Shown here: one piece after another, positions 1 through 64,000 of the stretch
Layout of the letters: every line of letters starts with the position of its first letter
Numbering within the stretch: position 1 is the stretch's first letter
Source: Chthonomonadia bacterium
GTDB lineage: Bacteria > Armatimonadota > HRBIN16
Assembly: GCA_013314755.1 (NCBI GenBank)
Contig: JABUFA010000012.1
Coordinates: 1-64,000 of the forward strand
Direction of reading: 5' to 3'
DNA length: 64,000 nt
Program-made: the position numbers and the translations under genes
Notes under the pieces: generated by a model
Seen by the model: the letters and a program-made list of their open reading frames with translations, nothing else
Database searches by the model: none
What the model was told of the DNA's origin: nothing

Positions 1-55
1 AGTCTGGACAGTCAGGGTTGGGGCAAAACTCTCCAGGTTTGGCCAGGTGTTGCAC

Positions 56-170
56 AGGGTATCCCTCCGATGTCGTTTGTTTGAAGTATACCCTTTGGGG
101 CTACCTGCTCTCAAGAGGGAGACTACCAGTTACAATTACCCTCGAAAAGCCTTGACATCCGGAAGGGTAT
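56..170. repeat. Three AGGGTAT heptamers in the nar-type promoter region
   Basis: The heptamer AGGGTAT occurs at 56-62 and 164-170 on the plus strand, and as its complement ATACCCT at 88-94. The third copy lies in the spacer between the -35 and -10 boxes of the promoter at 152-180, where a bound repressor would block RNA polymerase. Three copies in 115 bases is suggestive, but no known regulator is recognised. A separate small palindrome, GGATA-CATA-TATCC, lies at 191-204 just after the expected transcription start. Confidence 0.35.
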
Positions 171-180
171 TCTCTATAAT
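152..180 (+). promoter_or_regulatory. Consensus sigma-70 promoter of the nitrate-type operon
   Basis: A perfect -35 box TTGACA (152-157) and a perfect -10 box TATAAT (175-180) are separated by exactly 17 bases. Transcription would start near 187, about 60 bases before the narK-like start codon. It is the only strong plus-strand promoter seen before the five-gene run that ends at 7522. Such a perfect promoter usually needs a repressor to keep it quiet, which fits the heptamers around it. Confidence 0.85.
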
Positions 181-246
181 ATTCATAAAAGGATACATAT
201 ATCCGATTATCCGTTTTGAAAAACCCTTCGACCGGAGGGCAATAAC

Positions 247-1437
247 ATGGATACTCGCAAGCCCGTAACCGCGTTGACCCTTGCCACGCTGGCGTTTGCC
301 ATCGCCTTCGCGGTGTGGGGCATCATCGCGCCAATGGCGAAGACCTTCCAGACGAGCCTCGGGCTCACCGAGAAGCAGGCGTGGCTGCTGATTGCTGCGC
401 CTGTGTTGCTGGGGTCCATCGGGCGTATCCCCATGGGCATGCTGGCAGACCGCTATGGTGGCAGGATAGTCTTTTCAGCGTTACTGCTCTTCGTTGCCAT
501 TCCCGCCTTTATGCTCAGCCGGGCACACACCTACGCCGAGTTCCTGTTCTGGGGGCTACTGCTGGGTTTTGCGGGCACGTCGTTTTCCATTGGCATCGCC
601 TTCACCTCGCGCTGGTTCCCACCGGAGAAGCAGGGGCTGGCTCTGGGCATTTATGGGGCAGGCAACATCGGACAGAGCATTGCGCTGTTTGGAGTGCCGG
701 TGCTGGCAAGCGCGTGGGGCTGGCAGAACGCATACCGTGTGTTCGCGCTGGTGGCGCTGGTATGGGGCGTGGTGTTTCTGCTTCTCGCCCGAGATGCGCC
801 CGCAAAGACACAGCCCAAGTCTTTCGGCGCGATGTTGAAAGTGCTGGCGACTGAACCGCTGTCGTGGCTGTTATCGCTGTTCTACTTTGTTACCTTCGGC
901 GGTTTTGTCGCGCTGAGTATCGGCTTGCCCAAACTGCTGCAGGAGATTTTCCACCTGACCAAAGAGGACGCCGGATTGCGTGTGGCAGGCTTTGTGGTGG
1001 TGGCTACCGCCATGCGCCCTGTTGGCGGGTGGTTAAGCGACCGGTTTGGCGGTGCGAAGGTATTGATGGCGGTTTTCGCCGCAGCGGGGGTGCTGGCGCT
1101 TGGCTTGACGGTGGAGCACATTGTGCCCTTCACCATCGGGGCGCTGGGCGTGGCTGCGGCAATCGGCACCGGTAACGGCGCGGTGTTCAAGCTGGTGCCC
1201 CAGTACTTTCCCCGCGACGTTGGCACGGTTACCGGACTGGTCGGCGCGATGGGTGGCTTGGGAGGCTTCTTCCCACCCATCGTGCTGGGCTACATCAAGA
1301 CCTATACCGGCGTGTACGATTTGGGGTTCGTTCTGCTGTCGGCGTTCTGCTTTGCCTGCCTTGTGCTGAACTACAGAGTATTCCTGTACGGTGCGCGGCA
1401 AGCGCAGCGAGTGCCAACAGCATCACCGGGTACGTAG
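247..1437 (+). CDS. narK: NarK-family nitrate/nitrite MFS transporter
   Basis: A 396-residue major facilitator superfamily protein with about twelve hydrophobic segments. The loop after the second helix carries the MFS motif G-M-L-A-D-R-Y-G-G-R. Two glycine-rich stretches (GAGNIGQSIALFGVP, and the run around GTGNGAVFKLVPQYFP with GAMGGLGGFFPP) match the nitrate signatures of the NarK/NNP family. It should move nitrate in and/or nitrite out across the inner membrane. The ATG follows GGAGG at 234-238 with good spacing. It is the first gene of the operon, 28 bases before the molybdoenzyme gene, and is the main reason to propose nitrate as the substrate of that enzyme. Import versus exchange cannot be told from the sequence. 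Confidence 0.88.
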   Translation: MDTRKPVTALTLATLAFAIAFAVWGIIAPMAKTFQTSLGLTEKQAWLLIAAPVLLGSIGRIPMGMLADRYGGRIVFSALLLFVAIPAFMLSRAHTYAEFLFWGLLLGFAGTSFSIGIAFTSRWFPPEKQGLALGIYGAGNIGQSIALFGVPVLASAWGWQNAYRVFALVALVWGVVFLLLARDAPAKTQPKSFGAMLKVLATEPLSWLLSLFYFVTFGGFVALSIGLPKLLQEIFHLTKEDAGLRVAGFVVVATAMRPVGGWLSDRFGGAKVLMAVFAAAGVLALGLTVEHIVPFTIGALGVAAAIGTGNGAVFKLVPQYFPRDVGTVTGLVGAMGGLGGFFPPIVLGYIKTYTGVYDLGFVLLSAFCFACLVLNYRVFLYGARQAQRVPTASPGT

Positions 1438-1465
1438 AAATCACATTATCACGATAGCGAGGTAG

Positions 1466-3910
1466 ATGGATATGGCGACGCTACACGCGGTTCCCGGACG
1501 TATACCAAAGCCTGCCCCGCAGGAGAAGGTGCGGGTGGTGCGCACTACCGACAGCCCCAACTGCACCGGCGCCTGTGGATGGATGGCAACGGTCGTCAAC
1601 GACGTCATTGTTGACCTGAAACCCGCAGCGGATTATCCCTGCGAGGAGTACAACCCTCGTGGCTGTCTGCGCGGGATGTCCATGACGCATATCATTTACG
1701 GTCCCGACCGCATCAAGACGCCTCTCATCCGTGTGGGCGAACGCGGGGAGGGCAAATGGAGGGAAGCCACCTGGGACGAGGCGATGGACTACATTGCCCA
1801 GAAGATGAAGCACATTATGGAGAACTACGGACCGGAGAGCATGTTGCTCTTCAACCAGGTGGTCGGCACAAGCTATGTACAAAAGGGCGCACAGATCCGC
1901 ATGGCCGCTCTGCTGGGGATGTCCTTCGCCACTGCCTACGACTACAACGGCGACATCTCCATGGGCTTTACCCAGACCTTCGGCATCGACAGTGTGGAGT
2001 GCGAGACCAAGAGCTGGGGATACGCCAAATACGCCATCCTGTGGTCATCCAATGTCCTGCAGACGCGCATCCCCGATGCCCAGTTCCTGACCCGCTTCGC
2101 CAAACAGCGCAATAACTGTAAGATTGTCTCCATCGACCCCAGATGCAGTCAAACGGCAAAAGCAGCCGACCTGTGGTTGCCGATTAACCCGGGCACCGAC
2201 GGTGCGCTGGCGCTGGCGATGTGCCAGGTGCTTATCGAGGAGAACCTGGTGGACTGGGAGTTTCTGCGAACCTACACCGACTGCGCCACGCTCATCCGTG
2301 AGGATAACGGAATGCGCCTGCGTGCCAGCAACGTCGGGATGGGAGGCGAGAACGAGTTCCTAGTGTGGGACGAGACCCGCCAGGAACTGTACAAACTGCC
2401 CACCGACACGCTGGAACTGCCGGAGGATGTGCGTCCTGCCTTCAGGGGTGAATGGACGGTGCAGATAGACGGCAAACCGGTCAGGGTAAGACCCGTCTAT
2501 CAGCTGCTGGAGTCGGTTATCATGCGGGACGAGTACACCCCCGAGCGCGTGGCACAAATCACCGATATCCCAGCCGAAACCATCCGCCAGGTAGCCAGGG
2601 AATACGCCACTACGAAGCCCGCCATTATCATCATCGGGATGGGCATCAATCACCGCTACTATGGTGACCTGACCATTCGCTCCATCCTTCTGCTCAGCAC
2701 ACTGGCGGGCAACTATGGCACGCCCGGCTCAGGGGTCTCCATCTACTCGGGACAGCATCACTTCCGCATCGACATCAGCGGATTCTGGTACCCCGACGGC
2801 AAGCGACCCAATGTGGTGCCCCTGCACTATTTTGTGCTGGGCAAACCCACCGAAACCATCAACCCCAAAATCAAATATCCGAAGCACGGGTTCAAGGCGC
2901 TGTTCGTCTCGCACGGCAATCCGCTGGTCACCGAGTTCTCCAGCCTGATGAAACAGGCGATAGACCGGCTGGAGCTGTTTGTGGTGATCGACTTCAGCAT
3001 GACGCCCACCTGCGAATACGCCGATGTGGTGCTGCCCGCGCCAACCTTCTGGGAGAAGTACGACCTGGTGGGCACCAGCTGCCATCCTTACCTGCAGATT
3101 CAACAGCCGGTTATCCCGCCCCAGTATGAGAGCAGGACGGAGCTGTGGATGGTGCAGGAGCTGGTCAAACGGGTGGCGCCCGAGCTGTACCACTACTTCG
3201 ACCTGACGGAGCTGGACGCCGTTCGCATCCTGCTGGAGACGGGCGGCAAAGAGACCGAAGGTATCACGCTGGAACGGCTGCTGCAGGGACCCGTCCGTCT
3301 GAACGTGCCCGACCCGGAAATCGGGCTGGACGAACAGCTGTTGCACAAGAAACCGTTCCCGCCGCGAGCCTATCCCTTCCGGGTGGAACAGCAGCGAGAG
3401 TTCCTGAAGACAGGGCGCATGGAGTTCTACAAAGAGGAACCCATCTACCAGCAGATGGGCGAGTCGCTGCCGGTCTTCAAGCCTGCCTTCAGCCACCTGC
3501 CGGAGGAGGACCAGAAGATGCCGCTGTGCATCGTTACGCCGCACTCCAAGTGGCGGGTGCACTCCACGCACAGCAACAACCCGGTTCTGCTCAACGTGAA
3601 CCGCAAACCGGTGGTGGAGATTAACCCGCGCGACGCGATGGCACGAGGCATCCGCGACGGCGACCTGGTGGAGATATACAGCAACTATGGCTCGTATCGC
3701 CTGTGGGCGCTGGTTACCGAAGCCATCAAACCCGGCGTTGTCTGCGTGGACCACGGCTGGTGGGACCGCTATCTCGCCGGCGGCAAGTACCACAGCGTGC
3801 ATACGCACCAGAAGATTAAACCCACCCACGAGGCGTATTTCCTGCCCGCGGTATACGCCCCCGGGCAACACTGGAAAGACACCCGTGTGGACGTCAGAAA
3901 GGTGGAATGA
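1466..3910 (+). CDS. Nar-like molybdopterin oxidoreductase, catalytic subunit
   Basis: An 814-residue protein of the DMSO reductase superfamily, binding a bis-MGD molybdenum cofactor. The N-terminal cluster motif reads D29-x3-C33-x3-C37-x29-C67, so an Asp sits where most members have Cys and NarG has His. This pattern, with TRIPDAQF near residue 200 and D163 in YNGDISMG as candidate Mo ligand, places it near the type II (Asp-ligated) branch of NarG and relatives. No twin-arginine signal is seen, so the active site is predicted to be cytoplasmic. It is much shorter than NarG (about 1200 residues) and no narJ chaperone gene follows. With narK upstream and a NarH/NarI-like fusion downstream, nitrate reduction is the favoured role. 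Another oxyanion, or the reverse (oxidising) direction, is possible. Confidence 0.8.
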   Translation: MDMATLHAVPGRIPKPAPQEKVRVVRTTDSPNCTGACGWMATVVNDVIVDLKPAADYPCEEYNPRGCLRGMSMTHIIYGPDRIKTPLIRVGERGEGKWREATWDEAMDYIAQKMKHIMENYGPESMLLFNQVVGTSYVQKGAQIRMAALLGMSFATAYDYNGDISMGFTQTFGIDSVECETKSWGYAKYAILWSSNVLQTRIPDAQFLTRFAKQRNNCKIVSIDPRCSQTAKAADLWLPINPGTDGALALAMCQVLIEENLVDWEFLRTYTDCATLIREDNGMRLRASNVGMGGENEFLVWDETRQELYKLPTDTLELPEDVRPAFRGEWTVQIDGKPVRVRPVYQLLESVIMRDEYTPERVAQITDIPAETIRQVAREYATTKPAIIIIGMGINHRYYGDLTIRSILLLSTLAGNYGTPGSGVSIYSGQHHFRIDISGFWYPDGKRPNVVPLHYFVLGKPTETINPKIKYPKHGFKALFVSHGNPLVTEFSSLMKQAIDRLELFVVIDFSMTPTCEYADVVLPAPTFWEKYDLVGTSCHPYLQIQQPVIPPQYESRTELWMVQELVKRVAPELYHYFDLTELDAVRILLETGGKETEGITLERLLQGPVRLNVPDPEIGLDEQLLHKKPFPPRAYPFRVEQQREFLKTGRMEFYKEEPIYQQMGESLPVFKPAFSHLPEEDQKMPLCIVTPHSKWRVHSTHSNNPVLLNVNRKPVVEINPRDAMARGIRDGDLVEIYSNYGSYRLWALVTEAIKPGVVCVDHGWWDRYLAGGKYHSVHTHQKIKPTHEAYFLPAVYAPGQHWKDTRVDVRKVE

Positions 3911-3912
3911 TT

Positions 3913-5793
3913 ATGGCACGACTGGCAATGCTCATTGACCTGACGCGGTGCATCGGATGTGATGCCTGCACTATCGCCTGCAAACAGGAAAACGGCACGC
4001 CGGCAGATGTGTTCTTCGCGCGGGTGCTGAACGTAGAAGCAGGCACTTATCCCACGGTGAAGCGCATCTACATCCCGGTGCTGTGCAACCATTGCGATAA
4101 CCCGGCGTGTCTGAAAGCCTGTCCGAACAAAGCCATTTTCCGCCGCGACGACGGTATCGTGCTGATCGACCAGGACCGCTGTCGGGGAGCAGGAGCCTGC
4201 GTTTCGGCGTGTCCTTACGGCAATATCATCCTGACCGACAGAGACCGCTGGTATCTGCCCGATGACCGCCCCTACGAGCGTGATTTCGTCAGGCCGCGCC
4301 TGAAGGAACAGGTTGCCCGCAAATGTACCTTCTGCGCGCACCGGGTGGACCAGGGGCTGGAGCCGGCATGTGTGGTCGCCTGTCCAACCACTGCCCGCAT
4401 CTTCGGCGACGTGGAAGACCCCAGCAGTAAAATCTCGCGTTACATTGTGGAACAGCAGGAAACCACCGGTCGCCAGCCCTTCAAACTGCTTCCCGAGGCG
4501 CAGACACAGCCGGCAAATATGTATCTGGGCACGATGGCGGCACAGGAGGTCAGCACGACGGAGGCGCCTCCCGGCAGGCGTGAGATACCCACAGAGGCAG
4601 AGCAACAGCGTGAGCGCACGGGCGTGCTGGTGGGTGCTGCGAGGTTGTTCACAGGATTTACCCTGCTATGGCTGATTGCCATCGCTGTGCTGCTGGCGCT
4701 GCAAGCCAAAGCCCAGCCGAACGGCGCAGCCCCAACGCCTTCGGAACTCTACGCGGACTCGGCGTGCGCGGGATGTCACGGACCAAACGTGATGGGCGGG
4801 CTGGGACCGCCGCTTGCCGAAACAAAACTGACATACGACCAGTTCCTCAAGATCGTGCGGGAGGGGCGCGGGATGATGCCGGCTACTCCAGTCTCTGAGA
4901 TGCCTGACCAGGAGGTGCGTGTCATCTATGACCTCGTACGTCAAACCCGTCTGGACATCATGCAGGTTCCCACCTCTTACAAGGTTGGTCAGTGGCTAAG
5001 CACCACGCACGTTGCGGTAATATTCTCCATCGTCACCCTTATCGCGCTGGTGTTTACCATCCGTGTGATACTGTACTGGGTAGACTGTGCCGGCTGGAAG
5101 TATCTCAAGCCCTACCTGCAGCGGTTCGGCTACGGCAGGGCGCTGGGAGTGTTCCTGCGCTCGCTGGTGGTAGACGGCTTGCTGGTGGCCCACCTGTGGC
5201 GTAAGGACCGGTTCCGCTGGCTGATGCACGCGCTGATGCTCTATGGATTCATCGGGCTGGGGGTGGCGGACATCTTGATGACCATCTTCAACCCCACGCG
5301 CGGCACGCTTCCCATCACTCATCCGCTGAAGCTCCTGCCAAACATCGCAGGACTGCTGATACTGGCGGGCATCGTGTACGTGCGCTACCGCTACAGCGAA
5401 GACCCCTACATCGACAACGGCGTGACCCTGAGCAGAGACTACACCTTCCTGAGCCTGCTGACATGGACCATCCTGACGGGCTTTCTGGTAGAAGGGCTGG
5501 GTTATGCCGGGGCGTACATGTGGATACAGCCGGCGTACATGCTTCACCTTGCGCTGGTGGCAGGGTTGTTTGTCACTGCACCGTTCACCCGCTTCTCGCA
5601 TGTGTTCGTGGTGCCGATTCTGATCGCGTTGACGCGCGTGACCTCCCAGGTGGCTTTCAGCGGGGTGGAGGCAGGTTTTCTGGATGAACCCTCGCCGGGA
5701 CGCCACCACAAGTCCGAGCGTATCGCCGCCGATGTGTTACAGCAGGTAGCACCGGAAGTCGCAGGGCAGTTCCGCCTGCGTTACTACCCGTAA
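3913..5793 (+). CDS. Fused FeS / cytochrome c / NarI-like membrane subunit
   Basis: A 626-residue electron-transfer protein. Residues 1-165 form a NarH/DmsB-like ferredoxin domain with four Cys groups: C13/16/19/23, C58/61/66/70, C90/96/100 and C138/141/153/157. The third group reads CRGAGAC, lacking one Cys exactly where NarH has Trp (CRGWRMC), which predicts one [3Fe-4S] and three [4Fe-4S] clusters. A membrane helix (about 245-266) precedes a cytochrome c domain with CAGCH (285-289). The last 260 residues have about five helices with conserved His and the HL...PFTRFSHVF pattern of the NarI/DsrM family. The FeS part should face the cytoplasm and the c-type heme the outside. ATG 3913 is chosen over 3907 because AAAGGTGG lies 7 bases upstream. 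The frame overlaps the previous stop region. Confidence 0.82.
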   Translation: MARLAMLIDLTRCIGCDACTIACKQENGTPADVFFARVLNVEAGTYPTVKRIYIPVLCNHCDNPACLKACPNKAIFRRDDGIVLIDQDRCRGAGACVSACPYGNIILTDRDRWYLPDDRPYERDFVRPRLKEQVARKCTFCAHRVDQGLEPACVVACPTTARIFGDVEDPSSKISRYIVEQQETTGRQPFKLLPEAQTQPANMYLGTMAAQEVSTTEAPPGRREIPTEAEQQRERTGVLVGAARLFTGFTLLWLIAIAVLLALQAKAQPNGAAPTPSELYADSACAGCHGPNVMGGLGPPLAETKLTYDQFLKIVREGRGMMPATPVSEMPDQEVRVIYDLVRQTRLDIMQVPTSYKVGQWLSTTHVAVIFSIVTLIALVFTIRVILYWVDCAGWKYLKPYLQRFGYGRALGVFLRSLVVDGLLVAHLWRKDRFRWLMHALMLYGFIGLGVADILMTIFNPTRGTLPITHPLKLLPNIAGLLILAGIVYVRYRYSEDPYIDNGVTLSRDYTFLSLLTWTILTGFLVEGLGYAGAYMWIQPAYMLHLALVAGLFVTAPFTRFSHVFVVPILIALTRVTSQVAFSGVEAGFLDEPSPGRHHKSERIAADVLQQVAPEVAGQFRLRYYP

Positions 5794-5811
5794 GAGAGGA
5801 GGCTATCACCG

Positions 5812-6318
5812 ATGAGCAATAACGGATTTGAACATAACGACGACCAGCCGAACGCCGTCCTCCGACGCAGGGTGCTGGGGTGGCTGGTAGGCGTCATCAA
5901 CCTCGCGGTGCTCGGGGGTATCGTTGCACCCGTTCTGGGGTTCATCAGCTCGCCGGCGAACTGGCGACAGCGCAGAAAGGAGTGGATACCTGTTCTGGAC
6001 GAGAGCCGCCTGCGACCGGGCGAAACGCTTTCAGTAAACTATCAGGTACCCATACAGGACGGCTACACAAACGCACAGCGCAAGTACAGCGTCTACCTGT
6101 ATCGCCGGTTAGACGGTTCGGTGGTGGCTTTTGACCCCTCATGTCCCCATCTGGGCTGCCGGGTGGAGTTTCGGGAACGCAAACAACGCTACATTTGTCC
6201 CTGCCATGGCGGGGTGTTTGACGCCGATGGCAATCTGGTGTCGGGTCCCCCGCCAACCGGTCTAACCAAATTGCCTGTCAGGGTGGACGCGGGCAAAATC
6301 TGGATACGGAGGGTGTAA
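5812..6318 (+). CDS. Rieske [2Fe-2S] iron-sulfur protein
   Basis: A 168-residue protein with an N-terminal membrane anchor (about residues 20-45, after RRR) and a soluble Rieske domain. The cluster motifs are C111-P-H113-L-G-C116 and C129-P-C131-H132-G-G, supplying two Cys and two His ligands plus the disulfide pair. The usual forms are CTHLGC and CPCHGS; the Ser-to-Gly change would be expected to lower the redox potential (family knowledge). The start follows GAGGAGG with good spacing and the next gene begins 4 bases after the stop. With the cytochrome b gene it should form a quinol-oxidising bc-type module that feeds the oxidoreductase encoded upstream. Confidence 0.9.
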   Translation: MSNNGFEHNDDQPNAVLRRRVLGWLVGVINLAVLGGIVAPVLGFISSPANWRQRRKEWIPVLDESRLRPGETLSVNYQVPIQDGYTNAQRKYSVYLYRRLDGSVVAFDPSCPHLGCRVEFRERKQRYICPCHGGVFDADGNLVSGPPPTGLTKLPVRVDAGKIWIRRV

Positions 6319-6322
6319 GCGT

Positions 6323-7522
6323 ATGGCACACCTTATCGAAAAAACCGTCGAAAGAGAACCGACCCCATCGCGTTCGGATGGACAGCCGATGGAACCAGTA
6401 TCGCCCCGGCAAGAGGCAGGGTGGATAGGTCGCCTGCGCGACTGGATTGAGGAACGCACGGGCATCTTCGCCTTCGCCAAACACCATCTGGACGAGCCGA
6501 TGCCTCCGGGCGTCGGATGGTGGCAGACGCTGGGCAACCTGTTGTTGACCCTGCTGATATTCCAGTTCATCACCGGCTTTGCGCTCGCCATGTTCTACGC
6601 GCCAACGCCGGACCACGCCCACGAAAGCGTGAGATACATCATGGAGGAAGTACCGCTTGGTGCGTTCATCCGAGGACTGCACCACTGGGGTTCCTCGTTT
6701 ATCATACTGGTGGTGATACTGCATATCCTGCGCGTGTTCTTCTGGGGCTCGTACAAGAAGCCGCGCGAGCTGACCTGGCTGGTGGGCGTGGCAATCTTTC
6801 AGGTGATGATGGCGTTCGCGTTCACCGGCTACCTGCTCATCTGGGACCAGAAGGCGTACTGGGCAACGGTAGTGGGCACACGTTTTGCTAGCACAGTGCC
6901 TGTCATTGGCGACTGGCTCATGCACTTCCTGCGCGGTGGCGAAGAGGTAGGTGCGCTAACCCTGACCCGCTTCTATGCCATCCACATCATGCTCCTGCCG
7001 GTGGTGCTGGTACTGTTGACGGCGGCGCATCTGTACCTGGTGAGGCGTCTGCACATCGCGGGGCCGGTGGTACCACAGAAAGGCAAGCCTCAGCCGTTTT
7101 ACCCCTACCAGCTCTTTCGGGACGCTGTGGTGGTTATGGTCGGCGTGGGTGCACTGGTGACCTGCGCTCTGCTGTTCAAACCCGCGCTGTATCCGGTGGC
7201 TGACCCTTCTGGCACAAACTTCACTCCGCGTCCCGAATGGTACTTCCTGGGCTTGTACGAACTGCTGAAGCTGATGCCGCCGAAGCTGGAGATACTGGGC
7301 ACGGTGGTCATCCCGGGGCTGGTGGCGCTGGGCATGATCCTTCTGCCCTGGCTGGACCGTTCGCCATCGCGGCATCCCGCCCGTCGGATGTGGGTGATTG
7401 AGGCGGGGCTAATCGTCATCTTTCTCATCGGCACGCTAACGCTGAAGGGGATTCTTTCCGAGCATCCCATGCCGCCTGCCACGTCGTCGGCAGTTTCTTC
7501 TACCGCTTCCCTCCCACAGTAG
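6323..7522 (+). CDS. b6-type cytochrome b (b6 plus subunit IV fusion)
   Basis: A 399-residue membrane protein with about eight helices. Heme ligands appear as H-x13-H (from HHWGSSFIILVVILH) and H-x14-H (from HIMLLPVVLVLLTAAH). The 14-residue second spacing is typical of cytochrome b6 rather than mitochondrial-type b. The Qo-site PEWY motif is present in RPEWYFLGLYELLK, so the b6 and subunit IV parts are in one chain. No cytochrome c1 or f gene follows, unlike ordinary bc1/b6f operons, so the electron acceptor is likely the cytochrome c domain of the fused subunit encoded upstream. A perfect hairpin follows 5 bases after the stop, so this is probably the last gene of the operon. Confidence 0.9.
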   Translation: MAHLIEKTVEREPTPSRSDGQPMEPVSPRQEAGWIGRLRDWIEERTGIFAFAKHHLDEPMPPGVGWWQTLGNLLLTLLIFQFITGFALAMFYAPTPDHAHESVRYIMEEVPLGAFIRGLHHWGSSFIILVVILHILRVFFWGSYKKPRELTWLVGVAIFQVMMAFAFTGYLLIWDQKAYWATVVGTRFASTVPVIGDWLMHFLRGGEEVGALTLTRFYAIHIMLLPVVLVLLTAAHLYLVRRLHIAGPVVPQKGKPQPFYPYQLFRDAVVVMVGVGALVTCALLFKPALYPVADPSGTNFTPRPEWYFLGLYELLKLMPPKLEILGTVVIPGLVALGMILLPWLDRSPSRHPARRMWVIEAGLIVIFLIGTLTLKGILSEHPMPPATSSAVSSTASLPQ

Positions 7523-7527
7523 GAGTT

Positions 7528-7553
7528 GTGGCAGAGGCACACGCCTCTGCCAC
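7528..7553 (+). terminator. Perfect 11-bp hairpin closing the nar-type operon
   Basis: Arms GTGGCAGAGGC (7528-7538) and GCCTCTGCCAC (7543-7553) enclose an ACAC loop. No T run follows (next bases CGTTACC), so it may act with Rho or as an mRNA-stabilising end rather than as a classical intrinsic terminator. Confidence 0.55.
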
Positions 7554-7603
7554 CGTTACCCCACGCAGGATAAGGCTCGCTCGGTCGCTAACTAACCATT
7601 GCT

Positions 7604-8119
7604 ATGCGTAAGGGTCAACGCTTTACAAGAACATATCCCCTCGCGGCGATAGTGCTTATCCTGGCGGTATCCGCGCTGTGGTACCGCTGGATGCCCGCCC
7701 GCGGCGACTTCACCGGCAAAGTGGTTGGCGTCTCGGACGGCGACACCATTGAGGTCATGCGTGCAGGACGAGCCGTTCGTGTGCGCCTGCACGGTATTGA
7801 TTGCCCCGAAAGCAGGCAGGCGTTCGGCACACGCGCCAAGCAGTTCACTTCCGAACTGGTCTTCGGCAAAACGGTGGCGGTGCAGGTGTACGGAACCGAC
7901 CAGTACGGGCGCATTCTGGGCGAGGTCATCCTGCCCGACGGCCGAAGCCTCAACCGCGAGCTGGTGCGCAACGGCTACGCCTGGTGGTATCGCCGCTACT
8001 CGAACGACCCGGTGTTACAGCAGCTCGAGGACGAGGCGCGGCGCGAACGACGCGGCTTGTGGCGGGATAAGAATCCGATTCCGCCCTGGGAGTTTCGCCG
8101 GGAGAGCAGGAGACGATAG
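7604..8119 (+). CDS. Thermonuclease-family (SNase) protein, membrane anchored or secreted
   Basis: A 171-residue protein with a hydrophobic N-terminal segment (about 11-28) followed by a staphylococcal-nuclease OB fold. The family motifs are all present: DGDTIEV, RVRLHGIDCPE (catalytic Arg and Ca-binding Asp region) and the second Arg in DQYGRILG. It should cut DNA or RNA in a calcium-dependent way outside the cytoplasmic membrane, for scavenging or degradation. It follows the operon hairpin and shows no functional link to the respiration genes. The RWMPARGDF region marks the start of the catalytic domain. Confidence 0.85.
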   Translation: MRKGQRFTRTYPLAAIVLILAVSALWYRWMPARGDFTGKVVGVSDGDTIEVMRAGRAVRVRLHGIDCPESRQAFGTRAKQFTSELVFGKTVAVQVYGTDQYGRILGEVILPDGRSLNRELVRNGYAWWYRRYSNDPVLQQLEDEARRERRGLWRDKNPIPPWEFRRESRRR

Positions 8120-8201
8120 CCAGCTTGCAGGAATCCCTCCCTTCGCCCCCGAAAGCGTACCGTAACACCGTCAGTATGGACGAAGGAGGATTGTGCAAAG
8201 G

Positions 8202-9038
8202 ATGGAAATCGGCATATTGACCGCGCCGTTTGGAGGAGAGCCGCTGGAGGTGGTTGCCGCCTTCGCCGGCGAGCACGGCTTTGCTGCACTGGAGGTGGCT
8301 TCAGGACCTGGCTCCAAACATATCGACATCACCAGCTTCACCCAGGCAGACGCCGACCGAGTGCTGGAACTGCTGGAACGGCGCGCCCTGCGCATCAGCA
8401 GTGTGGCGTTTTACACCAACACCACCCCCGCCGACCCGCAGGAGCGTGCAAAGGTGGTGGACCTGCTGAAGAAGGCGGTGGACGCCGCGAAGATGCTGGA
8501 TGTGGACGTGGTGTGCACCCTGGGCGGAATGCCTGTGCCCGGCAAGGACAAGTTTAAGACCATTGAAACGGAATGTAAAGAGGTCTTTACGCAGGTGGCG
8601 GAGTACGCGGGCGAGCGCGGTGTGAAGATTGCGCTGGAGAACTGGTATGCCACCAACATGCAGGGGCTGGAGCACTGGCGCTGTATGTTCGACGCCGTAC
8701 CGCACGAGAACTTCGGGCTGAACTTCGACCCGTCGCACCTTATCTGGCAGGGAATAGACTATATCGCGGCGGTGCATCACTTCGGCAAGCGCATTTTCCA
8801 TACGCACGCCAAAGACACCGAAATCCGCGAGGACAGGTTGCGCTGGCTGGGCAACCAGCAGATGGGCTGGTGGCGCTATGTGATACCCGGCTTTGGCGCG
8901 GTGCGCTGGGGCGAGTACATCGGCGCCCTGCGTTCGGTCGGCTACGATGGTGTGCTGTCTATCGAGCACGAGGACAGCGCGTTCGGGCGGGAAGAGGGCT
9001 TCCTCGCCGGCAAACGCTACCTCAGCCAGTTCATTTAG
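8202..9038 (+). CDS. Sugar phosphate isomerase/epimerase, TIM barrel (xylose-isomerase-like)
   Basis: A 278-residue protein of the AP-endonuclease-2 / xylose-isomerase-like TIM-barrel family. Visible family features include ALENW (metal-ligand Glu), GLNFDPSHL, FHTHAKDTE and the late SIEHED metal-site segment. It should interconvert a sugar or sugar derivative using a divalent metal. ATG 8202 is preferred over the in-frame GTG at 8193 because GGAGGA at 8185-8190 is too close to the GTG. The xylulokinase gene starts 9 bases after its stop, so the pair likely works in pentose or polyol catabolism. The exact substrate is not readable from the sequence. Confidence 0.8.
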   Translation: MEIGILTAPFGGEPLEVVAAFAGEHGFAALEVASGPGSKHIDITSFTQADADRVLELLERRALRISSVAFYTNTTPADPQERAKVVDLLKKAVDAAKMLDVDVVCTLGGMPVPGKDKFKTIETECKEVFTQVAEYAGERGVKIALENWYATNMQGLEHWRCMFDAVPHENFGLNFDPSHLIWQGIDYIAAVHHFGKRIFHTHAKDTEIREDRLRWLGNQQMGWWRYVIPGFGAVRWGEYIGALRSVGYDGVLSIEHEDSAFGREEGFLAGKRYLSQFI

Positions 9039-9047
9039 GAGGTGCCT

Positions 9048-10577
9048 ATGGCATACCTGCTGGGCATTGACGTCGGCACCAGCGGCACCAAAGCCCTGCT
9101 CATCGACGAGAGCGGGAAGGTAGTGGCGCGTGCGGTCAGCGAGTACCCGCTGTACACGCCGAAGCCACTCTGGGCAGAGCAGGAGCCTGCCGACTGGTGG
9201 CGTGCCACCTGCGAAAGCATTCGCGAGGTGCTGAGCCGGGCGGGCGTCACGGGCGACGAGGTAAAAGGCGTTGGGCTATCGGGGCAGATGCACGGCTCGG
9301 TGTTTCTGGACGAAGACAACCAGGTCATCCGCCCCGCCATCCTGTGGTGCGACCAGCGTACCGCCGCCGAGTGCGAGTGGATTACCGAAACGGTCGGGCG
9401 ACAGCGCATCGTGGAGTTGACCTCCAATCCCGTGCTCACGGGCTTTCAGGCGGGGAAAATCATCTGGCTTCGCAACAACGAGCCGGAGGCATACGCCCGC
9501 GTGCGCAAGGTTCTGCTCCCCAAAGACTACATTCGCTACCTGCTGACCGGCGAGTACGCCACGGAGGTGTCGGATGCTTCGGGCACTTCGCTGTTCAACG
9601 TGCGTCGGCGGCAGTGGGCGGATGAGGTGCTGGATGCCGTCGGTATCCCGCGCGAATGGATGCCGAAGGTGTACGAATCTCCCGAAATCACGGGGCGCAT
9701 CACCGCGCAGGCGGCGAATGCCACCGGTCTGAAGGAGGGAACGCCTGTCGTGGGCGGTGGTGGCGACCAGGCGGCAGGCGCGGTGGGCAACGGCATCGTG
9801 GAGACGGGCGTGGTGTCGGTGTCGGTGGGCACGTCGGGAGTGGTGTTTGCCTTCGCGGACGAACCGGTGGTGGACCCCGGCTTGCGCACGCACACCTTCT
9901 GCCATGCCGTGCCGGGCAAGTGGCATGTGATGGGCGTGATGCTGTCTGCCGGGGGAAGCCTGCGCTGGTGGCGCGATGCGTTCGCTACCGAAGAGAAGAA
10001 CGTCGCCGCGGCGATGGGCGTAGACCCCTACGAGCTGATAACCGCCGAGGCGGCACAGGCTCCGCTGGGCACGGAGGGGATGATATTCCTGCCGTACCTG
10101 ACGGGCGAGCGCACCCCACACGCCGACCCCCATGCGCGCGGCGTCTTTTTCGGAATCACCCTGCGCTCCGACCGCTCGCACTTCGCCCGGGCGATACTGG
10201 AGGGCGTGGCGTTCGGCTTGCGCGACTCGTTTGAGATCCTGCGCGAGATGGGATTGCCCATCACGCAGGTGCGAGCCTCCGGCGGCGGAGCGCGCAGTGC
10301 GGTGTGGCGACAGATTCTCGCCGACGTTTCGGGCTACGACCATGTGACCATCAACGTGGACGAGGGACCGGCGTTCGGCGTAGCTCTGCTCGCGGGCGTG
10401 GGCACAGGGGTCTGGCAGAGCGTGCCCGAGGCGTGCCACGCAACCATTCAGGTGGTCAGCAACACGCCTGCCAATCCCGACGCGCATCGCGCCTACGAGC
10501 CATACTACGCCCTGTATCGCAAACTGTATCAGCACCTGAAGGCGGACTTCGCCGAAGTCGCAGGGCTGATGGAATAG
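9048..10577 (+). CDS. xylB: Xylulokinase
   Basis: A 509-residue FGGY-family carbohydrate kinase. It begins with the phosphate-1 loop GIDVGTSGTK and carries SGQMHG, a signature of xylulokinases, then WCDQRT, GGGGDQAAGAVG and GTSGVVF typical of the family's actin-like ATPase fold. It phosphorylates D-xylulose to xylulose 5-phosphate for the pentose phosphate pathway. ATG 9048 is chosen since AGGAGG at 9037-9042 overlaps the upstream stop and is correctly spaced; the pair is translationally coupled. Length is normal for the family. A related ketose could be the natural substrate, but the SGQMHG motif supports xylulose. Confidence 0.88.
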   Translation: MAYLLGIDVGTSGTKALLIDESGKVVARAVSEYPLYTPKPLWAEQEPADWWRATCESIREVLSRAGVTGDEVKGVGLSGQMHGSVFLDEDNQVIRPAILWCDQRTAAECEWITETVGRQRIVELTSNPVLTGFQAGKIIWLRNNEPEAYARVRKVLLPKDYIRYLLTGEYATEVSDASGTSLFNVRRRQWADEVLDAVGIPREWMPKVYESPEITGRITAQAANATGLKEGTPVVGGGGDQAAGAVGNGIVETGVVSVSVGTSGVVFAFADEPVVDPGLRTHTFCHAVPGKWHVMGVMLSAGGSLRWWRDAFATEEKNVAAAMGVDPYELITAEAAQAPLGTEGMIFLPYLTGERTPHADPHARGVFFGITLRSDRSHFARAILEGVAFGLRDSFEILREMGLPITQVRASGGGARSAVWRQILADVSGYDHVTINVDEGPAFGVALLAGVGTGVWQSVPEACHATIQVVSNTPANPDAHRAYEPYYALYRKLYQHLKADFAEVAGLME

Positions 10578-10580
10578 ACC

Positions 10581-10608
10581 GGTGTGCGCCTGCGAGCAGG
10601 CGCACACC
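10581..10608 (+). terminator. Perfect 13-bp palindrome after xylB
   Basis: GGTGTGCGCCTGC (10581-10593) and GCAGGCGCACACC (10596-10608) are separated by GA, giving a very stable hairpin 3 bases after the xylB stop. No T run follows. It probably ends or protects the sugar operon mRNA and argues against the J-domain gene starting at the GTG at 10582. Confidence 0.6.
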
Positions 10609-10629
10609 CTTACGAAGGTATCGGTAAGC

Positions 10630-11028
10630 ATGTGCCTGCTAGCAATTATCTCGTTCATTCTGGCGTGGAAGATACCGTTCTTCTGGCTGGTCTTTTTCTG
10701 GGCGCTATGGGCAATGGCGCGCCAGAGTGGCCAGCCTCGTGCGCAGTACCAGCAGGTGAACGACAGCTCGCCCCCGCCGCGCACCGCGCCTCCACGTCAG
10801 CATACCCTTTACGACGTGCTGGAGGTCAGTCCGAACGCCTCGCCAGAGGTCATCAAGGCAGCATATCGCCAGCTGGCGATAAAGTATCACCCGGACAGGC
10901 AGGCCGATGCGCGGGCGCGACAGCGAGCGGAGGAACAGATGAAGGCAATCAACGCGGCGTACGAGATACTATCAGACCCTGACCGTCGGGCGGAATACGA
11001 CCGCCGTTTGCGCGAAGGGTTAATTTAG
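10630..11028 (+). CDS. Membrane-anchored J-domain protein
   Basis: A 132-residue protein. Its N-terminus is a hydrophobic membrane segment (about residues 2-28, many Trp and Phe), followed by a Pro/Ser/Gln-rich linker and a C-terminal DnaJ domain. The HPD tripeptide appears in AIKYHPDRQADARA and the DPDRRAEYD end of helix IV is present. It should recruit and stimulate DnaK at the membrane. ATG 10630 is used because the upstream in-frame GTG lies inside the hairpin at 10581-10608; GAAGG at 10614-10618 is a modest ribosome site. It has none of the zinc-finger or substrate domains of true DnaJ. Confidence 0.8.
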   Translation: MCLLAIISFILAWKIPFFWLVFFWALWAMARQSGQPRAQYQQVNDSSPPPRTAPPRQHTLYDVLEVSPNASPEVIKAAYRQLAIKYHPDRQADARARQRAEEQMKAINAAYEILSDPDRRAEYDRRLREGLI

Positions 11029-11049
11029 CAAGAAGGAGGATCCCCAAAG

Positions 11050-11706
11050 ATGAAATGTCCCAAATGCGGTGCCGAAGTGAAGGAGGGGCTGGCTGCGTGC
11101 AGTGTGTGCTTCGCCCCCCTCACCGGTGAAGAAGCCGAGCGTGTAGCAAAAATCGCGAAGGAAACGCCACAGCCCACACCTCAGCCTCGTCGTGCGGCAG
11201 AAACAGTGCCTTCCAGAGGCAAAGGTGGCGGAGTCATCGCGGCGATACTGGTGCTCATCCTGCTGGCGGCGGTCGGAGGAGCCAGCTGGTACTACCTGAT
11301 TTATCTGCGCTCGCCCCAGTACGGTGCAAAGGTCTTTCTGGAGGCAATGAAAGCCAAAGACTACGACAAAATCTACCAGGCGTGCGTGTGGACAGGTCCG
11401 CTTGGCTCCTTCATCACCAGTGGACAGCAGCTCAAACAGGGCTTCGAGATGGCAGAACGCTTGACCGGACAGCAGATAACCTTCCTCGACTCCTACAAAA
11501 TCAAAGACGTCTCCGTGAACCAGGACCGGGCAAGGGTAAAAACCGAGGTAACCTCCAGAGGCAAAAGCAACGACCTAGAAGTGGTCATGGTGAAGCAGAA
11601 CGACGGCACGTGGAAGTGTGACTTCTTCGCGACCTTTGAGCCGATAATAGAAAAAGCCATGCAATCCATGCAGCAGAGACTGCCGGGGTTGCGCCTGGGT
11701 CGCTGA
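11050..11706 (+). CDS. Zinc-ribbon membrane protein with extracytoplasmic domain
   Basis: A 218-residue protein. The N-terminus has a zinc ribbon (CPKCG at residues 3-7 and CSVC at 17-20), then a Pro-rich linker, one transmembrane helix (about 64-86) and an outside domain of roughly 130 residues. That domain, with MKAKDYDKIYQ and a late VMVKQNDGTWKCDF strand, resembles the NTF2-like DUF4878 style of lipoprotein domains. The function is unknown. GGAGGA lies correctly before the ATG, 21 bases after the J-domain gene, so the two membrane proteins may be co-transcribed and could serve in envelope quality control (inference). Confidence 0.75.
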   Translation: MKCPKCGAEVKEGLAACSVCFAPLTGEEAERVAKIAKETPQPTPQPRRAAETVPSRGKGGGVIAAILVLILLAAVGGASWYYLIYLRSPQYGAKVFLEAMKAKDYDKIYQACVWTGPLGSFITSGQQLKQGFEMAERLTGQQITFLDSYKIKDVSVNQDRARVKTEVTSRGKSNDLEVVMVKQNDGTWKCDFFATFEPIIEKAMQSMQQRLPGLRLGR

Positions 11707-11739
11707 TAATTTATCTTACTGACAGGGAGGGCTACCAGT

Positions 11740-14430
11740 ATGTTAAGAACCCTTGGGCTGACGTCGTGTCTCATCCTGATCCTGACCATCGGCGCAAAGG
11801 GACAGGATAACCTTTTTCCTTTCTGGGTGCCGTGGGATTCTGCGCCCACGGGCGTGGCAGATATGAGTGTTCTTCTGCACCGACCGGCTGGTAAGTTCGG
11901 GCATGTACACGTCGGGCAGGATGGGCATTTCTACGTGGGCGCTCAGCGCATCCGCTTCTGGGGCGTGAACATGACGGCAAACGCCTGCTTCCAGCAGAAA
12001 GCAAACGCGCCCAAGGTGGCGATGCGACTGGCAAAGGCAGGGGTGAACGTGGTGCGCTTCCACCATATGGACGCCCCTTGGTCTAATCCATCCCTGATCA
12101 ACTACGCCGCGGGCGGCTCACGCACCCTGAATACCGACGCCCTGGACAGACTGGACTACTTCTTCGCGGAGTTGAAGAAGCTGGGCGTATACGCCAACAT
12201 CAACCTGGTCGTGCACCGACTGTTCTCCTCGCGGGACGGATTGCCCCAGGAGATTGATAGCGTCACCGATATGAAGGACCAGCACGTGATCGGCTTCTTC
12301 TACCAGCCGATGATGGAACTGCAGAAGGAATACGCGCGATTGGTGCTCACGCACCGTAACCCTTATACAGGGCTGACCTACGCCCAGGACCCGGCGGTGG
12401 CGTTCGTGGAGATAAACAACGAGAACGGGCTAATCCACGGCTTTCTGGGAGGCGTCACCGACCGCATCCCCGCCGTCTTTCGCGCCGACCTTCAGAGGCA
12501 GTGGAACGAGTGGCTTATCGCCAAATACGGCAACACCCAGAACCTGCGCCAGGCATGGGGCGAACGCTCGGAGCCGCTGGGCAATGAAATGCTCACCAAC
12601 GGCAACTACACGAACGGACTGAACGGTTGGATTCTGGAGCAACATGCAGGTGCGGTCGCAACCGCCACCCAGAGCACAGATGCCCCATCAGGCTACACCC
12701 GCTCTGTCAGGATACAGGTCACCCAGCCGGGTACCCAGAGCTGGCATGTGCAGTGGGCGCAACCGGGGCTGACAGTAGAAGGCGGGAGACTCTACACCCT
12801 CTCGTTCTGGGCAAAGGCGAGCACGACTCGCAACATCATCGCCACCGTCACGATGGCTCATGACCCCTGGCTGGCGCTTGACGGTTGGAACACGGTTAGC
12901 CTGAGCACGCAATGGCGCCGCTACGAGTTCGTCTTCGTGGTGTCCCAGAGCGATAACAACGCCCGCGTGCTCTTCACCAATATGGGCACGCAGACGGGCA
13001 CCTACTGGATTACGGGCGTCTCCCTGCGCCCGGGAGGCACATTGCGCGTCCTTCCGCCCGACCAGAATCTGGAAACAAAAAGCGTGGCGAACGTCCTGCG
13101 CAGTAACTGGGGAAGCACGCCGGAAGCCATTCAGAAGGATTGGCTCCGTTTCCTGTGGGACAGGGAAGCACGCTACTGGACGGAGATGCGCGACTACCTG
13201 AAAAGCACTCTCGGCGTACGCGCGCTGGTGACCGGCACCATCGTCGGATGCACCACGCCCAACCTGATGGCGACGATGGACCTGGTAGACACCCATTCTT
13301 ACTGGCAGCATCCCGAGTTTCCGGGCGGAAGCTGGGACTCCAGCAACTGGTATATCCGCAACATCTCCATGGTGAACGAGCGCGGCGGCACCCTGGCGGG
13401 GCTGGCGACAAAGCGCGTGCTGGGCAAGCCGCACACTCTCAGCGAGTACAACCATCCCGCGCCCAACACCTACACCAGCGAGGGGCTGATACTCTCCGCC
13501 GCCTACGGGCTTCTGCAGGATTGGGACGCCGTCTACTTCTACACCTATGCCCATCGCAACGACAACCTCGACGCGCGCAAGATTACGGGCTTCTTTGACA
13601 TCGACCAGCACCCGACGCAATGGATAGCCATGGTTGCCGCGGCGGCGATGTTCCTGCGAGGGGACGTTGCGCCGGCGCAGAAGCAGGTGGTGGTCTCCCT
13701 GAACAAGGAGCAGGAAGTACAGGCTCTGCGGAGCAGCTGGGCATGGCGACTGGTAGACGGAGCCGACGCGGGCTTGCGCGGCGAGATGGGACTTCTGCAT
13801 CGGCTGGCGGTAGCGGTAGAGGGACAGAGCGTGCCCGCCGATGCCCTGCGACCAGAGCAGGTCAACGTCAACACCAGTCGCTTCGTGTCGGACACGGGAC
13901 AGCTGGTGTGGGACCTCACCACCGCGGGCAGGGGAGTGGTCACGCTCTCTGCGCCGCGCTCCAAGGCGGTGGTCGGTTTCGGCGGAGGACGAACGTTTGA
14001 CCTGGGCGACGGCGTGCGCGTGGAGCCCGGCAATACCCGCCAGAACGGTTTCGGCGTCATCACGCTGACGGTCAAGCAGGGCACGCTGAGTACGAATCCC
14101 ACTCAGACGGTGCAGATGCTGATAACTGCCACGGGCTATGTGCAAAACACCAACTGGGGCTGGGAGGAACTCGGCGATAATCGCGTGACCGTACGCAATA
14201 ACTGGGGCAGTGCGCCTTCGTTAGTAGAGGGCATTCCCGCCCGCATCACCCTGCCGATGCCAGCCAGCATGGTTCAGGCATGGGCGCTGGACAGTCGCGG
14301 CGCACGCAAAACGCGCCTGCCCATATCCAGCGATTCTACCGGCAGGGCGGTGGTCCAGATTGGTCCGCAGTACCAGACGCTGTGGTATGAGGTAACGGCT
14401 CAGGTGCGCCGTCCGGTCAACCCACGCTGA
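11740..14430 (+). CDS. Secreted GH-A clan glycoside hydrolase with inserted carbohydrate-binding domain
   Basis: An 896-residue secreted enzyme. The signal peptide covers about residues 1-21. A TIM-barrel hydrolase begins near residue 45 (RFWGVN, NVVRFHHMD). E228 in VEINNENG is the candidate acid/base and E569 in TLSEYNHP the candidate nucleophile, matching the clan GH-A layout. Between them, residues about 285-430 form a jelly-roll like CBM4/9 (begins LTNGNYTNGLNGW, ends near YWITGVSLRPGG). After about residue 690 come beta-rich C-terminal domains. It probably cuts a plant or microbial beta-glycan. The exact GH family is not assigned. A GAGGG site lies before the ATG. Confidence 0.72.
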   Translation: MLRTLGLTSCLILILTIGAKGQDNLFPFWVPWDSAPTGVADMSVLLHRPAGKFGHVHVGQDGHFYVGAQRIRFWGVNMTANACFQQKANAPKVAMRLAKAGVNVVRFHHMDAPWSNPSLINYAAGGSRTLNTDALDRLDYFFAELKKLGVYANINLVVHRLFSSRDGLPQEIDSVTDMKDQHVIGFFYQPMMELQKEYARLVLTHRNPYTGLTYAQDPAVAFVEINNENGLIHGFLGGVTDRIPAVFRADLQRQWNEWLIAKYGNTQNLRQAWGERSEPLGNEMLTNGNYTNGLNGWILEQHAGAVATATQSTDAPSGYTRSVRIQVTQPGTQSWHVQWAQPGLTVEGGRLYTLSFWAKASTTRNIIATVTMAHDPWLALDGWNTVSLSTQWRRYEFVFVVSQSDNNARVLFTNMGTQTGTYWITGVSLRPGGTLRVLPPDQNLETKSVANVLRSNWGSTPEAIQKDWLRFLWDREARYWTEMRDYLKSTLGVRALVTGTIVGCTTPNLMATMDLVDTHSYWQHPEFPGGSWDSSNWYIRNISMVNERGGTLAGLATKRVLGKPHTLSEYNHPAPNTYTSEGLILSAAYGLLQDWDAVYFYTYAHRNDNLDARKITGFFDIDQHPTQWIAMVAAAAMFLRGDVAPAQKQVVVSLNKEQEVQALRSSWAWRLVDGADAGLRGEMGLLHRLAVAVEGQSVPADALRPEQVNVNTSRFVSDTGQLVWDLTTAGRGVVTLSAPRSKAVVGFGGGRTFDLGDGVRVEPGNTRQNGFGVITLTVKQGTLSTNPTQTVQMLITATGYVQNTNWGWEELGDNRVTVRNNWGSAPSLVEGIPARITLPMPASMVQAWALDSRGARKTRLPISSDSTGRAVVQIGPQYQTLWYEVTAQVRRPVNPR

Positions 14431-14459
14431 CATCACTGAACGCATCGGGGAGAGGTCGG

Positions 14460-14631
14460 GAGAGGGGTTTGGCATAGCGACCTAACCCCCAGCCCCTTCC
14501 CTGCGAGGGAAGGGGAGCCAGATTCCTCCCCGCCTGCGGGGAGGTCAGGTGGGGCTGTTTGCCCTCTCCTTGTGGGAGATGGTCGTGATGAGGGCTTTTC
14601 CTCCCTGTTTGCGGGGAGGTCAGGTGGGGCT
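14460..14631. repeat. G/C hairpin repeats between convergent genes
   Basis: This spacer holds several hairpins: CCCCTTCCCT (14493-14502) with AGGGAAGGGG (14506-14515), and CCTCCCCGC (14525-14533) with GCGGGGAGG (14536-14544). A 21-base segment starting GCGGGGAGGTCAGG is repeated exactly at 14536-14556 and 14611-14631. They look like dispersed intergenic repeats rather than coding sequence; no ORF of merit crosses them. Confidence 0.7.
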
Positions 14632-14686
14632 TGTTCAGCGGTTGTTAGCCCCCCTGTAGTCCCCCCGCAAGCAGGGGGACGTCCTA

Positions 14687-14712
14687 AGCCCCTGCGACGG
14701 GTCGCAGGGGCT
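14687..14712. terminator. Bidirectional hairpin between convergent glycosidase genes
   Basis: AGCCCCTGCGAC (14687-14698) pairs perfectly with GTCGCAGGGGCT (14701-14712). It lies 5 bases from the stop of the minus-strand GH172-like gene and can end transcripts from both sides. T runs are short. Confidence 0.6.
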
Positions 14713-14717
14713 GTGTG

Positions 14718-15773
14718 TTAACGCGACCAGCGTTCATGCGGCGGCGGCAGGGTGGGGAAGGGGGCGTGCGGTTCCGCCTGATACCAGTACGCCACCGAGG
14801 CGATGTCGTCGGTCAGCGGCTGGAACTTGCCGTTGGGCCACCAGCCTAACGCCTGAATGGTCACCTTCAGGCTCTGCTTGAAGCGGATGGGGTCCATGAT
14901 GTGCCAGCGATACAGCCCATGTTTGGGCACAGCGCCCGGCTCGCGCTGCCACAGGGGATAGCCGGTAAACGGCGCATTGAACGTTTCGCCAAAGCACCAC
15001 GCCCCGCAGAAGTAGTCCTCCGTGCCCGTGCCGCAGATGGTGGGATACTCGGTATCGCCGTCCATGTAGAACTTGATTTCGCCCTCGCCCCACCAGCCAT
15101 CGGAAAGCTGCGTCCACGCCAGGAACGTGCCTACATAATGCCCTTGACCCTTCACGCCGTCCAGAATCACATGCTCGGGGCGTTCTCGCGTGGTCATTGA
15201 GCGTCGCCACTGGGCGTGCAGATAGGCGGCGTTGTCGGGCACTTCGGTGAGGGCGTAGGTAATCTGGTAGAAGAAGCCGTGTATTGGCTCCCAGCGCTGG
15301 TTCTCGATGGTGATTTTCGCTCGTTTGCGGAACGGCATCGGGAAGTAGCAGTTGAACCCGCCCGACGGGTTAACCGCAATCGGGATGGAGACCACATTGT
15401 AGCGCAAGCCGTGACCGTTGCAGAAGAAATCGCCTAGCGGCACCTCTACGGAAGGCGAGGTCTCGTCATCCCAGTACATGCGCAGTATCGTATCCCGGTA
15501 CGCCTTCACGTCCACCGTAATCCAGATGTGCTGGATAATACCCGGTCCGGTGATGTCGGCTAAGGTGGTGACGGTACCGGGTTCAAGCGTGATACACGGA
15601 CGCACCTTCCAGCCTTTGCCCAGCATGGACGCGGCGTTATGCTCATCGGGTTCCGCTTTGGCGCCGCCACCGCGCTCGCCGTTGGGGTTCTCGGCGGAGA
15701 TGGAGCGCGTTTCCGCCGACGAGAGCAGGGGCAGACTGCCAAGCCCCAGGTTCAGCAGGTGCAAACCATCCAT
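14718..15773 (-). CDS. DUF2961 / GH172-family protein
   Basis: A 351-residue protein of the DUF2961 family, part of which has been classified as glycoside hydrolase family 172 (e.g. alpha-D-fructofuranosidase/difructose-anhydride enzymes). The conserved core is visible: GGGAKAEPDEHNAA, WITVD, VPLGDFFCNG and WGEGEIKFYMDGD followed by GTGTEDYF. The Glu residues in GEGE (230, 232) and in TEDYF (252) are candidate catalytic acids by comparison with GH172. No signal peptide is evident, so it likely acts in the cytoplasm. GGGAGG lies well placed before the ATG. It faces the secreted glycosidase convergently, and both suggest saccharolytic metabolism. The substrate is unknown. Confidence 0.8.
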   Translation of the reverse strand: MDGLHLLNLGLGSLPLLSSAETRSISAENPNGERGGGAKAEPDEHNAASMLGKGWKVRPCITLEPGTVTTLADITGPGIIQHIWITVDVKAYRDTILRMYWDDETSPSVEVPLGDFFCNGHGLRYNVVSIPIAVNPSGGFNCYFPMPFRKRAKITIENQRWEPIHGFFYQITYALTEVPDNAAYLHAQWRRSMTTRERPEHVILDGVKGQGHYVGTFLAWTQLSDGWWGEGEIKFYMDGDTEYPTICGTGTEDYFCGAWCFGETFNAPFTGYPLWQREPGAVPKHGLYRWHIMDPIRFKQSLKVTIQALGWWPNGKFQPLTDDIASVAYWYQAEPHAPFPTLPPPHERWSR

Positions 15774-15833
15774 CGGATTCCTCCCTCTGTTGCGTGTGAT
15801 GAACTCACCGCACAGCGTTTCGCGATGGGGTCC

Positions 15834-17753
15834 TTAACCTCCTGCCTGACACTGTTTCACAATCTGCTCCGCCAGATGCGTCACTCCGTAGCCCTTGGGC
15901 GCCATCACGAACAGCTTGCCGTGTTGTTTCGCCAGCTTGTCGGCGTCCTTCCAGTGGGTGCGGCTGTAGCGTACCACCACGATGGTCATATCGGCGTTGC
16001 GAATGTGCGCCTCCATGTCGTTCAAGCTCTCCGAGCCGTCCAGGTCGGGCCAGTCCACCTCAGAGAACTGCAGGGCTTGCCGGATGCGCTGTTCCGCTTC
16101 CGCCCGCCGGTTGAAGCAAAGCAGGAAGAGCTTCTTGCCTTTCGTCAGGCGTCGCGCCTGCTTCAACAGGTCGCCGTTGTGCTCCTCTGCTGGTTCCTCG
16201 TCCTCCGTAGGTTCCTCTTGCGTGCCCTTCTGCATGTCCTTGATCAGATACTTGCCCAGGTTCACCAGAAAGCTGCGGGCGGACTTGCTTTCGGAAGGCG
16301 ATAACTGGCAACATTCGGGCACGGCGGGGTTTTCCAGAAGCCAGTCATAGCCCTGCATAATCTGGCGCAATCGGAGGTTGGAATGGGGAACCTGCGCCTT
16401 GTGGCACTCTATCAGCGCGCACAGCAGGCTTTCCTCAAAACGAGATGGGTCAGGGTTGGCGAGGGTTCGCTCCAGGTTAGTCAGTGCCTTGTCCTGCGCT
16501 CGCTTTTTGCGTGCCTGTTCCTGAGCAGTTTGCCAGTGTTCATCCGCTGCGTTCAGGTAGTGAACCTGCTTCTGGCGGGCGCATGTCAGGTTGAGCATAT
16601 TCAGGTTCCATTTGCGCGCCTTCGCTTCCTCAGCAACCTCATCATACAGATGCTGGGAACGGTCAACATCCATAGCGCGCTGGGCGATGTTCCGGGCGTT
16701 GTATATCTGGTAAATCATCGGGATTGGTGCAGCGATGCTTTCCAGCAGGGGAGCACCTGCGCCCTTATCCAGCTCCTGCCCATGCTGTTTGTACCATTCC
16801 CACATCTCCCAGCTCTTACTCAGCGCTCTGTAGCCCATCTCCAGCGTCTGCAGCTCATGCTCACTGAACTCTATTTTGGGGTCAAACGGGGGCAACCATA
16901 CGCCCATGCGTTTTTCGTCGGACAGCTGGTCAATCTGCCGTCTGGTCTGCTCCAGCTCCCACTCGCGATGCCAGCCTGTTGCGCGGGGGCGCAGAAAGCG
17001 GTACAGACAGGCAGCGTACATCAGACGCGCAATCGCCCTCTCCCGGCGCATAGAATGATTGGCAACGTCATCCAGCACCGCACTGAGTTCATCCAGCTTC
17101 TCGGCAAGCCCGGCGTACGGCTCGCGCTCTGGCTGAACAGGCGTGGGTTGTTCCTGCGGGGCAGGGGCTGGCGGCTGCTCTTGCGGGGCAGGTTCAGTAA
17201 TCGCCTCTACGGTCGTCGGTTCCTCTGAGAGTGTCTCTGCGAGAGCTTCCTCAGCCATCGGGGGTTCCTCTGGCGGCGCCTCTGCCTGCGCAGGTTCAAC
17301 CGTTTCCGGTTGGGCAGGGGCTGGGGTTACCTGTTGTGCAGGCTCGGGTTCGGCGACAGGGACGGGCGGCGCGCTCTGCTCCACGTTGACTGCCGTGCGT
17401 TGCTGTACCGTTGTCGCTACTGTGGGCGCGAATCCTTCGGTAAGCCCTTTTGTAAGACGTGTGATGATTTCGCTCAACCGCTGTAACTCCTCGGCGTTGG
17501 CGTGGCGGGTCAGCGTGCATATCTCGCAAACGGTGTTCAGCAGGTGCAGGTCGTGGCTGGACAGGCTATTGTTCGCCGGCATCTGGCGGAGGCGTTCCCA
17601 CACGAGCGACAGGGTGTCAAGGGCATCCAGCATCCTCTCGCGCACCGGAGTATCGAGCAGGTGAAGGTTCATTCCGTGTGCAATGGAGTAGAGAGCCTCT
17701 TCGGTCTTCTCCTGCAGGGCTAAAAAGTCAGAACCATTTCTGGTAAAGAGCAT
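15834..17753 (-). CDS. Large helical protein with C-terminal DUF2325-like domain
   Basis: A 639-residue protein not recognised as a whole. The N-terminal 115 residues are helical; residues about 120-215 are a low-complexity Pro/Glu/Ala/Gln linker with repeated PAPQEQP-type units; a long helical region follows. The last ~95 residues (from KKLFLLCFNRRAE, with NADMTIVVVRYSRTHWKDADKLAKQHGKLF split across a Rossmann-like core) resemble DUF2325, in which a strand, an S/T-H pair and a Lys-rich helix recur. No signal peptide or membrane helix is seen. AAGGAGGG precedes the ATG. It stands alone between rsmA and the GH172-like gene. The function is unknown; nucleotide or metal binding by the C-terminal domain is only a guess. 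Confidence 0.65.
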   Translation of the reverse strand: MLFTRNGSDFLALQEKTEEALYSIAHGMNLHLLDTPVRERMLDALDTLSLVWERLRQMPANNSLSSHDLHLLNTVCEICTLTRHANAEELQRLSEIITRLTKGLTEGFAPTVATTVQQRTAVNVEQSAPPVPVAEPEPAQQVTPAPAQPETVEPAQAEAPPEEPPMAEEALAETLSEEPTTVEAITEPAPQEQPPAPAPQEQPTPVQPEREPYAGLAEKLDELSAVLDDVANHSMRRERAIARLMYAACLYRFLRPRATGWHREWELEQTRRQIDQLSDEKRMGVWLPPFDPKIEFSEHELQTLEMGYRALSKSWEMWEWYKQHGQELDKGAGAPLLESIAAPIPMIYQIYNARNIAQRAMDVDRSQHLYDEVAEEAKARKWNLNMLNLTCARQKQVHYLNAADEHWQTAQEQARKKRAQDKALTNLERTLANPDPSRFEESLLCALIECHKAQVPHSNLRLRQIMQGYDWLLENPAVPECCQLSPSESKSARSFLVNLGKYLIKDMQKGTQEEPTEDEEPAEEHNGDLLKQARRLTKGKKLFLLCFNRRAEAEQRIRQALQFSEVDWPDLDGSESLNDMEAHIRNADMTIVVVRYSRTHWKDADKLAKQHGKLFVMAPKGYGVTHLAEQIVKQCQAGG

Positions 17754-17899
17754 CTCAGCACCCTCCTTTTTGTGTTACCGAAGTGCTTATTTAGACTCGT
17801 GCGCAATAAAAAAGTTTCATTTCTTACTTGTGTTTGGTCAAATGACATCTCCACGCACAGAAATGGCAGAGATGCAACGCGCACCGACGAGACGTCTTT

Positions 17900-18757
17900 T
17901 TATCCCTTCGGCTGAGACAGCGCACGAGTCAGAGTGATAAACTCTTCTAGCGATAGCGTTTCGCCGCGGCGCTGGGGGTCTATGCCCACCTCCCGCAGGG
18001 TTCGCTCTACCTGTTCACGCGGCAGGTTCAGTCCGCCGCTCAGGGTGTTCAGCAGGGTCTTGCGCCGCTGGGCGAAGGCTGCGCGCACCACGCGGAACAG
18101 TTGGCGTTCCTCCTCCGGTGGCAGCCGTTTGGGCAGGGGAGTGAACCGCACGATGGCGCTGTCTACCTCTGGAGGCGGGTAGAAAACGGTGTGCGAAACG
18201 CGCGAGACGATTTCCACACGGGAATGATACTGGGCAAAGACGGTGATGGAACTGTATTCAGGCGTGCCCGGCTGGGCAACCAGCCGCAGCGCAACCTCAT
18301 ATTGAATCATCAGCACGGCGAGACGCCATCCGCTGGCAACGCCGAACAGGCGGTCCAGTATGGGACTGGTGATGCCGTAGGGAATGTTGGCCACCACCTT
18401 GAACGGAGACTCGCCAAAGGTCTCCTGTATCAGCTGAGGCAGGTTTTCGCGCAGAAAGTCGCCGTGCACCAGCCGAACGTTCCCGTAGCCCTGCAGGTTG
18501 TGTTGGATGACGGGCAGGAGCTTGGCGTCGATTTCAAAGGTCAACACCTGTCTGGCGCGTTCTGCCAGCGCACGGGTCAGCGTGCCGATACCGCTTCCGA
18601 TTTCCAGTGCGCCCTCGTCGGGGGAGAGGTCTGCGGCATGCAGAATCTTTTGCAGGACGTTATAATCGCCGAGGAAGTGCTGTCCCTTGCGTTTATCGGG
18701 ATACAGCCCGAACTGCAGTAACAGCAACCGTATCTGCGATGGCGAGGTCAGTTTCAC
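17900..18757 (-). CDS. rsmA: 16S rRNA dimethyladenosine transferase RsmA (KsgA)
   Basis: A 285-residue SAM-dependent methyltransferase that dimethylates two adjacent adenosines in the 3' hairpin of 16S rRNA during 30S maturation. Motifs seen: KGQHFLGD at the start, the SAM loop LEIGSGIGTLT, the acidic strand end LTFEID, and motif IV NIPYGITSPI in place of the usual N-L/I-P-Y-N-I. The C-terminal domain (PPEVDSAIVRF, then FAQRRKTLLN) is complete. It lies just downstream of a G5/3D-domain gene, the same neighbourhood as yabE-ksgA in Bacillus, which supports orthology. Length is normal. Confidence 0.93.
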   Translation of the reverse strand: MKLTSPSQIRLLLLQFGLYPDKRKGQHFLGDYNVLQKILHAADLSPDEGALEIGSGIGTLTRALAERARQVLTFEIDAKLLPVIQHNLQGYGNVRLVHGDFLRENLPQLIQETFGESPFKVVANIPYGITSPILDRLFGVASGWRLAVLMIQYEVALRLVAQPGTPEYSSITVFAQYHSRVEIVSRVSHTVFYPPPEVDSAIVRFTPLPKRLPPEEERQLFRVVRAAFAQRRKTLLNTLSGGLNLPREQVERTLREVGIDPQRRGETLSLEEFITLTRALSQPKG

Positions 18758-18781
18758 GTCCCGTCCCTCATGGATGGAAAA

Positions 18782-18803
18782 GGCGGAGCACAGAGGCTCC
18801 GCC
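18782..18803 (-). terminator. Intrinsic terminator of the 3D-domain gene
   Basis: On the minus strand GGCGGAGC and GCTCCGCC form an 8-bp stem with a 6-base loop, followed directly by TTTT. It separates the G5/3D gene from rsmA, although read-through could still serve rsmA. Confidence 0.7.
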
Positions 18804-18815
18804 CACGTTCAGGTG

Positions 18816-19628
18816 TTAGTCCAATATATACACTTTGACCTTGCGCATACCGACCCGCTTCGCTTGTTGATAAGTGTCGTGCCCAAGGTCAATGCGATTG
18901 CCTTTAATCGCTCGTCCGGTATCTGCAGCAATCGCATAGCCATATCCTTCGATATACAGGCGCGTGCCAAGCGGGATATAGCGGGGGTCCACGGCAACGG
19001 TTCCGTAACCCGCCTTAATCCCGGTTGCGGTGCGTCCCGAGCGGCTGCCGCCACAGACATAAGGTGCGTAGCCTGTAGCGATCATAGTCAGCACACGCCG
19101 TCCGCTAAAGAAACCTCGCGCGGGCAGCGAGCCGCCCGCCCCGTACCGCTCGATGCGCGGTTTGGGTTGCGAGATAACTTTGGACGCTAACACCTTTCGG
19201 GACACCTCCTGCCCGTCCTTGATGGTGACCAGCCATTGGATGCGCTTAATCCCATCCTGCCCTTCCTGCACCACCCGTTTCACCCCTGCCCGCAGTGCGG
19301 GGTCGGCGAAACGCTTGGCGGGCGCCGGAATGGACTGCTCTTCGGTAACCACCTGCTGGCGTACCCGGGTCACCACCACTTCCATTCCATCGGCAAGAGG
19401 TGTTGCCGGAGGCGGTTGGACGCGGTCCAACTTCTCCAGGCGTATCTCCGCTTCGCGCAAGAGTTCTGCGACGGTTGCGGCTTGTGTGTCCAATGTACGC
19501 ACCGTGCCACCTTCGCGCAGGCGCACCGAGAACCGGCGACCTGCGTCTGCGGTCACGAACGCACACAGGGTTGCAGCTATCAGCAGAGCGACAGCAGGCG
19601 TTCTGCCGTGCGCGTAACGCAAGTGCAC
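18816..19628 (-). CDS. Secreted DUF348/G5/3D-domain protein (YabE-like, cell-wall active)
   Basis: A 270-residue exported protein. A signal peptide (about 1-29) is followed by a ubiquitin-like DUF348 domain (VRLREGGTVRTLDTQAATVAELLRE region), a G5 domain (about 105-165) and a C-terminal 3D domain, named for its three Asp (AVDPRYIPLG, AADTGRAIKG, RIDLGHDT). The 3D domain resembles the MltA/RlpA lytic-transglycosylase fold, so it probably cleaves or remodels peptidoglycan. The start is GTG at 19626-19628 with GGAGG 7 bases upstream. The link to rsmA parallels yabE in Gram-positive bacteria. The domain order matches that family. Confidence 0.88.
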   Translation of the reverse strand: MHLRYAHGRTPAVALLIAATLCAFVTADAGRRFSVRLREGGTVRTLDTQAATVAELLREAEIRLEKLDRVQPPPATPLADGMEVVVTRVRQQVVTEEQSIPAPAKRFADPALRAGVKRVVQEGQDGIKRIQWLVTIKDGQEVSRKVLASKVISQPKPRIERYGAGGSLPARGFFSGRRVLTMIATGYAPYVCGGSRSGRTATGIKAGYGTVAVDPRYIPLGTRLYIEGYGYAIAADTGRAIKGNRIDLGHDTYQQAKRVGMRKVKVYILD

Positions 19629-19719
19629 GTCGGTACCTCCTTTCGGGCTTTTTCGGTGCCGTCGGGACGCAGATTGTCAAGTTACTCCCGCCTTTTTACG
19701 GGCGTTGTAACGCTCGTGC

Positions 19720-19749
19720 ATTTTACCACGAGTTGCGAGGAAAAGTCAA
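19720..19749 (-). promoter_or_regulatory. Promoter of the G5/3D-domain gene
   Basis: On the minus strand TTGACT (19744-19749) and TAAAAT (19720-19725) are separated by 18 bases. A leader of about 85 bases precedes the GTG start and contains short G/C inverted repeats (GCGTT-AC-AACGC; CCCG...CGGG). No known riboswitch fits this short leader. Confidence 0.7.
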
Positions 19750-19892
19750 CATGTCTTTCTGCATGCTACCCTAAGTTGGTCTATGAGCCCACGCAGGAGA
19801 TCTCTCAGGTGATGTGGAACACAATATTGCACGAACCGGTGGCAATTACTGGCAGAAGGGGATGGCAGGAGCAACGGGGAGGCAGACGTGTA

Positions 19893-22800
19893 ATGAATCC
19901 GGTACCTGACCTTGTCGATAATACAACCTCCACGCTCGCGAGTGTGCTAAACGCTCTGTTAGAAAGCGCCGACTCGCCCGCACTATCCGTTTGCACCGCC
20001 TACTTCAACCTCGAAGCTCTGGAGAATCTCCAAAAGGTCATTGAGCGGCTTCAGTCCGTCAGACTATTACTTGGCACCGAACAGGAGGTCGGGTTCGTCG
20101 TAGGACAGAGGCTTCGGCGGGACCTGGAAAGCGCATTCGCGCAGGGTAAGGAAGGTACTCTGGAAACACTGAGGCGATGGAAGGACTACCTCAGTCAACC
20201 ACGCGTGGAAGTGCGCTGTTATAAGAAAGGCTTCCTGCATGGCAAAGCGTACCTTGTGGACGGAGTCCCCACGCTCGGGGCAATTGGCATTGTTGGCTCC
20301 TCCAACTTTACGGGAGCAGGCTTGACTACGAATATGGAACTGAACGCAGTGCTGAAACAGCAGTCGGCGGTTGAGCATCTTCGACGATGGTATGAACAGT
20401 TGTGGGACCAATCCGAAGAGTATAAGCACGACCTTGTGCAGTTGCTGGATGTGTTCGCGCGTCAGTATGCCCCCTATGAAATCTATATCAAGGTTGTCTA
20501 CGAAGCGTTCCGTGACAAGCTTCAATCCAGTCTTCAGGAGAAAGAAGGCGACCCATCGCCCATTGCGCTGGCGGATTTTCAACACGAGGGATACCTCGCC
20601 GCGCGAGAGGTGCTGGACAACTATGGCGGCGTACTGATTGCAGACTCGGTGGGATTAGGCAAGACATTTCTTGCCCTTCGGCTGCTCGACGACTACGCCT
20701 ATCGCCGGCGTGAAACCGCCCTGATAGTATGCCCTGCCGCATTGCGGGACACAGTGTGGAAACCGCTGCTTCAGGCGCACGCCATTCCGCACCACATTGA
20801 GAGTATGGAACGTATCAGTCAGCAGGATTGCCCAATTGACGAACTTGCTCGCTACAAGATAGTCGTTGTAGATGAATCGCACAACTTTCGTAATCCCAAC
20901 GCCAACCGCTGGGAGAACCTGTTCCGAGTGATGTCGCAGGCATCGGACGAAAAAAAGCTGATATTGCTTACCGCCACCCCGGTGAACAATACCGTGTTTG
21001 ACCTTTACCACCAGCTTCGCCTCATCACGCGAGACCGCAAAGATTATTTCGCCGACGCAGGCATCAGCGACCTCGAGTCCTATTTCCGACGTGCTGAGGC
21101 GACGCGCGAAGCTCTGTACGAGGTGCTGGAGGCTGTGGCTGTACGGCGCAGCCGCTCGTTTATTCGCAAAAACTATCCCCATGCGCGCATCGACGGGCAA
21201 GCACTGCGTTTTCCTGACCGCGTTATTCAAAGCGTAAGATACGACCTGGAGAAGAGTTATGGCAGCACGCTATACAGGCAGGTCGCACAGGCAATAGAAA
21301 ACCTGCGACTGGCACCATATCAGGTGGACGCTTACCGGACGGAGCTGAGGCGGCGAATTCCAGTCAGCTTGTTTGACGGAGAACAGAGTCTGATGAATCT
21401 CTTGCTGGGGAGTGGCTGGAAGCAGGAAGAAGCTCAACGATTCGCGATGGATCTGGGACGGCAGACCTCACTGGCACATATTATGCGTGTGCTGTACCTG
21501 AAACGATTGGAATCGTCGGTGGAGGCATTGCGTATCTCCCTACAACGGCAGCTGGATTTCCAGAGAAAATTCCTGGAGGCGCTGGAACAGGGTAAACGTC
21601 TTACCAGCGCGCTCTACCACCGATATTTCGTTCAGATGGAAAGCGCTGACGACCAGGCGGAAGCCCCCGATAATCAGTTAGATTTGTGGAGTCGATTGGA
21701 GGACATCGACACCAGCCTGTATCGGGTAGAGAATATCAAAGCGGATGTAAAGCATGATATCGAAAGTCTGGAAGCCCTGCTTGAGAAACTATCGTTGCTA
21801 ACTCCTGAGCAGGACGAGAAGCTGCAGGTGCTAAAACGCCTCCTTACCACACAACTGGCGGGGCAAAAGGTTCTGCTGTTCAGCTATTTCAAGGACACGG
21901 CGCGGTATCTGTATCGCCACCTGCACGGTGACGGGGAGGTTCTACGCGCCTTTAACAGGATAGCTATCACGGATAGCAATATCAGCCCCGAAGAACGGCG
22001 TTCTATTGTTCAGCGGTTTGCACCAAAAGCAAACTGCCCGGTGCGCAGCGAGCCACAACACGAACCAGGCAAATGCGGTTATTGCTGTCCGAAAGAGGAG
22101 GTGCAATTGCTTCTGTCCACAGACGTGCTGAGCGAGGGGCAGAATCTGCAGGACGCGAGCATTATCATTAACTACGATTTACACTGGAATCCGGTGCGTA
22201 TGGTTCAGCGTATCGGTCGCATCGACCGCATCGGTTCGCCACATGAACGAATCGACGTGTACAATTTCCACCCCGAAGATAAGCTGGAAGACCTGTTGAA
22301 TCTGATGAAGCGGCTTCACGAGAAGCTGGATGCCATCAACCGCACGGTTGGGCTGGACGCTTCGGTGCTGGGAGAAGTGCCGAACCCGATGGACTTCAAT
22401 ACCCTGCGCCGCATCGCGGAGGAGGACCAGCAGGTGCTGGATGACCTCGAAAGGGAAAGTGAGCTGAATGTTGGTGAGTTTCTGCAGGCAGACCTGCTGG
22501 ACTTTCTGAAGCGCGTGGGAGAACAGGTAATGGAAGGGATACCGCTGGGTATGGGCACGGCGCGATACTGCGCCAGGGGAGGAACGCCAGGTTTCTTTGT
22601 TGCCCTGCGCAACACGCAGACGGATAAGCATTACTGGTTATTCGCACCCGCCTCGGACCGAAACGTGGTGGAGTCGCGCCTGCAGGCTATTAGCCACATT
22701 CGCTGTAACGATGGAGAGCCAGCGGCCCCGCTTCCCGAAGACTTCGATCCTGCCCCGTTTATTCACCGCCTGAGGCGACATCTTGTTCAGCGACTCAATC

Positions 22801-23123
22801 AAGTAGCGCACCGACTGCCAATCCTGCCTGCACCTCAGAACCACATCGTCGCTCGTCTGCAGACGATGCCCAGTTCTGCCGCCCGTAACCAGCTGCTGGA
22901 ATACCTGCGTGAGCCTCTGCCTGCCACACACTTGCGTGACCTGCGACCGATATGGCAACAGAACAGAGCAAAGTCCAATAAAGAACTCTTGCAGGTACTG
23001 ACCCGATTCATGGAGAGCCATCCGCGGCCGTCTGTGCCAGCGCCTGATGTACGCGAGGTGGGCGAAAAAGATATAGAATGCGTTGCCTGGATGCTCGTAC
23101 TGGAGAGGCAGGAGGAGGTGTGA
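19893..23123 (+). CDS. PLD-nuclease/SNF2-family helicase fusion (defence helicase)
   Basis: A 1076-residue protein. Residues 1-170 form a phospholipase-D-like domain with one HKD motif (H116-x-K118-x4-D123, then GSSNFTGAGL), typical of nucleases. A SNF2/superfamily 2 helicase follows: Walker A DSVGLGKT (251-258), DESH (327-330), LLTATPVNN, and late motifs STDVLSEGQNLQ and QRIGRIDRIG. A Cys/His cluster (CPVRSEPQHEPGKCGYCC) interrupts the second helicase lobe. It likely translocates on DNA and supplies nuclease activity in a restriction-like system with the methylase gene, which begins 5 bases after its stop. ATG 19893 has GGGGAGG upstream; ATG 19812 in frame is an alternative. Sequence upstream of 19812 in this frame lies opposite the 3D gene and is not real coding sequence. 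Confidence 0.85.
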   Translation: MNPVPDLVDNTTSTLASVLNALLESADSPALSVCTAYFNLEALENLQKVIERLQSVRLLLGTEQEVGFVVGQRLRRDLESAFAQGKEGTLETLRRWKDYLSQPRVEVRCYKKGFLHGKAYLVDGVPTLGAIGIVGSSNFTGAGLTTNMELNAVLKQQSAVEHLRRWYEQLWDQSEEYKHDLVQLLDVFARQYAPYEIYIKVVYEAFRDKLQSSLQEKEGDPSPIALADFQHEGYLAAREVLDNYGGVLIADSVGLGKTFLALRLLDDYAYRRRETALIVCPAALRDTVWKPLLQAHAIPHHIESMERISQQDCPIDELARYKIVVVDESHNFRNPNANRWENLFRVMSQASDEKKLILLTATPVNNTVFDLYHQLRLITRDRKDYFADAGISDLESYFRRAEATREALYEVLEAVAVRRSRSFIRKNYPHARIDGQALRFPDRVIQSVRYDLEKSYGSTLYRQVAQAIENLRLAPYQVDAYRTELRRRIPVSLFDGEQSLMNLLLGSGWKQEEAQRFAMDLGRQTSLAHIMRVLYLKRLESSVEALRISLQRQLDFQRKFLEALEQGKRLTSALYHRYFVQMESADDQAEAPDNQLDLWSRLEDIDTSLYRVENIKADVKHDIESLEALLEKLSLLTPEQDEKLQVLKRLLTTQLAGQKVLLFSYFKDTARYLYRHLHGDGEVLRAFNRIAITDSNISPEERRSIVQRFAPKANCPVRSEPQHEPGKCGYCCPKEEVQLLLSTDVLSEGQNLQDASIIINYDLHWNPVRMVQRIGRIDRIGSPHERIDVYNFHPEDKLEDLLNLMKRLHEKLDAINRTVGLDASVLGEVPNPMDFNTLRRIAEEDQQVLDDLERESELNVGEFLQADLLDFLKRVGEQVMEGIPLGMGTARYCARGGTPGFFVALRNTQTDKHYWLFAPASDRNVVESRLQAISHIRCNDGEPAAPLPEDFDPAPFIHRLRRHLVQRLNQVAHRLPILPAPQNHIVARLQTMPSSAARNQLLEYLREPLPATHLRDLRPIWQQNRAKSNKELLQVLTRFMESHPRPSVPAPDVREVGEKDIECVAWMLVLERQEEV

Positions 23124-23128
23124 TACCG

Positions 23129-25528
23129 ATGCAGCTACAGCAGGTCCAATCCGCTCTATCTCAGTGCCATCGCCCGGGAGAGATTGCGCAATTGTTGAAG
23201 GTGCTCGGGTATCCCTTAACGGAGCCAACCATATGGGACGTTTCCGACCTGCCAGAGAGTGCTCGGGCAAAACTAAGGCAGGTATATCTGTTATCCACTG
23301 TGGAAGACGAACATGGCATCTTTCGCGTCTACCACCTGGAGATGACCTCGTTCAAACGCGCCGACCTGCGTACGGTGATCGAGCCGTTCTACCGATGCCA
23401 TCCGCAGGGCAACTATCTGTTTGTCGCAACCACTGACGACCCGGCGAATATATTGCTCATTAGCCCACGACGCATCTTCCTGCAGGATGCTGGTAAAGTG
23501 AAACTGCTCCTGCGCACTCTATCAGTGAACCCTTCTGCACCGTTCCGAACCGACCTCGAGATCTTGGCAGCAATCGCCGCCACACCCGGTGAGAAAGCCG
23601 AGCAGATATGGCGTAAACACGAGGACGCTTTCAGTATCGAGCGCGTAACGCAGAAGTTCTTCAAAGAGTACAGAAACAGATTCGAAAAAGCTGAAAGTCT
23701 TATCCAGGGTATCAACGGCGACGAGAGACGGATATTCACACAGAAACTGTTCAACCGCCTGCTCTTCATTCGGTTTCTGGAGCGCAAGGGCTGGCTCAGG
23801 TTCGGCGGGAGTCCCGATTACCTCCGCGCTCTCTGGCAGAACTATCAGAAAAACGGCGGTGGAGAGTTTTACCGGGAAAGGGTGAAACCGCTTTTTTTCA
23901 CTGCGCTGAACACCCCGCACGACGTCAACGTGGTTGGCATCAATCGCGGCGGATACTTGCAAAACCTGCTTGGGGAGGTTCCTTACCTCAACGGCGGGCT
24001 GTTCGAACAGGACGACCTCGACAGGCGCGACGATATTGTCGTACCCGATGAAGCGGTCGAACCCGTTATTAATGAACTGCTTTACCGTTTCAATTTCACC
24101 ATTACCGAAAGCAGCCCGCTGGATGTGGAAGTGGCAGTCGATCCCGAGATGCTGGGCAAGGTGTTCGAGGAGCTGGTTACCGGACGCCATGAGACCGGCA
24201 GCTATTACACCCCACGCCCTGTAGTGGCATTTATGTGTCGCGAAGCGCTGAAAGGCTACCTCTGCGACGCCTGCCCGCAGGAGGACGTAGAAAGTATCAA
24301 CGTTTTTGTGGAGGAGCGAGATGCCACTAACCTGCGTGACCCCGAAAAGGTGCTAGATGCGCTCAAGCAGACTAAAGTATGTGATCCCGCGTGCGGCAGC
24401 GGTGCATACCTGCTTGGGATGCTTCATGAGCTGCTGGATCTGCGCCAGTGCCTCTTCCAGCAGAAGCGCCTCGGCCCGGCAACCGTGTATCAGCGCAAAC
24501 TGGAGATTATCCAGAATAACCTGTACGGCGTGGATATCGACCCCTTTGCGGTGAACATTGCCAGACTGCGCCTGTGGCTGAGCCTGGTGGTGGACGATGA
24601 ACGCAATCCGTTAGACGACCAGAGCGTGGATGTGGCACTGCCCAACCTCGACTTCAAGATAGAAGTCGGCGATAGCCTGCTGGCTCCTGACCCGCAAGGT
24701 GGCGTTCAGCCCGACATGTTCCGCGCAGAGCAAATCGACAGGTTTGACCGGTTGAAAGGGGAATACCTGCGCGTGCACGCCTACGGTGAAAAGGAAGCCC
24801 TGCGCAAAGAGATCGAAGAGTTGCGTGAGGAGATTCGGCAGTGGGCGCACCCAGGCAATCAGATATCGGGCTTTGATTGGCGCGTGGAGTTCGCCGAGGT
24901 GTTTAAACGTGGCGGATTCGATATCATCCTGGCAAATCCTCCCTATGTCCGGCAGGAACTTATTCCGAATAAGCCTGCGCTGTTGAAACAGTATGAGGAT
25001 GTCGCAGAAGGGCGGTCTGACCTCTATGTCTACTTCTATGCCCGTGCCCTGCAACTGCTCAGGCAGGGGGGGGTCCATGTTTTCGTCTGCTCCAACAGCT
25101 GGCTGGATGTGGGATTTGGAGGTAAGTTGCAAAAGTATCTTCTGGAGCATTCTCATATTCAAGCCATTTACGACTCCGCCGTGGAGCGCCAGTTTGCCAG
25201 TGCAGACGTGAACACGATTATCTCCATCTTGCGCAAGGGGCGCCCCGCCGACAATGCCAGAACACGCTTCATACGCCTTCACAGCGCATTCGAGTCCGCT
25301 ATCGCCGACCCCAGCCAGCAACGGGTGATTGAGAAGACCCGCGAGGAACTGTGGCAAGAGGGGCTGGATGATGAGGGGCGATATGTCGGCAACAAATGGG
25401 GAGGCAAATACCTTCGTGCGCCTGATATCTACTTCACGATTTTAGAGAAAGGACAACGTTATCGCGTACTGCAGTGGTCTGGTGAGCCCGTTATTGTAGA
25501 GGATATTACCGATTCTCTGGAGGATTGA
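23129..25528 (+). CDS. Eco57I-type adenine-N6 DNA methylase (apparently truncated C-terminus)
   Basis: A 799-residue protein of the Eco57I/type IIG-like methylase family. The SAM-binding motif DPACGSGAY is at 419-427 and the catalytic motif NPPY at 603-606. An N-terminal ~350-residue region (with VTQKFFKEYRNRFEKAE and LFIRFLERKGWL) is the usual helical lead of these enzymes. A TAGERHETG-like block (TGRHETGSYYTPRPVV) precedes motif I. Whether the N-terminus carries a nuclease is not clear; EMTSFKR near residue 71 is only a weak candidate. The protein stops after RAPDIYFTILEKG plus 24 residues, where single-chain relatives continue into a target-recognition domain; that part is encoded at 25721-26797. 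GGAGGAGG precedes the ATG. Confidence 0.85.
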   Translation: MQLQQVQSALSQCHRPGEIAQLLKVLGYPLTEPTIWDVSDLPESARAKLRQVYLLSTVEDEHGIFRVYHLEMTSFKRADLRTVIEPFYRCHPQGNYLFVATTDDPANILLISPRRIFLQDAGKVKLLLRTLSVNPSAPFRTDLEILAAIAATPGEKAEQIWRKHEDAFSIERVTQKFFKEYRNRFEKAESLIQGINGDERRIFTQKLFNRLLFIRFLERKGWLRFGGSPDYLRALWQNYQKNGGGEFYRERVKPLFFTALNTPHDVNVVGINRGGYLQNLLGEVPYLNGGLFEQDDLDRRDDIVVPDEAVEPVINELLYRFNFTITESSPLDVEVAVDPEMLGKVFEELVTGRHETGSYYTPRPVVAFMCREALKGYLCDACPQEDVESINVFVEERDATNLRDPEKVLDALKQTKVCDPACGSGAYLLGMLHELLDLRQCLFQQKRLGPATVYQRKLEIIQNNLYGVDIDPFAVNIARLRLWLSLVVDDERNPLDDQSVDVALPNLDFKIEVGDSLLAPDPQGGVQPDMFRAEQIDRFDRLKGEYLRVHAYGEKEALRKEIEELREEIRQWAHPGNQISGFDWRVEFAEVFKRGGFDIILANPPYVRQELIPNKPALLKQYEDVAEGRSDLYVYFYARALQLLRQGGVHVFVCSNSWLDVGFGGKLQKYLLEHSHIQAIYDSAVERQFASADVNTIISILRKGRPADNARTRFIRLHSAFESAIADPSQQRVIEKTREELWQEGLDDEGRYVGNKWGGKYLRAPDIYFTILEKGQRYRVLQWSGEPVIVEDITDSLED

Positions 25529-25582
25529 GTTGGGCTATGTGGCTGAACAGGTTCTCCAGCTTTTGAAATGCTTGAACCACAT

Positions 25583-25657
25583 GTTGCTAATACAACAACT
25601 TTATTGCCTGTGCAACGAACTTAATATTGCATGTGCAACAATTCGTTGCAGGCGCAA
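25583..25657. repeat. Array of TTGC-N4-GCAA palindromes between the two methylase parts
   Basis: Three palindromes TTGC-N4-GCAA lie at 25604-25615 (centre CTGT), 25627-25638 (ATGT) and 25646-25657 (AGGC), each followed by C. A looser relative, GTTG-N6-CAAC, lies at 25583-25596. Centres are about 20, 23 and 19 bases apart, close to two helical turns. The tract is richer in A/T than its surroundings and lies in the 192-base gap between the methylase stop and the next start. It looks like an operator array or a decayed tandem repeat. It is not a CRISPR array, since the spacers are only 7-11 bases. Confidence 0.7.
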
Positions 25658-25720
25658 CAGAGTAACTTGCTGTTCTACAAGCATGAGGCGGCGCGAGCGG
25701 GTTACATAAGGAGGACATCC

Positions 25721-26797
25721 ATGAAGTTCGCCGACATCAAAGATAAAATCGTCAATCGGATGGGATTTGAGAGCTTGGAGCAAATCCGCCGGGCGGGCTA
25801 TCGCGTGGTTCGCGAACGGGATGGCGACCGCTATTTCCTGGCGCGCGAAGAGGAGCTCCGGCCTCTTCTGGTGAAATTGGGCGACATTGCGGATGTGCGA
25901 TTCGGCATCAAGACGGGCGCAAACGAGTTTTTCTATCTGGCACCTGTGGAAAAAAATGTGGCAGAAGCGGTGGCTGAAGCGCAACAAAACCCAGAGACTC
26001 CCATCCGCGTGCGCAACAGCGCAGGCTGGGAGGGCGAAATCGAAGCCGAGTTCCTCAAACCAGTCATTAAAAGCCCACGCGAAGTCCGCACCTTGCTTGT
26101 TCGGGAGAAAGACCTGAAGTACCTTCTACTTATGTGTCCGTATAGCAAGGAGGAACTGAGACGTAAGGGCAAAACCAAAGTGCTGGAGTATATCAAATGG
26201 GGCGAATTGCAAGGATTCCACAAGAGACAAACTTGCAAGGGTAGGCAGCGTTGGTGGGACCTGGGTAACCGATCTCCTGCGGATGTGAACTGTAACTACC
26301 TAATTGATGATAGAATGCGTTTTTATTACGGCAAAGTGTTTGTAAGTGACAATTTTCAGGAGATACGTGGAGGCGGCAAGCTGCTCGGTGCCGCTCTACA
26401 GGTACCCTTCCTTCAGATTTTCTGCGAGCTTGGAGGTCGTGCACCGTTTGGTGGGGGGTTACTTAAGGTGCAGACCTACGAGGTTGAGGAGTTGTTAGTT
26501 CTGAATCCCTCGTATCTGTGCTGTTCTCAACGTGAACGTCTGCTAAGTGCCTTTGAGCAGCTCTGTCAGCGAGAGATTAAAAGCATTTTTGAAGAATTGG
26601 GTTTACCGAAACCCAACAAAGGCTATAGCAACATTCACCCAGAAGATGTTGCTCTGGAGAAAGTGCTTTCCGACCGCTATGAGCTGGATAGCGTGATATT
26701 CGACGCGCTTGGCTTGACGCACGAAGAGCGGTTAGCTGTGTACCGCGCCGTTGTACAGATGGTCAAAGACCGCCTGGTGAAGGCGAAGAGCGTATAA
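25721..26797 (+). CDS. Separate target-recognition-domain protein of the split Eco57I-type methylase
   Basis: A 358-residue protein. From about residue 48 it matches the part of Eco57I-type methylases that follows motif IV and makes the DNA-specificity domain (LGDIADVRFGIKTGANEFF, a hallmark of TaqI-like C-terminal domains). The first ~48 residues (MKFADIKDKIVNRMGFESLE onward) have no clear counterpart there. AAGGAGG is well spaced before ATG 25721, so it is translated on its own. It probably assembles with the 799-residue methylase to give sequence recognition. The second half is noticeably A/T-richer than the chromosome around it, hinting at transfer. Its 3' end overlaps the convergent hypF gene by 35 bases. 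Confidence 0.75.
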   Translation: MKFADIKDKIVNRMGFESLEQIRRAGYRVVRERDGDRYFLAREEELRPLLVKLGDIADVRFGIKTGANEFFYLAPVEKNVAEAVAEAQQNPETPIRVRNSAGWEGEIEAEFLKPVIKSPREVRTLLVREKDLKYLLLMCPYSKEELRRKGKTKVLEYIKWGELQGFHKRQTCKGRQRWWDLGNRSPADVNCNYLIDDRMRFYYGKVFVSDNFQEIRGGGKLLGAALQVPFLQIFCELGGRAPFGGGLLKVQTYEVEELLVLNPSYLCCSQRERLLSAFEQLCQREIKSIFEELGLPKPNKGYSNIHPEDVALEKVLSDRYELDSVIFDALGLTHEERLAVYRAVVQMVKDRLVKAKSV

Positions 26798-29042
26798 TAC
26801 CCGCCGCTACCACCTGTCCCAGCGCGATGCCGCCGTCGTTGGGGGGAACGCGCTGATGCCAGTGCACGCGAAAGCCCTCTTCGGTAAGGCGATGCACCGC
26901 CCGCTCGGTCAGATAGGCGTTCTGAAAACAGCCCCCGCTGAAGGCAATCCGCTCCACGCCAACAGCCTTCGCCACCGCTACCATCATCTCCACTAAGGTG
27001 TTGTGAAAGCGCAGGGCAATCATCGGAGGCTCCACACCCTGCTGGACGTCCTGCAGGATTGCCGCCACCATCGGCGACCAGTCCAGCACGCGCGGAGTTC
27101 CTTGTGACAATGTGAAGGGATACGAATCGCCGCCCGGTGCGGAATGGACGAGGAACTCCAGCTCCATCGCTGCCTGCCCTTCGAAGTTCGCCACCTGCCG
27201 CCCGGTGACCAGCGACGCTACCGCGTCAAACAACCTGCCCGCGCTGGTGGTGACGGGAGCATTCACGCCCTGCCTGAGCATCTGCGCCAGCAGGTGACGC
27301 TCGTAGGCGGTGAACCGCTCACCCAGCAGTTCGAACGCCTGCTCGCCCAGCATCTCGTACAGCACGCCCAGCGCGGAGCGACGAGGCTCCTTAACCGCGC
27401 GGTCACCACCGGGCAGGTGGAATGGGCGCAGGTGCGCCACCCGCTCGAAGTCCGTTTCTGTCACCAGCAGGAACTCGCCGCCCCACACCGTGCCGTCGAC
27501 GCCGTAGCCCGTGCCATCCCACGAAATGCCCAAAACGGGAGGCGCGACTTCGTTCTCCGCCATGCACGCCAGCACGTGCGCGTAGTGATGCTGAACACTC
27601 ACGACGGGAAGCCCCATGCGATGCGCAGACTGCGTGGAGAGGTAATCGGGGTGCAGGTCACATGCTACCGCCTGCGGCTGGTGCTCCCAGAGAGCCTGTA
27701 CGTCGGCAGTTACGCGCCGGAACGCCTCCAGAGCCTGTGGCGTCTCCAGGTCGCCGATATGCTGGCTGATGAAAACCTGCCTGCCCACGCTCAGCGCGAC
27801 CGTGTTTTTCAGGTGCGCGCCCACCGCCAGCAGAGGGGGCAGAGGCTCCTTCACCAGAACAGGCAGAGGCGCATAGCCGCGCGCCCGCCGTAACACCATC
27901 TCACGCCCCATGAGCACGCGAACCACCGAGTCGTCCACATGGCGGGCAATCGGTCGGTTGTGCACCAGAAACAGGTCGGCGATACCGGCGAGGCGCTGCA
28001 GTGCCTCGTGTTCGTCCGTGCAGATAGGCTCATCCGACAGGTTCCCGCTGGTGGCAACGACCGGGAAGCCCAGTTCGGCAAGCAGGAGGTGGTGCAGGGG
28101 AGTGTAGGGGAGCATCACGCCCAGATAGGGGTTGCCGGGCGCAACCGAGGGAGCGATGTCGGCATCCACCTTGCGGTGCAGGAGGACAATCGGCGATTCG
28201 GGCGAGGTGAGCACGCGCTCTTCCGTCTCGTCCACCCGGCAGTGTGCTTGCACCACCTGCAGAGAGGGATACATCAGCGCAAATGGCTTCTCCTCCCGCC
28301 GCTTGCGCTCACGGAGCCGACGAACAGCCTGCTCATTGCGAGCGTCCACTATCAGATGGAAGCCTCCCAGTCCCTTCACCGCCACGATGCGCCCCTCGCG
28401 GATGGCGTCCGCCGCCCTGCGCAGAGCCTCGTCATGCTGTGCCAGCACACTACCGCGCTCGTCCCATAGATCCAGACGTGGACCGCATTCGGGGCAGGCG
28501 TTCGGTTGAGCGTGGAAACGCCGGTCCAGCGGGTTCTCGTACTCCTCCCGGCACTTCGCGCACATGGTGAACGCCTTCATGGTGGTGTTCGGGCGGTCGT
28601 AGGGCAGGGACTCAATGATGCTGTAGCGCGGACCGCAGTTCGTGCAGTTGGTAAAGGGATAGCGGTAGCGGCGGTTGGCAGGGTCGAAGATTTCGCGCAG
28701 GCAGTCGGCGCAGGTGGCGATGTCCGGCAGGATGAACGCGCTCTTTTCGCCCGTCTCTTCGCTGTGACGGATTTCAAAAGTGGTGTAGCCAACGGGGTCC
28801 AGAACCGACTGCTCCATGCTCTGGATGAAAGCGCGAGGGGGCAACTCGTGATAGAGACGTTTCACGAACTGCTGGAGCAGAGTCGGTTCACCCTCCACCT
28901 CGATGAACACGCCCTGCGCCGAGTTCAGCACCCACCCCCGCAAGTCGAGCTCGGTCGCCAGACGGTACACAAACGGGCGAAATCCCACGCCCTGTACCGC
29001 CCCTCGAATGACCAGACGGACACGCTGGACCGAATGTGACAT
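26763..29042 (-). CDS. hypF: Hydrogenase maturation carbamoyltransferase HypF
   Basis: A 759-residue protein that makes the thiocarbamoyl precursor of the CN ligands of NiFe-hydrogenase, using carbamoyl phosphate and ATP and handing the group to HypE. Domains in order: acylphosphatase (RLVIRGAVQGVGFRPFVYRL), two zinc fingers (CADC...CTNCGPR and CAKC...CPECGPR), a YrdC-like domain and a Kae1-like domain that ends with VPPNDGGIALGQ. ATG 29042 is preferred over TTG 29048; the ribosome site is weak, suggesting coupling to hypB, which ends 26 bases upstream. The 3' end overlaps the defence gene on the opposite strand. hypC, hypD and hypE are not in the window. Confidence 0.95.
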   Translation of the reverse strand: MSHSVQRVRLVIRGAVQGVGFRPFVYRLATELDLRGWVLNSAQGVFIEVEGEPTLLQQFVKRLYHELPPRAFIQSMEQSVLDPVGYTTFEIRHSEETGEKSAFILPDIATCADCLREIFDPANRRYRYPFTNCTNCGPRYSIIESLPYDRPNTTMKAFTMCAKCREEYENPLDRRFHAQPNACPECGPRLDLWDERGSVLAQHDEALRRAADAIREGRIVAVKGLGGFHLIVDARNEQAVRRLRERKRREEKPFALMYPSLQVVQAHCRVDETEERVLTSPESPIVLLHRKVDADIAPSVAPGNPYLGVMLPYTPLHHLLLAELGFPVVATSGNLSDEPICTDEHEALQRLAGIADLFLVHNRPIARHVDDSVVRVLMGREMVLRRARGYAPLPVLVKEPLPPLLAVGAHLKNTVALSVGRQVFISQHIGDLETPQALEAFRRVTADVQALWEHQPQAVACDLHPDYLSTQSAHRMGLPVVSVQHHYAHVLACMAENEVAPPVLGISWDGTGYGVDGTVWGGEFLLVTETDFERVAHLRPFHLPGGDRAVKEPRRSALGVLYEMLGEQAFELLGERFTAYERHLLAQMLRQGVNAPVTTSAGRLFDAVASLVTGRQVANFEGQAAMELEFLVHSAPGGDSYPFTLSQGTPRVLDWSPMVAAILQDVQQGVEPPMIALRFHNTLVEMMVAVAKAVGVERIAFSGGCFQNAYLTERAVHRLTEEGFRVHWHQRVPPNDGGIALGQVVAAGIIRSSPSPGGL

Positions 29043-29068
29043 GCTCAACAGGTGCTGTCTTATAAGAC

Positions 29069-29731
29069 CTACTGCATGACAGCCTCTTTATTCAACAAGC
29101 CCTCCAGCCAACGGACCCATTCCGCCATGCCCTCGCCGGTGCGACAGGACACGCGCAGTATCGGCATATCGGGGTTCAGCCGGCGCACGTCGGCGGTAAA
29201 CTGCGACTCGTCGAAGTCCAGATAGGGTATCAGGTCCACTTTGTTTAACACAGTCACCTGCGCGGTGCGGAACAGGGCAGGGTATTTGGCGGGCTTATCG
29301 TGACCCTCTGCGGCGCTGACCACCGCCACCCGATGGGACTCACCCAGATCAAACACCACCGGACATACCAGATTGCCCACGTTCTCGATAAATAGCAACT
29401 GCAGGGCGTTCAGGTCTATTTCATCCAGCGCGCGCAGAACCATCGTCGCCTCCAGGTGACAGCCGCCCTCGGTATTAATCTGCACGACGGGTACATCCAG
29501 CCGGGCGATGCGTTCGGCGTCGCGGGTGGTGTCGGGGTCGCCTTCAATAACGCCTATGTTCACCTTGCCCTTCAGCTCGCGAATAGCACACTCGATTAGC
29601 GAAGTCTTGCCCGAACCGGGTGCGCTGATAAGGTTCAGTGCTATCACGCCTGCCTCACGCAAACGGCGGCGTACCACCTCCGCGTGCTGTTCGTTCGCCT
29701 CCATAATCCGCCGCACAACCTTAATTTCCAT
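29069..29731 (-). CDS. hypB: Hydrogenase nickel-incorporation GTPase HypB
   Basis: A 220-residue SIMIBI-class GTPase. The P-loop reads SAPGSGKTSL, with metal-site and dimer segments NTEGGCHLEA and IENVGNLVCP, and the guanine motif NKVDLIPY. It delivers nickel to the hydrogenase large subunit with HypA. The N-terminus lacks the His-rich or CxxCGC nickel-storage extension of some HypB proteins. It overlaps hypA by 11 bases, so the two are translationally coupled, and hypF follows after 26 bases. Confidence 0.95.
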   Translation of the reverse strand: MEIKVVRRIMEANEQHAEVVRRRLREAGVIALNLISAPGSGKTSLIECAIRELKGKVNIGVIEGDPDTTRDAERIARLDVPVVQINTEGGCHLEATMVLRALDEIDLNALQLLFIENVGNLVCPVVFDLGESHRVAVVSAAEGHDKPAKYPALFRTAQVTVLNKVDLIPYLDFDESQFTADVRRLNPDMPILRVSCRTGEGMAEWVRWLEGLLNKEAVMQ

Positions 29732-30080
29732 CCGAACCTCCTGCCAGAGTAATAGACACTATCTCCAGCTCCTCGCCTGCCACCACCTCTGCGCCTATCG
29801 CGCCGCATGAAGGACACTCCCAGAACACATCTTTCGGATGATACTCCATACCGCAGGACCTGCAGCGCACCTGCGCGGGTACCGTCTCCCATTCCAGCGA
29901 AGCATCCGCCAGCAAGGTGTTTTCCTTCAGAATGTCAAACGCAAAGGTCAGCGCGTCGGGAACCACCTGGCGCAGCTCGCCAATGCGCAACTGCACCTTT
30001 TCCGCCCTGCCGCCGCCGTTCGCCCTCAGCACCTCTTCACTGGTGCGCACAATCGCTTCCGCTATCGAAAACTCATGCAT
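29721..30080 (-). CDS. hypA: Hydrogenase nickel chaperone HypA
   Basis: A 119-residue metallochaperone. The N-terminus MHEFSIA supplies the Met-His-Glu nickel site, and two CxxC pairs (CRSC and CPSC) bind structural zinc. It partners with HypB in nickel insertion. It overlaps both neighbours: 8 bases with the protease gene upstream and 11 bases with hypB downstream, so the four hyp-type genes form one tight operon. Confidence 0.95.
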   Translation of the reverse strand: MHEFSIAEAIVRTSEEVLRANGGGRAEKVQLRIGELRQVVPDALTFAFDILKENTLLADASLEWETVPAQVRCRSCGMEYHPKDVFWECPSCGAIGAEVVAGEELEIVSITLAGGSDGN

Positions 30081-30537
30081 CTGTCCCGTCCTTCAGAACG
30101 TCCTGCAGGATATAGCGTACCACATCATCCACCGCTTTTTCGACCTCCAGCGATAACCCTTCGCCTTCGCCGAAGTCGTCGCCTTCGATGCCGTAAACGA
30201 TCAACTCCAGCGGCAGTTTGTTCAGCACATGCGCCAGAGCAATAACCTCCTCCAGCCCTATCGAGTGCGTGCAGGAGAAGCGTCCTTCCACAGGCAACGG
30301 TTCACGGTGCGCCTCCATGCGGAGTATCTCTCCTGGCGTGCCTCCTGAACGAAGCGCATCCACCACAACACAGCGGGAACCCTGCCATATCTCCAGAAGC
30401 GTCATGAGGTCGCCCGTCCACTCCAACACCTCCACCGACGGGGGGAGCAGGGGACGCGCCCGACGCACCGCCACGATGCCCACACCGTCGTCTCGGCGGT
30501 AAACGTTGCCAATCCCGATAAGAAGTGTCCTGTGCAT
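30073..30537 (-). CDS. Hydrogenase maturation endopeptidase (HycI/HybD family)
   Basis: A 154-residue protease that clips the C-terminal tail of the NiFe-hydrogenase large subunit after nickel insertion. The metal-sensing residues are in place: Asp in GIGNVYRRDDGVGI (Asp as in HycI, Glu in HybD), Asp in VVVDALRSGG and His in CTHSIGLEE. ATG 30537 is chosen because GAGGAGG sits 5 bases before it. Its likely target is the short tail FLKMKVERE of the large subunit encoded at 36882. It is the first gene of the hyp operon; no clear promoter box was found in the 108-base gap to the divergent tetR gene. Confidence 0.9.
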   Translation of the reverse strand: MHRTLLIGIGNVYRRDDGVGIVAVRRARPLLPPSVEVLEWTGDLMTLLEIWQGSRCVVVDALRSGGTPGEILRMEAHREPLPVEGRFSCTHSIGLEEVIALAHVLNKLPLELIVYGIEGDDFGEGEGLSLEVEKAVDDVVRYILQDVLKDGTDA

Positions 30538-30582
30538 GGAATCCTCCTCGGCATAATTTGTTCTGCACGCGCCCCGCTCCTC

Positions 30583-30611
30583 TTGACAATTCCAGAGATG
30601 GGAAGTAAGAT
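30583..30611 (+). promoter_or_regulatory. Promoter of the tetR-exporter operon
   Basis: The -35 box TTGACA (30583-30588) and -10 box TAAGAT (30606-30611) are 17 bases apart. The palindrome starting one base after the -10 box covers the expected transcription start. Confidence 0.8.
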
Positions 30612-30631
30612 ATGAGTGAGTGTTCACTCAT
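30612..30631. promoter_or_regulatory. TetR-type operator overlapping the transcription start
   Basis: ATGAGTGA (30612-30619) and TCACTCAT (30624-30631) are perfect inverted repeats around GTGT. Size and position fit a TetR dimer site causing autorepression of the tetR and exporter genes. Confidence 0.8.
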
Positions 30632-30645
30632 CATAAGGAGAAACG

Positions 30646-31281
30646 ATGAGCAACTCACCATCACAAAAAGGCAGGCGCGGGCGGGGGGAAGACACAAAAG
30701 AGGCAATCCTTCAGGCGGCGTTGCGGCTGTTCGCCCAGCGGGGATACGATTCCACCACCACGCGCATGATTGCTCAGGAAGCCGGAGTGGCGGAAGGAAC
30801 CATTTACATTCATTTCCCCTCCAAGCGCCATCTGCTTTTCGCCCTGCTGGGACAGGCAAGCCTGCCGGTATTGAAGGACATCCTCTCGGCGTCGCAGGAA
30901 ACGAATGACCGGGAGGTGCTGCGCTCGCTCTTCCGGGACAGGATACGCTTCGGGGAACGGTATGCCGACCTGCTGAGGGCACTGCTTCCCCAGGCGATGC
31001 ACGACGAGCAGGTAGCCGAGCAGTTAATGCAGGAGGTCATCCGCCCTGCAGCGAGCATGGTGAAAGAGTACCTTTCCAGAAGGATACAGGAAGGAGCTTT
31101 TCGCGAGGTGCCGGTGGAGATTGCCGCGCGGATGCTGGTGGGGGCGCTCTGGATGACCATTCTGTTTGACCATCTGCTGGCTTGCAGTGACGAAACCAAA
31201 GAGCAGATTTTGCCGAGGCACAGTGCGGAAGAGTATGCGGAGGTGTTCGCGAATCTGCTTCTGGAGGGCATTCGGCGATGA
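30646..31281 (+). CDS. TetR-family transcriptional regulator of the exporter operon
   Basis: A 211-residue regulator. Residues about 17-63 form the TetR helix-turn-helix (ILQAALRLFAQRGYDSTTTR and IAQEAGVAEGTIYIHFPSK), followed by an all-helical ligand domain. AAGGAG lies 5 bases before the ATG. The stop overlaps the start of the membrane-fusion gene (ATGA), so it is the first gene of the exporter operon. It most likely represses its own promoter through the palindrome at 30612-30631 until an exported compound binds. The inducer is unknown. Confidence 0.92.
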   Translation: MSNSPSQKGRRGRGEDTKEAILQAALRLFAQRGYDSTTTRMIAQEAGVAEGTIYIHFPSKRHLLFALLGQASLPVLKDILSASQETNDREVLRSLFRDRIRFGERYADLLRALLPQAMHDEQVAEQLMQEVIRPAASMVKEYLSRRIQEGAFREVPVEIAARMLVGALWMTILFDHLLACSDETKEQILPRHSAEEYAEVFANLLLEGIRR

Positions 31282-32699
31282 AACACGGCAAGGCGGTTCG
31301 TGTGCTGGTGCTGATTGCGCTGGTGATAGCGGGCTTTGCGGTGTGGCGTGTGGTGCTTTCACGCTCTGCTCCGCCGGGCAACGTTATCCTCGCCAGCGGC
31401 ACCATTGAAGCCACCGAGGTAGACGTCAGCGCGAAAACCACAGGGCGCATCCTCAAACTGCTGGTTGACGAGGGCGACGAGGTGCAGGCAGGGCAGGTTA
31501 TCGCCGTTCTGGACGGCAGGGAGCTGGAGGCACAGGTGCTTCAGGCGGAGGGAGCCTATCGAGCGGCGCAGGCGAGGCTGGAAGAGCTGCTGAAGGGAGC
31601 GCGAGAAGAAGAGATACGTCAGGCGCAGGCGAACCTGGCGCAGGCGGAGGCAGCCGCAGAAGGGGCGCGCCGGACGCTGGCAACGGTTCAGGAGATGTTT
31701 GCCAAAGCGACGGAGCTGAAAGCACAGCTGGTCAACGCACAGTCCGCGTATGAGGTCGCCGAGAACGCCTACAAGCAGGCGAAGGCACGATTGGAGATGG
31801 TGGAAGCCGGGGCGCGTGTGGAGCAGATAGAGCAGGCTCGTGCCGCCGTCGAGCAGGCAAAGGCGCAGTTCATCAACGCCCAGCAGGACGCGGAGCGTGC
31901 CCAGAACCTGTTCGCAACGGGAGCCATCTCCAGACAGCAGATGGACTCCGCCATCGCACGACGGGATACCGCGTGGGCGGCGCTTGCGGCGGCGGAGGCA
32001 AAGCTGGCAGAACTGCAGGCAGGTGCTCGCCCAGAGGAACGCGAGCAGGCACGCGCAGCGGAGGCGCAGGCACGCGCCCAGCTGGAAGGGGCACGTCTCA
32101 ACCTGCAGGTGGTGAAAGAGATCTATACCGACCGCCTGGTGACCAAACAGCAGCTGGAACAGGCGCGTACCCAGTACCGCACCGCGCTGGAAGGAGTGTC
32201 TGCTGCCCGAGCACGGCTGCAACTCCTGCTGGCTGGCGCACGCGAAGAGACTATCCAGGCGGCGAGGGCGCAGGTGGAACAGGCACGGGGCGTACTGGAG
32301 TCGGCAAAGGCGCTTCGCGAATACCTGACCGTTCGGTCGCCCGTGACAGGTAAAGTCATCCTCAAGGTCGCGGAGCAGGGCGAGCTGGTCACGCCCGGAA
32401 TGCCCATCGTGCGCATTGCCAATCTGGATAGCGTGTGGCTAAAGGTGTATGTTCCCGAGCCGGATATGCGCGTAAAGCTGGGCGACCGCGCCGAGGTGGC
32501 GGTGGACGCCTTTCCCGGCAAGCGGTTCGAGGGGAAGGTCACCGAAATCGCCGACAAGCCGGAGTTTACCCCGAAGAACGTTCAGACCAGAGAGGAGCGC
32601 GCGAAGCTGGTATTTGGCGTGAAGATTACGCTGGCGAACCCGCGCCATGAGCTGAAGCCCGGAATGCCAGCCGATGCCACCATCTTCCTTTCCCCGTAG
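31278..32699 (+). CDS. HlyD/YbhG-family periplasmic membrane-fusion protein
   Basis: A 473-residue efflux adaptor. One N-terminal membrane anchor (about 8-28) is followed by a lipoyl half-motif (GTIEATEVDVSAKTTGRI, DEGDEVQAGQVIAVLD), a very long helical hairpin with repeated Ala/Gln/Glu heptads (about residues 85-345), the second lipoyl half (VRSPVTGKVILKVAEQGE) and a beta-barrel domain. Four similar GAR-type segments (KGAREEEI, AGARVEQI, AGARPEER, AGAREETI) show that the coiled coil grew by internal duplication. It should connect the ABC transporter to the outer envelope. It starts within the tetR stop, with GGAGG upstream. Confidence 0.9.
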   Translation: MKHGKAVRVLVLIALVIAGFAVWRVVLSRSAPPGNVILASGTIEATEVDVSAKTTGRILKLLVDEGDEVQAGQVIAVLDGRELEAQVLQAEGAYRAAQARLEELLKGAREEEIRQAQANLAQAEAAAEGARRTLATVQEMFAKATELKAQLVNAQSAYEVAENAYKQAKARLEMVEAGARVEQIEQARAAVEQAKAQFINAQQDAERAQNLFATGAISRQQMDSAIARRDTAWAALAAAEAKLAELQAGARPEEREQARAAEAQARAQLEGARLNLQVVKEIYTDRLVTKQQLEQARTQYRTALEGVSAARARLQLLLAGAREETIQAARAQVEQARGVLESAKALREYLTVRSPVTGKVILKVAEQGELVTPGMPIVRIANLDSVWLKVYVPEPDMRVKLGDRAEVAVDAFPGKRFEGKVTEIADKPEFTPKNVQTREERAKLVFGVKITLANPRHELKPGMPADATIFLSP

Positions 32700-32711
32700 G
32701 CGGAGGCGGCG

Positions 32712-33650
32712 ATGAGCGAGCTCGCAGTAGAGGCACGCGCACTGCGCAAACTGTTTGGTGATGTCGTCGCAGTGGACTCGGTGGATTTGCAGGTAAAGCG
32801 CGGCGAGGTGTTCGGCATTGTCGGACCGGACGGCGCAGGCAAAACCACCACCTTTCGTATGCTGGTCGGAGCCATCGAGCCGACCGCCGGGGAGGCAATC
32901 GTGGCAGGCTTCAACGTGCGAACCCATCCCGAAGAGGTCAAACGGCGCATCGGTTATATGTCTCAGCGGTTCAGCCTTTATGGCGACCTGACCGTGCAGG
33001 AGAATCTGGACTTCTTTGCCGACATCTACCGCGTGCCCAAAGAGCAGCGCATCGCACGACAGAAAGAGCTTCTGGAGTTCAGCAGGCTGGCTCCGTTTAC
33101 GCGCAGGCTCGCGCAGAACCTGTCGGGCGGGATGAAGCAGAAGCTCGCGCTTGCCTGCACGCTCATCCACACACCCGAGATTCTCTTTCTGGACGAACCC
33201 ACCACCGGCGTGGACCCCGTCTCCCGGCGTGACTTCTGGCGGATACTATACAGCCTGGTGGGCAGGGGCATGACTCTGGTGGTCAGCACTCCCTACATGG
33301 ACGAGGCAGAACGATGCAACCGAATAGCCTTCATGTACGCCGGGCGGATTATTGTGTGCGACAGCCCGGACAACCTGCGAAACCGCATGACGGGCGACCT
33401 CGTTGAACTCATCTGCCATCCCCAGCGCGAAGCGAAGCGCATACTGAGCCACTCAGCGGGCGTGCAGAGCGTGCAGGTGTTCGGCGAGCGACTGCATGTC
33501 TGGCTGCAGGATGCAGACAGAAGTATTCCCCTTATCCGGCAGGCACTCACTCAGGCGAACGTCCGCATCGAGCACATCCAGCCGATTAGCGCGGGACTGG
33601 AGGATGTGTTTGTCGCCATCATGGAGGCGCAAAGGAGGGCTGGGGGATGA
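32712..33650 (+). CDS. ABC exporter ATP-binding protein 1 (YbhF N-half-like)
   Basis: A 312-residue ATPase. Walker A is GPDGAGKTTT, the signature is LSGGMKQKL and Walker B is ILFLDEPTTGVD. It carries the extended C-terminal region of drug and lipid exporters. With the next gene it corresponds to the two halves of E. coli YbhF, which is one fused protein there. The stop overlaps the next start by 4 bases. Confidence 0.92.
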   Translation: MSELAVEARALRKLFGDVVAVDSVDLQVKRGEVFGIVGPDGAGKTTTFRMLVGAIEPTAGEAIVAGFNVRTHPEEVKRRIGYMSQRFSLYGDLTVQENLDFFADIYRVPKEQRIARQKELLEFSRLAPFTRRLAQNLSGGMKQKLALACTLIHTPEILFLDEPTTGVDPVSRRDFWRILYSLVGRGMTLVVSTPYMDEAERCNRIAFMYAGRIIVCDSPDNLRNRMTGDLVELICHPQREAKRILSHSAGVQSVQVFGERLHVWLQDADRSIPLIRQALTQANVRIEHIQPISAGLEDVFVAIMEAQRRAGG

Positions 33651-34600
33651 ACGAATGGGCGGTGGAGGTCAAAGAGCTGACCCGGCGGTTTGGCGACTTC
33701 ACGGCGGTAGACCGGATAACCTTTTCGGTGAAGCGTGGCGAGATATTCGGCTTTCTGGGACCGAACGGCGCGGGGAAGTCCACCACCATTCGCATGTTGT
33801 GCGGCATTATTGAACCCACCTCTGGCACCGGCACCGTTGCCGGGCTGGATATTCGCACGCAAGCCGAGCAGATTAAAGAGCGCATCGGTTACATGTCGCA
33901 GAAGTTTTCGCTGTATGAAGACCTGACCGTTGAGGAGAACATCCAGTTCTACGCGGGGATATACGGTGTTCCGCCCGGTCGCATGGAGGAGCGCCAGCGA
34001 TGGGTGATACAGATGGCAGGGCTGGAGGGGAGGGAAAGGGCGCTGACCGGCGATCTTGCGATGGGCTGGAAACAGCGGCTGGCGTTGGGCTGTGCGATTG
34101 TGCACGAGCCGGAGATCCTCTTTCTGGATGAGCCTACGGCAGGAGTAGACCCCGTATCGCGCAGGCAGTTCTGGGAGCTTATCTACGAGCTGGCGCAGGG
34201 CGGCGTGACGGTGTTCGTCACCACACACTACATGGACGAAGCGGAGCACTGCGACCGACTGTGCCTCATCTACCGGGGCAGAATCGTGGCGATGGGCACA
34301 CCGGCGCAGCTGAAATCGGCGTACACTTCGGGGCAACTGCTGGAGATAGAGGTGGAACCGCAGATGCCTGCGCTGGACGTTCTGGCTGACGACCCTCTGG
34401 TGCACGATGTAGCGGTGTTCGGCAAGAAACTGCATGTGGTTGTCCCCGAAGGCGAGCACGCCGCAGAACAGGTGAGGGCAAGGCTTCTCAGGGAGCAGTT
34501 CACCGTCCGCTCTCTGCAGCCCGTTCTGCCCTCGCTGGAGGATGTGTTTGTGGCGCTGGTGGAACGAACCGACCGCGAGCTGGGCGAGGGAGGCAACTGA
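33647..34600 (+). CDS. ABC exporter ATP-binding protein 2 (YbhF C-half-like)
   Basis: A 317-residue ATPase with Walker A GPNGAGKSTT and Walker B ILFLDEPTAGVD. Its ABC signature is degenerate (LAMGWKQRL instead of LSGGQ-type), the same deviation known from the second half of YbhF-like proteins. Together with the preceding subunit, which has a normal signature, it predicts an asymmetric heterodimeric ATPase. It overlaps the upstream gene by 4 bases and precedes the first permease gene by 1 base. Confidence 0.92.
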   Translation: MNEWAVEVKELTRRFGDFTAVDRITFSVKRGEIFGFLGPNGAGKSTTIRMLCGIIEPTSGTGTVAGLDIRTQAEQIKERIGYMSQKFSLYEDLTVEENIQFYAGIYGVPPGRMEERQRWVIQMAGLEGRERALTGDLAMGWKQRLALGCAIVHEPEILFLDEPTAGVDPVSRRQFWELIYELAQGGVTVFVTTHYMDEAEHCDRLCLIYRGRIVAMGTPAQLKSAYTSGQLLEIEVEPQMPALDVLADDPLVHDVAVFGKKLHVVVPEGEHAAEQVRARLLREQFTVRSLQPVLPSLEDVFVALVERTDRELGEGGN

Positions 34601-34601
34601 G

Positions 34602-35735
34602 ATGATGACTCGCATCGTCGCGGTGATGCGCAAGGAGTTCATTCATATCCTGCGAGATGTGCGTACGATGGCGGTTGTGGTGATACTGCCGGTGCTGATG
34701 CTGATCCTCTACGGCTACGCCATCAATATGGACGTCCGCCACTTGCGGACGGCGGTGCTGGACTATGACATGAGCTCCACTTCACGCGATTTCATCCGCT
34801 CGCTTCAGCACAACGAATACTTTGACGTGGTGCGCTATTTGGACACGCATCGGCAGATTGATGACCTGCTCAACCGGGGAGAGGCGAAGCTGATTCTGGT
34901 CATTCCGCGCGGCTTTGGGCGAGACCTGGCATCGGGCAGAGCGCCACAGGTGCAGGCTCTGGTGGATGGCTCGGATTCCACCACTGCTACCATCGCACAG
35001 GGATATGTTTCCGGTTTTGTACAGGCGTTCTCGGTGGAATACGCCCGCCAGTTCGCGATGCGGAAGGGGCTTCCCGCCGAGCGCATAGTGGCACCGATAG
35101 ACTTCCGCCCGCGCATCTGGTATAACCCCGAAATGAACAGCACCTATTTCATCGTGCCCGGACTGATTGCGGTGATTCTGCAGATGCTCGCCGCGCTGTT
35201 GACCTCCCTGACCATCGTGCGTGAGCGGGAGCGGGGAACGATTGAGCAGCTGGTGGTCTCGCCTATCATGCCCCACGAGCTGATGATTGGCAAGGTTATC
35301 CCGTATGTGCTTATCGCCTATGCGGATGTGTTGCTGGTGCTGGCGGTGGGGAGGTGGCTCTTCGATGTTCCCCTTCGCGGAAGTGTGGTGCTGTTGCTGG
35401 TGCATTCAGGCGTGTTCCTGCTCTCCTCGCTCGGGATCGGACTGCTCATCTCGGTGGTGGCGCGCACGCAGCTGGTCGCTTTTATCGCCGCCATGCTGGG
35501 CACAATGCTTCCGTCCGTTCTGCTGTCGGGCTTTGTGTTCCCCATCAGCGCCATGCCGAAGGTGTTGCAGGTGCTGACCTACCTCATCCCAGCGCGTTAC
35601 TTCATTGTCATCCTGCGTGGCATCTTCCTGAAGGGCGTGGGACCAGAGGTGCTGTGGAGGTACGCCCTGCCTCTGGTGCTCTTTGGGGTGATTGCGGTGG
35701 GAATCAGCGCGGTGAGGTTCCAGAAAAGACTGTGA
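34602..35735 (+). CDS. ABC-2 type permease 1 (YbhS/YbhR-like)
   Basis: A 377-residue membrane protein of the ABC-2 family: one N-terminal helix (about 22-40), a large extracytoplasmic domain (about 45-185) and five helices at the C-terminus, with the family pattern LRERERGTIEQLVVSP-type loop (here VREREKGT-like: IVRERERGTIEQL) and LSGFVFPISAMP. ATG 34602 is preferred, with GGGAGG upstream. It pairs with the second permease to form the exporter pore. Start codons further upstream lie inside the ATPase gene and are rejected. Confidence 0.9.
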   Translation: MMTRIVAVMRKEFIHILRDVRTMAVVVILPVLMLILYGYAINMDVRHLRTAVLDYDMSSTSRDFIRSLQHNEYFDVVRYLDTHRQIDDLLNRGEAKLILVIPRGFGRDLASGRAPQVQALVDGSDSTTATIAQGYVSGFVQAFSVEYARQFAMRKGLPAERIVAPIDFRPRIWYNPEMNSTYFIVPGLIAVILQMLAALLTSLTIVRERERGTIEQLVVSPIMPHELMIGKVIPYVLIAYADVLLVLAVGRWLFDVPLRGSVVLLLVHSGVFLLSSLGIGLLISVVARTQLVAFIAAMLGTMLPSVLLSGFVFPISAMPKVLQVLTYLIPARYFIVILRGIFLKGVGPEVLWRYALPLVLFGVIAVGISAVRFQKRL

Positions 35736-35743
35736 GGTGCTTT

Positions 35744-36877
35744 ATGTTTGCACAGCGGATAAAATATCTCATTCGCAAAGAGTTCATCCAGCTCCGCCGT
35801 GACCCACGGATGCTGAGGATAGTGCTGGTTGCGCCTGTCCTTCAGCTGATTATCTTCGGCTATGCCGTGACCACCGACATCAAGCACATACCGACGGCGG
35901 TTATCGATGTGGATCGCTCTCGCGAGAGCCGCGAACTGATAGCGCGATTTGAAAACACAGGCTACTTTGACGTTGTGTGCTATCTGGATCGCCCTCAGGA
36001 ACTGGCTCCCCTGCTGGACAGCGGGCAGGTGATGGTCGGCATTGAAATCCCGCGCGGCTTCGCCCGACAGCTGGCAAGGGGCGAGAGCGCACCTCTGCAG
36101 GTGATTATGGACGGCACAGACTCCACCACTTCGGGGATGGTGCTGGCTTACACCGCCGGACTGTTGCGGCGCTACTCGGAGGAGACCATGAGTGAACGGT
36201 TACAGCGCGTCCACGCCCGGCTCACGCGCCTTCCTGTGGTGGAGGAACGCACGCGCGTGTGGTTCAATCCCGACCTGCGAAGCGTGAACTATATGGTGCC
36301 CGGCGTGCTCTGTACCATCCTGCTGGTGGTGACGACGGTGCTGACCTCTATGGCGATTGTGCGTGAGCGCGAGGTGGGCACTCTGGAGCAGATTGTGGTG
36401 ACGCCGGTGCGCGCACACGAGCTGATGATTGGCAAGACCGTGCCCTTTGTGCTTATCGGTTTTGTGGACGTGCTGTTGATACTGACCATTGCGACACTCT
36501 GGTTCAAAGTGCCGTTGAAGGGCAGTCTGTTGCTCCTGCTCGCGCTCACCCTCACCTTCGTGCTGACCAGCCTGGGACTGGGCTTATTCATCTCCACCAT
36601 CTCTCATACCCAGCAACAGGCAATGATGGCCGCCTTTTTCATCATGCTTCCGTCCATCCTGCTGTCGGGCTTCATGTTCCCCATCGAAAACATGCCGCGG
36701 GTTATCCAGCTGCTAACCTATCTGATACCCCTGCGCTATTTTCTGAACATTGTACGGGGCATCTTCCTGAAGGGGGTGGGGCTGGAGGTGTTGTGGAGCG
36801 ATGCGCTGGCTCTGGTAATAATCGGGCTGTTGCTGTTCAGCCTGGCGAGCCTGCGCTTCACCAAGCGGCTGGCGTGA
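35744..36877 (+). CDS. ABC-2 type permease 2 (YbhR/YbhS-like)
   Basis: A 377-residue paralogue of the preceding permease with the same layout and parallel segments (IVREREVGTLEQIVVTP, LSGFMFPIENMP). ATG 35744 follows GAGGTG with 4-base spacing, 8 bases after the previous stop. The frame is open further upstream but that part overlaps permease 1 and is not coding. It ends 4 bases before the convergent hydrogenase large-subunit gene. The set TetR-MFP-ATPase-ATPase-permease-permease is a complete YbhGFSR-like exporter; the substrate is unknown (cationic drugs are known for some relatives). Confidence 0.9.
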   Translation: MFAQRIKYLIRKEFIQLRRDPRMLRIVLVAPVLQLIIFGYAVTTDIKHIPTAVIDVDRSRESRELIARFENTGYFDVVCYLDRPQELAPLLDSGQVMVGIEIPRGFARQLARGESAPLQVIMDGTDSTTSGMVLAYTAGLLRRYSEETMSERLQRVHARLTRLPVVEERTRVWFNPDLRSVNYMVPGVLCTILLVVTTVLTSMAIVREREVGTLEQIVVTPVRAHELMIGKTVPFVLIGFVDVLLILTIATLWFKVPLKGSLLLLLALTLTFVLTSLGLGLFISTISHTQQQAMMAAFFIMLPSILLSGFMFPIENMPRVIQLLTYLIPLRYFLNIVRGIFLKGVGLEVLWSDALALVIIGLLLFSLASLRFTKRLA

Positions 36878-36881
36878 GCTA

Positions 36882-38171
36882 TTACTCCCGCTCTACCTTC
36901 ATCTTCAGGAAGTGCGCGGAGCAGGAGATACACGGGTCATAGTTGCGGATTGCCTGCTCGCATCGCCACTGTAACTGTTCCAGAGGCATGTCGGGGTTCG
37001 CCTCGATAAGGTTTCGCAGGTCCTCCTCAATAATTTTCTGGTTCTGGGCGGTAGGTGGCACGATTCGGGCGTCCAGAATGGTGCCGTATTCGTCCACGCG
37101 ATAGCGATGGTACAGGATGCCGCGCGGAGCTTCCGTGCATCCATGTCCTGTTGCCGCACAGGGACGCACCTCCACCGCCGGTTTGTTGGGCATGGTATAG
37201 CGGGCGATGATGCGCAGAGCCTCATCACAGGCATAGAGGGTTTCGATGGCACGAACCACGATGCTCTGGAACGGGTTGCGGCAGGGTGGAGTAATGCCCA
37301 CCTCTTTGGCAACCTCCTGCGCCAGCGGTGATAGCCTGTCGAAGTTCAGGTTGAACCGCGCCAGCGGTCCCACCATGTACGCCCCGCGCTTGGCGATGCG
37401 TGCGTGCAGGGCACTGGAGTAGGGCACATGCTCCTCGATGATGTGTGTCTCGAACTCATCGATGGCGATATCCAGTCCCTTATTCGACACCAGCCTGCCT
37501 TCGTTCATCGGATACTCTGCGGGGTGTCGCAGTGCTACAAACTCGTAGTCCTGCTCGAAGTCAGGCATGGGCAGACTCGCCGTCCACTTGACCAGCTGAA
37601 CCGATGCGTCCCGCGCCCACTTCAGGCGTTCCTCGATCTCGTCCAGGTCGCGTCGACGAGGAACCTTGTAGAAGCCTCCTACCTTCACGTTTATCGGGTG
37701 TATCTCGCGTCCGCCGATGAGGGTCACCAGGTCGTTGCCCACCTTTTTCAGCTGCAAGGCGGTCTGCACGATTTGCGGATGCTCTCGCGCCATCTGGATG
37801 GCGTCTTCATAGCCCAGAAAGTCAGGGGCGTGAAGCAGGGCGACATGAAGCACGTGGCTCTCTATCCATTCACCGCAGTATATCAGTCGGCGCAGGTCGC
37901 GAATGGGACCTTCCACTTTCACGCCAAAGGCATCCTCCATCGCGTGCGACGTGCTCATCTGATAGGCGACGGGGCAGATTCCGCAGATTCGGGCAGTGAT
38001 GTCAGGTGCTTCATGATAGCTTCGCCCGCGCAAAAACGCCTCGAAGAAGCGAGGGGGCTCGAAAATCCTAAAATGTACTTCCGCCAGTTTTCCGCCCCTG
38101 AAGCGAACATGCAGAGAGCCTTCGCCCTCTACCCTTGCCAGATAATCTACCCTGATGTTATGACCTTTCAT
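36882..38171 (-). CDS. NiFe-hydrogenase large subunit (group 3b-like)
   Basis: A 429-residue catalytic subunit. The NiFe site is bound by two CxxC pairs: RICGIC near residue 63 and DPCISC near residue 414. After the second pair comes SAH and a nine-residue tail FLKMKVERE, a short removable C-terminal peptide like those of group 3b enzymes. The active site splits or makes H2, with electrons passing to the FeS small subunit. ATG 38171 overlaps the small-subunit stop by 14 bases; a GTG at 38180 is an alternative. No signal peptide is present on either subunit, so the enzyme is cytoplasmic. Confidence 0.92.
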
Positions 38172-38940
38172 GGCTTTCACTCTCTCGTCGGAAGGCTTCG
38201 GAATAGGCGTTGAAACTGCGATAGGCGCGTACCAGGTCCTCCTCCTTCATGCCGAGCTGCTTCCATCGCTTGCTCAGCGCGGCGGGGTTTGGGGTTTCCT
38301 TGGGACCAAAGCACCCGTAGCATCCGCGCCGATAAGAAGGACAGATGGCGCCGCATCCCGCATGGGTGACGGGTCCAAGGCAGGGCGTGCCGTTCGCCAC
38401 CATCACACACACAATGCCACGCCGCTTGCACTCCGAGCAAACGCTGTGTGGAGCGATGTTTGGCTTGCGCCCGTTGAGGTAGGCGTTGATAACCTCCAGC
38501 AGTTGATACTTGTTAATGGGACAGCCTCGCAGCTCGTAATCCACAAAAACATGGTCGCGGATGGGGGTGGATTTGCTCAGGGTTTCGATGTATTGCGGAG
38601 ACGCATACACCGCCCGGATGAACTCCTGAACGTCCTTAAAATTGCGCAGTGCCTGAATACCCCCGGCAGTCGCGCACGCGCCGATGGTGATCAGGAAACG
38701 CGACACCCGGCGCACCTGATGGATGCGCTCGGCATCGTGTGGGGTGGTGATAGAACCCTCTACCAGCGAGATGTCGTAGGGTCCGCGCACTACTGCCCGG
38801 CTTGCTTCGGGGAAATAGGCGATCTCTAAGGCGCCGGCGACCTCCAGCAGTTCCTCCTCACAGTCCAGCAGGCTGAGCTGACACCCGTCGCATGAAGCGA
38901 ACTTCCAGACCGCCAGCTTTGGCTTGGTTACACGTGTCAT
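38158..38940 (-). CDS. NiFe-hydrogenase small subunit (group 3b-like)
   Basis: A 260-residue FeS subunit. [10 protein letters not shown] near residue 17 and GACATAGG give the proximal [4Fe-4S] cluster, and further Cys groups ([11 protein letters not shown] and the [24 protein letters not shown] region) bind two more clusters. It lacks the twin-arginine signal of respiratory uptake enzymes. GGGAGA precedes the ATG. It lies between the diaphorase and large-subunit genes, matching the usual BGDA order of NADP-linked sulfhydrogenases. Confidence 0.92.
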
Positions 38941-38942
38941 GG

Positions 38943-39758
38943 CTATATCTCCCGTCTCTCAAACAGATGTTCTATCCTGTCGTAACGAAACACGGGACCA
39001 TCCTTGCACACAAAGCAGTGACCGAGCTGGCAGTGCCCGCAGATACCCACGCCACACTTCATGTTGCGCTCCATGGAGATGTAAATCTGCGACGGAAGAA
39101 CACCTCGCCGTTGCAGTTCCAGTACCGTAAAGCGCATCATGATTTCGGGACCACATACGAGCGCCACTGCGCTGCGCGGGTCAAAGGGCGCACGTGGTAT
39201 CAGCGAGGTGACCACCCCGACATTGCCCCGCCATCCGCTCATGGCGCGGTCTACGGTAATGTGTACTTCGAGGTCGAACTGTGCTCGCCACCTTTGCAGC
39301 TCGCGTCGGTACAGGATGTCGCTGGGCGTGCGCGCGCCGTAGAGCAGAACGATTTTCTCGTAGCGGTCGCGGTGTGCCAGCATATGGTAGAGTGCAGGGC
39401 GCAAAGGTGCCAGCCCGATACCGCCCGCGACAATCACCACATCGGCACCCTCTGCCTCCTGCACGGGCCATGGCGTACCGAACGGTCCGCGCACGCCGAT
39501 AATGTCACCCCGCTTCAACCTGCCCATCGCTTTGGTAACGGTTCCCACCTCGCGCGTGGTGTGCATCAGCACTCCAGCGTTGGCTGGGTCACCGCTGATA
39601 GAGATGGGTATCTCGCCCACTCCAAACACATACAGCATATTGAACTGTCCGGGCTTGAACGCGAATCGTTCGGAACCGCCTGCTGGTTCCAGCTCCAGCG
39701 TGAACGTGTCCTGCGTTTCACGACGTACTGTCCGTATGCGAAAAGGGCATGGTATCAT
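38943..39758 (-). CDS. Hydrogenase FAD/NAD(P)-binding diaphorase subunit (HydG-like)
   Basis: A 271-residue ferredoxin-NADP reductase-like protein. It has the FAD-binding barrel ([20 protein letters not shown]), the nucleotide-binding [10 protein letters not shown] loop and a C-terminal [2Fe-2S] site ([17 protein letters not shown]). It links hydrogen oxidation to NAD(P)H or the reverse. ATG 39758 is used; a GGGAGGAGG site lies 15 bases upstream, longer than usual, and an in-frame ATG at 39812 inside the previous gene has no ribosome site. The stop is 2 bases from the small-subunit start. Confidence 0.88.
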
Positions 39759-39789
39759 TGTTTGGGAAGTAATCCTCCTCCCTGATAGA

Positions 39790-40251
39790 CTAGCTTCTGA
39801 GACCGTACACATCCAGTAACTGCAGGCGAGTTGCCTGAAGCCTCTGGGTGATAATCTCCGCGAACCGCTTCAACAGCTCGTACCCCAGGTCATGGTCCTC
39901 CTCACACTTGCGACGCAGGCACTCACCGTCCAGGGCGATAGCTCGCACCGGTTCTACCACTCGCGCGTCGAAGTGCCAGCGATAGGGAGGCACCAGCCAC
40001 GACCACCCTAAAATGTCTCCCGCGTCCAGCGTCTGAATAGTTATCGTGCCCACACCCGCTGCGTACACCTCCAGCGCCACCCGACCCTGCCGGATAAGGT
40101 AGAAACAGTTCGCCTCTTCTCCCTCGCGGAAGATGATCTCGCCTTCTCCAAAGCTGACATTGGAAGCGCAGCCCACGATGACCTTCAGGTGTCGTTCGGG
40201 CAAGCCCTTGAAGAAGGGGTGTTCTGACAGGATGGTTTCAAGCGTTCGCAT
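39790..40251 (-). CDS. Cyclic-nucleotide-binding-domain protein in the hydrogenase operon
   Basis: A 153-residue protein formed almost only of a cNMP-binding beta-barrel ([47 protein letters not shown]). The phosphate-binding cassette differs from the usual GELAL-RAA form, so nucleotide binding is uncertain. There is no helix-turn-helix, so it is not a CRP-type regulator. It overlaps the upstream HydB-like gene by 14 bases and AAGGAGGAG precedes the ATG. It may sense a ligand and tune the hydrogenase directly as an extra subunit (inference). Confidence 0.88.
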
Positions 40252-41425
40252 GGTTCTCCTCCTTTGGTGATGCAGGAGCAGCTCTGCTCCCTTCGCGACG
40301 TCGCAAGGCGCGCACCTCTTCGGTAATGTCTATCCCCACAGGGCACCAGGTGATACACCGTCCACATCCCACGCACCCGATCACGCCGAACTGGTCCTGC
40401 CACGATGCCAGTTTGTGGGTGATCCATTGCCGATAACGCGATGCTTCAGAAATGCGCACCGCGCTGCCGTGAATATACGAGAAGTCAACGTGGAAACAGG
40501 AATCCCACTGACGCCACCGCTCAGCCACCGTGCCCTGCAAATTGGTCACATCTTCCACCGTATGGCAGAAACAGGTGGGGCAGACCATCGTGCAGTTCGA
40601 GCAGGTGAGGCAGCGCTTTGCCACCTCTTCCCAGTGCGGACTGTCCAAGTTCCTGTAGAGCAGCTCCTTCAGGTCGGAGGTGTCCAGACGCTTCAGTATC
40701 CGTTGCTCGGCGCTATCTATCAAAGCCTCAGCCATCTGGCACTGCTGGTCCGCTGCGACAGGCAAGCCAAGCTCTTCCACCAGCGAAGCGCCGCGCTCCG
40801 TACCGACCTCCACCAGGAAGAAGTGCTCATTATTACCGAAGACTTCGGTGAGGGCAAGGTCAAAACTATCTCTCACGCGCGGTCCTGTTCCCAAAGAGGT
40901 GCAGAAGCAGACTCCCGACGGGGCGGTGCAGTTGACGGCTATCAACAGGGCGTTTTCGCGTCTGAGCCGGTAGTGCTCATCCTGATACTGCTCACTCAAG
41001 AAGACCCTGTCCTGTATCTGGATGGCAGAGAGCTCGCAGGCGCGTACGCCGATGAACGCATAGCGAGGCACGTCCTCCTGCTCGGCAAGCACATGGAATC
41101 TTCCGTCACCGTTACGCTCCGCCTGCCAGAGCCTCTGCCGGGGTGGATAGAGATAGCGCTTCCATGAACGCGGACCGACTGTATAACGAAAGAAAGTTCG
41201 CCCTTCGGGATTTCGTTTTACCCTGTAGGCGCCCGCACGCTGTTCGTCGGTCAGACCGATGGGCAGCTCACTCACCGAATCCACCGGCTCGTACACGATG
41301 GCATCGTCCAGCAGAGTAGGAGCAATGGTCTGGTAGCCGCGCTGATGCAAGGCGTCGAACAACCGCTGAAACTGCCCCGCGGGCAGAATGAACCGCTTTT
41401 CCGAAACAGCTTCCGACTGTGGCAT
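40238..41425 (-). CDS. Hydrogenase FeS electron-transfer subunit (HydB-like)
   Basis: A 395-residue protein with the 4Fe-4S dicluster domain of group 3b beta subunits. Cys groups [16 protein letters not shown] and [12 protein letters not shown] bind two [4Fe-4S] clusters near the C-terminus; the N-terminal part ([19 protein letters not shown], and [17 protein letters not shown]) is typical of HydB. It carries electrons between the small subunit and the diaphorase. ATG 41425 has GGAGG 8 bases upstream; GTG 41443 is an alternative with its own GGAGG. It is the first gene of the five-gene minus-strand operon. Confidence 0.88.
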
Positions 41426-41610
41426 AAACAGTTCCTCCAGCACCCACTACCTCCACCCGGCGGGCGGAACGGAGCAGGCTAACCAAATGTTTAATTCAGT
41501 TACTCTAATCAATAAAATAACACATCCGTTGGCAAAATGCAAGCTGTGTAAAATCACGGCGGTTTTGGACTGAGGTGGAAGGGAGACAACCTGACGGATG
41601 GAAGTTGCAT

Positions 41611-41772
41611 AACCTGCGTCAGCAGGTTTCGCCAGGTGTAGCCTGCGATTTCCAATCGCAAGGTTGTGTTCCAAGACACCCCCCGCAACTAAAGTTGATG
41701 GGTTGAAGCATGGCTTCAGCACTCATAAGAGAAGCAGTTTTTGCCATGCGTATCCTGCGATTTTCAATTGCA
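41611..41772 (-). repeat. Composite hairpin repeat, minus-oriented copy
   Basis: A series of small hairpins: AACCTGC/GCAGGTT (41611-41628), TGCGATT/AATCGCA (41644-41660), CAACT/AGTTG (41686-41697), TGAAGC/GCTTCA (41704-41718) and a second TGCGATT/AATTGCA (41756-41772). The same elements, in the opposite order and orientation, appear at 56349-56606. This marks them as copies of one dispersed intergenic repeat family. Confidence 0.8.
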
Positions 41773-41785
41773 GGGGCAGTTGAAA

Positions 41786-41814
41786 TTGCCGAGTTTCGGC
41801 TTCCGTGATAGAAT
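41786..41814 (+). promoter_or_regulatory. Promoter giving a near-leaderless MFS transcript
   Basis: TTGCCG (41786-41791) and TAGAAT (41809-41814) are 17 bases apart. The expected start of transcription falls at 41820-41822, just before the ATG at 41823, and no Shine-Dalgarno sequence is present. Confidence 0.6.
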
Positions 41815-41822
41815 AAAACTAT

Positions 41823-43067
41823 ATGGAGCGTCAGGAAAACACAGACAGCCACACAGCCCCTTCTGCGATTGCGTTGTGGCAGAATACGGTCTATCGCAGC
41901 TACTGGATTGGAGCATTCGTCTCCTTTCTCGGCAGCTGGATGCAGACGGTTGCTCAGGGTTGGGTGGTTTATGAAATCACCAACAGTAAAATGCTTCTGG
42001 GGCTTCTGGGGTTTGTGGGGTCGCTACCGACCACGCTGTTCAGTCTGTTTGGCGGAGTGGTTGCCGACCGTTTTGAGAAGCGCAGGCTGGTTCTTACCAC
42101 CCAATCCCTGTTCGCGGTAAATGCGTTCATTCTGGCGATGCTGGTGCTGAGCGGACGGGCGGAGTTCTGGCACATCGCGTTGATTGCCATGCTGAACGGA
42201 TTCATCACCGCCATCGACGCTCCCGCGCGCCAGGCGATGGTGATGGACCTGGTGGGGGAGCAGTTTGTGACCGTTGGGGTGGCGATGAACTCCGCCGCGT
42301 TCAACACCGCGCGTATTCTGGGACCTGCCATCGCGGGCAAGCTGATTGAGATGGTGAACGCCGGGTGGTGCTTCTTCATCAACGCTGTCAGCTACGTTGC
42401 CATCATCTTCGTGCTGTGGCGAATACCTGCATCGCCCGTTCAGTCGTCGGTGGAAAGGCTATCCGTATGGTCAGAACTGAAAGAAGGCTTAACCTATGTG
42501 TACCGTGATGGGCTGTTGAGGTCGCTAATCCTGCTGGACTGTGCGCTGAGCATTTTCGCCATGTCGTATACCACGCTGATGCCGGTTTTCGCCCGTGATG
42601 TGCTTCAGGTCGGCAAGCAAGGGCTGGGCAACCTGTTTTCGGCAACGGGGCTTGGTGCGTTGATGGGCGCGCTGATACTGGCGAGGGTGGCGGGTACCGT
42701 GCCCAGAGGCAAGGTGGTTATTACCGCTGCGACAGGGCTCTGTACCGGCTTAACGTTGTTTGCGCTGTCGCGCAGTTATCCGCTCTCCCTGCTGTGCCTC
42801 GTGCTGATTGGCGGCTCGGCAGTTAGCACGCTGGGTTCTATCAACGCTCTGCTTCAGTCGCTCAGTCCGGAGCATCTGCGCGGTCGTACCATGTCCCTGC
42901 ACGTGTTTGCGCTTATGGGGCTGGCGCCATTTGGCAACCTGCTGATGGGATGGATTGCCTCTCACTGGACGGCAACAACGGCACTGCTTACGGGTGCGAT
43001 GATATGCGCCGGGGTCGTGGCGATTACTGCCGCACGTCGCGATGTGCGCCACCTGCCTGCGGTATAA
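41823..43067 (+). CDS. MFS exporter (EntS/DUF894-type)
   Basis: A 414-residue transporter with about twelve helices. The N-terminal FRSYWIGAFVS-like start (here NTVYRSYWIGAFVSFLGSWM), the loop GGVVADRFEKRRL and AIDAPARQAMVMDLVG are characteristic of the EntS/DUF894 branch that exports siderophores or drugs. The substrate is unknown. Its ATG lies only about 9 bases after a -10 box, so the mRNA is probably leaderless. It is followed by folC after 25 bases. Confidence 0.85.
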   Translation: MERQENTDSHTAPSAIALWQNTVYRSYWIGAFVSFLGSWMQTVAQGWVVYEITNSKMLLGLLGFVGSLPTTLFSLFGGVVADRFEKRRLVLTTQSLFAVNAFILAMLVLSGRAEFWHIALIAMLNGFITAIDAPARQAMVMDLVGEQFVTVGVAMNSAAFNTARILGPAIAGKLIEMVNAGWCFFINAVSYVAIIFVLWRIPASPVQSSVERLSVWSELKEGLTYVYRDGLLRSLILLDCALSIFAMSYTTLMPVFARDVLQVGKQGLGNLFSATGLGALMGALILARVAGTVPRGKVVITAATGLCTGLTLFALSRSYPLSLLCLVLIGGSAVSTLGSINALLQSLSPEHLRGRTMSLHVFALMGLAPFGNLLMGWIASHWTATTALLTGAMICAGVVAITAARRDVRHLPAV

Positions 43068-43092
43068 TATCACAGGTTGACAGGAAGAGCAT

Positions 43093-44490
43093 ATGGACTA
43101 CACACGTGCCGTCATGTACATGCAGAGTTTGAAACGCTTCGGCATCAAGCTCGGTAATGAGCGGTTCGAGGCATTGCTGGAGCGTCTGGGCAACCCGCAT
43201 CACCAGTTGCGCGTCATTCACGTCGCCGGCACGAACGGCAAAGGTTCCACCAGTACCTTTATCGCCACCATCCTGCAGGCAGCGGGCTACAAAGTAGGGC
43301 TGTACCTCTCGCCGTACGTGTTCAACCTGCGCGAGCGCATTCAGGTCAACGGTTACCTGATTCCCGAAGCGGACTTTGCGCGACTGGTGACCTGGATTAA
43401 ACCCCATATTGAAGAGCTGGCGCAGACGCCGCTGGGGCAGGTGACGGAGTTCGAACTCAAAACGGCGGTTGGTTTTTCCTGCTTTGCCGAACAGCGCGTG
43501 GACTTTGCGGTGGTGGAAGTGGGGATGGGCGGCAGACTGGATGCCACTAATGTGGTGCGCCCCTTAGTGAGCGTGATTACCTCCATCGGCTGGGACCACA
43601 TGGATCGGCTGGGAGACACGCTCGCGAAAATCGCGGCGGAGAAGGCTGGTATCATCAAACCTTTTGCGCCTGTGGTCACCGGCGTGACCGACCCAGAGCC
43701 TCTGGAGGTGATTCGGGAACACGCTCAACGTGCCGGGGTTCCGCTGACGGAGGTGAAACCGGAGCGAATGGTTATCCCGCCACCTGTGCGCACCGTGCAC
43801 TGGCAGAACGAGGGCGTCTATCGGATGCGCCAGAAGGTATCGGTGCGCACTACCGACAGGGTTTATCGTCATCTGAGCCTGCGCCTGCTGGGGAAACACC
43901 AGTGTTCCAACGCGGCGGTCGCCATCGCCGCCATCGAGGCACTGCAACATGCCCATCGGGTGAACGTGCCGGAGAGTGCCATCCGAATCGGGCTGGAGCA
44001 CGCCACGATGCCGGGCAGGATGCAGATTGTTCGCCGCTCCCCAACGCTTCTGCTGGATGGCGCGCACAACGTGGACGCAGCGCGGTGTCTGGCTCAGGCG
44101 ATACCCGAGACTTTTCGCTACCGTCGGCTGATACTGGTGCTGGGCATGACAAGGGGACACGAGCCGCAGGGGGTGGTGGATACCCTTGCGCCGCTGGCTT
44201 CGCATATCATCTTCACCCAGCCCAGCGACCAGCGCAGGCGACCGGCACCCGACCTGCCCGAAGCGTCCACCGTGCCTCTACCGCCCTACGAGATTATTCC
44301 TTCCGTTCCCGAAGCGGTGGAGCGGGCGATGAATATGGCACAGGCAGATGACCTTGTGGTGGTAACAGGTAGCTTCTACGTGGTAGGCGAAGTACCTGTC
44401 CAGAAATGGCAAACAGCTCGTCCAACGACCCCAGAGGAGGGAATCATCTATGCAGGTTCAGGAGAAAACGCTGACAATGCATCGTGTTGA
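43093..44490 (+). CDS. folC: Folylpolyglutamate synthase / dihydrofolate synthase
   Basis: A 465-residue Mur-ligase-like enzyme that adds glutamate to (dihydro)folate or dihydropteroate using ATP. The P-loop is HVAGTNGKGSTS, followed by the folate-site TSPHV-like segment (LSPYVFNLRERI), VEVGMGGRLDATN and the late LLDGAHNVDAA motif. AGGAAG precedes the ATG. The 3' end overlaps the next gene by 41 bases. The C-terminal extension after PVQKWQTARP is not conserved in the family and probably exists because the reading frame runs through the htrA start. Confidence 0.93.
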   Translation: MDYTRAVMYMQSLKRFGIKLGNERFEALLERLGNPHHQLRVIHVAGTNGKGSTSTFIATILQAAGYKVGLYLSPYVFNLRERIQVNGYLIPEADFARLVTWIKPHIEELAQTPLGQVTEFELKTAVGFSCFAEQRVDFAVVEVGMGGRLDATNVVRPLVSVITSIGWDHMDRLGDTLAKIAAEKAGIIKPFAPVVTGVTDPEPLEVIREHAQRAGVPLTEVKPERMVIPPPVRTVHWQNEGVYRMRQKVSVRTTDRVYRHLSLRLLGKHQCSNAAVAIAAIEALQHAHRVNVPESAIRIGLEHATMPGRMQIVRRSPTLLLDGAHNVDAARCLAQAIPETFRYRRLILVLGMTRGHEPQGVVDTLAPLASHIIFTQPSDQRRRPAPDLPEASTVPLPPYEIIPSVPEAVERAMNMAQADDLVVVTGSFYVVGEVPVQKWQTARPTTPEEGIIYAGSGENADNASC

Positions 44491-45634
44491 GGGGCGTGTT
44501 GCTGTTGCGGTGGTGGCGATGGTGCTCCTGGCGCTGTTTGTGGGATGGTGGCTGGGTGTAAGAACGCACACCGGTTCGGGCGTTCCAGAACCGCCGCCCA
44601 TTACCTTTGAGCAGGCATCCACGCAGCTCAAAGCCAGCTCCGAAGCCTTTGCCGCGGTCGCGAAGGTGGCAACGCCGTCGGTAGTGAACATCAGCGCGGC
44701 GACCATTATCCCGGGCAGGCGGTCACCACTGTTTGATGACCCGCTGTTCCGCTACTTCTTCGGCGACGAGGACATCCCCTTCCGAGAGCCTGACCGCGTG
44801 GTGCGCAGCCTGGGCTCAGGCGTCATTGTCAGCCGCGACGGGTTGATACTCACCAACAATCATGTGATTGCTGGCGCGAGCCGCATTTCGGTAGCGCTGG
44901 CAGATGGGCGACGGTTTTCGGATGTGCAGGTAGTGGGGACTGACCCTGCGACCGACCTTGCTCTTCTGCGTGTTCGTGCGAACAACCTGCCTGCCATCAA
45001 ATGGGGCGACTCGCGTGCGCTGGAAGTTGGTGAGTGGGTGCTTGCGATTGGCAACCCGTATGGACTGAGCCAGACGGTGACGGCAGGCATCGTTAGCGCA
45101 AAGGGACGGCGCGACGTGGGCATCTCCGTCTACGAAGATTTCATCCAGACGGATGCCGCCATCAACCCGGGCAACTCGGGGGGTGCGCTCGTGAACATCC
45201 GCGGCGAGCTGGTGGGCATCAATACCGCCATCCTGTCGCAGAGCGGGGGAAACGTGGGCATCGGCTTCGCCATCCCCAGCCACGAAGCCCGGCGTGTGAT
45301 GGAACAATTGCTTCGCTACGGCAAGGTATCGCGTGGATGGCTGGGCATCATCCCTGCCCGCCTGGATGAAGGTGTGGTGCAGGGGGTGGTTGTGGCGAAC
45401 CTGTTCCGCAACAGCCCTGCCGACCTTGCCGGGCTGGACATTGAGGACATCATTCTGGAATGCAACGGCAAGCGGGTGACCTCGCCGGGCGAGCTGAAGA
45501 ACCTGATTGCCTCTCTGCCTGCGGGCACAGAGGTCACGCTGGTCATCCAGCGGGGCAACGAGAGGGGGAAGGTGCGTTTGCGCGTAGCAGACCATCCGAC
45601 CGACCGCTTCGGGCGTCCTGTGCCCGGCATTTAG
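44450..45634 (+). CDS. HtrA/DegP-type serine protease with one PDZ domain
   Basis: A 394-residue membrane-anchored protease. An N-terminal helix (about 17-37) is followed by a trypsin-like domain with the catalytic triad H138 (TNNHVI), D169 (ATDLALL) and S243 (GNSGGAL), and by a single PDZ domain (about 285-385). It degrades or refolds damaged proteins outside the cytoplasmic membrane. GAGGAGG lies before ATG 44450, inside the folC 3' end. One PDZ domain matches the DegS/HtrA layout rather than DegP (two PDZ). Confidence 0.93.
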   Translation: MQVQEKTLTMHRVEGRVAVAVVAMVLLALFVGWWLGVRTHTGSGVPEPPPITFEQASTQLKASSEAFAAVAKVATPSVVNISAATIIPGRRSPLFDDPLFRYFFGDEDIPFREPDRVVRSLGSGVIVSRDGLILTNNHVIAGASRISVALADGRRFSDVQVVGTDPATDLALLRVRANNLPAIKWGDSRALEVGEWVLAIGNPYGLSQTVTAGIVSAKGRRDVGISVYEDFIQTDAAINPGNSGGALVNIRGELVGINTAILSQSGGNVGIGFAIPSHEARRVMEQLLRYGKVSRGWLGIIPARLDEGVVQGVVVANLFRNSPADLAGLDIEDIILECNGKRVTSPGELKNLIASLPAGTEVTLVIQRGNERGKVRLRVADHPTDRFGRPVPGI

Positions 45635-45742
45635 CGTGACAGCGTGAAAAACCGCCGATTTTGGTGAAACCTGCAGGGCGCATTATCCGTCTAAGCATTT
45701 TGCCAGCGCCATGATGCCGTGCCGAAAGGAGGTTGGGATGCG

Positions 45743-45955
45743 ATGACGGAGATGGCGACGCGCAAGGACCGGCTGAAGCAGGCAGGGTCATCCCAGCCGC
45801 GCTTTCAGGAGAACGTGAACTGGCTGTTTATCTGCCAGCAATGCGGAGAACCCATCACGTTCGACGAGTCGCTGGTCACATGGACACAGGAGGGCATGGT
45901 ACGGGTGGCACACTGTCGCTGTGCGCCCGACCGATGTAGGCGTGCAGAGGTGTAG
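45743..45955 (+). CDS. Small zinc-ribbon-like protein
   Basis: A 70-residue protein. After a basic N-terminus it has CQQC and a later HCRC group (VAHCRCAPDRC), which could form one zinc site; function unknown. ATG 45743 lies 10 bases after AAGGAGG. It is one base from the next start, so the two small genes form a pair. Confidence 0.6.
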   Translation: MTEMATRKDRLKQAGSSQPRFQENVNWLFICQQCGEPITFDESLVTWTQEGMVRVAHCRCAPDRCRRAEV

Positions 45956-45956
45956 T

Positions 45957-46325
45957 ATGAATGTAACGCACGAACACCCGGAAGTTCGCCGCATTTTGCA
46001 GGCGATTATTGAGGACACGCGGGCGGGAGTACCTATCCTGCTCGACCACAGGGAACGCTATGGCACAACGCTCGGCGACTTCCGGGTGCAGTTTGAAGGA
46101 GAGGACGACCTGCTCCATCTGTCCATCATGCGTGTGGATGGGGAACCCATTTGCCACGAGGAGGCTCAGCGCATTGCTGAAGCCTTTTTCCACAGCGTAC
46201 CGAAGGGGCTGATCCAGTGTCGCCCAGCGGTGTACTCGGTGCATTACTACATTGCGCATGACCTGCTGGTGGACTACTGGGAGGGCAACTCTCACCACGG
46301 CGAGTTGCGGTTGCCCGCAGAGTAG
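45957..46325 (+). CDS. Conserved-looking hypothetical protein
   Basis: A 122-residue soluble acidic protein, not recognised. It has a helical start (VRRILQAIIEDTRAGVPILLD) and alternating strands (FRVQFEGEDDLLHLSIMRVDG) consistent with a small alpha/beta domain. ATG 45957 overlaps the end of the upstream small zinc-ribbon gene's stop region and AGAGGTG provides a ribosome site. The hprK-like gene converges 5 bases downstream. Confidence 0.6.
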   Translation: MNVTHEHPEVRRILQAIIEDTRAGVPILLDHRERYGTTLGDFRVQFEGEDDLLHLSIMRVDGEPICHEEAQRIAEAFFHSVPKGLIQCRPAVYSVHYYIAHDLLVDYWEGNSHHGELRLPAE

Positions 46326-46330
46326 ACGTT

Positions 46331-47137
46331 CTACACCCCTTTCAGCACCACTTCCCAGAACTCTATGCTGGGCGGGAAACGCAGGCGATGAACCGCCACA
46401 TCCTGCACCAGCGCAGAGACCACATTCAGCATCCATTCGGCGACCTGCGGACCCTCGGCGAACTGCAAACTGCACTGCAGCACACCCGTCAGGGCATCAC
46501 GCCGTGATAGTCTTTCAAGCCGAGGCTCTTTGGCGTGCTGAAGCAGGCAAATGGCGCGTAACGGCGCGCTGAGATTTACCCCTGCGCGGGCGAAGTCGCC
46601 CCAGAAGGGTGTACCGTACGCGTACCATCCCCCCGGCAGGCGCCGCAGGGCGACCAGTTCATCGCTGAGCACCTCAGCCTCGCCCGACAGAATCCGCGCT
46701 ACCGTGCTCTTGCCTGCACCCGACCGCCCGGCGAACACGTATCCCCGGTGTTCATGTCTCACTGCGGAAGCGTGTACCATCACACCCCCACGCTGGGGCA
46801 GGTACAGCGCCAGCAGGGTGCGAAGGAAGGAATCGACGGCATATACACTGCGCAGGCAATCCACCTCCGCACGTTCCGCCTCGGGAGTAACATCCGCCAC
46901 GAAGGTATCATACACAAACCGCCAGCCGCCCTCCGCCTGACGAACCTTCACGCTCTCCATACGCGCACGGGTAGGCGGAGAAGGCTTCGGTCGCAGAAGG
47001 ACGCGGATGTGCGGCTGTTCGACGTGCGCGAGCAAAAAAGCCCCGTATCGCTCCTGCACAAGGTCAGTGAGGAACGCTTCTTCTGCGCATTCCAGCCTCA
47101 GGGCGATGCCGGCAATGCTGATGTCCAGTGTCTTCAC
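46331..47137 (-). CDS. HprK-like P-loop protein
   Basis: A 268-residue protein whose C-terminal half resembles the HPr kinase/PEP-carboxykinase fold. The P-loop is FAGRSGAGKSTVARIL, followed by the Walker-B-like LSDELVALR. MVHASAV before the P-loop is also typical of HprK relatives. The N-terminal part is different from true HprK, and no HPr gene is nearby; such proteins also occur in PqqD/lasso-peptide-type clusters, but none is visible here. The start is GTG with no clear ribosome site, so it is likely coupled to dprA, whose stop is 5 bases upstream. The substrate is unknown. Confidence 0.7.
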   Translation of the reverse strand: MKTLDISIAGIALRLECAEEAFLTDLVQERYGAFLLAHVEQPHIRVLLRPKPSPPTRARMESVKVRQAEGGWRFVYDTFVADVTPEAERAEVDCLRSVYAVDSFLRTLLALYLPQRGGVMVHASAVRHEHRGYVFAGRSGAGKSTVARILSGEAEVLSDELVALRRLPGGWYAYGTPFWGDFARAGVNLSAPLRAICLLQHAKEPRLERLSRRDALTGVLQCSLQFAEGPQVAEWMLNVVSALVQDVAVHRLRFPPSIEFWEVVLKGV

Positions 47138-47142
47138 AGCTA

Positions 47143-48225
47143 TTATGGTACCCGAACGTAGGTGTTTCCCGGTTGCCGGCGCACCAGCCCATACATCTCC
47201 AGCATCAGCAGTTCGGCGTTCAGCTGGGCAACGGGCAGACTCAGCTCCTCCGCCAGCGTATCCACATGTTTGGGCGTGAGGGAGAGGGCATGCAGGACAT
47301 TTTGCTGTACAGGCGTCAGCGAAGGCATCTGTGCAGAGCGTTCCGGGGGTGGCTCCGGGGCAATGCCGAGTGCCCGCACGATGTCCTCCACGTTATCCAC
47401 CAGCGTCGCCCCCTCTTTGATCAGCCGATGACAGCCTGCGCTTTGCCCTGTGTCGATGTTGCCGGGCACGGCAAACACCGGCTTGCCCTGTTCCAGCGCA
47501 TGGTTCGCGGTGATGAGCGCGCCGCTGTCGTTCGGGGCTTCCACCACCAGCACGCCCAGCGACAGCGCACTCACGATGCGGTTTCGCGCCGGAAACCGCC
47601 AGGCGTCGGGAGGGACGCCGGGAGGATACTCGGAGAGGATAGCCCCCTGCATGGCAATACGGTTGAACAAGCCGGCGGACTCGGGAGGATACGCCACATC
47701 GATACCACAGCCCAGCACGGCGATGGTGCGCCCGCCTGCACGCAGTGCGCCGGTGTGCGCGGCGGTATCAATGCCCCTCGCGCCGCCGCTGATGATGGTC
47801 AATCCGTATCGGCTCAGTTCCCGCGCCAGGCGTTCCGCCACGTGTCGCCCGTAGGCAGTGGGTTTGCGCGTGCCCACGATAGCCACCGCAAAGCGGTCTC
47901 GTTCCTGCAGGCTTCCTCGCACAAAAAGCAAAGGAGGAAAGTCCTCAATCTCCTTCAGTGCGGGAGGATAGCCATCATCGCGCCAGGTGAGCAGGCGTGA
48001 ATCGCCCTGCATCCACCTCTGCCAGACTTCTTCGGAAACCTCGGGGGCACTCAGGATGCGCGCCGCGGCGGATTCGGTCATGCCGTCCACCCGCAGCAGG
48101 TCGTGGCGAGATGCGTGGAAAATGGCTTCAGGGTGCTCAAAGTGTTCCAGCAGGCTGAGCAGGCGACGGGGAGGAAGCTCGAGATACGCCAGTCTGAGCA
48201 GGGCACGACAGCGAGCTTCCTCCAC
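47143..48225 (-). CDS. dprA: DNA processing protein DprA (RecA loader)
   Basis: A 360-residue protein that binds incoming single-stranded DNA and loads RecA during natural transformation. The Rossmann-like core carries AIVGTRKPTAYG, SGGARGIDTAAHTGAL, LGCGIDVAYPPE and the ALEQGKPVFAVPGNID segment. An N-terminal helix-hairpin-helix-like part (HDLLRVDGMTESAAARIL) and a C-terminal winged-helix (about 300-355) are present. The start is GTG with GGAGAGG upstream. No other competence genes are in the window. Confidence 0.93.
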   Translation of the reverse strand: MEEARCRALLRLAYLELPPRRLLSLLEHFEHPEAIFHASRHDLLRVDGMTESAAARILSAPEVSEEVWQRWMQGDSRLLTWRDDGYPPALKEIEDFPPLLFVRGSLQERDRFAVAIVGTRKPTAYGRHVAERLARELSRYGLTIISGGARGIDTAAHTGALRAGGRTIAVLGCGIDVAYPPESAGLFNRIAMQGAILSEYPPGVPPDAWRFPARNRIVSALSLGVLVVEAPNDSGALITANHALEQGKPVFAVPGNIDTGQSAGCHRLIKEGATLVDNVEDIVRALGIAPEPPPERSAQMPSLTPVQQNVLHALSLTPKHVDTLAEELSLPVAQLNAELLMLEMYGLVRRQPGNTYVRVP

Positions 48226-48241
48226 CGGCTATCCTCTCCAA

Positions 48242-49900
48242 TCAGTAGCCGCCCTCATCGCGTCCGCCCGGACCGCGGCGACCGCCGCCGATGCCACCGG
48301 GAACGCCAGGGATGCCCTGCTGGCGGGGCTGAGTGGTAGTGGTACGCTTGCGCAGTGTGTTGTCCACGATGAACGACCAGGTGTATTCCGTGCGGTTACC
48401 GCGCCAGTCCTCGGCGATGACCTTCACCGTGTGCCGTCCATCAGCGAGGGGGCGAACGGTGGTCGCACCACCTTCTTGCCCTGCGGGGCTCGCCGAGGCT
48501 TCCTTGCTTCCCCACAGGTAGCTGATTTCGCCCTTCACAAGGTCAAACTCGTATTTCACCGGCTTGTCGTCCAGCAGGAACTGGATGGTGTCGGTCTTGA
48601 TGCCGGAGCCGTCGTCGCTGATGAGCGCACGGAAGCGGATGGGCGGTGCGCCCGACATCGCCACGCCGCGCGCCGGCTCCAGCTCGGTAACGGTCGGCGG
48701 GATGCTATCCGGCGCATCCGCGCGGAAGGTGGTCAGACTGCCGTCATCCGAGACGATGTACAGCGTGCCGTTGGCAACCACCGGCGGCGCGGTGATGTCC
48801 GTAAAGGTCGGGCGTTCGGGCGTAGAGGAAGACGACTGTAGCAGATACTTCCACAGGATGGAGCCGTTGGAAGCGTCCAGGGCAAAGATGCCGCCTCGCG
48901 CCGTGCCGATGATGAGCACATTACCAGCCAGCGTGGGCGGAGCAAGCACCTGATTGGTGAACACCGGTTCCTTCGTGTTCCACAGCAGTTTGCCCGTGTT
49001 GTCAAACGCCCACACGCGCCCATCGCGCGTCAGCACGTACAGCATTCCGTTGCCTGCAACGGGTTCCGTCACGATGTCGTCGGGCAGGGTGCGTGCCCAC
49101 AGCTGGCGTCCGCTTCGCGCCTGCAGGACGTAAAGCACGTTGGAGGCGACAACATAAAGGTTACGGTCTGCTACCACAGGCGACAGGGCGTAAAGTGTGC
49201 CTGTCAATCGCTGGCGCCACAGGAGCAAGCCTGTCGCTGCCGCCGCCGCATACAGCGTCTGGTCCGCGGAGATAAAATAGACCACATCGTCGGCAACCGC
49301 TACGGCTCCGTTGACGGCATCTAGGGTGCGAAAGCCGCCGCGCCAGATTGGTTCGCCTGTTTTCGCGTTAATGGCATACACTCGCCCATCAGCGGACCCG
49401 AAGTACACCACATCGTCCACCACAGTTGGCGGCGACAGAATGGCGCCCTGTGCCCGGAACGACCAGAGGTATTTCCCGGTGGTCGCGGAGAGGGCATACA
49501 GGTTCCCATCGGTCGCACCAACGTAGATGATGCCGTTGGCAACTGCCGGCGTGGTGCGGAACTGCGCGTCCAGAGGCTGGTCGGTAGGATATCGCCAGAT
49601 GACACGCCCGCTGTCCGCTTCGAGCGCATAGAACCTGTCGCGGCAGGCGTAGTACACCGTGTTGCCAACAACTGCAGGTGCTGCGGGGTTCTGAGGCGCC
49701 GGCGATGCGGTATATCGCCAGTACATCGCTGCGGGCATCTGGATGCCGCTGGGAGCGATGCCGTTGTGCGCCGGGGAGAATCGGTAGGCGACAACATCCT
49801 GAGCGAGCACCACAGATACCATCAGCAGTGTCAATACACAGGCTGGCAACGCATGGGTCCATCCTGTAGAGATGAAGCCTTTAAAGCCCATTCGCATCAT
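48242..49900 (-). CDS. Secreted PQQ/quinoprotein-type beta-propeller protein
   Basis: A 552-residue exported protein. A signal peptide (about 1-33) is followed by a beta-propeller of repeated ~40-residue blades with the YxxxxxGxxxWxx pattern (e.g. VYYACRDRFYALEADSGRVIW split over blades, and VYAINAKTGEPIW), then a Pro-rich C-terminal part with an Ig-like domain (TVTELEPARGVAMSGAPPI onward) and a Gly/Arg-rich tail (GIGGGRRGPGGRDEGGY). Such propellers are often BamB-like scaffolds or quinoprotein relatives; no catalytic or PQQ ligand set was seen. GAGGAG precedes the ATG pair at the 5' end. dprA follows after 16 bases. Confidence 0.8.
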   Translation of the reverse strand: MMRMGFKGFISTGWTHALPACVLTLLMVSVVLAQDVVAYRFSPAHNGIAPSGIQMPAAMYWRYTASPAPQNPAAPAVVGNTVYYACRDRFYALEADSGRVIWRYPTDQPLDAQFRTTPAVANGIIYVGATDGNLYALSATTGKYLWSFRAQGAILSPPTVVDDVVYFGSADGRVYAINAKTGEPIWRGGFRTLDAVNGAVAVADDVVYFISADQTLYAAAAATGLLLWRQRLTGTLYALSPVVADRNLYVVASNVLYVLQARSGRQLWARTLPDDIVTEPVAGNGMLYVLTRDGRVWAFDNTGKLLWNTKEPVFTNQVLAPPTLAGNVLIIGTARGGIFALDASNGSILWKYLLQSSSSTPERPTFTDITAPPVVANGTLYIVSDDGSLTTFRADAPDSIPPTVTELEPARGVAMSGAPPIRFRALISDDGSGIKTDTIQFLLDDKPVKYEFDLVKGEISYLWGSKEASASPAGQEGGATTVRPLADGRHTVKVIAEDWRGNRTEYTWSFIVDNTLRKRTTTTQPRQQGIPGVPGGIGGGRRGPGGRDEGGY

Positions 49901-50040
49901 CGTCTCTCCTCGCGTTGGGTTTGTTTCAGAACATACACAGTCATCCGGGTTTCGGGTATATCATACAGCGGAACAGACCCGGATTCCTGCTAACCTACTG
50001 CAATTTAGACGGGAGCACTCTCTAGGGGGTTACACCCTGT

Positions 50041-50172
50041 GGAACTTTCGGTGTCCCGCCGTCGTATAATGTAGTAGCGCATGTCCTCCTTTTCACTCTG
50101 TCCATCGTCTCGATGGAGCCTGCACCCGGAGCTTCGCCCAACCCCGATTGCTCTGGAGGCAGGCGATTTTTT
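50041..50172 (+). ncRNA. Candidate small RNA or attenuator upstream of mgtC
   Basis: TATAAT at 50065-50070 lacks a good -35 box, although GGAAC (50041-50045) and CGTA (50063-50066) resemble an extracytoplasmic-function sigma promoter. A short hairpin TCCATCG-TCT-CGATGGA is at 50101-50117. It is followed by a long hairpin, GCCTGC and CCGGAGC on the left (50118-50132) against GCTCTGG and GCAGGC on the right (50150-50164), then TTTTTT at 50167-50172. The predicted product is about 95 bases. It does not resemble SRP RNA, tmRNA, tRNA or an M-box magnesium riboswitch. Function unknown. Confidence 0.45.
50118..50172 (+). terminator. Intrinsic terminator upstream of mgtC
   Basis: A 13-bp stem with a 2x2 internal loop and a 17-base top loop (arms 50118-50132 and 50150-50164) is followed by GA and six Ts. 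It is a good Rho-independent terminator on the plus strand, standing where no plus-strand gene ends. Confidence 0.65.
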
Positions 50173-50181
50173 GTTTCGCCC

Positions 50182-50210
50182 TTGCCTCTTTTTTACTTCC
50201 ACAGTACAAT
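50182..50210 (+). promoter_or_regulatory. Promoter of mgtC-nadC
   Basis: TTGCCT (50182-50187) and TACAAT (50205-50210) are 17 bases apart. Transcription would begin near 50217, about 28 bases before the GTG start of the mgtC-like gene. Confidence 0.65.
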
Positions 50211-50244
50211 AGAGCCATCCTCTTTCGGGAAGGGGAAATGTGGT

Positions 50245-50901
50245 GTGTTTTCACTCGGAGAGAGCCTGCTTCCGCTGTTGCTGGCATCTGCACTGGGAGC
50301 AATTGTCGGGCTGGAGCGTGAACTGCATGGCAGACCAGCCGGTCTGCGCACGCACATCCTGCTCTCGCTGGGTGCAGCGATGTTCGGGATGATGTCGCAT
50401 GGGCTGATCGCACCGAATGTTGACCCCACGCGCATCGCCGCGCAGGTAGTCACGGGCATCGGCTTCATCGGCGCAGGCACAATTCTTCATCTGGGCGGAA
50501 CCGTTCGTGGCTTGACCACCGCCGCCAGCATCTGGACCACCGCTGCCATCGGACTGGCTGTGGGGCTGGACCGCCGCTTCTGGGTGATGGCATCTCTGGC
50601 AACGGTATTGACCTTCCTCACGCTTGCGCTGGTTCACCTTCTGGAGAATCGCCTGAAGGTGAAGAGGCGACTGCGGGACATTGAGATTATCGCTCAGGAA
50701 GGCAAACCGGTCATTGAGCCTGTGCTCAACGGGCTGGCTTCCTTGCACGTGGAAGTGAGCTCTGTTCGGAGCCTGCCTGCGCTGATACCTCACGCCCGAC
50801 GCTACGAGCTGTCGCTGGAGATGCCCGCACAGACTTCGACGATGCAGGTGCTTGGGACGCTGATGCAGTGCGAGGGCATCCTGGAGGTGAAATGGGACTG
50901 A
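50245..50901 (+). CDS. MgtC/SapB-family membrane protein
   Basis: A 218-residue protein with four or five N-terminal helices carrying the MgtC/SapB patterns (AIVGLERELHGRPAGLRTHILL, GIGFIGAGTIL, TTAASIWTTAAIGLAVG) and a C-terminal cytoplasmic ACT-like domain. Members are linked to magnesium limitation, membrane potential and ATP homeostasis. The start is taken as GTG 50245, with AAGGGG upstream; the frame is open further upstream but that part overlaps the terminator and promoter and is not coding. nadC overlaps its 3' end. Confidence 0.88.
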   Translation: MFSLGESLLPLLLASALGAIVGLERELHGRPAGLRTHILLSLGAAMFGMMSHGLIAPNVDPTRIAAQVVTGIGFIGAGTILHLGGTVRGLTTAASIWTTAAIGLAVGLDRRFWVMASLATVLTFLTLALVHLLENRLKVKRRLRDIEIIAQEGKPVIEPVLNGLASLHVEVSSVRSLPALIPHARRYELSLEMPAQTSTMQVLGTLMQCEGILEVKWD

Positions 50902-51746
50902 TGAGTGCACTCAACTTACCGCTTGTTGACGAGATAGTATCTCGCGCCCTGTCGGAGGACATCGGCACAGGAGATATAACCACTCTGTTGACCGTACCCG
51001 AGGGAGTGGAGGCGTTCGGGCAGTTTGTCCCAACGCAGGAGGGTATCCTGGCGGGAATCCCTGTGGTGGAGCGGGTTTTTCACCAGGTAGACCATCGCAT
51101 TCGGTTAGAGCCTCTGGTGAGGGAGGGACAGCAATTCAGCGCGGGAACGGTTCTGGCGGAGGTCAGAGGCGAGGCGCGTGGGATTTTGACCGCCGAACGG
51201 GTGGCATTGAACTTTCTTCAGCGTTTGAGCGGAATAGCCACCCTGACCGCGCGGTTTGCGGAGGCGGTGAAGGACCTGCCTGTCCGAATTTGCGATACGC
51301 GTAAGACCACGCCCGGTCTGCGCTATCTGGAACGCTACGCGGTGCGCGTGGGCGGCGGCTACAACCACCGGTTCGGGCTATACGACGCGGTATTGATTAA
51401 GGACAACCACATCGCCGTGTGCGGAGGGATCACTTCAGCTGTTCATCGTGCGAAGCGCGCCCTGCCGCACACGATGAAGGTAGAGGTGGAATGCACGACC
51501 CTCCAGCAGGTTGTAGAGGCAATGGAGGCGGGAGCGGACATCGTTCTGCTGGATAACATGACGCCTGAGCAGATGCGCGAAGCGGTACAGCTGGCAAAAG
51601 GGCGCGTATTGCTGGAAGCCTCTGGGGGAGTGCGTCTGGACACCGTGCGGCAGATTGCAGAAACAGGCGTAGACGCTATCTCCGTTGGAGCGATAACTCA
51701 TTCAGCTCCCGCTATCGATATCAAGCTGGAGTTACAGCTGGGATAA
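50892..51746 (+). CDS. nadC: Nicotinate-nucleotide pyrophosphorylase (carboxylating)
   Basis: A 284-residue enzyme converting quinolinate and PRPP to nicotinate mononucleotide, CO2 and pyrophosphate in de novo NAD synthesis. Motifs: ALSEDIGTGDITT at the start, TRKTTPGLRYLERYAV (quinolinate/phosphate binding), RVGGGYNHRFGLYDAVLIKDNH, VEVECTT and EASGGV. ATG 50892 has GGAGG 4 bases upstream; ATG 50901 is a possible alternative. It overlaps mgtC by 10 bases, an unusual partner; nadA and nadB are not in the window. Confidence 0.94.
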   Translation: MGLMSALNLPLVDEIVSRALSEDIGTGDITTLLTVPEGVEAFGQFVPTQEGILAGIPVVERVFHQVDHRIRLEPLVREGQQFSAGTVLAEVRGEARGILTAERVALNFLQRLSGIATLTARFAEAVKDLPVRICDTRKTTPGLRYLERYAVRVGGGYNHRFGLYDAVLIKDNHIAVCGGITSAVHRAKRALPHTMKVEVECTTLQQVVEAMEAGADIVLLDNMTPEQMREAVQLAKGRVLLEASGGVRLDTVRQIAETGVDAISVGAITHSAPAIDIKLELQLG

Positions 51747-51757
51747 CCATCTTTCAG

Positions 51758-51776
51758 CCCCCTGCCGCGCAGGGGG
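51758..51776. terminator. Bidirectional hairpin between nadC and the small basic gene
   Basis: CCCCCTGC (51758-51765) and GCAGGGGG (51769-51776) form a perfect stem with a CGC loop, between convergent genes. It lacks a T run on either side. Confidence 0.55.
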
Positions 51777-51803
51777 AATGGGGCAGGGGGTACAAGCACG
51801 CGG

Positions 51804-51905
51804 TTACACTCGCCTTGCCCGCATCCTTGCTTCGCGTCGGGCTGCCTTCTGCTTCTCCTCTTTTCGCTTGCGTCGCTGGCGCAGCTCCTTCTGTCTGATG
51901 CGCAT
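51804..51905 (-). CDS. 33-residue highly basic peptide (DUF6800-like)
   Basis: A tiny gene encoding 33 residues, about half Arg or Lys, beginning MRIRQKELRQRRKRKEEKQK. It has its own strong promoter (51940-51969), an ideal AAGGAGG ribosome site 7 bases before the ATG, and a hairpin after it, so it is very likely real despite its size. The composition, and the alternating basic/Glu/Gln helix, recall small RNA- or ribosome-associated proteins and the DUF6800 family as I remember it. An overlapping alternative frame starting at 51910 has a worse ribosome spacing and low-complexity content, and is rejected. Confidence 0.72.
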   Translation of the reverse strand: MRIRQKELRQRRKRKEEKQKAARREARMRARRV

Positions 51906-51939
51906 GACATCGCCTCCTTCTCAGTTTCACCGCTCAAGG

Positions 51940-51969
51940 ATTATACAGGTCATGGAGGCGAAAAGTCAA
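51940..51969 (-). promoter_or_regulatory. Strong promoter of the small basic peptide
   Basis: On the minus strand TTGACT (51964-51969) and a perfect TATAAT (51940-51945) are 18 bases apart; the start of transcription is about 25-30 bases before the ATG. The spacer opens with the same TTTC as the 3D-gene promoter at 19720-19749. Confidence 0.75.
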
Positions 51970-52088
51970 TCCACTCCCCAGTGATGGATGGCTGTAGCCG
52001 TGCTTCAGCAACAGGCTGCTGGCGGTCTCTACCTGATTGTTCGGCTGTCCGTCCAGACTCAGGTCTCAACGCAGAGTAAGAAAACTTC

Positions 52089-52117
52089 TTGAGCTTTGTA
52101 TTTATTTATGCTAACAT
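52089..52117 (+). promoter_or_regulatory. Possible promoter of the repeat-rich surface protein
   Basis: TTGAGC (52089-52094) and TAACAT (52112-52117) are 17 bases apart in an A/T-rich stretch. A small palindrome TGAGA-A-TCTCA follows at 52126-52136. Match to consensus is moderate. Confidence 0.4.
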
Positions 52118-52202
52118 TATTGTGATGAGAATCTCACGATGGATGAGCCACCAACCACCGTGCAGTTCCCATCCCAATCTTTAGCAAAGGGAGGATACAC
52201 CG

Positions 52203-54266
52203 ATGCGACTGATGCTCGCGATGGTCTGCGCGGTGGGAGGCATTCTTCTTTGCTCCACCCTCGCAGACGCCCAAACCTTTACCTATCAGGGAATGCTCAA
52301 ACAGGCAGGCGTTCCCGCTAACGGAAACTACGACTTCCAGTTCAACCTCTGGACAGCCGCTTCGGGCGGCTCACAGGTCGGCTCCACCCTCGCCAGAAGC
52401 GAGGTGAACGTGGCATGGGGCGTGTTCAGCACAGAACTGGACTTCGGCAGTGTGTGGGATGGCAGTGACCGTTATCTGCAGGTTGCGGTTCGCCCTGCAG
52501 GTTCTGGCAGTTACACTACACTGTCTCCCCGCGTGAAGGTGAACCGCGCTCCCTACAGCCAGTTTGCTTTCAGCGTGCCCTGGTCGGGCATCGTGGGTAT
52601 GCCTGCGGGCTTTGCGGACGGCGTAGATAACGACACCACCTACTCGGCGGGTGCGGGGTTGCAGTTAGCGGGCACGACCTTCGGCGTGGCGAGTGGGGGC
52701 ATCGTGACGGGGATGCTGGCTGATGGTGCGGTCACACCGGCGAAGTTGAGCGCGACGGGCGTGAGTGCGGGCACGTATGGCAGCGCCACGCAGGTTGGCA
52801 GGTTCACGGTGGATGCGCAGGGTCGGATTACCTCGGCGAGCAATGAGACCATTTCGGGGGTGGCGCCCGGTGGTTCGGCAGGAGGGGACCTGGGCGGGAG
52901 TTATCCGAACCCTGTGGTGACGGCCTTGCAGACTCGTCCTGTGTCGTCGGCGGCTCCTGGCAATGGCGAGGTGCTGAAGTGGGATGGCAGTGTTTGGGCT
53001 CCGGCACTGGACGATGCAGGAGGCTTGACGCTGCCGTTCACGGGTAGTAGCAATGTGGGCTCGGGTGCAGTGTTCGCGATTACCAACACTACCACAAGCG
53101 GGTTTGCGGATGGCATCTGGGGGCGCACCAACAGCACCAGCGCCGCCGGTGTCCTCGGCTGGGCGATGTCGACCACCGGAACCAACTTCGGCGGATTTTT
53201 CCGTTCGGACAGCACGGGAGGCCGTGGTGTAACTGGTACAGCGACGGCAGCCACTGGCGCAACATACGGGGTGGTCGGCGGTAGTGACAGCAACGCCGGG
53301 ACGGGGGTTTTTGGCGTGGCGAACGCCTCGAGCGGCACGACGAGGGGTGTACACGGCGAGGCGGTCAGCCCCAGCGGCATCGCAGTATCGGGCTACGAGC
53401 GTGCGTCCACCGGACGGACCTACGGCGGCAACTTCCGCAGCGATAGCTCGTCCGGTACGGGCGTCTACGGTCTGGCAGCGGACCAGAGTGGCAACACGGT
53501 CGGGGTATATGGACAGAGCCTCAGCAGCGCTGGCACGGGCGTGGTGGGACTGGCAAGCGCGTCAAGCGGTACTACGTTCGGTGTGTGGGGGCAAAGCGAC
53601 AGCGACAACGGGAGAGGCGTGTACGGGTTCGCAACTCGTGCCGGCACTGGAGTATATGGGCGAAGCGACGGCGCCTCTGGCTGGGGTGTGATCGGAGTGG
53701 CAACTGCCAGCAGCGGCACCACTTACGGCGTGTTTGGCCAGGCTGGGTCCAATGGCTACGGCGTCTATTGCATTGGCAACTTCGGCGCCTCGGGTATCAA
53801 GTCATTCCAGATAGACCACCCGCTCAGCCCAGACACACATTTTCTCAACCACTATGCCTCCGAAGGTCCTGAGCCTTACAACCTCTATCGGGGCAATGTG
53901 GTTACCGACGCGCAAGGCTATGCGACCATCACTCTGCCCGACTACTTCGAAGCCATCAACCGCGAGCCAACCTATCACCTGACGGTCATTGACGCTTCTG
54001 ACGACTTCGTGCTGACGAAGGTGGTACGGGAGATACACAACAACCAGTTCATCATCCGCACCAGCAAACCGCTGGTCAAAGTCAGCTGGGAAGTGAAGGC
54101 GGTCCGTAACGACCGCTGGGTGCAACAATACGGTTATCAGACCGAGCAGCCCAAGCCAAAGGAATACCAGGGCAGGTATCTGCATCCCGAACTGTATGGA
54201 CTGCCCAAGGAGATGGGTATTCATTACCACCCCGAACATGGACGGGAGACTCCTGTGAGACAATAG
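52203..54266 (+). CDS. Secreted repeat-rich surface protein (tail-fibre-like)
   Basis: A 687-residue exported protein. A signal peptide (about 1-23) precedes an N-terminal domain with the pattern FTYQGMLKQAGVPANGNYDF, common at the start of such exported proteins. Then come GGDLGGSYPNPVV (a phage-tail-repeat-like motif, about 235) and, from about residue 295 to 530, seven or eight imperfect ~32-residue Gly/Ser/Thr-rich repeats of the form SGTTxGVxGxSDSxxGxGVxG. The C-terminal part (KSFQIDHPL, EGPEPYNLYRGNV, then VKVSWEVKAVR) is a conserved module recalled from other surface proteins. GGGAGG precedes the ATG. It is probably an extracellular fibre or adhesin. No neighbouring phage genes exist. 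Confidence 0.75.
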   Translation: MRLMLAMVCAVGGILLCSTLADAQTFTYQGMLKQAGVPANGNYDFQFNLWTAASGGSQVGSTLARSEVNVAWGVFSTELDFGSVWDGSDRYLQVAVRPAGSGSYTTLSPRVKVNRAPYSQFAFSVPWSGIVGMPAGFADGVDNDTTYSAGAGLQLAGTTFGVASGGIVTGMLADGAVTPAKLSATGVSAGTYGSATQVGRFTVDAQGRITSASNETISGVAPGGSAGGDLGGSYPNPVVTALQTRPVSSAAPGNGEVLKWDGSVWAPALDDAGGLTLPFTGSSNVGSGAVFAITNTTTSGFADGIWGRTNSTSAAGVLGWAMSTTGTNFGGFFRSDSTGGRGVTGTATAATGATYGVVGGSDSNAGTGVFGVANASSGTTRGVHGEAVSPSGIAVSGYERASTGRTYGGNFRSDSSSGTGVYGLAADQSGNTVGVYGQSLSSAGTGVVGLASASSGTTFGVWGQSDSDNGRGVYGFATRAGTGVYGRSDGASGWGVIGVATASSGTTYGVFGQAGSNGYGVYCIGNFGASGIKSFQIDHPLSPDTHFLNHYASEGPEPYNLYRGNVVTDAQGYATITLPDYFEAINREPTYHLTVIDASDDFVLTKVVREIHNNQFIIRTSKPLVKVSWEVKAVRNDRWVQQYGYQTEQPKPKEYQGRYLHPELYGLPKEMGIHYHPEHGRETPVRQ

Positions 54267-54273
54267 ATTCTGC

Positions 54274-54297
54274 GGGACCTTCCTTTGTGGAGGTCCC
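54274..54297 (+). terminator. Hairpin after the surface-protein gene
   Basis: GGGACCT (54274-54280) and AGGTCCC (54291-54297) form a 7-bp stem directly after the gene. No T run follows. The next 230 bases to the MFS gene hold only a weak promoter and a small AGGGC/GCCCT hairpin (54442-54455). Confidence 0.5.
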
Positions 54298-54464
54298 CTG
54301 CTCGGTTATGCTGAAAGAAAGCATCTCTGAGAATCTTCGATGCGTTCGGATTGACAGAAAAGTACAACCATTGATGACATCCGTTCCATTTTGCACCGTG
54401 ACGAGGGATCTCGAAGCCTCCTCCTCGTGGTGAGTGGTGTTAGGGCAGAAGCCCTGATGGAAAC

Positions 54465-54494
54465 TTGCCTTCGCTAAGCGTTTTGGGGTATGCT
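54465..54494 (+). promoter_or_regulatory. Weak promoter candidate before the second MFS gene
   Basis: TTGCCT (54465-54470) and TATGCT (54489-54494) are 18 bases apart, about 40 bases before the GTG start. Confidence 0.35.
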
Positions 54495-54532
54495 TCTTTG
54501 CGTGGTGCACTCTGGTTGTGGAGGATTTTGCT

Positions 54533-55732
54533 GTGCCTGACCCTTCGAAATCGGCGCGGAAGATTGTTTACTTTACCATCTTTCTGGACCTGTTGGGCTT
54601 CGGGCTGATAATTCCCCAGCTGCAGTACTATGCGGATGCTTTTCACGCCACCCCCGCTTTCATCGGGCTGATTCAGGCGATTTACTCGCTGATGCAGTTC
54701 CTGTTTGCTCCGTTCTGGGGCAGATTATCGGACAGGGTAGGGCGGCGCCCGATACTGCTTCTGAGCATCGCGGGTTCGGCGTTCTCGTACCTGCTTTTCG
54801 CAATGGCACAGAATGCATGGACCATCTTCTTCTCGCGCATGCTGGCGGGTATTACCGCTGCCAACCTCTCGACGGCACAGGCGTACATCTCGGACGTCAC
54901 TCCTCCACAGGAGCGCACCCGGGCGATGGGACTGATTGGAGCGGCGTTCGGTGTGGGCTTTATTCTCGGTCCCGCGGTAGGTGGGGTGCTGGGTGCATGG
55001 GGCGGTAACTTCGCCATCGGATTGGCTGGCGCCCTGCTGGCAGGGGTGAACTGGCTGAGCGCGTTCCTTCGCCTGCCCGAAAGCCTGCCTGCCGAAAAGC
55101 GCAGACCATCCGAAGTGATTTACACCTTTCCTCTGCGTGACCTGCCCCGTGTGCTGGCGATGCCCCACGTGGGTCTGCTGGCAGTGGTGCTGTTCACTGC
55201 TATCTTCGCTATCGCCAATCTGGAATCTACCTTCATCCTGCTGGCGAAGCATCGGTATAGCCTTGACCAGCGTGCCTGCGGATACCTGTTCGCCTATCTG
55301 GGCATCATGGGGGCGGTGGTACAGGGTGGTCTGGTGGGCAGGCTCAGCGCACGCTTCGGTGAGGTGCGGCTGTTACTCGGAGGCTACCTCCTGCAGGCTC
55401 CTGCGCTGATGCTTATTCCTTTCGCGCCGGGCGTCGGCTGGCTGATGGTGATTCTGGCGATGATGGCAATGGGCGGCGGGGTAGCGGGTCCGAGCCTGAA
55501 CGGGTTGATCTCCAAACTGGCGCCGCCTGACCGTCGGGGCGAAGTGTTCGGCATCACGCAGTCGCTGGGCAGTCTGGCGCGGGTGGTGGGTCCCACATGG
55601 GGCGGCTGGAGCTTCGGACATTTAGGGATGAGCGCGCCCTACATGACCGCAGGTCTTCTGATGCTGATAGCAAGCATAATGGTCATCTGGTGGTCGCTCA
55701 GCGCAGTAGCCGCTGTGTCGGCGTCGGATTAG
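54533..55732 (+). CDS. MFS transporter (TetA/DHA1-like)
   Basis: A 399-residue drug:proton antiporter-like protein with about twelve helices. The DHA1 motifs are clear: FLDLLGFGLIIPQLQYY (motif D2-like), WGRLSDRVGRRPILL (motif A), and GIAAANLSTAQAYISD/RTRAMGLIGAAFGVGFILGPAVGG type segments (here GITAANLSTAQAYISD and GLIGAAFGVGFILGP, motif C). GTG 54533 is chosen because GGAGG is 8 bases upstream. The substrate is unknown; tetracycline-like specificity cannot be concluded. Confidence 0.87.
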   Translation: MPDPSKSARKIVYFTIFLDLLGFGLIIPQLQYYADAFHATPAFIGLIQAIYSLMQFLFAPFWGRLSDRVGRRPILLLSIAGSAFSYLLFAMAQNAWTIFFSRMLAGITAANLSTAQAYISDVTPPQERTRAMGLIGAAFGVGFILGPAVGGVLGAWGGNFAIGLAGALLAGVNWLSAFLRLPESLPAEKRRPSEVIYTFPLRDLPRVLAMPHVGLLAVVLFTAIFAIANLESTFILLAKHRYSLDQRACGYLFAYLGIMGAVVQGGLVGRLSARFGEVRLLLGGYLLQAPALMLIPFAPGVGWLMVILAMMAMGGGVAGPSLNGLISKLAPPDRRGEVFGITQSLGSLARVVGPTWGGWSFGHLGMSAPYMTAGLLMLIASIMVIWWSLSAVAAVSASD

Positions 55733-55779
55733 CGGTGCGTCAAAAATCGTAAGAGTAGTACAGCGCGACGCCCTGCTCA

Positions 55780-55808
55780 TTGCACTTTCGCGCGGGGTGT
55801 ATTATAAT
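55780..55808 (+). promoter_or_regulatory. Promoter of the CBS-domain gene
   Basis: TTGCAC (55780-55785) and a perfect TATAAT (55803-55808) are 17 bases apart, giving a leader of about 97 bases. Confidence 0.65.
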
Positions 55809-55911
55809 GGAATTGTAAACCGCATCACCGAGCACGCCTGAGCAGAGGAGGTCGCCTTTTCCGCATCGTGCAGTTCTGCGCACGTCAATACCACGAAAGG
55901 GGGGCTTCGCC

Positions 55912-56289
55912 ATGCCGAAGGCGAAAGACATCATGACCACCGACGTGGTCACCATTCAGGGCACTGCCACCGTGGCGGAGGCGGTCGCGCTGATGAAGCA
56001 AAAGGGCGTGCGTTCGCTCATCGTGGAGAGGCGCAGTGAAGACGACGCCTACGGCATCATCACCCAGCGCGACATCGTGTACAAGGTGGTGGCGAAGGGA
56101 CTGTCGCCCGAGTCGGTGCAGGTACACGAGATTATGTCCAAGCCGCTGGTGGTGGTCAACCCGAATCTGGACGTGAAGTACGTGGCGCGACTTTTGGCAA
56201 ACACCGGGCTGTCGCGTGCGCCGGTCATCGGCGAGCACCGGCTGATGGGCGTGGTGTCGCTGAGCGACATCGTGAACAAGGCGATGTGA
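55912..56289 (+). CDS. CBS-domain-pair protein
   Basis: A 125-residue protein consisting only of two CBS motifs (AKDIMTTDVVTIQGTATVAE...GIITQRDIVYKVV and EIMSKPLVVVNPNLDVKYVARLL...GVVSLSDIVNKAM). Such Bateman modules sense adenine nucleotides or NAD-type ligands and regulate partner enzymes. The partner is unknown. GAAAGGGGGG precedes the ATG and an intrinsic terminator follows, so the gene is monocistronic. Confidence 0.9.
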   Translation: MPKAKDIMTTDVVTIQGTATVAEAVALMKQKGVRSLIVERRSEDDAYGIITQRDIVYKVVAKGLSPESVQVHEIMSKPLVVVNPNLDVKYVARLLANTGLSRAPVIGEHRLMGVVSLSDIVNKAM

Positions 56290-56302
56290 TTACGTTTGGG
56301 CA

Positions 56303-56327
56303 GGGGCGGCTTGCGCCGCCCCTTTTT
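56303..56327 (+). terminator. Intrinsic terminator of the CBS-domain gene
   Basis: GGGGCGGC (56303-56310), loop TTGC, GCCGCCCC (56315-56322), then TTTTT. Confidence 0.85.
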
Positions 56328-56348
56328 GGCAGATTGGGATAGCAACCT

Positions 56349-56606
56349 TGCGACTGAAAGTCGCAGGCTACGTATGGCAAAACCTGCTGGCGCAGGTTTA
56401 TGGAGTGCTGAAGCCATGCTTCAGCGCAGCCTGCAACCTCCAGGTGCAGGGATTTTTAAACGCAGCCTTGCGATTGGAAATCGCAGGCTACACTTGACGA
56501 AACCTGCTGAAGCAGGTTAGGGGGCTGCTGAAGCAAGATTCAGCACTCCAAAGGGGTCAGCCTCCACAGGAGGCTTTGTTTTGTGTAGCCCGCAACTTCC
56601 AGTTGC
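56349..56606 (+). repeat. Composite hairpin repeat, two tandem plus-oriented copies
   Basis: Copy 1: TGCGACT/AGTCGCA (56349-56365), AAACCTGC/GCAGGTTT (56380-56399), GCTGAAGC/GCTTCAGC (56407-56425). Copy 2: TGCGATT/AATCGCA (56469-56485), AACCTGCT/AGCAGGTT (56501-56518), TGCTGAA/TTCAGCA (56526-56545), AGCCTCC/GGAGGCT (56559-56575) and GCAACT/AGTTGC (56592-56606). Stem changes are often paired (CGACT with AGTCG, CGATT with AATCG), showing that the hairpin is what is conserved. Related elements stand inverted at 41611-41772. Confidence 0.82.
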
Positions 56607-56667
56607 AGGGGTGTTTTTTTTCAGGCTTTGGTTGCAGGGACGCCCCTTCCATCTGCGTCAGAAGCGG

Positions 56668-56696
56668 TTGCCACCGAAGAACAGTTTTGTTATAAT
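56668..56696 (+). promoter_or_regulatory. gyrA promoter
   Basis: TTGCCA (56668-56673) and a perfect TATAAT (56691-56696) are 17 bases apart; transcription would start near 56703, about 50 bases before the ATG. Confidence 0.85.
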
Positions 56697-56751
56697 AACA
56701 TGGTAGCTTCTGTCTACCGTATCCTGCCCGCAAGAAAGGAAAACCCGCGAA

Positions 56752-59226
56752 ATGCCTGAGGAGATTCTGGAGCAACAGCCGGAGATTGAAGTCGTACCGC
56801 TGGAGGAGGAGCTAAGTCGTTCGTACCTTGGTTACGCGATGAGCACCATCATCGCGCGCGCCCTGCCCGATGTGCGTGATGGACTGAAGCCGGTGCAGAG
56901 GCGCATCCTCTACGCCATGCGAGAGATGGGCGTTACCCCGAACAGCGCGCACGTCAAATGCGCCGCCGTCTGTGGCGAGACCATGAAACGCTTCCACCCT
57001 CACGGAAACGAAGCGCTGTATGCCACCCTCGTGCGCATGGCGCAGGACTTCAGCATGCGCTACCCGCTGATTGACGGACAGGGGAACTTCGGCAGTGTGG
57101 ACGGCGACCCACCCGCGGCGATGCGTTATACTGAGTGCCGCCTCTCGCCGCTGGCGATGGAGATGATGGAGGATATCGACAAGGAGACCGTGGACTGGCA
57201 ACCCAACTACGACCAGTCCACCATGGAGCCGATGGTACTGCCCGGCAAGTTCCCGAACTTCATCTGCAACGGCGGGAGCGGTATCGCCGTGGGCATGGCG
57301 ACCAACGTGCCTCCGCACAACCTGCGCGAAGTGGCAGACGCCATCACCCATCTGATTGACCACCCGCAGGCGACGGTGACCGACCTGATGAAATACCTGC
57401 CCGGTCCCGACTTCCCGACCGCCGGGCTGATTCTGGGCACAAAGGGCATTCGCGAGGCGTACGAGACCGGACGTGGGCAGATTATCATGCAGGCAAAAAC
57501 CCAGATTGAGCCGATGGATGGCGGCAAGCAAGCCATCGTCATCACCGAACTGCCTTACCAGGTGAACAAGGCGAAGCTGATTGAACAGATAGCCAACCTG
57601 GTGAAGGGCAAGCGCGTGGATGGCATCACCGCCATTGATGACTTCACCGACCGCACCGGCATGAGGGTGGTTATCGAGCTGCGGCGCGACGTGAACCCGC
57701 ATAAGGTGCTGAACTTCCTGCTGAAGCACACGCCGATGCGCCTGTCGTTTGGCGTCATCATGCTCGCGCTGGAAGACGGCGTGCCGCGTGTGCTCAACCT
57801 CAAGCAGGTACTACAGAACTACATCAACCACCGGCGCGACGTTATCGTTCGGCGCACGCGCTACGAGCTCTATCGCGCCCAGCAGAGAGCGCACATTCTG
57901 GAAGGTCTGCAGGTGGTGGTGCGCTTCCTGGACGAAATCATCCGCATCATCCGGCAGTCCGAGAACAGCGAAGTGGCTCGTCGTGCCCTCATGCGCCGGT
58001 TCGGCTTCACCCAGATTCAGGCGGAAGCGATACTCTCCATGCAGTTACGCCAGCTGACCGCGCTGGAACAGCAGAGGCTGGAGGATGAATATAAGGGGCT
58101 TCTGCAGGAAATCGCCTATCTGGAGGACATCCTGGCGGACGAGCGGCGCGTGGCGCAGATTATCAAGCAGGAGCTGAAGGAGCTGAAGGAAAAATACGGC
58201 GACGACCGGCGCACCCGCATCATCGCGCGTGAAGCGGAAGAGATTGGCGAAGAGGATATGATTCCTGAAGAGGAGATGCTGGTCACCATCACGCGCGATG
58301 GTTACATCAAGCGGTTGCCGCTGGATACCTACCGCAGTCAACGGCGCGGAGGCAAAGGTGTTATCGCCACCACCACGAAGGAAGAGGATACGCTGGAACA
58401 TATCTTCCAGGTCAGCACGCACCACTATATCCTCTTCTTCACCGACCGCGGGCGTGTGTACCGGCTGAAGGCGTACGAGGTTCCCCAGGCGACGCGCCAG
58501 GCACGGGGCACGGCAATCATCAACCTCATTCGCATCGAGCCGGGCGAAAAGATTACCGCCACGGTCTCCATCGCCGACTTCTCGCCCGATAAGTATCTGG
58601 TGATGGGCACGCGCCGGGGCGAGGTCAAGCGCATTGCCCTGTCGGAGTTTGCCAACCTGCGTGCGAACGGGCTGTTCGCCTTTGACCTGGAGGAGGGCGA
58701 CGAGCTGGGCTGGGTGCAGGTAACCTCCGGCAACGATGAACTGGTGTTCGTCACGCGCAAGGGGATGAGTCTGCGCTTCCACGAGACCGATGTGCGCGCG
58801 ATGGGCAGAGCAGCGGGCGGCGTGCGCGGCATCCAGCTGGGCAAAGACGACGTGGTGGTCGCCCTGGTCAAGGTGTACAAGGACCGCGACCTGCTGGTGA
58901 TTTCCGAAAAAGGCTACGGCAAGCGCACACCATTCAGCGAGTACCGCCTGCAGGGGCGCGGAGGCAAGGGCATCATCACCTTCAACGTCACCCAGCGCAC
59001 CGGTTTTCTGGTGGACGCAAAAGGTGTTCTGCCCGATGACCGCATTATCGCCGTGACCGCCCAGGGCAAAGCCATCCGTGTGCCGGTGGAGCAGATTCGC
59101 CGCACGGGACGGGCGGCGCAGGGCGTGCGCATCATGACCCCCGACCCGGATGATTATGTGAACGCTCTGGCGCGTATTGTCCAGCGTATTGATGACGAAG
59201 GTGTGGAAGAGGGTGAGAGCTCTTGA
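56752..59226 (+). CDS. gyrA: DNA gyrase subunit A
   Basis: An 824-residue type II topoisomerase subunit. The breakage-reunion domain has RALPDVRDGLKPVQRRIL and the active Tyr (Y126 in AMRYTECRLS). The C-terminal beta-pinwheel carries the gyrase-specific GyrA box QRRGGKG near residue 529, which separates it from ParC. Gyrase introduces negative supercoils with GyrB (not in the window). The quinolone region reads HPHGNEALYATLVR, where E. coli has Ser83 and Asp87; here those positions are Glu (87) and Ala (91). It has its own promoter and a GGAAAA-type weak ribosome site. Confidence 0.95.
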   Translation: MPEEILEQQPEIEVVPLEEELSRSYLGYAMSTIIARALPDVRDGLKPVQRRILYAMREMGVTPNSAHVKCAAVCGETMKRFHPHGNEALYATLVRMAQDFSMRYPLIDGQGNFGSVDGDPPAAMRYTECRLSPLAMEMMEDIDKETVDWQPNYDQSTMEPMVLPGKFPNFICNGGSGIAVGMATNVPPHNLREVADAITHLIDHPQATVTDLMKYLPGPDFPTAGLILGTKGIREAYETGRGQIIMQAKTQIEPMDGGKQAIVITELPYQVNKAKLIEQIANLVKGKRVDGITAIDDFTDRTGMRVVIELRRDVNPHKVLNFLLKHTPMRLSFGVIMLALEDGVPRVLNLKQVLQNYINHRRDVIVRRTRYELYRAQQRAHILEGLQVVVRFLDEIIRIIRQSENSEVARRALMRRFGFTQIQAEAILSMQLRQLTALEQQRLEDEYKGLLQEIAYLEDILADERRVAQIIKQELKELKEKYGDDRRTRIIAREAEEIGEEDMIPEEEMLVTITRDGYIKRLPLDTYRSQRRGGKGVIATTTKEEDTLEHIFQVSTHHYILFFTDRGRVYRLKAYEVPQATRQARGTAIINLIRIEPGEKITATVSIADFSPDKYLVMGTRRGEVKRIALSEFANLRANGLFAFDLEEGDELGWVQVTSGNDELVFVTRKGMSLRFHETDVRAMGRAAGGVRGIQLGKDDVVVALVKVYKDRDLLVISEKGYGKRTPFSEYRLQGRGGKGIITFNVTQRTGFLVDAKGVLPDDRIIAVTAQGKAIRVPVEQIRRTGRAAQGVRIMTPDPDDYVNALARIVQRIDDEGVEEGESS

Positions 59227-59269
59227 GGCGTCCGCCGAAGCTGTGCTCGAGTACGCAGGTAAGCAAGCC

Positions 59270-59704
59270 ATGAACGAGGCAGAAGGATACCAGATTCTGG
59301 ACCACACCGCCGATAAGGGCATTCGCGCGTGGGGCAAAACCTTAGAGGAACTGTTCGAGAACGCCTCGCGAGGCATGTATCGGTTGGTCATTAACCCCGA
59401 AGGCAAGCAGACGGGTATTCATGTCCCTATCCGCGTGGAAGTGCCCGAACCGCTTGACCGCTCCGACCTGCTGGTAAAGTGGCTTCGCGAACTGATATAC
59501 CTGACCGACGTGAAAAAGGTGGTCTTTACCGATTTCAAGGTCAATCGGGTAACCGACACAATGGTAGAGGGCGAAGCACATGGGCTGTTTGTGGAGGATA
59601 ACTCGCAGCTGGATGGCGCGCCAGTCAAAGCGGTTACCTATCACCTTCTGCGGGTGGAACAGACGCCTGACGGCTGGGAAGCCGAGTTCTATGTGGATGT
59701 TTAG
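59270..59704 (+). CDS. Archease (RNA ligase RtcB cofactor protein)
   Basis: A 144-residue SHS2-fold protein. The signature DHTADKGIRAWG, then ELFENASRGMYRL, the middle WLRELIYLTD and the late VKAVTYHLLRVE match archease. It helps RtcB reload with GMP for RNA 3'-phosphate ligation or repair. No rtcB gene is in the window. ATG 59270 is preferred; the frame is open further upstream through the gyrA stop but without a good ribosome site. It lies 43 bases after gyrA and may share its transcript. Confidence 0.85.
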   Translation: MNEAEGYQILDHTADKGIRAWGKTLEELFENASRGMYRLVINPEGKQTGIHVPIRVEVPEPLDRSDLLVKWLRELIYLTDVKKVVFTDFKVNRVTDTMVEGEAHGLFVEDNSQLDGAPVKAVTYHLLRVEQTPDGWEAEFYVDV

Positions 59705-59774
59705 CGCGACTGCAAGGACTCGCCTCCCGCAGGGCGAAACTATTGCTGGATATCATGGATAAGGGTTTCTACCG

Positions 59775-60920
59775 ATGAGAACCTTCGTGTATATTGTTTG
59801 CCCTGGGGTAGAGCGCTACAGTTTTTCCGCCTATCATCCTCTGCGCCCCGAACGAGTAACGCTCTCGCAGGAGCTGGCGCAGATGCTTGGCGTTCTGCAT
59901 GAAGAGGATATCGTGCAGGCTTCACCGGCTGCGCCAGAACTGGTCGCCCAGGTACACTCGCCACGATACGTGCAGGTGGTACAGGCGCTGAGCGAGGGCA
60001 AGCACGTGCCCGGCTACCACGAGTTCGGTTTCGCAAGCGGAGACAACCCGCCGTTTCGTGGAATGTTTGAAGCCTCGCTGGCAGTGGTGGGGGCGTCTGT
60101 TGCCGCAGCACAGGCGGTGATGGATGGTGTAGAGGTAGCGGTGAACCTGGCGGGTGGACTGCATCATGCGCGCAGGGAGGAGGCAGCGGGCTTTTGCATC
60201 TTCAACGACCCGGCGGTCGCTATCCACGTGCTGAAACAAAAATACCGCCGGATTGTCTATCTGGACATAGACGTGCATCACGGCGACGGGGTACAGTGGC
60301 TGTATTACCGCGATCCGCAGGTGCTGACCATCTCCATCCACGAGTCGGGCAGGTTCCTCTTCCCGGGAACGGGGCATCCCGACGAGATTGGGGCGGGTGA
60401 GGGGCGCGGCACCTCGGCAAACATCGCGCTGGGACGCTACGCGGACGACGAAATATGGTGGTGGGCGTTTCAGCAGGTGGTGCCGGCACTGTTCCGCTGG
60501 TTCCAGCCTGAAGTGGTGGTCCTGCAGATGGGCGCTGACCCGCATTACACGGACCCGTTAGCCCACGTCTCGCTGACCACGCAGGGCTGGCTGAGGGCGG
60601 TACAATGGGTAGTGGAGCAGGGCTTGCCTATTGTAGCCACAGGTGGCGGCGGTTATTCGCTACCAGCGGTCACGCGGATGTGGACGATGGCTTTAGCCAC
60701 GCTGAAGGGCGTGCCGGTGCCCAATCAGATACCACCGCAGTTTGCGCTATATGACGAGGTGCAGACCCTGCGCGACAGCACACCACCCGCACTGCCGGAG
60801 CGCATGGTAGAGACCAGCCGACAGTTCACCGAGCAGGCGGTGAGCGAACTGAAACAGTACCTGCGACCTTATGTGGAGTGGGGTGATACATTTGCGAAGG
60901 ATGGGCAGGTTGGCTCGTAA
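59775..60920 (+). CDS. AcuC-like histone-deacetylase-family amidohydrolase
   Basis: A 381-residue zinc-dependent deacetylase. The family's site residues are visible: NLAGGLHHA (charge-relay His pair), YLDIDVHHGDGVQ (zinc Asp and His), GADPHYTDPLAH (zinc Asp) and TGGGGY (transition-state Tyr). The bacterial relatives remove acetyl groups from acetyl-CoA synthetase (AcuC) or polyamines. No acetyltransferase or acs gene is nearby. The N-terminal Tyr/His-rich start (SFSAYHPLRPERV) is also typical of AcuC. Confidence 0.9.
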   Translation: MRTFVYIVCPGVERYSFSAYHPLRPERVTLSQELAQMLGVLHEEDIVQASPAAPELVAQVHSPRYVQVVQALSEGKHVPGYHEFGFASGDNPPFRGMFEASLAVVGASVAAAQAVMDGVEVAVNLAGGLHHARREEAAGFCIFNDPAVAIHVLKQKYRRIVYLDIDVHHGDGVQWLYYRDPQVLTISIHESGRFLFPGTGHPDEIGAGEGRGTSANIALGRYADDEIWWWAFQQVVPALFRWFQPEVVVLQMGADPHYTDPLAHVSLTTQGWLRAVQWVVEQGLPIVATGGGGYSLPAVTRMWTMALATLKGVPVPNQIPPQFALYDEVQTLRDSTPPALPERMVETSRQFTEQAVSELKQYLRPYVEWGDTFAKDGQVGS

Positions 60921-61794
60921 CATCCGTGAAATATTGCAGATCAGCAAGGAGCTTTCCACGGAGGAGATACGCGCTCTCGCTGAAAAGCCGTTCCGCATTG
61001 CGCTGGTGGGCAGCCCAACACGTACTCATGACGTGAGCGAGCAACTGCTGGAGGGGCTATCCCCGGCGGAGCGCGACCGCTCGCGCCAGCACCTGATATG
61101 CTCCACGCACCTGCCCGACGAGCCAGCCGACATCGTTATCGACTGTGGCGGGAGCACCGAGACGATACTCGGCGAGCACTACCAGTGGCTCCTGCCCGAA
61201 CAGAACCTCCAGGTCGCCAGGCGTATCATCACCGACATGCCCGGTCTGGCTATCGCCCTGGCGCGGCGGTTTCCCCTGTTTCGTGAGCCGGCAGCAGAGC
61301 ATCTCATCAGGGAAGCTTCGCGGGTGAACGGACAGATTGCCATGCTCTCGGCGATACCGGGCGTCATCCCAATAGCCAGCGCGTTCCTTCCGCCTGCCGC
61401 GGTGGCGGATATTGTCCTGCTCACGAAAAACCAGATACTGCTGTTGCTCAAAATCGCGGCGGCGCTGGGTCTGTCGTATCACACGCGCGACAGGCTCAAA
61501 GAGATTGTCCCGGTGGTAGCAGGGGCGATGGGTTGGCGGTCGCTCGCGCGCGAGTTCGTGGGCATTGTGCCGGGCGGAGTGGGCGTGCTGGTCAAAGGGG
61601 CGATAGCGTACGCCGGCACCTACGTGGTGGGCAGAAGCGCGTACTGGTTCTGGACCACAGGCGAGCAGCTCAGCAAGAAACAGAAAGAAAAAATCTACCG
61701 CCAGATGCTGGAGGAGGCAACGCACGTGCTGACCCCGCCCAGGTCCTCCAGCCCGACCGATGAGGCGGAGCGCACTTCATCCACCGACTCATAG
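60901..61794 (+). CDS. DUF697-type membrane protein (YcjF-like)
   Basis: A 297-residue protein. A Ser/Arg-rich helical N-terminus (ARNIREILQISKELSTEEIR, FRIALVGSP) is followed by a DUF697-like region with hydrophobic helices (GQIAMLSAIPGVIPIASAFL, and AADIVLLTKNQILLLLKIAA-like AVADIVLLTKNQ). DUF697 proteins sit near the membrane in Ycj/stress or GTPase-linked pathways; the FRIALVGSP start resembles a decayed P-loop protein. It overlaps the deacetylase 3' end by 20 bases, which implies coupling. GTG 60883 and ATG 60871 are alternative starts. Function unknown. Confidence 0.7.
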   Translation: MGRLARNIREILQISKELSTEEIRALAEKPFRIALVGSPTRTHDVSEQLLEGLSPAERDRSRQHLICSTHLPDEPADIVIDCGGSTETILGEHYQWLLPEQNLQVARRIITDMPGLAIALARRFPLFREPAAEHLIREASRVNGQIAMLSAIPGVIPIASAFLPPAAVADIVLLTKNQILLLLKIAAALGLSYHTRDRLKEIVPVVAGAMGWRSLAREFVGIVPGGVGVLVKGAIAYAGTYVVGRSAYWFWTTGEQLSKKQKEKIYRQMLEEATHVLTPPRSSSPTDEAERTSSTDS

Positions 61795-61946
61795 CGCTAC
61801 TCGTCGCCGATTGAGCCGAAGCCTCACCTCAAGATAGCGAATAGTCCCACCGCCCAGCCGTCGGGTCCAATTGCAGCGCAAAAAGGACACCACTGCCCAT
61901 CGGGCTAATCTTATGGATGTGGTTCACTGTGGAAGGAGGGTTTGAG

Positions 61947-62924
61947 TTGGCGGAGGTTGTGTGCCTCGGCGAGGCGTTGATTGACATGGTTGCCCAGCAG
62001 AAGGGGGTAAAGATTCAGGAGGCGAAAGGCTTCTCCCCTGCGCCCGGCGGTGCGCCCGCAAACGTCGCCGCTGGCGTGGCAAAACTGGGCGTGCGCAGTG
62101 CGTTTCTGGGTAAAGTCGGCAACGACCCGTTTGGCTATCTCCTGCGCGACACCCTGATGGCGAACGGGGTGGACGTGGGCGGTATGCGCTTCGACGATAC
62201 CGCGCGGACGGCACTTGCCTTCGTTTCGCTGACCGCAGAGGGCGTGCCGGAATTCATCTTCTACCGCAACCCCAGCGCGGATATGCTGTATGAGCCGGGC
62301 GATGTGGATACGCATCGGGTGCGGCGGGCACGCATTTTCCATTTCGGCTCTATCTCCCTGCTGGACGAGCCGGTGCGCAGTGCCACGTTGTACGCCCTGC
62401 AGATTGCCCGCGAGGCTGGCGCGGTTATCTCTTATGACCCCAACATGCGCCCCGCCCTGTGGCGCAGTGAGGATGAAGGCAGGGAGCAGATGGAGACCGG
62501 TCTGCGTTATGCCGATGTGGTCAAGCTGAACGAGACCGAACTGCATTTCCTGACAGATGTTCGCACGCCGGAAGTGGGGGTGACGCACCTGTTCACCCGC
62601 TTCCCCCAGCTGGTGCTGATTGCGGTCACACTGGGGGAGAAGGGATGTTACTACGCCACGCCGTTGCACAGTGGAGCAGTGGCTGGGATACCCGTGGAGG
62701 TGGTGGAGACCGTCGGTTGCGGCGACGCCTTTGTGGCAGCGATGCTGGTGCAGTTGCGCAAGCGGGCTCGGGGGCGCGACGCCATTCGCAACCTGAGCGA
62801 TACCGACCTCCAGCGCACCTTCCAGTATGCCAATGCCGCGGGGGCGCTGACCGCCACGCGCCCGGGAGCGATTCCAGCCCTGCCCACGGATGCCGAGGTG
62901 GCAAAACTGCTGGAGAGGCTGTGA
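61947..62924 (+). CDS. PfkB-family carbohydrate kinase (fructokinase-like)
   Basis: A 325-residue ribokinase-fold kinase. Motifs: CLGEALIDMV, PGGAPANVAAGVAKLG (sugar site), GKVGNDPFG, the DPNMRPALW segment and the anion-hole VETVGCGDAFVAA with catalytic Asp. GEALIDM and PGGAPANVA are typical of fructokinases. TTG 61947 is taken as start because GAAGGAGGG lies 6 bases upstream; the ATG at 61917 lacks a ribosome site. The PfkA gene follows after 13 bases, so the pair probably feeds sugar into glycolysis together. Confidence 0.85.
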   Translation: MAEVVCLGEALIDMVAQQKGVKIQEAKGFSPAPGGAPANVAAGVAKLGVRSAFLGKVGNDPFGYLLRDTLMANGVDVGGMRFDDTARTALAFVSLTAEGVPEFIFYRNPSADMLYEPGDVDTHRVRRARIFHFGSISLLDEPVRSATLYALQIAREAGAVISYDPNMRPALWRSEDEGREQMETGLRYADVVKLNETELHFLTDVRTPEVGVTHLFTRFPQLVLIAVTLGEKGCYYATPLHSGAVAGIPVEVVETVGCGDAFVAAMLVQLRKRARGRDAIRNLSDTDLQRTFQYANAAGALTATRPGAIPALPTDAEVAKLLERL

Positions 62925-62937
62925 AGGGGGTAGCAAG

Positions 62938-63900
62938 ATGAAACGGATAGGGGTGTTAACCAGCGGCGGCGATGCATCAGGCATGAACCCTGCTCTGCGC
63001 GCGGTGGTGCGTTCTGCGGTAGTGCACGGATTGGAAGTGGTCGGCATCGAGAGGGGTTACGAAGGTCTCTTGAATGGCTGGTTCAGGAAGATGGACCTGT
63101 CATCGGTAGGCGGAATCATCAATCGCGGCGGCACCATCCTGCGCACTGCACGCAGTGAACGCTTCAAGACGGAAGAAGGTTTGCAAACAGCCGCGGAAGC
63201 GTTGCACGAGCAGGGCATTGAAGGCTTGGTCGTTATTGGTGGAGATGGCTCGTTTCGCGGCGCGGCGCGACTGGAGGAGGTCTCTGGTATCTGCGTTGTG
63301 GGTATCCCCGCCACCATCGACAACGACATCGGCGGCACAGAGTATACGCTCGGATTTGATACCGCCCTTCAGGTGGCGATGGATGCCATTGACAAGATTC
63401 GCGATACCGCAGACAGCTTCGAGCGCATTTTCGTGATTGAGGTGATGGGGCGGTCGCGCGGATTCATCGCAGCGGCGGTAGGGCTGGCGGGTGGCGCGGA
63501 AGCCATCCTCGTGCCGGAAATCCCGTTTGACCCAGTCCAGATTTGCGAACGGCTGAAACAGGGCATGGTCCGGGGCAAGAGGTCTGCGATTATTGTCACG
63601 GCGGAGGGCGCGGCAAAAGCGTCGGAGGTAGCGACCTTCGTAGAAATGTATCTGCGCGAGGAGGTGCGGGCAACGGTACTGGGCTATACCCAACGCGGAG
63701 GCTCCCCGACGGCGACCGACCGCATCATGGGCAGTCGTTTCGGTGCGCTGGCGGTAGACCTGCTGCTAAGGGGCGAAAGCGGCATGATGACCGCCCTGCG
63801 CGGAAGCGACGTGGTAGCGGTTCCCCTGCGCCTGTCCTGGGAGGAGCCGCGTGTGCTGGACGAGAGCCTTCTGAAGCTGAACGAGGTGCTGGCGTCGTGA
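62938..63900 (+). CDS. pfkA: ATP-dependent 6-phosphofructokinase
   Basis: A 320-residue enzyme phosphorylating fructose 6-phosphate to the 1,6-bisphosphate. Motifs: GVLTSGGDASGMNPALR (nucleotide loop), the GGDGSFRGA segment with the glycine of ATP-type enzymes (not the Asp of pyrophosphate-dependent ones), PATIDNDIGGTEYTLGFDTA with the catalytic TIDND, EVMGRSRG and GYTQRGGSPT. AAGGGGG precedes the ATG. Length matches the bacterial allosteric form. Confidence 0.94.
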   Translation: MKRIGVLTSGGDASGMNPALRAVVRSAVVHGLEVVGIERGYEGLLNGWFRKMDLSSVGGIINRGGTILRTARSERFKTEEGLQTAAEALHEQGIEGLVVIGGDGSFRGAARLEEVSGICVVGIPATIDNDIGGTEYTLGFDTALQVAMDAIDKIRDTADSFERIFVIEVMGRSRGFIAAAVGLAGGAEAILVPEIPFDPVQICERLKQGMVRGKRSAIIVTAEGAAKASEVATFVEMYLREEVRATVLGYTQRGGSPTATDRIMGSRFGALAVDLLLRGESGMMTALRGSDVVAVPLRLSWEEPRVLDESLLKLNEVLAS

Positions 63901-63919
63901 GGCGGGGTAATAGACGGCA

Positions 63920-64000
63920 ATGATTTCGCGCATCCAGGCTCTAAACTACAAGTGTTTGAGGTATATAACGCAACCTCTTTCACACTTTCACGTGCTCGTG
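63920..64000 (+). CDS. 5' end of an AAA/RecF-like ATPase gene (runs off the window)
   Basis: Twenty-seven codons remain before the window ends, starting MISRIQALNYKCLRYI. This is the usual beginning of SMC/RecF-like AAA ATPases of defence or DNA-repair type, whose P-loop (GPNGSGKS) would follow just beyond base 64000. GAGGCGGGG upstream is a plausible ribosome site. It starts 20 bases after pfkA. Identity is provisional, since the P-loop is not in the window. Confidence 0.5.
   Translation, partial: MISRIQALNYKCLRYITQPLSHFHVLV

Follow-up and report, generated by a model that had tools for sequence, protein, structure and literature searches.

Nitrate reductases that receive electrons from a cytochrome bc complex have been described in Streptomyces (Nar1; PMC7931247) and in Campylobacter (Nap; PMC6195509), so the principle of such a coupling has precedent. 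Genes for the two partners can also be found side by side. In haloarchaea, the nar operon includes Rieske and cytochrome b genes (PMC2483277; Haloferax larsenii, L211), together with NarG, NarH, EB_dh-like and TorD-like genes, and in Thermogutta terrifontis the genes of a bc complex lie beside a deep-branching NarG (PMC5673643). The Thermus NarCGHJIK system has an outward-facing cytochrome c on a NarI-type nitrate reductase (PMC7694296). In NarG and type II enzymes a His at the first FS0 position is described as general, and changing this His to Cys in E. coli as leading to loss of activity (PMC8301774); insertion of FS0 and of the Mo cofactor in E. coli also needs NarJ (PMC10609526). In the literature searched, we found no description of a dedicated module sharing the cytochrome c.

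Here we analysed a window of 64,000 nucleotides, which starts at the first position of contig C53 in a 3.9 Mb, 98.7% complete genome of HRBIN16, a class of Armatimonadota (PMC11788075). A sequence-only reading of this DNA had proposed a respiratory operon of five genes behind a consensus promoter. Indeed, five ORFs occupy the + strand between 247 and 7522, and their family matches agree with that proposal: a NarK-family MFS transporter for nitrate/nitrite (247..1437, 396 aa; MFS/NarK, 241.6 bits on TIGR00886 with a cut-off of 311.7); a catalytic Mo-bisPGD subunit (1466..3910, 814 aa; Molybdopterin, PF00384/PF01568/PF04879); a fusion of FeS, cytochrome c and NarI-like parts (3907..5793; Fer4_11, Cytochrome_CBB3 and Nitrate_red_gam); a Rieske [2Fe-2S] protein with one N-terminal transmembrane segment (5812..6318, 168 aa; Rieske, PF00355); and a cytochrome b made of a b6 and a subunit-IV-like part (6323..7522, 399 aa; Cytochrome_B N and C, with a PEWY motif and two His pairs). 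The genes are closely packed, the stop codon of the catalytic gene overlapping the start of the fusion gene. The predicted sigma-70-type promoter (TTGACA-17-TATAAT, 152..180, + strand) matches the consensus at 12/12 positions, and its 3' end lies 66 nt upstream of NarK; over the whole region, promoter-like sites are not in excess (3 versus 2.6 in shuffles). Directly 3' of the operon lies a staphylococcal-nuclease-like gene (7604-8119), also found after the operon in bacterium HRbin16 (L009, 10468-10983) and, judged by length and place, in the genome G003. Further along the window (19236-25528), a large SNF2/helicase-PLDc protein precedes an Eco57I-type methylase; the two may form a restriction or defence locus.

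The nearest named relative, bacterium HRbin16, has all five genes in identical order, at 68-92% identity (L009). When genome contigs were scanned with the fusion protein, this locus was the one close relative and the rest were distant FeS proteins; a plasmid search gave no match above about 33% identity. Among 291 Armatimonadota genomes, the catalytic subunit (at least 67% identity) was present in 37, and so was the operon-type cytochrome b (at least 60% identity). The two occurred together in 36 genomes, with a single exception on either side (Fisher p about 1e-43, a value to be read with the kinship of the genomes in mind, which means that these are not independent events). The order catalytic-FeS-c/gamma-Rieske-b is kept over several Armatimonadota families, and the FeS, c, gamma, Rieske and b parts all lie near the catalytic gene in 29 of the 31 loci with flanks examined; at L124 these parts were not within the fetched stretch, and L150 is without Rieske and b. 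This set recurs across the Armatimonadota and is therefore not a chance assembly. The proposal that the genes belong together thus withstood a search for the same gene order in relatives, with the qualification that the conserved module starts at the catalytic gene and includes NarK less strictly.

In G104, the catalytic gene is broken and the operon-type cytochrome b is missing; at this locus (L150, 10766-14868) an uninterrupted frame joins the C-terminal part of the catalytic protein to FeS-c-gamma, the break lies in the 5' part of the gene, and Rieske/b do not adjoin it; the copy may be decaying. In G003, of the same genus (L151, 7752-9656), Rieske and b are present without the enzyme. Compared with L114, this locus differs by one deletion of about 5.7 kb, which removed NarK together with the catalytic gene and the bulk of the fusion gene, leaving the last 52 fusion codons, Rieske and b intact: the G003 exception is a deletion scar. 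Several loci carry additions. The fusion proteins of L125 (6470-8554) and L145 (11269-13353), each of 694 aa, have a second, N-terminal cytochrome c domain; a further Rieske gene and an ArrB-like FeS gene lie beside the module in opposite orientation at L115 (6742-8754) and L133; and at L121 (6457-7986) a MoaE-ThiF/MoeB fusion just before the module places molybdenum cofactor synthesis next to the enzyme.

The catalytic subunit had been read as NarG-like, which does not hold by descent: it lies outside the NarG clade, scores below the narG and type II cut-offs and has Asp, not His, at FS0. In a maximum-likelihood tree of 47 sequences, among them no labelled ClrA, SerA, DdhA, NxrA or Thermogutta sequence, it groups with Firmicutes enzymes (support 100/99), and this pair of clades stands beside the clade formed by NarG, haloarchaeal NarG and a chlorite-dismutase-linked enzyme (100/100 for the whole). 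In an AU test on 25 sequences, joining the subunit to the NarG-type set was rejected (p-AU 3.7e-5), the underlying tree being without NapA/NasC outgroup and saying nothing on deeper branching. The subunit reaches 269 bits on the narG model (cut-off 1084) and 512 bits on TIGR03479, the model of the type II DMSO reductase family (cut-off 985); a type II enzyme from the same phylum (L136) scores 1182 bits on the latter. The nearest solved structures by sequence are PcrA (perchlorate reductase), then ethylbenzene dehydrogenase and NarG; by fold they are PcrA, ethylbenzene dehydrogenase, NXR and NarG, with Kuenenia NXR more distant than PcrA. Assignment to NarGHI was ruled out by the tree, the cut-offs, the FS0 ligand and the chaperone tests, and assignment to the type II family was dropped as the TIGR03479 cut-off was missed. 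The type II enzyme of L136, like those of L208 and L209 in the Firmicutes sample, belongs to a different operon with Rieske, cytochrome b, a catalytic subunit with His at FS0, and FeS genes; L136 also has multi-domain cytochrome c, EB_dh-like and NarJ-like genes and resembles the haloarchaeal Nar.

The nearest catalytic clade is one without known function, and the phylogeny thus did not tie the enzyme to a family of another known activity. Across the sample taken outside Armatimonadota (1280 genomes, four other phyla), the closest relatives are uncharacterised Tat enzymes of Firmicutes, Chloroflexota, Nitrospirota and Myxococcota (39-47% identity). These sister enzymes have a Tat signal and a Cys as first FS0 ligand, and those sampled have neither c/gamma nor Rieske/b genes alongside. 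Downstream of the Firmicutes sister genes come an FeS gene and a third gene, NrfD where profiled (L179); the sister genes of Chloroflexota and Nitrospirota also have a third gene of about this length behind them. This uncharacterised, Tat-exported Asp-ligand molybdoenzyme family was met in all four phyla (L179, L194-L207, L219, L225-L228); its Firmicutes members often lie beside a second molybdopterin enzyme, and L179 is also accompanied by a sigma-54 regulator.

The Armatimonadota form departs from these relatives at defined positions. The codon of Asp29 (1550..1552, + strand) aligns with the first FS0 ligand, which is His in NarG and Cys in the sister clade. Asp occupies this position in every aligned Armatimonadota sequence of the family, the other three Cys are kept, and Asp29 may thus be predicted to ligate the FS0 cluster. 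Asp163 (1952..1954, + strand) is invariant in the alignments and lines up with the Asp that ligates Mo in the NarG/PcrA lineage, which makes it the probable Mo ligand by homology. The gate-position Phe of PcrA/NarG is Ala here. The aligned Armatimonadota N-termini contain no Tat signal, and we infer that the catalytic subunit is cytoplasmic. Only the Armatimonadota form combines the absence of a Tat signal, Asp at the first FS0 ligand position, and c/NarI-like and Rieske/b genes. A search of the 98.7% complete genome for the NarJ chaperone gave no match to PF02613.

The FeS part of the fusion (3907..4590, + strand) contains 15 Cys within residues 15-159, and in relatives it begins at what is Met3 of the window's protein. 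It had been described as NarH-like; residues 1-228 in fact resemble ArrB and PsrB, and scores of 183 bits for ArrB, 173 for TtrB and 82 for narH (cut-off 524) place this part nearer to ArrB/PsrB/TtrB than to NarH. In the structure model of the fusion, the FeS part was too poor to be read. A hydropathy peak at residues 239-271 marks a transmembrane segment (4621..4719, + strand) that would bring the polypeptide across the membrane to the outside. In relatives with split genes, this segment is replaced by a signal-peptide-like N-terminal stretch on the c/gamma gene, which is consistent with a topology with the beta part inside and c outside; the fusion would likewise have its FeS part inside and its c domain outside. 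About a dozen loci carry the FeS-c-gamma fusion, and most others have separate FeS and c/gamma genes. The single polypeptide noted earlier is thus real in the window and not universal, many relatives splitting FeS from c/gamma; the fusion was considered as the main novelty and downgraded because so many relatives carry two genes.

The CBB3-type cytochrome c domain (4729..4941, + strand; PF13442, 9e-12) has the heme motif CAGCH at 4765-4779 and a candidate axial Met in GRGMMP; CxGCHG and GMMP are kept in aligned relatives. It is followed by a NarI-like membrane domain of about five transmembrane segments (4990..5793, + strand; PF02665 at its cut-off), which ends in a conserved tail, EPSPGRHHKS...LRYYP. 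With hhalign, this domain matches the C-terminal helices of E. coli NarI (E 2e-5), and two His at the NarI heme-ligand spacing align; with Foldseek it also matches NarI (prob 1.00, E 0.02). His441, His547 and His565 are kept throughout the family. His429 occurs in HRBIN16 only; other families have Ser at this position, most of them with a His in a later helix (LLxH). A fourth NarI-type heme ligand is thus not kept across the family, and the domain may or may not hold a pair of b hemes spanning the membrane.

The Rieske protein and cytochrome b have complete motifs. The Rieske motifs CxHxGC and CxCHG are present in 30/30 sequences, as is PEWY of cytochrome b, and its two b-heme His pairs are likewise found (30 sequences). 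The pair is nearer to b6f than to bc1, and in the cytochrome b sequence we saw no b6-type Cys for heme cn. Neither the operon nor the module contains a gene for cytochrome c1 or f, the fused domain being the sole c-type heme there. With no c1/f gene beside Rieske/b, this domain is a likely acceptor, and judged from gene content it is most likely the acceptor of the pair. The same genome has a second cytochrome b, fused to cytochrome c domains and with its own Rieske gene (L160); the presence of this separate bc complex argues that the Rieske/b pair of the operon is dedicated. The partnership claimed earlier thus gains from the analysis: the pair appears devoted to the operon, and the gene order is conserved. 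At L160 (6097-10935, contig C50), the 755-aa b-c fusion precedes a 679-aa protein that has CXXCH motifs as well as a b561-like part.

Does the module reduce nitrate? The catalytic subunit lies outside the NarG clade, hence nitrate is not implied by descent. The claim of a nitrate-type context finds backing in the neighbourhood: 19 of 30 loci have a NarK-type gene within their fetched flanks and the other 11 have none there, against 0 of 14 control loci in this phylum. TIGR00886 is the best match of the NarK-type neighbours scanned, at scores below its cut-off, and outside HRBIN16 these proteins are only about 35% identical to the NarK of the window. Profile matches place NasC-like genes next to the module at L118 and L119, and BLAST matches do so for molybdopterin genes of this kind at L133 and L141. 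The NarK association and the NasC-like neighbours therefore favour nitrate without proving it; the substrate would be an oxyanion reduced in the cytoplasm, probably nitrate. A search of the genome for NirK found none. The genome also encodes a COX1-family oxidase and a second, 763-aa COX1-family protein, which looks like qNor by length and N-terminus and had no NCBIfam match at the threshold used.

We propose, with moderate confidence, that the Armatimonadota assemble a membrane complex in which a Rieske/b quinol oxidase, lacking a c1 or f of its own, feeds the c domain of the molybdoenzyme and nitrate is reduced. From the analysis above we infer the electron path, topology, nitrate as substrate, reducing direction and charge count as follows. 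Quinol would be oxidised at an outer Qo site, with protons released outside, and one electron would pass via the Rieske cluster to the outward-facing c domain. The NarI-like b-heme domain would conduct it inward, and the ArrB-like FeS chain would deliver it to FS0 and the cytoplasmic Mo site, where nitrate imported by NarK would be reduced to nitrite. By the usual accounting, four charges would be moved per nitrate (two by the Q cycle, two by inward transfer), compared with two in NarGHI. A more far-reaching reading, which we offer tentatively, is that of a nitrate respirasome encoded in one operon: a cytoplasmic, cytochrome-c-oxidase-like molybdoenzyme with a dedicated bc complex and an Asp-ligated FS0 cluster, descended from an exported, NrfD-linked ancestor. 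Its derivation, equally tentative and to be taken jointly with it, would mean that this ancestor lost its Tat signal and took another membrane partner, and the bc complex would have ceded its cytochrome c role.

Other arrangements of the same parts have to be considered. The sequence-only reading had envisaged two quinol-oxidising modules, which is possible; a simpler view has Rieske/b as the sole oxidiser and the c domain linking it to a NarI-like electron wire. In the two-feed form, the NarI-like domain would oxidise quinol itself, in the manner of NarGHI, the c domain would be a branch to or from other partners, a role proposed for Thermus NarC, and Rieske/b would be a second, parallel feed. 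The domain is NarI-like, and in Thermus NarC interacts with NarI and acts as an electron bridge (PMC7694296); however, the module offers Rieske/b no alternative acceptor, and the occurrence of the pair follows that of the catalytic subunit, and we regard this arrangement as unlikely. At the other extreme, an ordinary molybdoenzyme and a separate bc complex could be co-transcribed and independent. Rieske/b does stand alone in G003, but there a deletion has removed the rest, a bc complex that lacks a gene for any c-type acceptor is unlikely to function by itself, and catalytic subunit and cytochrome b co-occur almost perfectly, which leaves independence hardly credible.

The chemistry may also differ from the one we favour. 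The grouping with uncharacterised Tat enzymes, perchlorate reductase as closest structure and the Ala at the gate position would all suit reduction of another oxyanion or an N- or S-oxide (e.g. chlorate, selenate or an unknown compound) in place of nitrate; the NarK association and the NasC-like neighbours speak against it, nor did a chlorite dismutase gene come to notice, short of a dedicated search, and we find it rather improbable. Reversal as a nitrite oxidase would oxidise nitrite in the cytoplasm and send electrons outward to the c domain, with Rieske/b acting as a reverse quinone reductase or idle. NXR of the Nitrobacter type works with a NarI-like subunit and a cytochrome c (PMC7694296), and an nxr-like cluster, which may or may not correspond to the present module, is reported from one Armatimonadetes MAG (PMC4821891); HRBIN16 MAGs, however, are described as rich in glycoside hydrolases, as for a heterotroph (PMC9671151), and such a reversal seems highly improbable.

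If the proposed complex is correct, nitrate respiration would here be wired like oxygen respiration, combining a Q cycle with a cytochrome c step in a single complex, and would move about double the charges per nitrate of NarGHI. The Armatimonadota, known from hot springs and anammox reactors, would also be credited with a probable nitrate step, through an enzyme that the NCBI nar models score under their curated cut-offs. The lineage further offers a natural case of a molybdoenzyme clade that seems to have switched membrane side while swapping both the FS0 ligand and the entire membrane partner, and in which the parts played by FS0 ligation and by the chaperone can be tested directly.

Compared with the known systems, the operon shares with NarGHI the Mo-Asp ligand, the absence of Tat export, a putatively cytoplasmic catalytic side, the NarI-like domain and the NarK partner. 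It differs in its catalytic subunit, which belongs outside the NarG clade and falls 433 aa short of E. coli NarG, in an ArrB-like FeS part, in Asp in place of His at FS0, and in the fused cytochrome c and Rieske/b; moreover, no NarJ family member was found in its genome. The haloarchaeal Nar, which has Rieske and cytochrome b genes as well, faces outside, has a catalytic subunit in the NarG clade with His at FS0, and lacks a c/NarI-like subunit. In Thermus, the outward cytochrome c, NarC, is a separate diheme protein that goes with NarGHJI proper, and the operon contains no Rieske/b genes. Thermogutta, by description, has separate NarH, NarI and TorD, and no c fusion is reported. The exported sister molybdoenzymes differ by their Tat signal, Cys-ligated FS0 and NrfD anchor (profiled in L179). 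Finally, the Rieske ligands, PEWY and the two His pairs are those of cytochrome b6f/bc1, whereas the operon is without c1 or f and without the b6-type Cys for heme cn. The earlier claim of an unusual respiratory architecture is thus borne out: the combination matches none of the nitrate respiration systems with which we compared it.

Follow-up and report, generated by a model that had tools for sequence, protein, structure and literature searches.

Why would a ferredoxin-like subunit resembling that of a nitrate reductase be encoded in one frame with a c-type cytochrome domain and a NarI-like membrane part, directly upstream of genes for a Rieske protein and a cytochrome b, and by which route would electrons pass through such an assembly? 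The question is raised by a locus of a hot-spring bacterium of the Armatimonadota, found in a window of 64,000 nucleotides (the whole stretch of DNA that was analysed), in which a first-pass annotation had singled out the fusion gene. The upstream molybdenum subunit, the NarK-like carrier and the pair of Rieske protein and cytochrome b, all of which lay outside that annotation, form the basis for reading its function. The best reading, to which we assign a probability of about 0.6, is a cytoplasmic respiratory nitrate reductase of a deep type II branch, fed by a dedicated Rieske/cytochrome b unit via haems c and b. The locus suggests that this host has a nitrate-reducing enzyme that looks undescribed, and that its nitrate respiration could conserve more energy than the textbook form does.

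No description of the complex was found in the literature searched, which comprised few subscription papers and no preprints. The available part of the Fimbriimonas genome paper mentions nitrate and nitrite reductase genes only (PMC4072686), and distant NarH/NxrB come up in that of a 2018 paper on MAGs from a geothermal stream (PMC5877337). The pieces are each known; what appears to be new is a putatively cytoplasmic type II reductase, a c haem, a NarI-like part and a Rieske/cytochrome b pair as one conserved unit.

Gene order, parts and spread of the locus

The operon lies on the forward strand and consists of genes for a NarK-like carrier, a molybdenum catalytic subunit, the fusion, a Rieske protein and a cytochrome b. 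Its features are as follows, with conservation counted over the aligned members of the family.

247..1437, forward strand: NarK-like MFS transporter (nitrate/nitrite); best NCBIfam match TIGR00886, NarK family, 241.6 bits, E 1.4e-71
1466..3910, forward strand: Mo-bisMGD catalytic subunit, 814 aa; Pfam Molybdopterin E 2e-58, best PDB match PcrA E 4e-123
3907..5793, forward strand: fusion of iron-sulphur part, c haem domain and NarI-like membrane part, 628 aa (626 from the ATG at 3913)
3913..4536, forward strand: ferredoxin-like part, predicted cytoplasmic, with three [4Fe-4S] and one [3Fe-4S] predicted
4180..4200, forward strand: third Cys group, CRGAGAC, one Cys missing; Ala codon GCA at 4189-4191
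4645..4713, forward strand: hydrophobic joint ending in AKA, similar to a Sec signal peptide and perhaps cleavable by signal peptidase
4729..4929, forward strand: c-type cytochrome domain, outside by prediction; PF13442 E 9e-12, one CAGCH (4765-4779)
4996..5631, forward strand: NarI/TcuB-like five-helix membrane part; PF02665 22.9 bits, hhalign NarI 94%, TcuB 97%
5227-5229, 5545-5547 and 5599-5601, forward strand: His441, His547 and His565 of the membrane part, picked out by conservation
5686..5712, forward strand: tail motif EPSPGRHHK, predicted cytoplasmic; H601 and K602 in 36/36
5812..6318, forward strand: Rieske [2Fe-2S] protein; Pfam E 1e-12, both Cys-His ligand pairs in 35/35
6323..7522, forward strand: cytochrome b, with b6 and subunit IV in one chain; Pfam E 2e-54, Qo motif PEWY

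The fusion frame is open from an ATG at 3907 or 3913 to the stop at 5793, and its start overlaps the stop of the catalytic gene. Pfam E-values of the fusion down to 3.5e-25, together with invariance over 36 genomes, argue that its domain assignments are not due to chance. The NarK-like carrier scores below the cut-off of TIGR00886 (241.6 vs 311.7 bits), and copies of it with 83-85% identity occur in the two nearest relatives.

The reductase is present in at least 37 of the 291 genomes of the phylum, a number obtained from 44 genomes with matches at E 1e-40 by removal of seven with weak iron-sulphur matches only; it is a lower bound, since no more than four candidates were scored in each genome. 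The alignment holds 36 of these 37 (G125, with broken contigs, was left out); catalytic chains were counted in 31 of the 36 (L118, L141 and L149 have partial ones, L123 and L142 none), and the Rieske protein and cytochrome b were sampled in 35 (L118 has none). The genome is placed near Bacterium HR16 (HRbin16), whose copy of the fusion is 80% identical and which belongs to the Armatimonadota, in keeping with the available part of PMC9671151; a contig scan with exact peptides of the fusion listed, of the Armatimonadota members, HR16 only. Among plasmids no record reached 80% cover (687 records match), and a PADLOC search with the two main proteins came back empty.

The order catalytic subunit, iron-sulphur part, cytochrome part, Rieske protein and cytochrome b on one strand is kept in all 33 loci that hold the five, and the four haem His and PEWY of cytochrome b as well as the Rieske ligands are each conserved in 35/35. 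Of the 291 genomes, 37 encode a cytochrome b that is at least 61% identical, and 36 of these have the reductase. The exception, a genome of the same genus (G184, locus L131), carries a clean deletion of about 5.7 kb (at 7752-7787) that removed the carrier and catalytic genes and left about 52 codons of the fusion together with the Rieske and cytochrome b genes; another genome (G104, locus L123) encodes the iron-sulphur, cytochrome and Rieske parts (7061-9380) and a cytochrome b with no catalytic gene beside them. The parts are therefore not strictly inseparable. A NarK-like gene belongs to 19 of the 36 loci and was not seen in the other 17, some of which are short stretches. Neighbours in other genomes include NarK-like carriers, a Crp-type regulator and an alginate-export-type porin, and the Moco genes moeA, moeB and moaA lie beside some relatives. 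The own genome of the window holds a second cytochrome b/Rieske set (contig C50, 38370-39452) whose cytochrome b frame is long (794 aa), and such a second set is present in most genomes of the genus.

Iron-sulphur and catalytic subunits

The first-pass annotation had described the third Cys group as CRGAGAC, lacking one Cys where NarH has CRGWRMC, and had taken it for a NarH-like [3Fe-4S] signature. The motif is indeed read at 4180-4200, and the signature stands: the 15 Cys of the four groups are invariant in 36/36 aligned members of the family, of which 32 carry Thr and 4 carry Ala, but none Cys, at the odd site of group III. At the same site E. coli NarH has Trp, PcrB (CKGAQAC) has Ala, and the eight type II relatives in the iron-sulphur tree have Tyr or Trp; a Cys is kept there in ArrB, PsrB and DsrO types. 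A sequencing error at the Ala codon, the artefact that would have explained the motif away, is excluded by the Thr or Ala at this site in all 36 relatives, with Ala also in two further MAGs (L003 and L111). The 15 ligand Cys, together with a residue other than Cys at the position of the NarH Trp, make a [3Fe-4S] cluster likely in the fusion. One such cluster is held by PcrB. NarH also carries one, according to the available text of PMC8301774. Two ferredoxin subunits outside the type II group, at L018 (7995-8573, CIGSKYC) and L057 (1273-1932, CGGAGTC), likewise have no group III Cys.

The kinship of the iron-sulphur part with NarH is seen in the tree but not in pairwise scores. By sequence, the part matches ArrB (E 8e-47) and PsrB (E 8e-40), both of which, like PcrB, score above NarH, and by fold it matches ArrB (Z 17.6), PsrB (17.3) and PcrB (14.1); that ArrB and PsrB are the closest agrees with its compact architecture. 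In a tree of 11 of the 36 family rows and 33 references, the family joins the type II group beside NarH (support 96/91, with one long-branch row inside the group), and a single clade of the iron-sulphur part and type II is not rejected (AU p 0.55). This placement argues that the signature is NarH-like by kinship and not only in appearance.

The best solved relative of the catalytic chain is PcrA (415 bits), followed by ethylbenzene dehydrogenase and NarG. Scores against the named families remain below their cut-offs: 512 vs 984.75 bits for TIGR03479 (type II alpha), 269 vs 1084 for TIGR01580 (narG) and, for the iron-sulphur part, 82 vs 524 for TIGR01660 (narH). In a tree with 10 of the 31 family rows, from which two reference rows were dropped as partial or mislabelled, the family forms its own branch in an Asp-ligand clade with NarG, Nxr-like and Ddh/Clr-type chains (SH-aLRT 99), where the 12 references as a group have an SH-aLRT of only 43. 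The candidate molybdenum ligand D163 (1952-1954) is conserved in 31/31, and the FS0 ligand site D29 (1550-1552) is Asp in 31/31 where NarG and PcrA have His; from these residues, FS0 is probably Asp-ligated. Both the family and the chains of L062, L078 and L081, which we take to be Nxr-like by their FS0 letters, depart from the FS0 motif HxxxCxxxC. The His of this motif is general in type II enzymes, as far as the available part of the source goes (PMC8301774).

The 8 N-termini examined of the 31 catalytic chains, e.g. MATRHAVPGR, show no Tat or Sec export signal. The other PF00384 proteins found in the own genome are NuoG and an FdhA-like protein only (named from reading the sequences, the latter also from Pfam), which leaves the catalytic subunit as the sole candidate nitrate reductase of this family in the genome. 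A search of the own genome for a NarJ-type chaperone (PF02613) found none, the control being positive in 6/14. The catalytic and iron-sulphur subunits branch off deeply among the type II DMSO reductases. Within that family they would represent a variant, so far unnamed, which would work in the manner of Nar and of haloarchaeal pNar with its Rieske/cytochrome b supply but departs from both in several features: there is no NarJ in the genome, no export signal in the N-termini examined, three of the four haem His and Asp at FS0. A probable Asp-ligated FS0 and a compact ferredoxin of the 3Fe-4S type are thereby added to a deep branch of the Nar/Nxr/perchlorate reductase family.

The c haem, the membrane part and the joint

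One c-type haem had been proposed for the fusion, and the single CAGCH bears this out, the CXXCH and a Met pair (Met323/324) being invariant in 36/36. In five of the 36 loci (L119, L121, L145, L147 and L149) a second CXXCH is seen between the iron-sulphur part and the usual c domain.

The membrane part had been called NarI-like and di-haem, and only the first half of this description is upheld. Its PF02665 match falls exactly at the cut-off (22.9 bits) and stronger profile relatives are QmoC (E 1e-11) and TcuB (E 3.6e-9), but hhalign relates it to NarI with a probability of 94% (E 2e-8; TcuB 97%). H547 and H565 align with H187 and H205 in TM5 of NarI and are conserved in 36/36, as is H441, the single conserved His of TM2. 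The second TM2 haem His is absent in 36/36, with Leu451 at the NarI spacing and Asn/Asp462 at the TcuB spacing. Two haems are doubtful because only three of the four NarI His that presumably bind haem are conserved. One bis-His haem b on the inner side, between His441 and His565, is well supported by the alignment; a second haem, at His547, would require either a different ligand or none, and the missing distal ligand makes an electron gap between the c haem and the inner haem possible. His429 was considered as the fourth ligand and rejected, as it occurs in 3/36 only and within a charged stretch.

Six hydrophobic segments and the charge pattern predict an iron-sulphur part inside and a c haem outside, in agreement with the topology given earlier. 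Lys and Arg per residue amount to about 0.18, 0.20 and 0.15 in the predicted inside stretches vs 0.09, 0.09 and 0.12 in the outside ones, and it is from these charges and the signal peptides that we infer the orientation. The membrane part was modelled poorly by AlphaFold (pLDDT 60, and 50 with DsrM rows); DsrM aligned against the whole fusion fell on the iron-sulphur part, and its rows were left out of the first model. A VIA fold search with residues 403-591 of such a model was set aside: it gave helical bundles with Z up to 10.2 (a designed protein) and otherwise below 8, under the threshold for helical models, with cytochrome b561 at Z 7.1 and NarI absent among the matches listed.

Nearly the whole electron path had been described as covalently linked. 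The single open reading frame agrees with this, but a lasting link is doubtful. The iron-sulphur and cytochrome halves share one frame in 13 of the 36 loci and are two adjoining genes in 23, and the state changed about four times on the tree (bootstrap 3-5). In split members the cytochrome half starts with a stretch similar to a Sec signal peptide, e.g. MKRLLFASLLVVSNLVLA followed by Q. The helix at the joint ends in A-x-A (or V/S-x-A) in 11/13 fused and 17/23 split members, an ending found in 12/65 other helices of the 13 fused proteins (Fisher p 9e-6, with rows that are not independent). Because the joint resembles a signal peptide, the fusion may be cut by signal peptidase after membrane insertion, for which it offers a concrete candidate site. 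Bradyrhizobium FbcH, a joint precursor of cytochromes b and c1 that is cleaved at an internal signal peptide, is a precedent; a literature search for precedents of the FbcH type found nothing. In L118 (genome G057) the C-terminal half of the catalytic gene and the fusion of iron-sulphur, c haem and NarI-like parts share one open frame (6519-9869), which could mean either a fusion of four parts or a fault in the assembly; the catalytic gene has a frame break earlier, and no Rieske or cytochrome b gene lies downstream.

Proposed electron path, alternatives and known systems

In the preferred reading, the NarK-like carrier would bring nitrate in and the catalytic subunit would reduce it in the cytoplasm, the nitrite leaving through the carrier. 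Menaquinol would be oxidised at a normal Qo site of cytochrome b, and the Rieske cluster would hand one electron to the fused outer c haem, which would stand in for cytochrome c1/f; no separate c1/f gene is present in the operon of the window, and the fused c domain could serve. The electron would then move inward through the membrane part, by way of a distal haem or site at His547 and the haem b of His441-His565, to the inner side, where a [3Fe-4S] cluster of high potential, adjacent to the membrane, would pass it through three [4Fe-4S] clusters and FS0 to molybdenum and nitrate. The missing distal haem ligand is the weak link of this path, and the NarK score under its cut-off, the lack of NarJ and the second Rieske/cytochrome b set on C50 also weigh against the reading.

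A more tentative part of the proposal, which we consider possible though rather doubtful, is that a Q-cycle complex and a nitrate reductase that carries electrons inward, joined via one c haem, would roughly double the charge yield of nitrate respiration. In that case a bc-type complex would be coupled to a cytoplasmic iron-sulphur/molybdenum terminal reductase, perhaps cut by signal peptidase into two chains. About four charges would be moved per electron pair, two by the Rieske/cytochrome b pair and two via haems c and b inward. The yield is two in NarGHI or haloarchaeal pNar, and the span from menaquinol to nitrate, about 0.5 V, could pay for about four. With this locus it becomes testable whether a Q cycle can drive a nitrate reductase while electrons are led back into the cell.

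The strongest alternative, though an unlikely one, is an enzyme of ordinary Nar type, whose NarI-like part would oxidise quinol itself while the c haem serves as an outlet to periplasmic acceptors and the Rieske and cytochrome b genes merely share the operon. NarI and the profile relatives QmoC and TcuB do belong to quinone-linked families. Thermus NarC, a periplasmic c cytochrome bound to NarI, is proposed as an electron branch in the available part of PMC7694296. However, the distal, quinol-side haem is without one of its two ligands in 36/36, the Rieske and cytochrome b genes follow in 33/33 complete loci, and the window's operon offers them no separate cytochrome c1/f.

The substrate could also be another oxyanion (perchlorate/chlorate, selenate or arsenate), reduced by an enzyme of the same type II family. 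The best solved relatives, PcrA and, for the iron-sulphur part, ArrB, would fit this improbable case, against which stand the adjoining NarK-like transporters and a NasC-like nitrate reductase that adjoins the locus in L127.

As to the fate of nitrite, NrfA-like genes occur in 18/37 reductase genomes vs 44/254 others (p 6e-5, uncorrected for kinship), and NirK-like matches in 2/291 genomes, so that nitrite to ammonium is the likely next step in about half of the reductase genomes. The own genome has an NrfA-like cytochrome (contig C48, 44177-45415, 257 bits) with one TAG inside the match. Enzymes of the type II family are reversible in principle. Operation in reverse as a nitrite oxidoreductase, with electrons leaving via haems b and c as in a Nitrobacter cluster with a NarC-like cytochrome (available part of PMC7694296), is the least probable case, given that the Nxr-like chains of L062, L078 and L081 form a separate clade and that nitrite-using NrfA-like genes accompany the reductase as counted above, the own genome included.

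Compared with known systems, the nitrate reductase proposed here shares with PcrAB the best solved catalytic match and the Ala at the odd site of PcrB, but PcrA has His at FS0 where the family has Asp, groups I and II lie further apart in PcrB, and we know of no such membrane partner for PcrAB. ArrB and PsrB are the best overall match in fold and sequence and have a similarly compact iron-sulphur part; unlike the family, which the iron-sulphur tree places with type II, they keep the 16th Cys. TcuB and QmoC are the best profile relatives of the membrane part but have no c haem, and TcuB keeps the second TM2 His where the family has Asn/Asp. E. coli NarGHI has the same [3Fe-4S]-type group III, an Asp molybdenum ligand and a TM5 His pair at 18-residue spacing, whereas the locus differs from it in a catalytic chain of 814 rather than about 1247 aa, Asp for the FS0 His, one missing TM2 haem His, the lack of NarJ and the added c haem and Rieske/cytochrome b pair. 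Thermus NarGHI-NarC resembles the predicted arrangement in combining a NarI-type membrane part with a c cytochrome outside; in the available part of the source (PMC7694296), however, NarC is a separate two-haem protein at the operon start, NarJ is present and the operon has no Rieske/cytochrome b. Haloarchaeal pNar faces outward and has NarJ, a Tat signal peptide being named for its NarG (available text of PMC8301774), whereas here no export signal is seen in the N-termini examined and no NarJ in the own genome. It is nonetheless the type II nitrate reductase that is encoded with a Rieske protein (narB) and a cytochrome b (narC) and thought to be fed through this pair, according to the available parts of two papers (PMC2483277, PMC4683180), and the same pair in the operon, kept in 33/33 complete loci here, is joined in the present family by a NarI-like part and a c haem.
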